A DNA stretch of 7,718 bases, from assembly GCA_022561955.1 (NCBI GenBank), contig JADFQF010000057.1, positions 1 through 7,718 of the forward strand, in the 5' to 3' direction. Source of the stretch: Chloroflexota bacterium (GTDB lineage: Bacteria; Chloroflexota; Dehalococcoidia; SAR202; UBA11138). Position 1 is the first letter of the stretch, and every line of letters starts with the position of its first letter. A program made the translations under genes and the position numbers. Under the pieces are notes generated by a model. It was not told the DNA's origin, searched no databases, and worked only from the letters and a program-made list of their open reading frames with translations. Positions 1 through 7,718 of the stretch are shown here, piece after piece.

Positions 1-1067
1 GAACTGCGACGGTAGCCGGCGCGGATGTTGTTCAGTTCCTTGTGTTCAGCCTGGATTTCCTGAAGGCGCGTTCTCTGTGACTCGAGTTCGGCAGTTATCG
101 TAACAAGCTGGTCACGTGCATTGCGATAGTCTGCCCTCCGGAAGATGTTGGCGATCTCAGTCTGTCTTTTTAGCAGGTCGTTCTTTCGTTGCTTCAGCGA
201 ATCGGAAACCTCTTTGACACGTCTGTGATTTTCGCCGAACCGTGTCAGCAGTTCGGCGAGCAAGGGTTCGAGCATTGCGATACTGTCTCTCATTCTCCTT
301 GCAACCGGGTCCCGTTCAATCTGTTCTGAGACGACTTCGTCATATTGACCCTCTGCACGTATTTTGAGGATTTCGACAGTACTGTTAAGACGACTGATAT
401 CATTCTCGAGGTCACCGAGGTCGGTTTGCTGGTCTCCGAGCGTCTCGCTGAGGTAGTCGCGGAACGAGCTTTCTCCGAGGTTTCCGAAAGGGGTCCCTTC
501 ACGCATTCGTCCCATTTCATCATTGGAAACGTCCAGATCTCTCTTAAGCTTTCCCTCTTGGTCGCGGCGTTTGCTGAGCTGATTCCTGAGGTCAACAGTG
601 GCTTCGTCTCTTTGCTGTGCGAGGAAAAGATCGAGCATTTGATTGACAATGAGTTTGGATTCGGCAGGGCTGCCGCAGGTCATGGAGACGACAAGGTGGA
701 CATCATCGCGAGGAGCCCTGGCGCCGAGGTGCCTCTGCAGGTTCTTTACGGCGCGGGGGATATTGGTCTTGTTGCCTTTGATAAATCGTTTGAACCATTT
801 CGTGTTTCGGATTTTATCCTTTCTTAGCAGGTCCAGCAGGGTCCCGAGGCTCTTCATTCTGAGTATCTTGGAATTCCTGAACTGGTCGTAAATGTCCTTG
901 TTGAGGCCGCCCTCGCGAAAGGTCTCGACGGCGATCTCACCGCTGAGGCCCGAGCACCCCGTAAACGCGGCGACCAGGACGCTTCCTACCTCTACCCAGA
1001 ACAGGTCGAGGCGGAGCTCGTCTCTCCACATCTCGGCTCTCTGGCCTTGGCCGCCTAAAGTAGGCAT
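1..1067 (-). CDS. Wzz/GumC-like polysaccharide chain-length / co-polymerase protein, 3' end outside the window
   Basis: The frame is open for 355 codons from ATG 1067 to the window edge with no stop, so the C-terminus is missing. GAGGA at 1076-1080, 8 nt before the ATG, supports this start. Residues about 56-150 resemble the periplasmic part of Wzz/GumC proteins, including a stretch around V-S-M-T (127-130) and I-V-N-Q-M-L (140-145), where the family has its 'iVNa..' helix. Residues about 150-350 are rich in charged heptads and look like a long coiled coil. RFGENHRRVKEV (276-287) matches the family's 'rfGe.Hp.v' signature. Family members usually set exopolysaccharide or O-antigen chain length from the inner membrane. 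Oddly, no clear N-terminal membrane helix is present; only a weak hydrophobic patch at about 22-40. The next stop upstream in this frame is near 1150, and nothing between encodes a helix. The gene probably belongs to a different locus from the injection system. Other coiled-coil proteins cannot be excluded. Confidence 0.7.
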   Translation of the reverse strand, partial: MPTLGGQGQRAEMWRDELRLDLFWVEVGSVLVAAFTGCSGLSGEIAVETFREGGLNKDIYDQFRNSKILRMKSLGTLLDLLRKDKIRNTKWFKRFIKGNKTNIPRAVKNLQRHLGARAPRDDVHLVVSMTCGSPAESKLIVNQMLDLFLAQQRDEATVDLRNQLSKRRDQEGKLKRDLDVSNDEMGRMREGTPFGNLGESSFRDYLSETLGDQQTDLGDLENDISRLNSTVEILKIRAEGQYDEVVSEQIERDPVARRMRDSIAMLEPLLAELLTRFGENHRRVKEVSDSLKQRKNDLLKRQTEIANIFRRADYRNARDQLVTITAELESQRTRLQEIQAEHKELNNIRAGYRRS

Positions 1068-1075
1068 CAGATAAT

Positions 1076-1080
1076 TCCTC
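1076..1080 (-). promoter_or_regulatory. Ribosome binding site of the Wzz-like gene
   Basis: The minus strand reads GAGGA, 8 nt before ATG 1067. The frame stays open upstream to a stop near 1150, but no other ATG, GTG or TTG was found there, so this site decides the start. Confidence 0.6.
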
Positions 1081-1108
1081 TTTCCTGTCTGTCGTTTTCC
1101 TATCGAGC

Positions 1109-1144
1109 GTGCGCCCGAATACGTCTTGTGAACTCCGAGCGCAC
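1109..1144 (-). other. Intergenic RNA hairpin between the eCIS operon and the Wzz-like gene
   Basis: The arms at 1134-1144 and 1109-1119 (minus strand GTGCGCTCGGA and TTCGGGCGCAC) pair over 11 positions around a 14-nt loop. Two of the 11 pairs are G-U in minus-strand RNA but C-A mismatches in plus-strand RNA, so the structure fits a minus-strand transcript. No U tract follows, so it is not a textbook intrinsic terminator. It could protect the 3' end of the operon mRNA, act with a factor-dependent terminator, or be part of the leader of the Wzz-like gene. Confidence 0.45.
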
Positions 1145-1185
1145 GTTAATTCACTCTTCAGCCGGTCTCCCCCGGGAGCCCTTGG

Positions 1186-1344
1186 CTAGGCCTGGTTCAG
1201 GCTCTTGTTGATGCCCGATACCTCACCGACCCAGCGCAATCGCTCGGTATGGTCGAGGGAGAACAGCTGTTGGGCCGGCCAGTGGAGGTAGTAGGCGAGA
1301 AACGCCAACTCCTCGTACAGTCGCTCCTGCGGATAGACTGCTAT
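1186..1344 (-). CDS. DUF6760-family eCIS mini-protein (Afp6-like) without a canonical start codon
   Basis: This frame encodes about 49-52 residues starting around VYPQERLYEELAFLAYYLHW, then a charged helix with LDHTERLRWV and a stop TAG at 1186-1188. The pattern of an HW-P motif followed by L-h-E-R-x-R-W is the DUF6760 signature found next to tube genes in eCIS clusters. It also recalls the layout of the P2 gpE' extension. Conservation leaves little doubt that it is coding. There is no ATG, GTG or TTG in frame near the conserved start; the codons before VYPQER read GGG GGC ATA GCA. The coordinate given is the ATA at 1344, whose last two bases overlap the TAG of the upstream tail assembly gene (ATAG). 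Expression could come from ATA initiation or from a -1 frameshift at the G run 1346-1350, giving a fusion of about 177 aa with the upstream protein. The exact N-terminus is unknown. Confidence 0.75.
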   Translation of the reverse strand: MAVYPQERLYEELAFLAYYLHWPAQQLFSLDHTERLRWVGEVSGINKSLNQA

Positions 1345-1718
1345 GCCCCCACTGGCGCCATCAGTTCCCCCGGCTCCACCTCGAACTCGGTGCTGCAGCT
1401 CGGGCAGGCAACCCGCCCGAGCGACGCGTCTTCGTTGACGCTGCGATACAGCTCCTGGAGGTAGCCGAGGTCGGCCGTGAACATGCGCTCGATCACGCCG
1501 GTGTTAACGTCCGAGAGGGTTCCCAGGCTCGTGATTACCCGTGACAGGATCATTATGCTCAGGTACGCCTCGTTGCCCTTCACCCGCGGGTCACGCAGCG
1601 GGATGATCTCGTCCATCGCGGTTGCCAGACGCATGGTGCCCTCGCGGTGGACCGAGCCCTCCTGGTCTACGTATCCCTTGGGCAGGTGGAACTCGAACTC
1701 TGTTTGCAACATTGTCAT
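1341..1718 (-). CDS. Phage tail assembly protein (eCIS tail chaperone-like), 125 aa
   Basis: The protein starts MTMLQTEFEF and carries the block HREGTMRLATAMDEIIPLRD (24-43) followed by a helical core with L-S-R-V-I-T-S-L-G. This is the pattern of the small 'phage tail assembly protein' family found directly after the tube gene in many eCIS clusters. Near the C-terminus C105-P-S-C108 forms one CxxC pair with no second pair, so any metal site would need another protomer or a partner. The start ATG 1718 has a strong GAGGAGG 7 nt upstream; a second ATG two codons later is possible. The gene lies 29 nt after the tube gene. Its position between tube and DUF6760 is where tailed phages keep tail chaperones, so a role in tube polymerisation is inferred. 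The last codons read GTG GGG GCA TAG, and the -1 frame continues into DUF6760. Confidence 0.8.
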   Translation of the reverse strand: MTMLQTEFEFHLPKGYVDQEGSVHREGTMRLATAMDEIIPLRDPRVKGNEAYLSIMILSRVITSLGTLSDVNTGVIERMFTADLGYLQELYRSVNEDASLGRVACPSCSTEFEVEPGELMAPVGA

Positions 1719-1725
1719 TACGCTA

Positions 1726-1732
1726 CCTCCTC
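1726..1732 (-). promoter_or_regulatory. Strong ribosome binding site of the tail assembly gene
   Basis: The minus strand reads GAGGAGG, 7 nt before ATG 1718. It is one of the best Shine-Dalgarno matches in the window, which suggests efficient translation of this small protein and contrasts with the absence of a start for the next frame. Confidence 0.65.
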
Positions 1733-1747
1733 AAAAGCCGCCGCCGG

Positions 1748-2206
1748 CTATGACACTCTCTCGATGTACTCGTGGACGATGGTCAGGGTCTCGATGACTA
1801 CGTCCTCGGTGTCGGCTCCCAGGTCGCCGGAGGATATGTTCGAGGGCCAACCTCGTTCGAAGTTAAAGCGGGCGACCTCCGTTCCTTCCTGGTCATACAT
1901 GACGATGGAGCCATCGGTCCTGGCTCCGTTCACGTCGCCGTCTTCCACCTGCTTGCGCCAGGCCCAGAGGTCCAAATTGGACGTGACTCCACGGCTGAGC
2001 TCGATATCGCCCCACGTCAACCTTCCAGGTATCTTCCGAATGATCTGCTTGCCACCTTCTCCCACTATGAGGTGGTCCGTGACCGCTGTCTCGGATCCCA
2101 GACCGGATACCGAGGTGAAGAAGCCGGCGATGCTACCGCCGAGCTCCAGCGCAAAATTAAAACCTACTAGGGGATCGCCATCGGTTGCTAGTTTTCCGCT
2201 AGGCAT
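1748..2206 (-). CDS. T4 gp19-like tail tube protein, 152 aa
   Basis: This is the inner tube protein, which stacks as hexameric rings inside the contractile sheath. The N-terminal part with DPLVGFNFALELGG, the FFTSVSGLGSET segment (29-40), and the middle with GRLTWGDIELSRGVT and L-D-L-W-A-W are the standard pattern of gp19 tube proteins from eCIS, R-type pyocins and contractile phages. The usual C-terminal strand with ETLTIVHEYIERV is also present. About 150 residues is the normal family length. AAAGGAG lies about 10 nt before ATG 2206. The gene follows the sheath by 37 nt. Only one tube gene is visible, whereas Afp and PVC encode two (Afp1 and Afp5). Confidence 0.95.
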   Translation of the reverse strand: MPSGKLATDGDPLVGFNFALELGGSIAGFFTSVSGLGSETAVTDHLIVGEGGKQIIRKIPGRLTWGDIELSRGVTSNLDLWAWRKQVEDGDVNGARTDGSIVMYDQEGTEVARFNFERGWPSNISSGDLGADTEDVVIETLTIVHEYIERVS

Positions 2207-2243
2207 TGTTCAATTGCTCCTTTCCTAAAATATCTTGACTTAC

Positions 2244-3809
2244 TTAACCTTCCAGCTCGGGAGACCACTGGGCGATGCGGAAGATAACGAACTCGGCCGG
2301 CTTCACCGGGGCTATGCCGATTTCCGTCACGACCTGGCCCAGGTCTCTCAACTCCGGAGGGTTGGTCTCCGCGTCGCATTTCACGTAGAAGGCCTCTGAC
2401 GGAGTTGCTCCGAAAAGGGCTCCGGACCGCCAGACCACCTTGAGGAACGAGCTGACGTCCCTGTTGATCTTGCCCCACAACGACATGTCGTTGGGCTCGA
2501 AGACGACCCACTGAGTCCCGCCCTCGATGGACTTCTCCACCATGTTGAACAGGCGCCGGACGTTGATGTAGCGCCAGGACGGGTCGCTGGAAAGCGTTCG
2601 GGCGCCCCACACGCGAATGCCCCTGCCGGGGAAGGCTCGTATGCAGTTGATGCCGGCCGGGTTCAGGCCGTCCTGCTCGCCCTTGGTGATCTGCATTTCG
2701 ACGTCGATCGCGCCGCCCACGACCTCGTTGGCCGGTGCCTTGTGCACGCCGCGAGTGTCGTCGGTGCGCGCCCAGATGCCGGCCATGTGTCCCGATGGCG
2801 GCATGAGTATGGGCCTGCCGGTCACCGGATCGAATATCTTGATCCACGGGTAGTAGAGTGCCGCATACGACGAGTCGTAGTTGGCGACATTGACCCGCCA
2901 GTTTTCGATCTCCTGCGGGTTCATGCCGGGAGGCGCGTCGAGAATTGCGACTCGGTCTCCCATGCGCTCGCAGTGGCTTATCATCGCGGTCTGAACGGCC
3001 TGAACGCCTTCCAGGTCGATCATGCCGGACTGCAACGCGGCCATCAGGTCCGGCGCGATCAGCATCGTCACGTCGTCGGCTGCCTCAAGCCCGCCCATGC
3101 CCGTGCGGCTCGCGGCGTTGCCTTCGAAGTCGCTCGGTGCGATCTCCAGCGCCGTCGTCGGTGCCGCGGACGAGAGCTCATAGGTGCCGGCCTGGGGCCT
3201 GCGCTCGGCTACGGTGCCGCCCGCGCCCACGTCGGTAACTCTGACCAGGTTGGACCCCGACGAGGTGTCGTTTACGATGGTTTCTACGTTCCGAGCCCCC
3301 CGACCACGCCTGAGGGTCAGGTTGTCGAAGACCTCTTCCGTCGAGCCCATGCGGACCGTGACTTTGAACGTATCGTCCGGGGCATCCCCCTCTTCGGGAG
3401 GAGTCGCATCGGATACCTCTACGGAGATGCCCGACGCCTCGTCTCCCGTGGCCACCGACGCGAACCTCAGCGTGTCGGCCGGTGAGTCGGCCCGGCTCGG
3501 CAAGGCCGCCGTGGCCTGCCCAGGGGACTCGCCCGCGTCATCCTCTGCTCCGAGCCTCACGATGTACGCCCGGCCGCCGCCGTTGTTGAAGTAGCCGTAC
3601 ACCGAGTGGGCGAGGAAGAAGCCCTCCATGAAATCGCCGAAGCCGTCGACGAACTGGGTCCAGTTGGTGACCAGGGTCGGTGTGTTGATCGGGCCCTTCT
3701 CAGCGAAGCCCACAAATGCGGCTACGGCGGTAGGCACGCCTTCGATCGGCTTGCTGCCGCCATCGACCTCCTCTACGTAAACTCCTGGTGATAGATATGT
3801 AGGTGCCAT
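2244..3809 (-). CDS. Contractile tail sheath protein, 521 aa
   Basis: This is the sheath subunit, which assembles around the tube and contracts to drive it out. The N-terminus YLSPGVYVEEVDGGSKPIEG (5-24), then VAAFVGFAEKGP and W-T-Q-F, is the eCIS sheath hallmark. The core contains the DRVAILDAPPG segment (285-295), the HKAPANE motif (356-362), and GINCIRAFPGRGIRVWGART (386-405). The C-terminal domain (about 406-521) has WRYINVRRLFN and ends PAEFVIFRIAQWSPELEG. The C-terminal strands are those that link neighbouring subunits in solved sheaths. Residues about 88-240 form an Asp/Glu/Ser/Gly-rich, poorly conserved insertion, probably the surface-exposed domain. AAGGAG at 3816-3821 is 6 nt before the ATG. 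A single sheath gene is present, unlike the three (Afp2-4) of Afp/PVC. Confidence 0.97.
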   Translation of the reverse strand: MAPTYLSPGVYVEEVDGGSKPIEGVPTAVAAFVGFAEKGPINTPTLVTNWTQFVDGFGDFMEGFFLAHSVYGYFNNGGGRAYIVRLGAEDDAGESPGQATAALPSRADSPADTLRFASVATGDEASGISVEVSDATPPEEGDAPDDTFKVTVRMGSTEEVFDNLTLRRGRGARNVETIVNDTSSGSNLVRVTDVGAGGTVAERRPQAGTYELSSAAPTTALEIAPSDFEGNAASRTGMGGLEAADDVTMLIAPDLMAALQSGMIDLEGVQAVQTAMISHCERMGDRVAILDAPPGMNPQEIENWRVNVANYDSSYAALYYPWIKIFDPVTGRPILMPPSGHMAGIWARTDDTRGVHKAPANEVVGGAIDVEMQITKGEQDGLNPAGINCIRAFPGRGIRVWGARTLSSDPSWRYINVRRLFNMVEKSIEGGTQWVVFEPNDMSLWGKINRDVSSFLKVVWRSGALFGATPSEAFYVKCDAETNPPELRDLGQVVTEIGIAPVKPAEFVIFRIAQWSPELEG

Positions 3810-3815
3810 ATCCTG

Positions 3816-3821
3816 CTCCTT
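3816..3821 (-). promoter_or_regulatory. Ribosome binding site of the sheath gene
   Basis: The minus strand reads AAGGAG, 6 nt before ATG 3809, which is an ideal site and spacing. The 80-nt gap between the cap stop and the sheath start is the longest inside the operon. I see no clear promoter in it, although a separate signal to boost sheath and tube synthesis would make sense there. Confidence 0.65.
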
Positions 3822-3889
3822 AAATCCTTAAGATTGAATTACTAACCTACTTCGTTGCTCGTTCCGCCTACATGACATACCTCCAGATA

Positions 3890-4720
3890 TCAAAGGCCGA
3901 CATCGTATTGATTGCTGGGAACTTCGATGCGCTCGCGGCGTTCTTCCATGCCGGGAGCCGTGATGATAAGCGTGTATTCGCCCGGCGGCACGCCGTGGAA
4001 GGTGTATCGGCCCTCGTCGTCGGTGACCGCGTCCAGGGCCCTCTCCAACAGGGTGACCGCGACGCCCTCTATTCCCGCCTCCGCGTTGTCCCGCTCGTGA
4101 ATTCGGCCGCCGAACTGGAGCGGAAGATCGAACAGCTCCGCCTTGCCGGTGGTCTTGTCTATCTGGCCAAGCTTGAACATCGACGTCAGAGCCAGTCCCA
4201 CCGTGATCTCCTGGCTTATGTCGACGCTGATAGTAAGCCGATAATCCAGGGAGGGCCGGATGTCGCCGTCCAGAGAGCCCCAGTAGTCCGCGGGACTCTG
4301 AAGGACCTTGCTGGGGTGACCTATCGCCGTTCGTATCTCCTGGCCGGCCACTTCGCCCCTCAAAAGGTCCTCCGGGATGACGGGGTGCTGAAGCAGGGTG
4401 ACCAGTACCCTGCCCAGCAGCCTGTGTTCGTCTTCGACGGCATTCGCGAAGGCCGTAATGCTGTAGGCGACGTCAATCCTCACGTCCGGCCTCGACTTGA
4501 CGGCGGTGTTGTTGTCGCCCCGGCGGACCTGCCACGCGGACGGGTTCCGCAGCTCGAAGTTCTGACGCAGGTCGTACAGGTAGACGTTTACGGTGGGCCT
4601 CGCCATTCCCGCCGCCCAGTCCCGCGTGGGCATATCGAAGGAGATATCCACCTCACCGGCGTTCAGGTTTCCCCTCTGGACAAGCAGGTCCCTTATGGAT
4701 TCATCGAGGTCGGCAAACAT
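3890..4720 (-). CDS. DUF4255 / Pvc16-type tail terminator (cap) protein with a C-terminal carboxypeptidase-regulatory-like domain, 276 aa
   Basis: The first 200 residues match DUF4255 (Pvc16_N): MFADLDESIRDLL at the start, I-S-F-D-M-P-T-R-D-W at about 26-35, RPTVNVYLYDLRQNFELR (41-58), and DVAYSITAFANAVEDEHRLL with VLVTLLQHPVIP (83-116). In Afp and PVC the homologue caps the end of the tube and sheath opposite the baseplate and fixes particle length. Residues about 202-268 add a beta-sandwich of the CarboxypepD_reg/SpaA type, with FGGRI, GVAVTLLE, D-D-E-G-R-Y-T-F-H-G-V-P-P-G-E-Y and L-I-I-T-A. Such domains often act as structural or surface modules. AGGAAAG upstream of ATG 4720 supports the start, which lies 12 nt after the ATPase stop. 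Confidence 0.9.
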   Translation of the reverse strand: MFADLDESIRDLLVQRGNLNAGEVDISFDMPTRDWAAGMARPTVNVYLYDLRQNFELRNPSAWQVRRGDNNTAVKSRPDVRIDVAYSITAFANAVEDEHRLLGRVLVTLLQHPVIPEDLLRGEVAGQEIRTAIGHPSKVLQSPADYWGSLDGDIRPSLDYRLTISVDISQEITVGLALTSMFKLGQIDKTTGKAELFDLPLQFGGRIHERDNAEAGIEGVAVTLLERALDAVTDDEGRYTFHGVPPGEYTLIITAPGMEERRERIEVPSNQYDVGL

Positions 4721-4732
4721 TTGGCGTCTTTC

Positions 4733-6976
4733 CTATACCCTTGCTTCCGATTTCACCAGGTCGAAATACTCTCCGAAATCGCTTTCGACCAGAAGCTTGC
4801 CCATCTTCTGGTACTCGCGTCTCGTGGCGGCGATGACGTGGCCCATCTTTATCGAGTCGTTGGCCTGCGCTGCGAGGAAGGCGGAGGACACGGCGATGTT
4901 CTTGATATTGCCGCCGGCGATCTTGAATTGCCTCGCCATGAAACCCAGATCGACGCTGGCGTCCTGCGGCGCCTCATCCGGGAATACCATTCGCCATATC
5001 TCCAGCCGGTTCTCTTCCTCGGGCATGGGGTAATCGATGACGAAATGCGTCCTGCGAACGAATGCGTCGTCCATGTTCTTGCGGAAGTTTGTCGCCAGTA
5101 TCACGATCCCCTGGTACTCCTCCATCTTCTGGAGCAGGTAGCTGACCTCGATATTCGCGTAGCGGTCGTGGGAGTCCTTTACCTCGGACCTCTTTCCAAA
5201 CAGGGCGTCGGCCTCGTCGAAGAACAGAATGGAGTTGCTGTCGTTCGCCTCTCTGAAGATGCGGTCCAGATTCTTTTCCGTCTCGCCGATGTACTTGCTC
5301 ACGATTCCGGACAGGTCGATCTTGTACAGGTCGAGACCGAGCTCGCCCGCCATGATGTCCGCCGACATCGTCTTACCGGTGCCGGAAACCCCCGCGAACA
5401 GGACGTTTAGCCCCTTGCCCAGGTTGGTCTTCTTCTGGAATCCCCACTCGTCATAGACGAGAGACATGTTGGAAAAGTAGCTGCATATTTCGCGAAGCTG
5501 CTTCTTCTGGTCGGGAGGGAGGATGATATCGTCCCACATGTAATGAGGCGAGATCTTCTGGGCCAGCTCGGCGAGCTTCTGGTTGGAGTGCATACGCGAG
5601 GCGGCGTTTAGGTCTTCTATCGTCAGCCGTCTCTCGGAGCTTGGGCGCAGGCTTAGGTCGTCTTTGACCGTGCTCGCTATCTTGAAGATCTGTCCGCCGT
5701 TGAGTCGGAAACGGCCCGCCAACAGCCCGATATCCTCGTCCGAGAGGCCTGCTCGTTCGCCGTCCAGATGCAGGTCCCAGATGAGCCGTCGCTCGGCGTA
5801 GTCGGGCGCTGGGACCTCCAGGGTCAGGAGGGCCCGTCCCGGGATCTCCCCTTCGGCCCTCCAGGCACGCTCGCCCAGAAGGAGCGCGAAGCCCCGGAAT
5901 CTCGAGAGACCGGATGAGATCGCTGCGACGGCGGCCCGGGTCGCATTGTCGTCTTTGATCAGCAGGTGAATGCCGTCGAGGCAGATTGCCGCATCCTGGA
6001 GGACCGCTTCTCTGAACGCCGTTACGAGCAGCTCCGAGGCAGGTCCGTCCGACGCCAGCAGGTCCGCCAGGTCGATAATCAAAAGGTCCCGGCCAATGTC
6101 CGAGCATATCGCCTTGGCGATCTGTTTCTTGCCGCTACCCTTCTCGCCCACGAGCTGCAGCGTCAAGGCAGACGCCCCAACGTCTCCCGCATTTATGCCG
6201 CTGACTATCTTCGTTAGTCGGTCCTGGAACTCTGGCGGGAGAACGACGTCACATCTGGAAGAGGTCTTGGTCGGCTCCAGGTGCCCGTGTGCTCTCACGC
6301 GAGCGTCCAGGGCGTCGGAGCCAAGCATATAGTCCATCGCACGGACGTCGGCGATGATGGGGCTGCTCAGGGTGGGGCCGCCCTGCTTATACTGATCGTC
6401 CCCCACGCGGACGAGGTGGTTTTCCACCAGGTTAGAGCAGTTCAGGAACAGGTCTCTCTGGGTCAGACGATCGGCAATGCCCTGGCAGAAAAGAGTCAGC
6501 GCCAGGTCCAGGGTAGGGCGGCGCTTGTTGATGTCGTCTTGAAGATAGGCGTAGACGGTCTCGAAGCTCAGGTCAATCTCAGGCGCCACGCACAGGACGA
6601 GCACCGCGGCCTCGAATTCGCTCAGCCGAAATTTTTCCACGAGGCCCCTAAGTCGTAATTCGCCCCCCGCCTGTGGGCTCATGTCGGTGCGGTCGTTCAG
6701 CAACCCGAGGCGCTGGTCCAGGACGGCCTCCAAATGCTGGATTGCGTCTGACTGAGAGAGGTCTTCGGGCGCGATCAGCCGCGAGAGCAATATATCGATC
6801 TGCTCCTCGGATACAAAGAGACCCTTGAAGTCCTCGTCCGTCCCGTCTCGAAGCCTTCTCCGATTGACCTCCACGGCCAGCCGAAGACTCAACACCTCTA
6901 CATGAGCGAGGATATGGTCAATGTTCGTGGCGTAAGGCGCCACGATGTTGCCGGACAACGAATTCCTACCGTTCAT
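4733..6976 (-). CDS. Two-domain AAA+ ATPase of eCIS clusters (Afp15-like), 747 aa
   Basis: The N-terminal 240 residues are helical and contain FRLSEFEAAVLVLCVAPEID, typical of the N-domain of eCIS ATPases. The first AAA+ module has a Walker A at 277-284 (GEKGSGKK) but a weak Walker B, AAICLDG (329-335), without the catalytic Glu. The second is complete: Walker A GVSGTGKT (529-536), Walker B ILFFDEAD with D587/E588, sensor 1 ILATN ending at N630, and the arginine pair R641/R642 in A-F-V-R-R-T. The role is inferred to be assembly or release of the particle; it is not established. ATG 6976 is preferred: it begins 8 nt after the upstream stop, with a weak GAGA before it. A GTG at 7027 would add 17 residues and overlap the upstream gene but has no well-spaced ribosome binding site. 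In Afp and PVC this gene is near the operon end; here it is near the start. Confidence 0.92.
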   Translation of the reverse strand: MNGRNSLSGNIVAPYATNIDHILAHVEVLSLRLAVEVNRRRLRDGTDEDFKGLFVSEEQIDILLSRLIAPEDLSQSDAIQHLEAVLDQRLGLLNDRTDMSPQAGGELRLRGLVEKFRLSEFEAAVLVLCVAPEIDLSFETVYAYLQDDINKRRPTLDLALTLFCQGIADRLTQRDLFLNCSNLVENHLVRVGDDQYKQGGPTLSSPIIADVRAMDYMLGSDALDARVRAHGHLEPTKTSSRCDVVLPPEFQDRLTKIVSGINAGDVGASALTLQLVGEKGSGKKQIAKAICSDIGRDLLIIDLADLLASDGPASELLVTAFREAVLQDAAICLDGIHLLIKDDNATRAAVAAISSGLSRFRGFALLLGERAWRAEGEIPGRALLTLEVPAPDYAERRLIWDLHLDGERAGLSDEDIGLLAGRFRLNGGQIFKIASTVKDDLSLRPSSERRLTIEDLNAASRMHSNQKLAELAQKISPHYMWDDIILPPDQKKQLREICSYFSNMSLVYDEWGFQKKTNLGKGLNVLFAGVSGTGKTMSADIMAGELGLDLYKIDLSGIVSKYIGETEKNLDRIFREANDSNSILFFDEADALFGKRSEVKDSHDRYANIEVSYLLQKMEEYQGIVILATNFRKNMDDAFVRRTHFVIDYPMPEEENRLEIWRMVFPDEAPQDASVDLGFMARQFKIAGGNIKNIAVSSAFLAAQANDSIKMGHVIAATRREYQKMGKLLVESDFGEYFDLVKSEARV

Positions 6977-6984
6977 AACTGATC

Positions 6985-7236
6985 TCAGATTCTTCTCTGG
7001 CGCATCCAGCCCTTGATGCCCTGCCACCTCTCGCCAAAGTGGACGCCCATTCTTTCCAGGTATAGCGAGATGAATGAGGTGATGCCGTTCATGTCGTCTA
7101 TGTACTTGCGCTGACGGCTGGGCACGTGGGTGATGTGCCCGCGCCAGGTCGGATCTTCCTTATCGTCGCCCTCCGCACCGTCTTCGAGCCATATCTTGAC
7201 TACAAATGAGTGGGTGTTCGACTCGAAAGGGTCCAT
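6985..7236 (-). CDS. Small conserved eCIS-associated protein of unknown function, 83 aa
   Basis: The protein reads MDPFESNTHSFVVKIWLED, then an acidic linker, WRGHITHVPSRQRKYIDDMN and a C-terminal helix with I-S-L-Y-L-E-R-M-G-V. I recognise the F-E-S-x-T-H-S-F-V-V-K-I-W-L-E and WRGHITHVPS pattern as a small unnamed protein that recurs in eCIS clusters; no function is known to me. The last 15 or so residues are basic and aromatic. ATG 7236 is chosen because GAGG at 7242-7245 is 5 nt upstream and the conserved sequence begins here. An in-frame ATG at 7260 would add MSCQSEVE with a poorer site. It is the first gene of the operon, with a stop 8 nt before the ATPase start, so the two are probably coupled in translation. 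Confidence 0.8.
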   Translation of the reverse strand: MDPFESNTHSFVVKIWLEDGAEGDDKEDPTWRGHITHVPSRQRKYIDDMNGITSFISLYLERMGVHFGERWQGIKGWMRQRRI

Positions 7237-7241
7237 TTCAA

Positions 7242-7245
7242 CCTC
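7242..7245 (-). promoter_or_regulatory. Ribosome binding site that selects ATG 7236
   Basis: The minus strand reads GAGG followed by TTGAA and ATG 7236. The alternative ATG 7260 has only a CGGAG about 13 nt upstream, which is too far, so the shorter 83-aa product is preferred. Confidence 0.55.
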
Positions 7246-7260
7246 GCTCTGGCAGCTCAT

Positions 7261-7453
7261 CAGGTACTGTTTACTCCGTCGGTAGCTGCCGACATATGGC
7301 AGACCCTAACATCGAGGGGTCATGCGACCGTCTGCCGAGCATCCTTGCGTTCGTCTTATTGGGCGACTACACGGTGCACATCCGGCGTCTTTGTGGATAG
7401 CTGGAAGGGATGCTCGACTGCGAGTAAGGACGAGGACCGGGTCATGCGGTGAC
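7261..7453. promoter_or_regulatory. Non-coding leader / presumed promoter region of the eCIS operon
   Basis: This gap lies between the terminator of the upstream gene and the first eCIS gene, so the operon promoter should be here. I cannot assign convincing -35 and -10 boxes. Two overlapping dyads lie at 7278-7293 (GTCGG-TAGCTG-CCGAC) and 7286-7302 (CTGCC-GACATAT-GGCAG). They share bases and so would be mutually exclusive as RNA hairpins, or could form an operator. A 9-bp inverted repeat also pairs 7336-7344 with 7408-7416. Open frames here are short and look non-coding. Confidence 0.4.
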
Positions 7454-7482
7454 AAAAAAAGCCCGCCGGATTTCCGACGGGC
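7454..7482 (-). terminator. Intrinsic (rho-independent) terminator
   Basis: The minus strand reads a 9-bp stem GCCCGTCGG / CCGGCGGGC with the 4-nt loop AAAT, followed directly by seven T. One stem pair is G-U in minus-strand RNA but C-A mismatched on the other strand, and the plus-strand direction lacks a U run, so it serves minus-strand transcription. It lies 37 nt after the stop of the gene ending at 7520 and isolates that gene from the eCIS operon. Confidence 0.9.
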
Positions 7483-7519
7483 CCAAAAAGATTCCTTGGG
7501 GTTAAGCTGTCATGCCGGG

Positions 7520-7718
7520 CTATTCGGCAGGGTAGAGGTCAGCCTTCGGACGCTCGCCGGTACCCGACCCACTGGCATTGATGTATAGCTGGACCTCGTT
7601 GTGAAACTCGTTCAGCAGCGATTGAAGCCTGTTTATGTTGCCCACGGGCGCGACGTCCGACACCAGCGTCGGGCGGGCGTCGGGCGGAGCGTCCTGTAGC
7701 TGGTCTGACCTGAGCTGC
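7520..7718 (-). CDS. C-terminal end of an unrecognised protein, start outside the window
   Basis: The frame is open for 65 codons from the window edge to TAG at 7520-7522. The visible end includes VSDVAPVGNINRLQSLLNEF, then H-N-E-V-Q-L-Y-I-N-A-S-G and a Gly/Ser/Lys-rich tail ending Y-P-A-E. A Pro/Asp-rich stretch precedes one amphipathic helix of about 20 residues. I do not recognise a family. The stop just before a strong intrinsic terminator on the same strand supports this as the real frame. Because the terminator separates it from the eCIS genes, it need not be part of that system. Confidence 0.6.
   Translation of the reverse strand, partial: QLRSDQLQDAPPDARPTLVSDVAPVGNINRLQSLLNEFHNEVQLYINASGSGTGERPKADLYPAE

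Follow-up and report, generated by a model that had tools for sequence, protein, structure and literature searches.

The window, that is, the whole stretch of 7,718 nucleotides analysed here, carries an eCIS gene cluster in which the sheath, the gp19 tube, the Pvc16 protein and the AAA ATPase are grouped together. The tail assembly gene lies directly after the tube gene, giving the order sheath-tube-chaperone, and is overlapped at its 3′ end by a DUF6760 frame. The genes and features of the cluster are as follows.

4733..7027, minus strand: AAA ATPase (WHD and AAA); the ORF listing starts it at 7027 and the domain scan at 6976
3890..4720, minus strand: Pvc16 N-terminal domain protein (domain scan)
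2244..3809, minus strand: contractile sheath (domain scan)
1748..2206, minus strand: tail tube protein of the T4 gp19 family (domain scan)
1341..1718, minus strand: 0-frame gene for a probable tail assembly chaperone of the P2 gpE / Mu gp41 type, 125 aa, ending GTG GGG GCA TAG
1189..1344, minus strand: DUF6760 domain, 52 aa, distant relative of P2 gpE'
1186..1368, minus strand: predicted -1-frame extension after a slip at 1371-1365, reading GTDGASGG, then IAVYPQERLYEEL..., with the TAG stop at 1188-1186
1365..1371, minus strand: preferred candidate slip site G_GGG_GAA (0-frame CCG GGG GAA); Gly-Glu kept in the best 120 of 1882 relatives
1344..1350, minus strand: second in-phase G-run, G_GGG_GCA, the slip site of the initial annotation; absent from about half of the close relatives
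1317..1341, minus strand: GCAGUC/GACUGU hairpin, weak and without significance in the window

The window matches Pfam DUF6760 (PF20546) at 2.2e-12, with 47.3 bits against a gathering cut-off of 27, and the predicted structure of the domain consists of three helices (pLDDT 93). Read on the minus strand, the 125-aa gene runs from 1718 to 1341, and the overlapping frame, AGT GGG GGC ATA GCA GTC TAT CCG (SGGIAVYP), lies in register -1 to it and ends at 1186. Upstream of the 0-frame stop, this -1 frame runs 160 nt without a stop codon of its own, and no ATG, GTG or TTG precedes the conserved domain in it, the first TTG (1308) being already within DUF6760. The initial annotation, which described DUF6760 as a frame lacking a start codon at -1 to the tail assembly gene, is exact on these points. 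The two runs of five G that it noted (1350-1346 and 1371-1367) are both real and in the same phase, and its estimate of a fusion of about 177 aa gives the correct length for a slip at either run. Among predicted proteins in the databases, we found 1882 relatives of the tail assembly protein and five of DUF6760, the latter search being less sensitive with its very short query; three of the five (P0002-P0004) start within the overlap, and all three retain GGxxGAxGGIA(V/L)Y as read in -1.

Elsewhere in the window, the ORF after DUF6760 (3-1067, minus strand), which reaches past the window edge and occupies the place where a P2-type cluster would have its tape measure gene, has a gp19 tube-like N-terminus (Pfam 5e-5, residues 23-58) and, further on, a weak EpsF-like match (NCBIfam 2.8e-5, below the cut-off), and reflects either a chimeric contig or an odd fusion. 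Two short ORFs on the minus strand (6985-7260, and 7523-7717, of which the Pfam scan covered 7523-7663) match no Pfam or NCBIfam family at 1e-3, and an Rfam search of the window returned no match.

Register and slip site across the family

The initial annotation had proposed aligning the junction across eCIS clusters. We collected 195 loci, the window included, from genome contigs (80 loci kept from 173 matches), a viral source (5 contigs), a plasmid source (21 regions), a PF20546 search of the genomes of three phyla (matches in 19 of 296, 17 of 294 and 38 of 400) and a chaperone-alignment search of the genomes of one class (matches in 16 of 294). The chaperone-DUF6760 pair is present in 189 of the 195 loci and was found in none of L106, L127 and L168-L171. 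Removal of identical junctions left 163 unique ones; the additional loci L195-L198 repeat L002-L005. DUF6760 lies at -1 to the chaperone gene in 160 of these 163 junctions, which are related to one another (97 clusters at 80% identity), so that the counts are not independent. The three exceptions are L008, in which the register becomes +1 through an indel inside DUF6760, its first part being at -1; L108, in which a separate frame in register 0 starts with GTG; and L173, in which DUF6760 was mispaired, in register 0, with a second chaperone copy. The named records come from Actinomycetota, Chloroflexota, Cyanobacteriota, Pseudomonadota (Paraburkholderia and Rhizobium) and Bacillota (Paenibacillus) among bacteria and from haloarchaea (Halogeometricum and Haloferax) among archaea. 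Streptomyces clavuligerus has the junction on a plasmid (L158).

Several loci are unusual in other ways. An apparent indel in the DUF6760 frame is seen in L008 and L091 and represents either an assembly error or decay. Three cyanobacterial plasmids carry an extra copy of the tail assembly gene: in Brasilonema (L172) it stands directly ahead of the DUF6760-bearing copy, in Kovacikia (L173) the two copies are also in tandem, and in Pseudanabaena (L171) the second copy is about 12 kb away and shows no DUF6760 frame. L168 and L169 (Deinococcus) and L170 (Treponema) contain tail assembly homologues with no DUF6760 recognised by profile; in Deinococcus, a small gene annotated as hypothetical overlaps the stop by 4 nt.

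The open -1 frame contains an in-phase slip element (NNG GGG or NNG GGA AAN when read in the 0-frame) at 150 of the 160 -1 junctions; within the gene bodies, 81 of 15,193 codons have such an element. Runs of five or more G in phase are present in 138 of the 160 junctions as against 10 of the 15,193 body codons, although the glycines alone, two in the -1 peptide and one in the 0-frame, already call for part of the G-run. When C_CCU_UU is included, a slip site is found in 154 of the 160, and 92 of the 97 clusters consist mainly of junctions with one. The commonest motifs are G_GGG_GGN and G_GGG_GAN, with G_GGA_AAY in haloarchaea and C_CCU_UUR in five loci. By class, the 160 junctions comprise 78 with GGGGGG, 54 with GGGGGA only, 7 with GGGAAA, 5 with CCCTTT, 10 others and 6 with none; two further GGGAAA loci (L118 and L166) were filed under another heptamer, making nine in total. 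The CCCTTT loci (L135, L189, L190, L191 and L192) come from the Chloroflexota searches and carry C_CCU_UUA or C_CCU_UUG in phase, which appears to be a swapped slip signal; L190 also has a G-run further up, and the other four have none. G_GGG_GAA, the heptamer of the upper run in the window, ranks second among the motifs of the family; G_GGG_GAN departs from the strict X_XXY_YYZ pattern, and its re-pairing in the A site is poor.

The position of the slip site is also constrained. All 112 G-runs of 5-8 nucleotides that lie no more than 45 nt ahead of the conserved Tyr/Phe-Pro are in one phase, their first G being in each case the third position of a 0-frame codon. The P-site codon stands exactly 14 nt before the conserved Tyr in 104 of 114 junctions, and the position of the 0-frame stop varies from 1 to 14 codons after the slip codon.

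The downstream stem-loop

In many loci there is a stem of the kind GGCUACCCCCUC...GAGGAGGUAGCC or, in Streptomyces-type loci, GACGUACGCG...CGCGUACGUC, in a register 5 nt further; in the examples inspected, it starts 8-11 nt downstream of the point where the P-site codon begins. Its stability was compared with synonymous recodings at the 137 of the 150 G-run/GGGAAA loci that have the family spacing. The MFE is -22.2 versus -13.8 for the recodings, the 51-nt stretch being on average 8 kcal/mol more stable than recodings of the same peptide, and 109 of the 137 loci fall in the best 5%. The median z is -2.5, compared with -0.72 to +0.16 in seven control windows. A slight excess of stability is seen in the body of the chaperone gene, in the windows starting 222 nt (median z -0.72, 25 of 137 loci in the best 5%) and 273 nt (median z -0.29, 27 of 135) before the stop.

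Base pairs were counted in 63 of 64 diverse rows picked from 131. A single pairing register fits all 64 rows poorly, and the actinobacterial-type rows pair 5 nt further 3′; these were therefore counted apart, giving sets of 51 rows (A3) and 12 actinobacterial-type rows (A4), with L164 in neither and six rows re-cut by 3 nt. In A3, 81.6% of the cells are paired, versus 34-51% when the sequences are slid, and the covariation score is above that of 500 of 500 shuffles; pairs with changes on both sides are not unusually many, since 56 of 500 shuffles reach their number. In A4, 82.8% of the cells are paired and six pairs are changed on both sides. RNAalifold on the A3 alignment did not recover the stem and returned three other pairs.

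The stem-loop is not uniform across the family. The nine GGGAAA loci have z from -1.8 to +1.3, those of haloarchaea having no significant stem; a strong stem is present in L135, one of the four CCCTTT loci in which there is no G-run; and the six slip-less junctions have no strong stem-loop (z -1.6 to +0.5). The clade of the window has weak hairpins and no significant stem. The CAGTC/GACTG hairpin that the initial annotation placed after the lower run is indeed present within 1341-1317, but its stability is not clearly above that of shuffles (z -0.30 and -1.24), and against the synonymous null the near-identical L001 gives z of about -0.3. We therefore rejected this hairpin as a stimulator in the window.

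Start codons near the stop and alternative readings

Of the 160 junctions, 63 lack any ATG, GTG or TTG in the open frame as far as the initial residues of the domain; all 63 have a slip site, and 46 of the 97 clusters have such a start-less member. If only the stretch beginning 12 nt ahead of the stop is considered, a start is lacking in 89 of the 150 G-run/GGGAAA junctions and present in 61, and a start near the stop is found in 9 of the 10 junctions without a G-run/GGGAAA site. The association between starts and slip-site classes gives P = 0.005 for near starts and P = 0.09 for any start (Fisher tests, loci treated as independent). The initial annotation had regarded ATG or GTG at the ATA position in relatives as evidence against frameshifting; such a codon does overlap the stop in 52 of the 160 junctions, but 46 of these 52 keep the slip site. 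In the six slip-less junctions (L093, L105, L107, L110, L111 and L134), an ATG or GTG overlaps the stop in every case, and these are perhaps comparable to T4-like tail chaperones, which are reportedly made without frameshifting. In L105, L107, L110 and L111, the DUF6760 domain begins at the stop-overlapping ATG.

These starts could be explained by stop-start coupling, in which ribosomes would finish the tail assembly gene, start again at a codon that overlaps its stop (ATA, ATG or GTG) and make free DUF6760, with the G-run serving as a Shine-Dalgarno site. The presence of a start in all six slip-less junctions, and in most of those lacking a G-run or GGGAAA, fits this reading, as does the annotation of DUF6760 as a separate gene in several records. 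Since an in-frame start also stands near the stop at 61 junctions, free DUF6760 could be made there, and Shine-Dalgarno use is possible in Streptomyces-type loci, where the G-run lies 4 nt before GTG. However, at 51 of the 160 junctions the stop is overlapped by GTA, CTA or TTA and at 47 by ATA, and in window-like loci the G-run abuts the overlapping codon, which is too close for a Shine-Dalgarno site. Furthermore, the spacing of the G-run is fixed to DUF6760 rather than to the stop, and the six junctions in which a start replaces the slip site are without the strong stem-loop. We consider stop-start coupling improbable.

Transcriptional slippage, in which RNA polymerase would add a G within the run and create a mixed mRNA pool, is favored by the length of the G-runs (5-8), but polymerase slippage would hardly account for their single reading phase or for an mRNA stem at ribosomal spacing, and the in-phase substitutes G_GGA_AAY and C_CCU_UUR should not promote it; this reading is very improbable. 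For the window itself, a base error or a decayed gene with no working frameshift would agree with the weak stem-loop and the poor A-site match at 1350-1344 but is likewise very improbable, because L001, from another assembly, has the identical junction arrangement at 98% protein identity and the -1 overlap is also seen in the close relatives P0002-P0004 and L002-L004.

Relation to phage tail chaperones and proposed reading

DUF6760 members match Pfam P2_GpE (PF06528) in 10 of 33 cases (best 7e-4), phrog_10636 in 19 of 33 and phrog_1756 in 14 of 33, and P2 gpE' itself matches the same families; the DUF6760 domain of the window alone has no match to PF06528. In a single comparison by hhalign, DUF6760 and P2 gpE' align with an E-value of 7.7e-6 and a probability of 84% over 30 columns that span HWPxxxL...W. 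The resemblance to the P2 gpE' extension that the initial annotation had seen in the HWP...W pattern is thus borne out by the profile matches and by hhalign, and DUF6760 is a distant relative of that extension. The 0-frame protein matches phrog_508 "tail assembly chaperone" in all 28 relatives scanned (best 1.4e-7) and, weakly, PF10109 (TAC_7, the P2 E family) in 16 of 78 (best 0.0079); hhalign of the chaperone profile against P2 gpE gave no match. The chaperone model (pLDDT 82) has a Foldseek match to Mu FS-gp41 (E 1.3e-3) at rank 7, with T4-like baseplate-hub-assembly proteins ranked above it, and its best match in a PDB fold search, the HK97 chaperone 2ob9, is weak (E 0.23). Sequence searches of the PDB gave nothing useful, and tblastn of a phage collection with the chaperone gave no match.

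The gene order in P2 (sheath, tube, E/E+E') is that of the window, so the parallel in position after the tube gene drawn by the initial annotation holds, and P2 likewise has an overlapping -1 frame with an annotated -1 shift. P2 differs in that its annotated slip is at a T-run, whereas eCIS junctions use G-runs, GGGAAAY or CCCUUUR; the eCIS chaperone, unlike P2 gpE, has a C-terminal CPxC zinc-ribbon-like part, and its host system, unlike P2, is not a virus. The lambda tail is non-contractile, in contrast to the contractile eCIS, and its slip site is GGGAAAG, the GGGAAA core of which is shared by the haloarchaeal eCIS sites. Lambda gpG/gpGT are made alike, by a -1 slip near the 3′ end of the chaperone gene; the efficiency is described as higher for P2, and haloarchaeal viruses have counterparts (PMC5009743). 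About a thousand annotated actinophage frameshifts have the motif GGGGGAA, termed "fivetwo" (PMC10885494); the slip heptamer of these tail assembly chaperones is identical to the eCIS one, theirs being phage genes. For one phage chaperone cluster, PMC3711429 gives a measured frameshift of 6-7%.

The programmed -1 frameshifting put forward in the initial annotation is strongly supported by the 163-junction comparison and by the relation to P2 E/E'. The frame and the slip site are conserved, as is, in most of the family, the stem-loop, and the extension is homologous. These features point to a deeply conserved programmed -1 frameshift signal in eCIS junctions, and we put the probability that a tail chaperone extended by DUF6760 arises through -1 ribosomal frameshifting at roughly 0.88; ribosome slippage itself, its frequency and the chaperone role are what we infer. 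The tail assembly gene and the DUF6760 frame would then be one gene with two readings. Most ribosomes would end at the 0-frame stop and produce the 125-aa chaperone, and a minority would slip back one base on G_GGG_G.. near the 3′ end, the P-site tRNA-Gly re-pairing from GGG to GGG, and read on in -1; their product would be a chaperone of 177 aa that ends in the DUF6760 domain. If lambda G/GT and P2 E/E+E' are a guide, a fixed proportion of short to long forms would ready the inner tube, together with any partner that sets its length, to be assembled into the injection machine.

Taken jointly, the data make it fairly likely that -1 frameshifting is the ancestral and near-universal ratio-setter of this eCIS class in Bacteria and Archaea, including the Streptomyces systems that annotate DUF6760 separately. 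The signal would take the form of a G-run with a stem-loop in two pairing registers, of GGGAAAY in haloarchaea and of CCCUUUR in some Chloroflexota, and an overlapping start would substitute for it in a few actinobacterial and other genomes. As the signal would have been rebuilt several times, or a start codon used instead, it would be the two-product output, a short and a DUF6760-extended chaperone, that is conserved.

The mechanism is known from phages and, as far as we searched the open-licence literature, is new for eCIS. That literature yielded no paper on "DUF6760" and no recognisable report of eCIS frameshifting, including in passages of PMC13222765, PMC8718954 and PMC8528098, and the word "frameshift" is absent from the searched text of the CIS papers PMC10020575, PMC10066040, PMC12998442, PMC13277306, PMC12210884, PMC10598620 and PMC11126660. 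If the frameshift reading is true, DUF6760 gains a function as the -1 extension of the eCIS tail chaperone, which would help to explain the scarcity of predicted DUF6760 proteins in the clade. A recoding step would be added to a machine family studied in Streptomyces and Chloroflexota, with published CIS work on S. coelicolor and Roseiflexus castenholzii, and relatives of these machines are engineered for protein delivery; a copy of the junction that had been recoded or tidied would no longer give both products. The swapped slip signals also offer a natural series for recoding research.

Which of the two G-runs slips in the window can be judged from the relatives of its tail assembly protein. 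Among the best 120 of the 1882, Gly-Glu (GGG GAA, 1370-1365) is kept in all 120 and is always preceded by a residue able to have a codon ending in G. At the lower run (1350-1344), 62 of the 116 relatives with equal tail length have Gly, 45 have Glu and 9 have Ala. These and most other changes in the tail (Ala/Glu/Val/Gly, Pro/Leu, Val/Ala and Met/Thr) are of the kind that substitutions in the second base of 0-frame codons would give, and these bases are the wobble bases of the -1 codons; the Leu/Val and Met/Leu/Ala changes do not fit this pattern, which was deduced from protein, with DNA from three lineages only. It seems from these changes that the -1 frame is already read upstream of 1350, which favors a slip at 1371-1365. 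The initial annotation had placed the slip at 1350-1346; the upper run is probably the site instead, and the conservation of residues in the relatives disfavors the lower run as the sole one. Against the upper run, the lower run has the family spacing both to Tyr and to the weak hairpin, and given the spacing to Tyr both runs may be used in the window. A further point against the upper run is that L003 and L004, in which the lower run is absent, have a GTG overlapping the end of the stop region behind GGAGG (start at +2).
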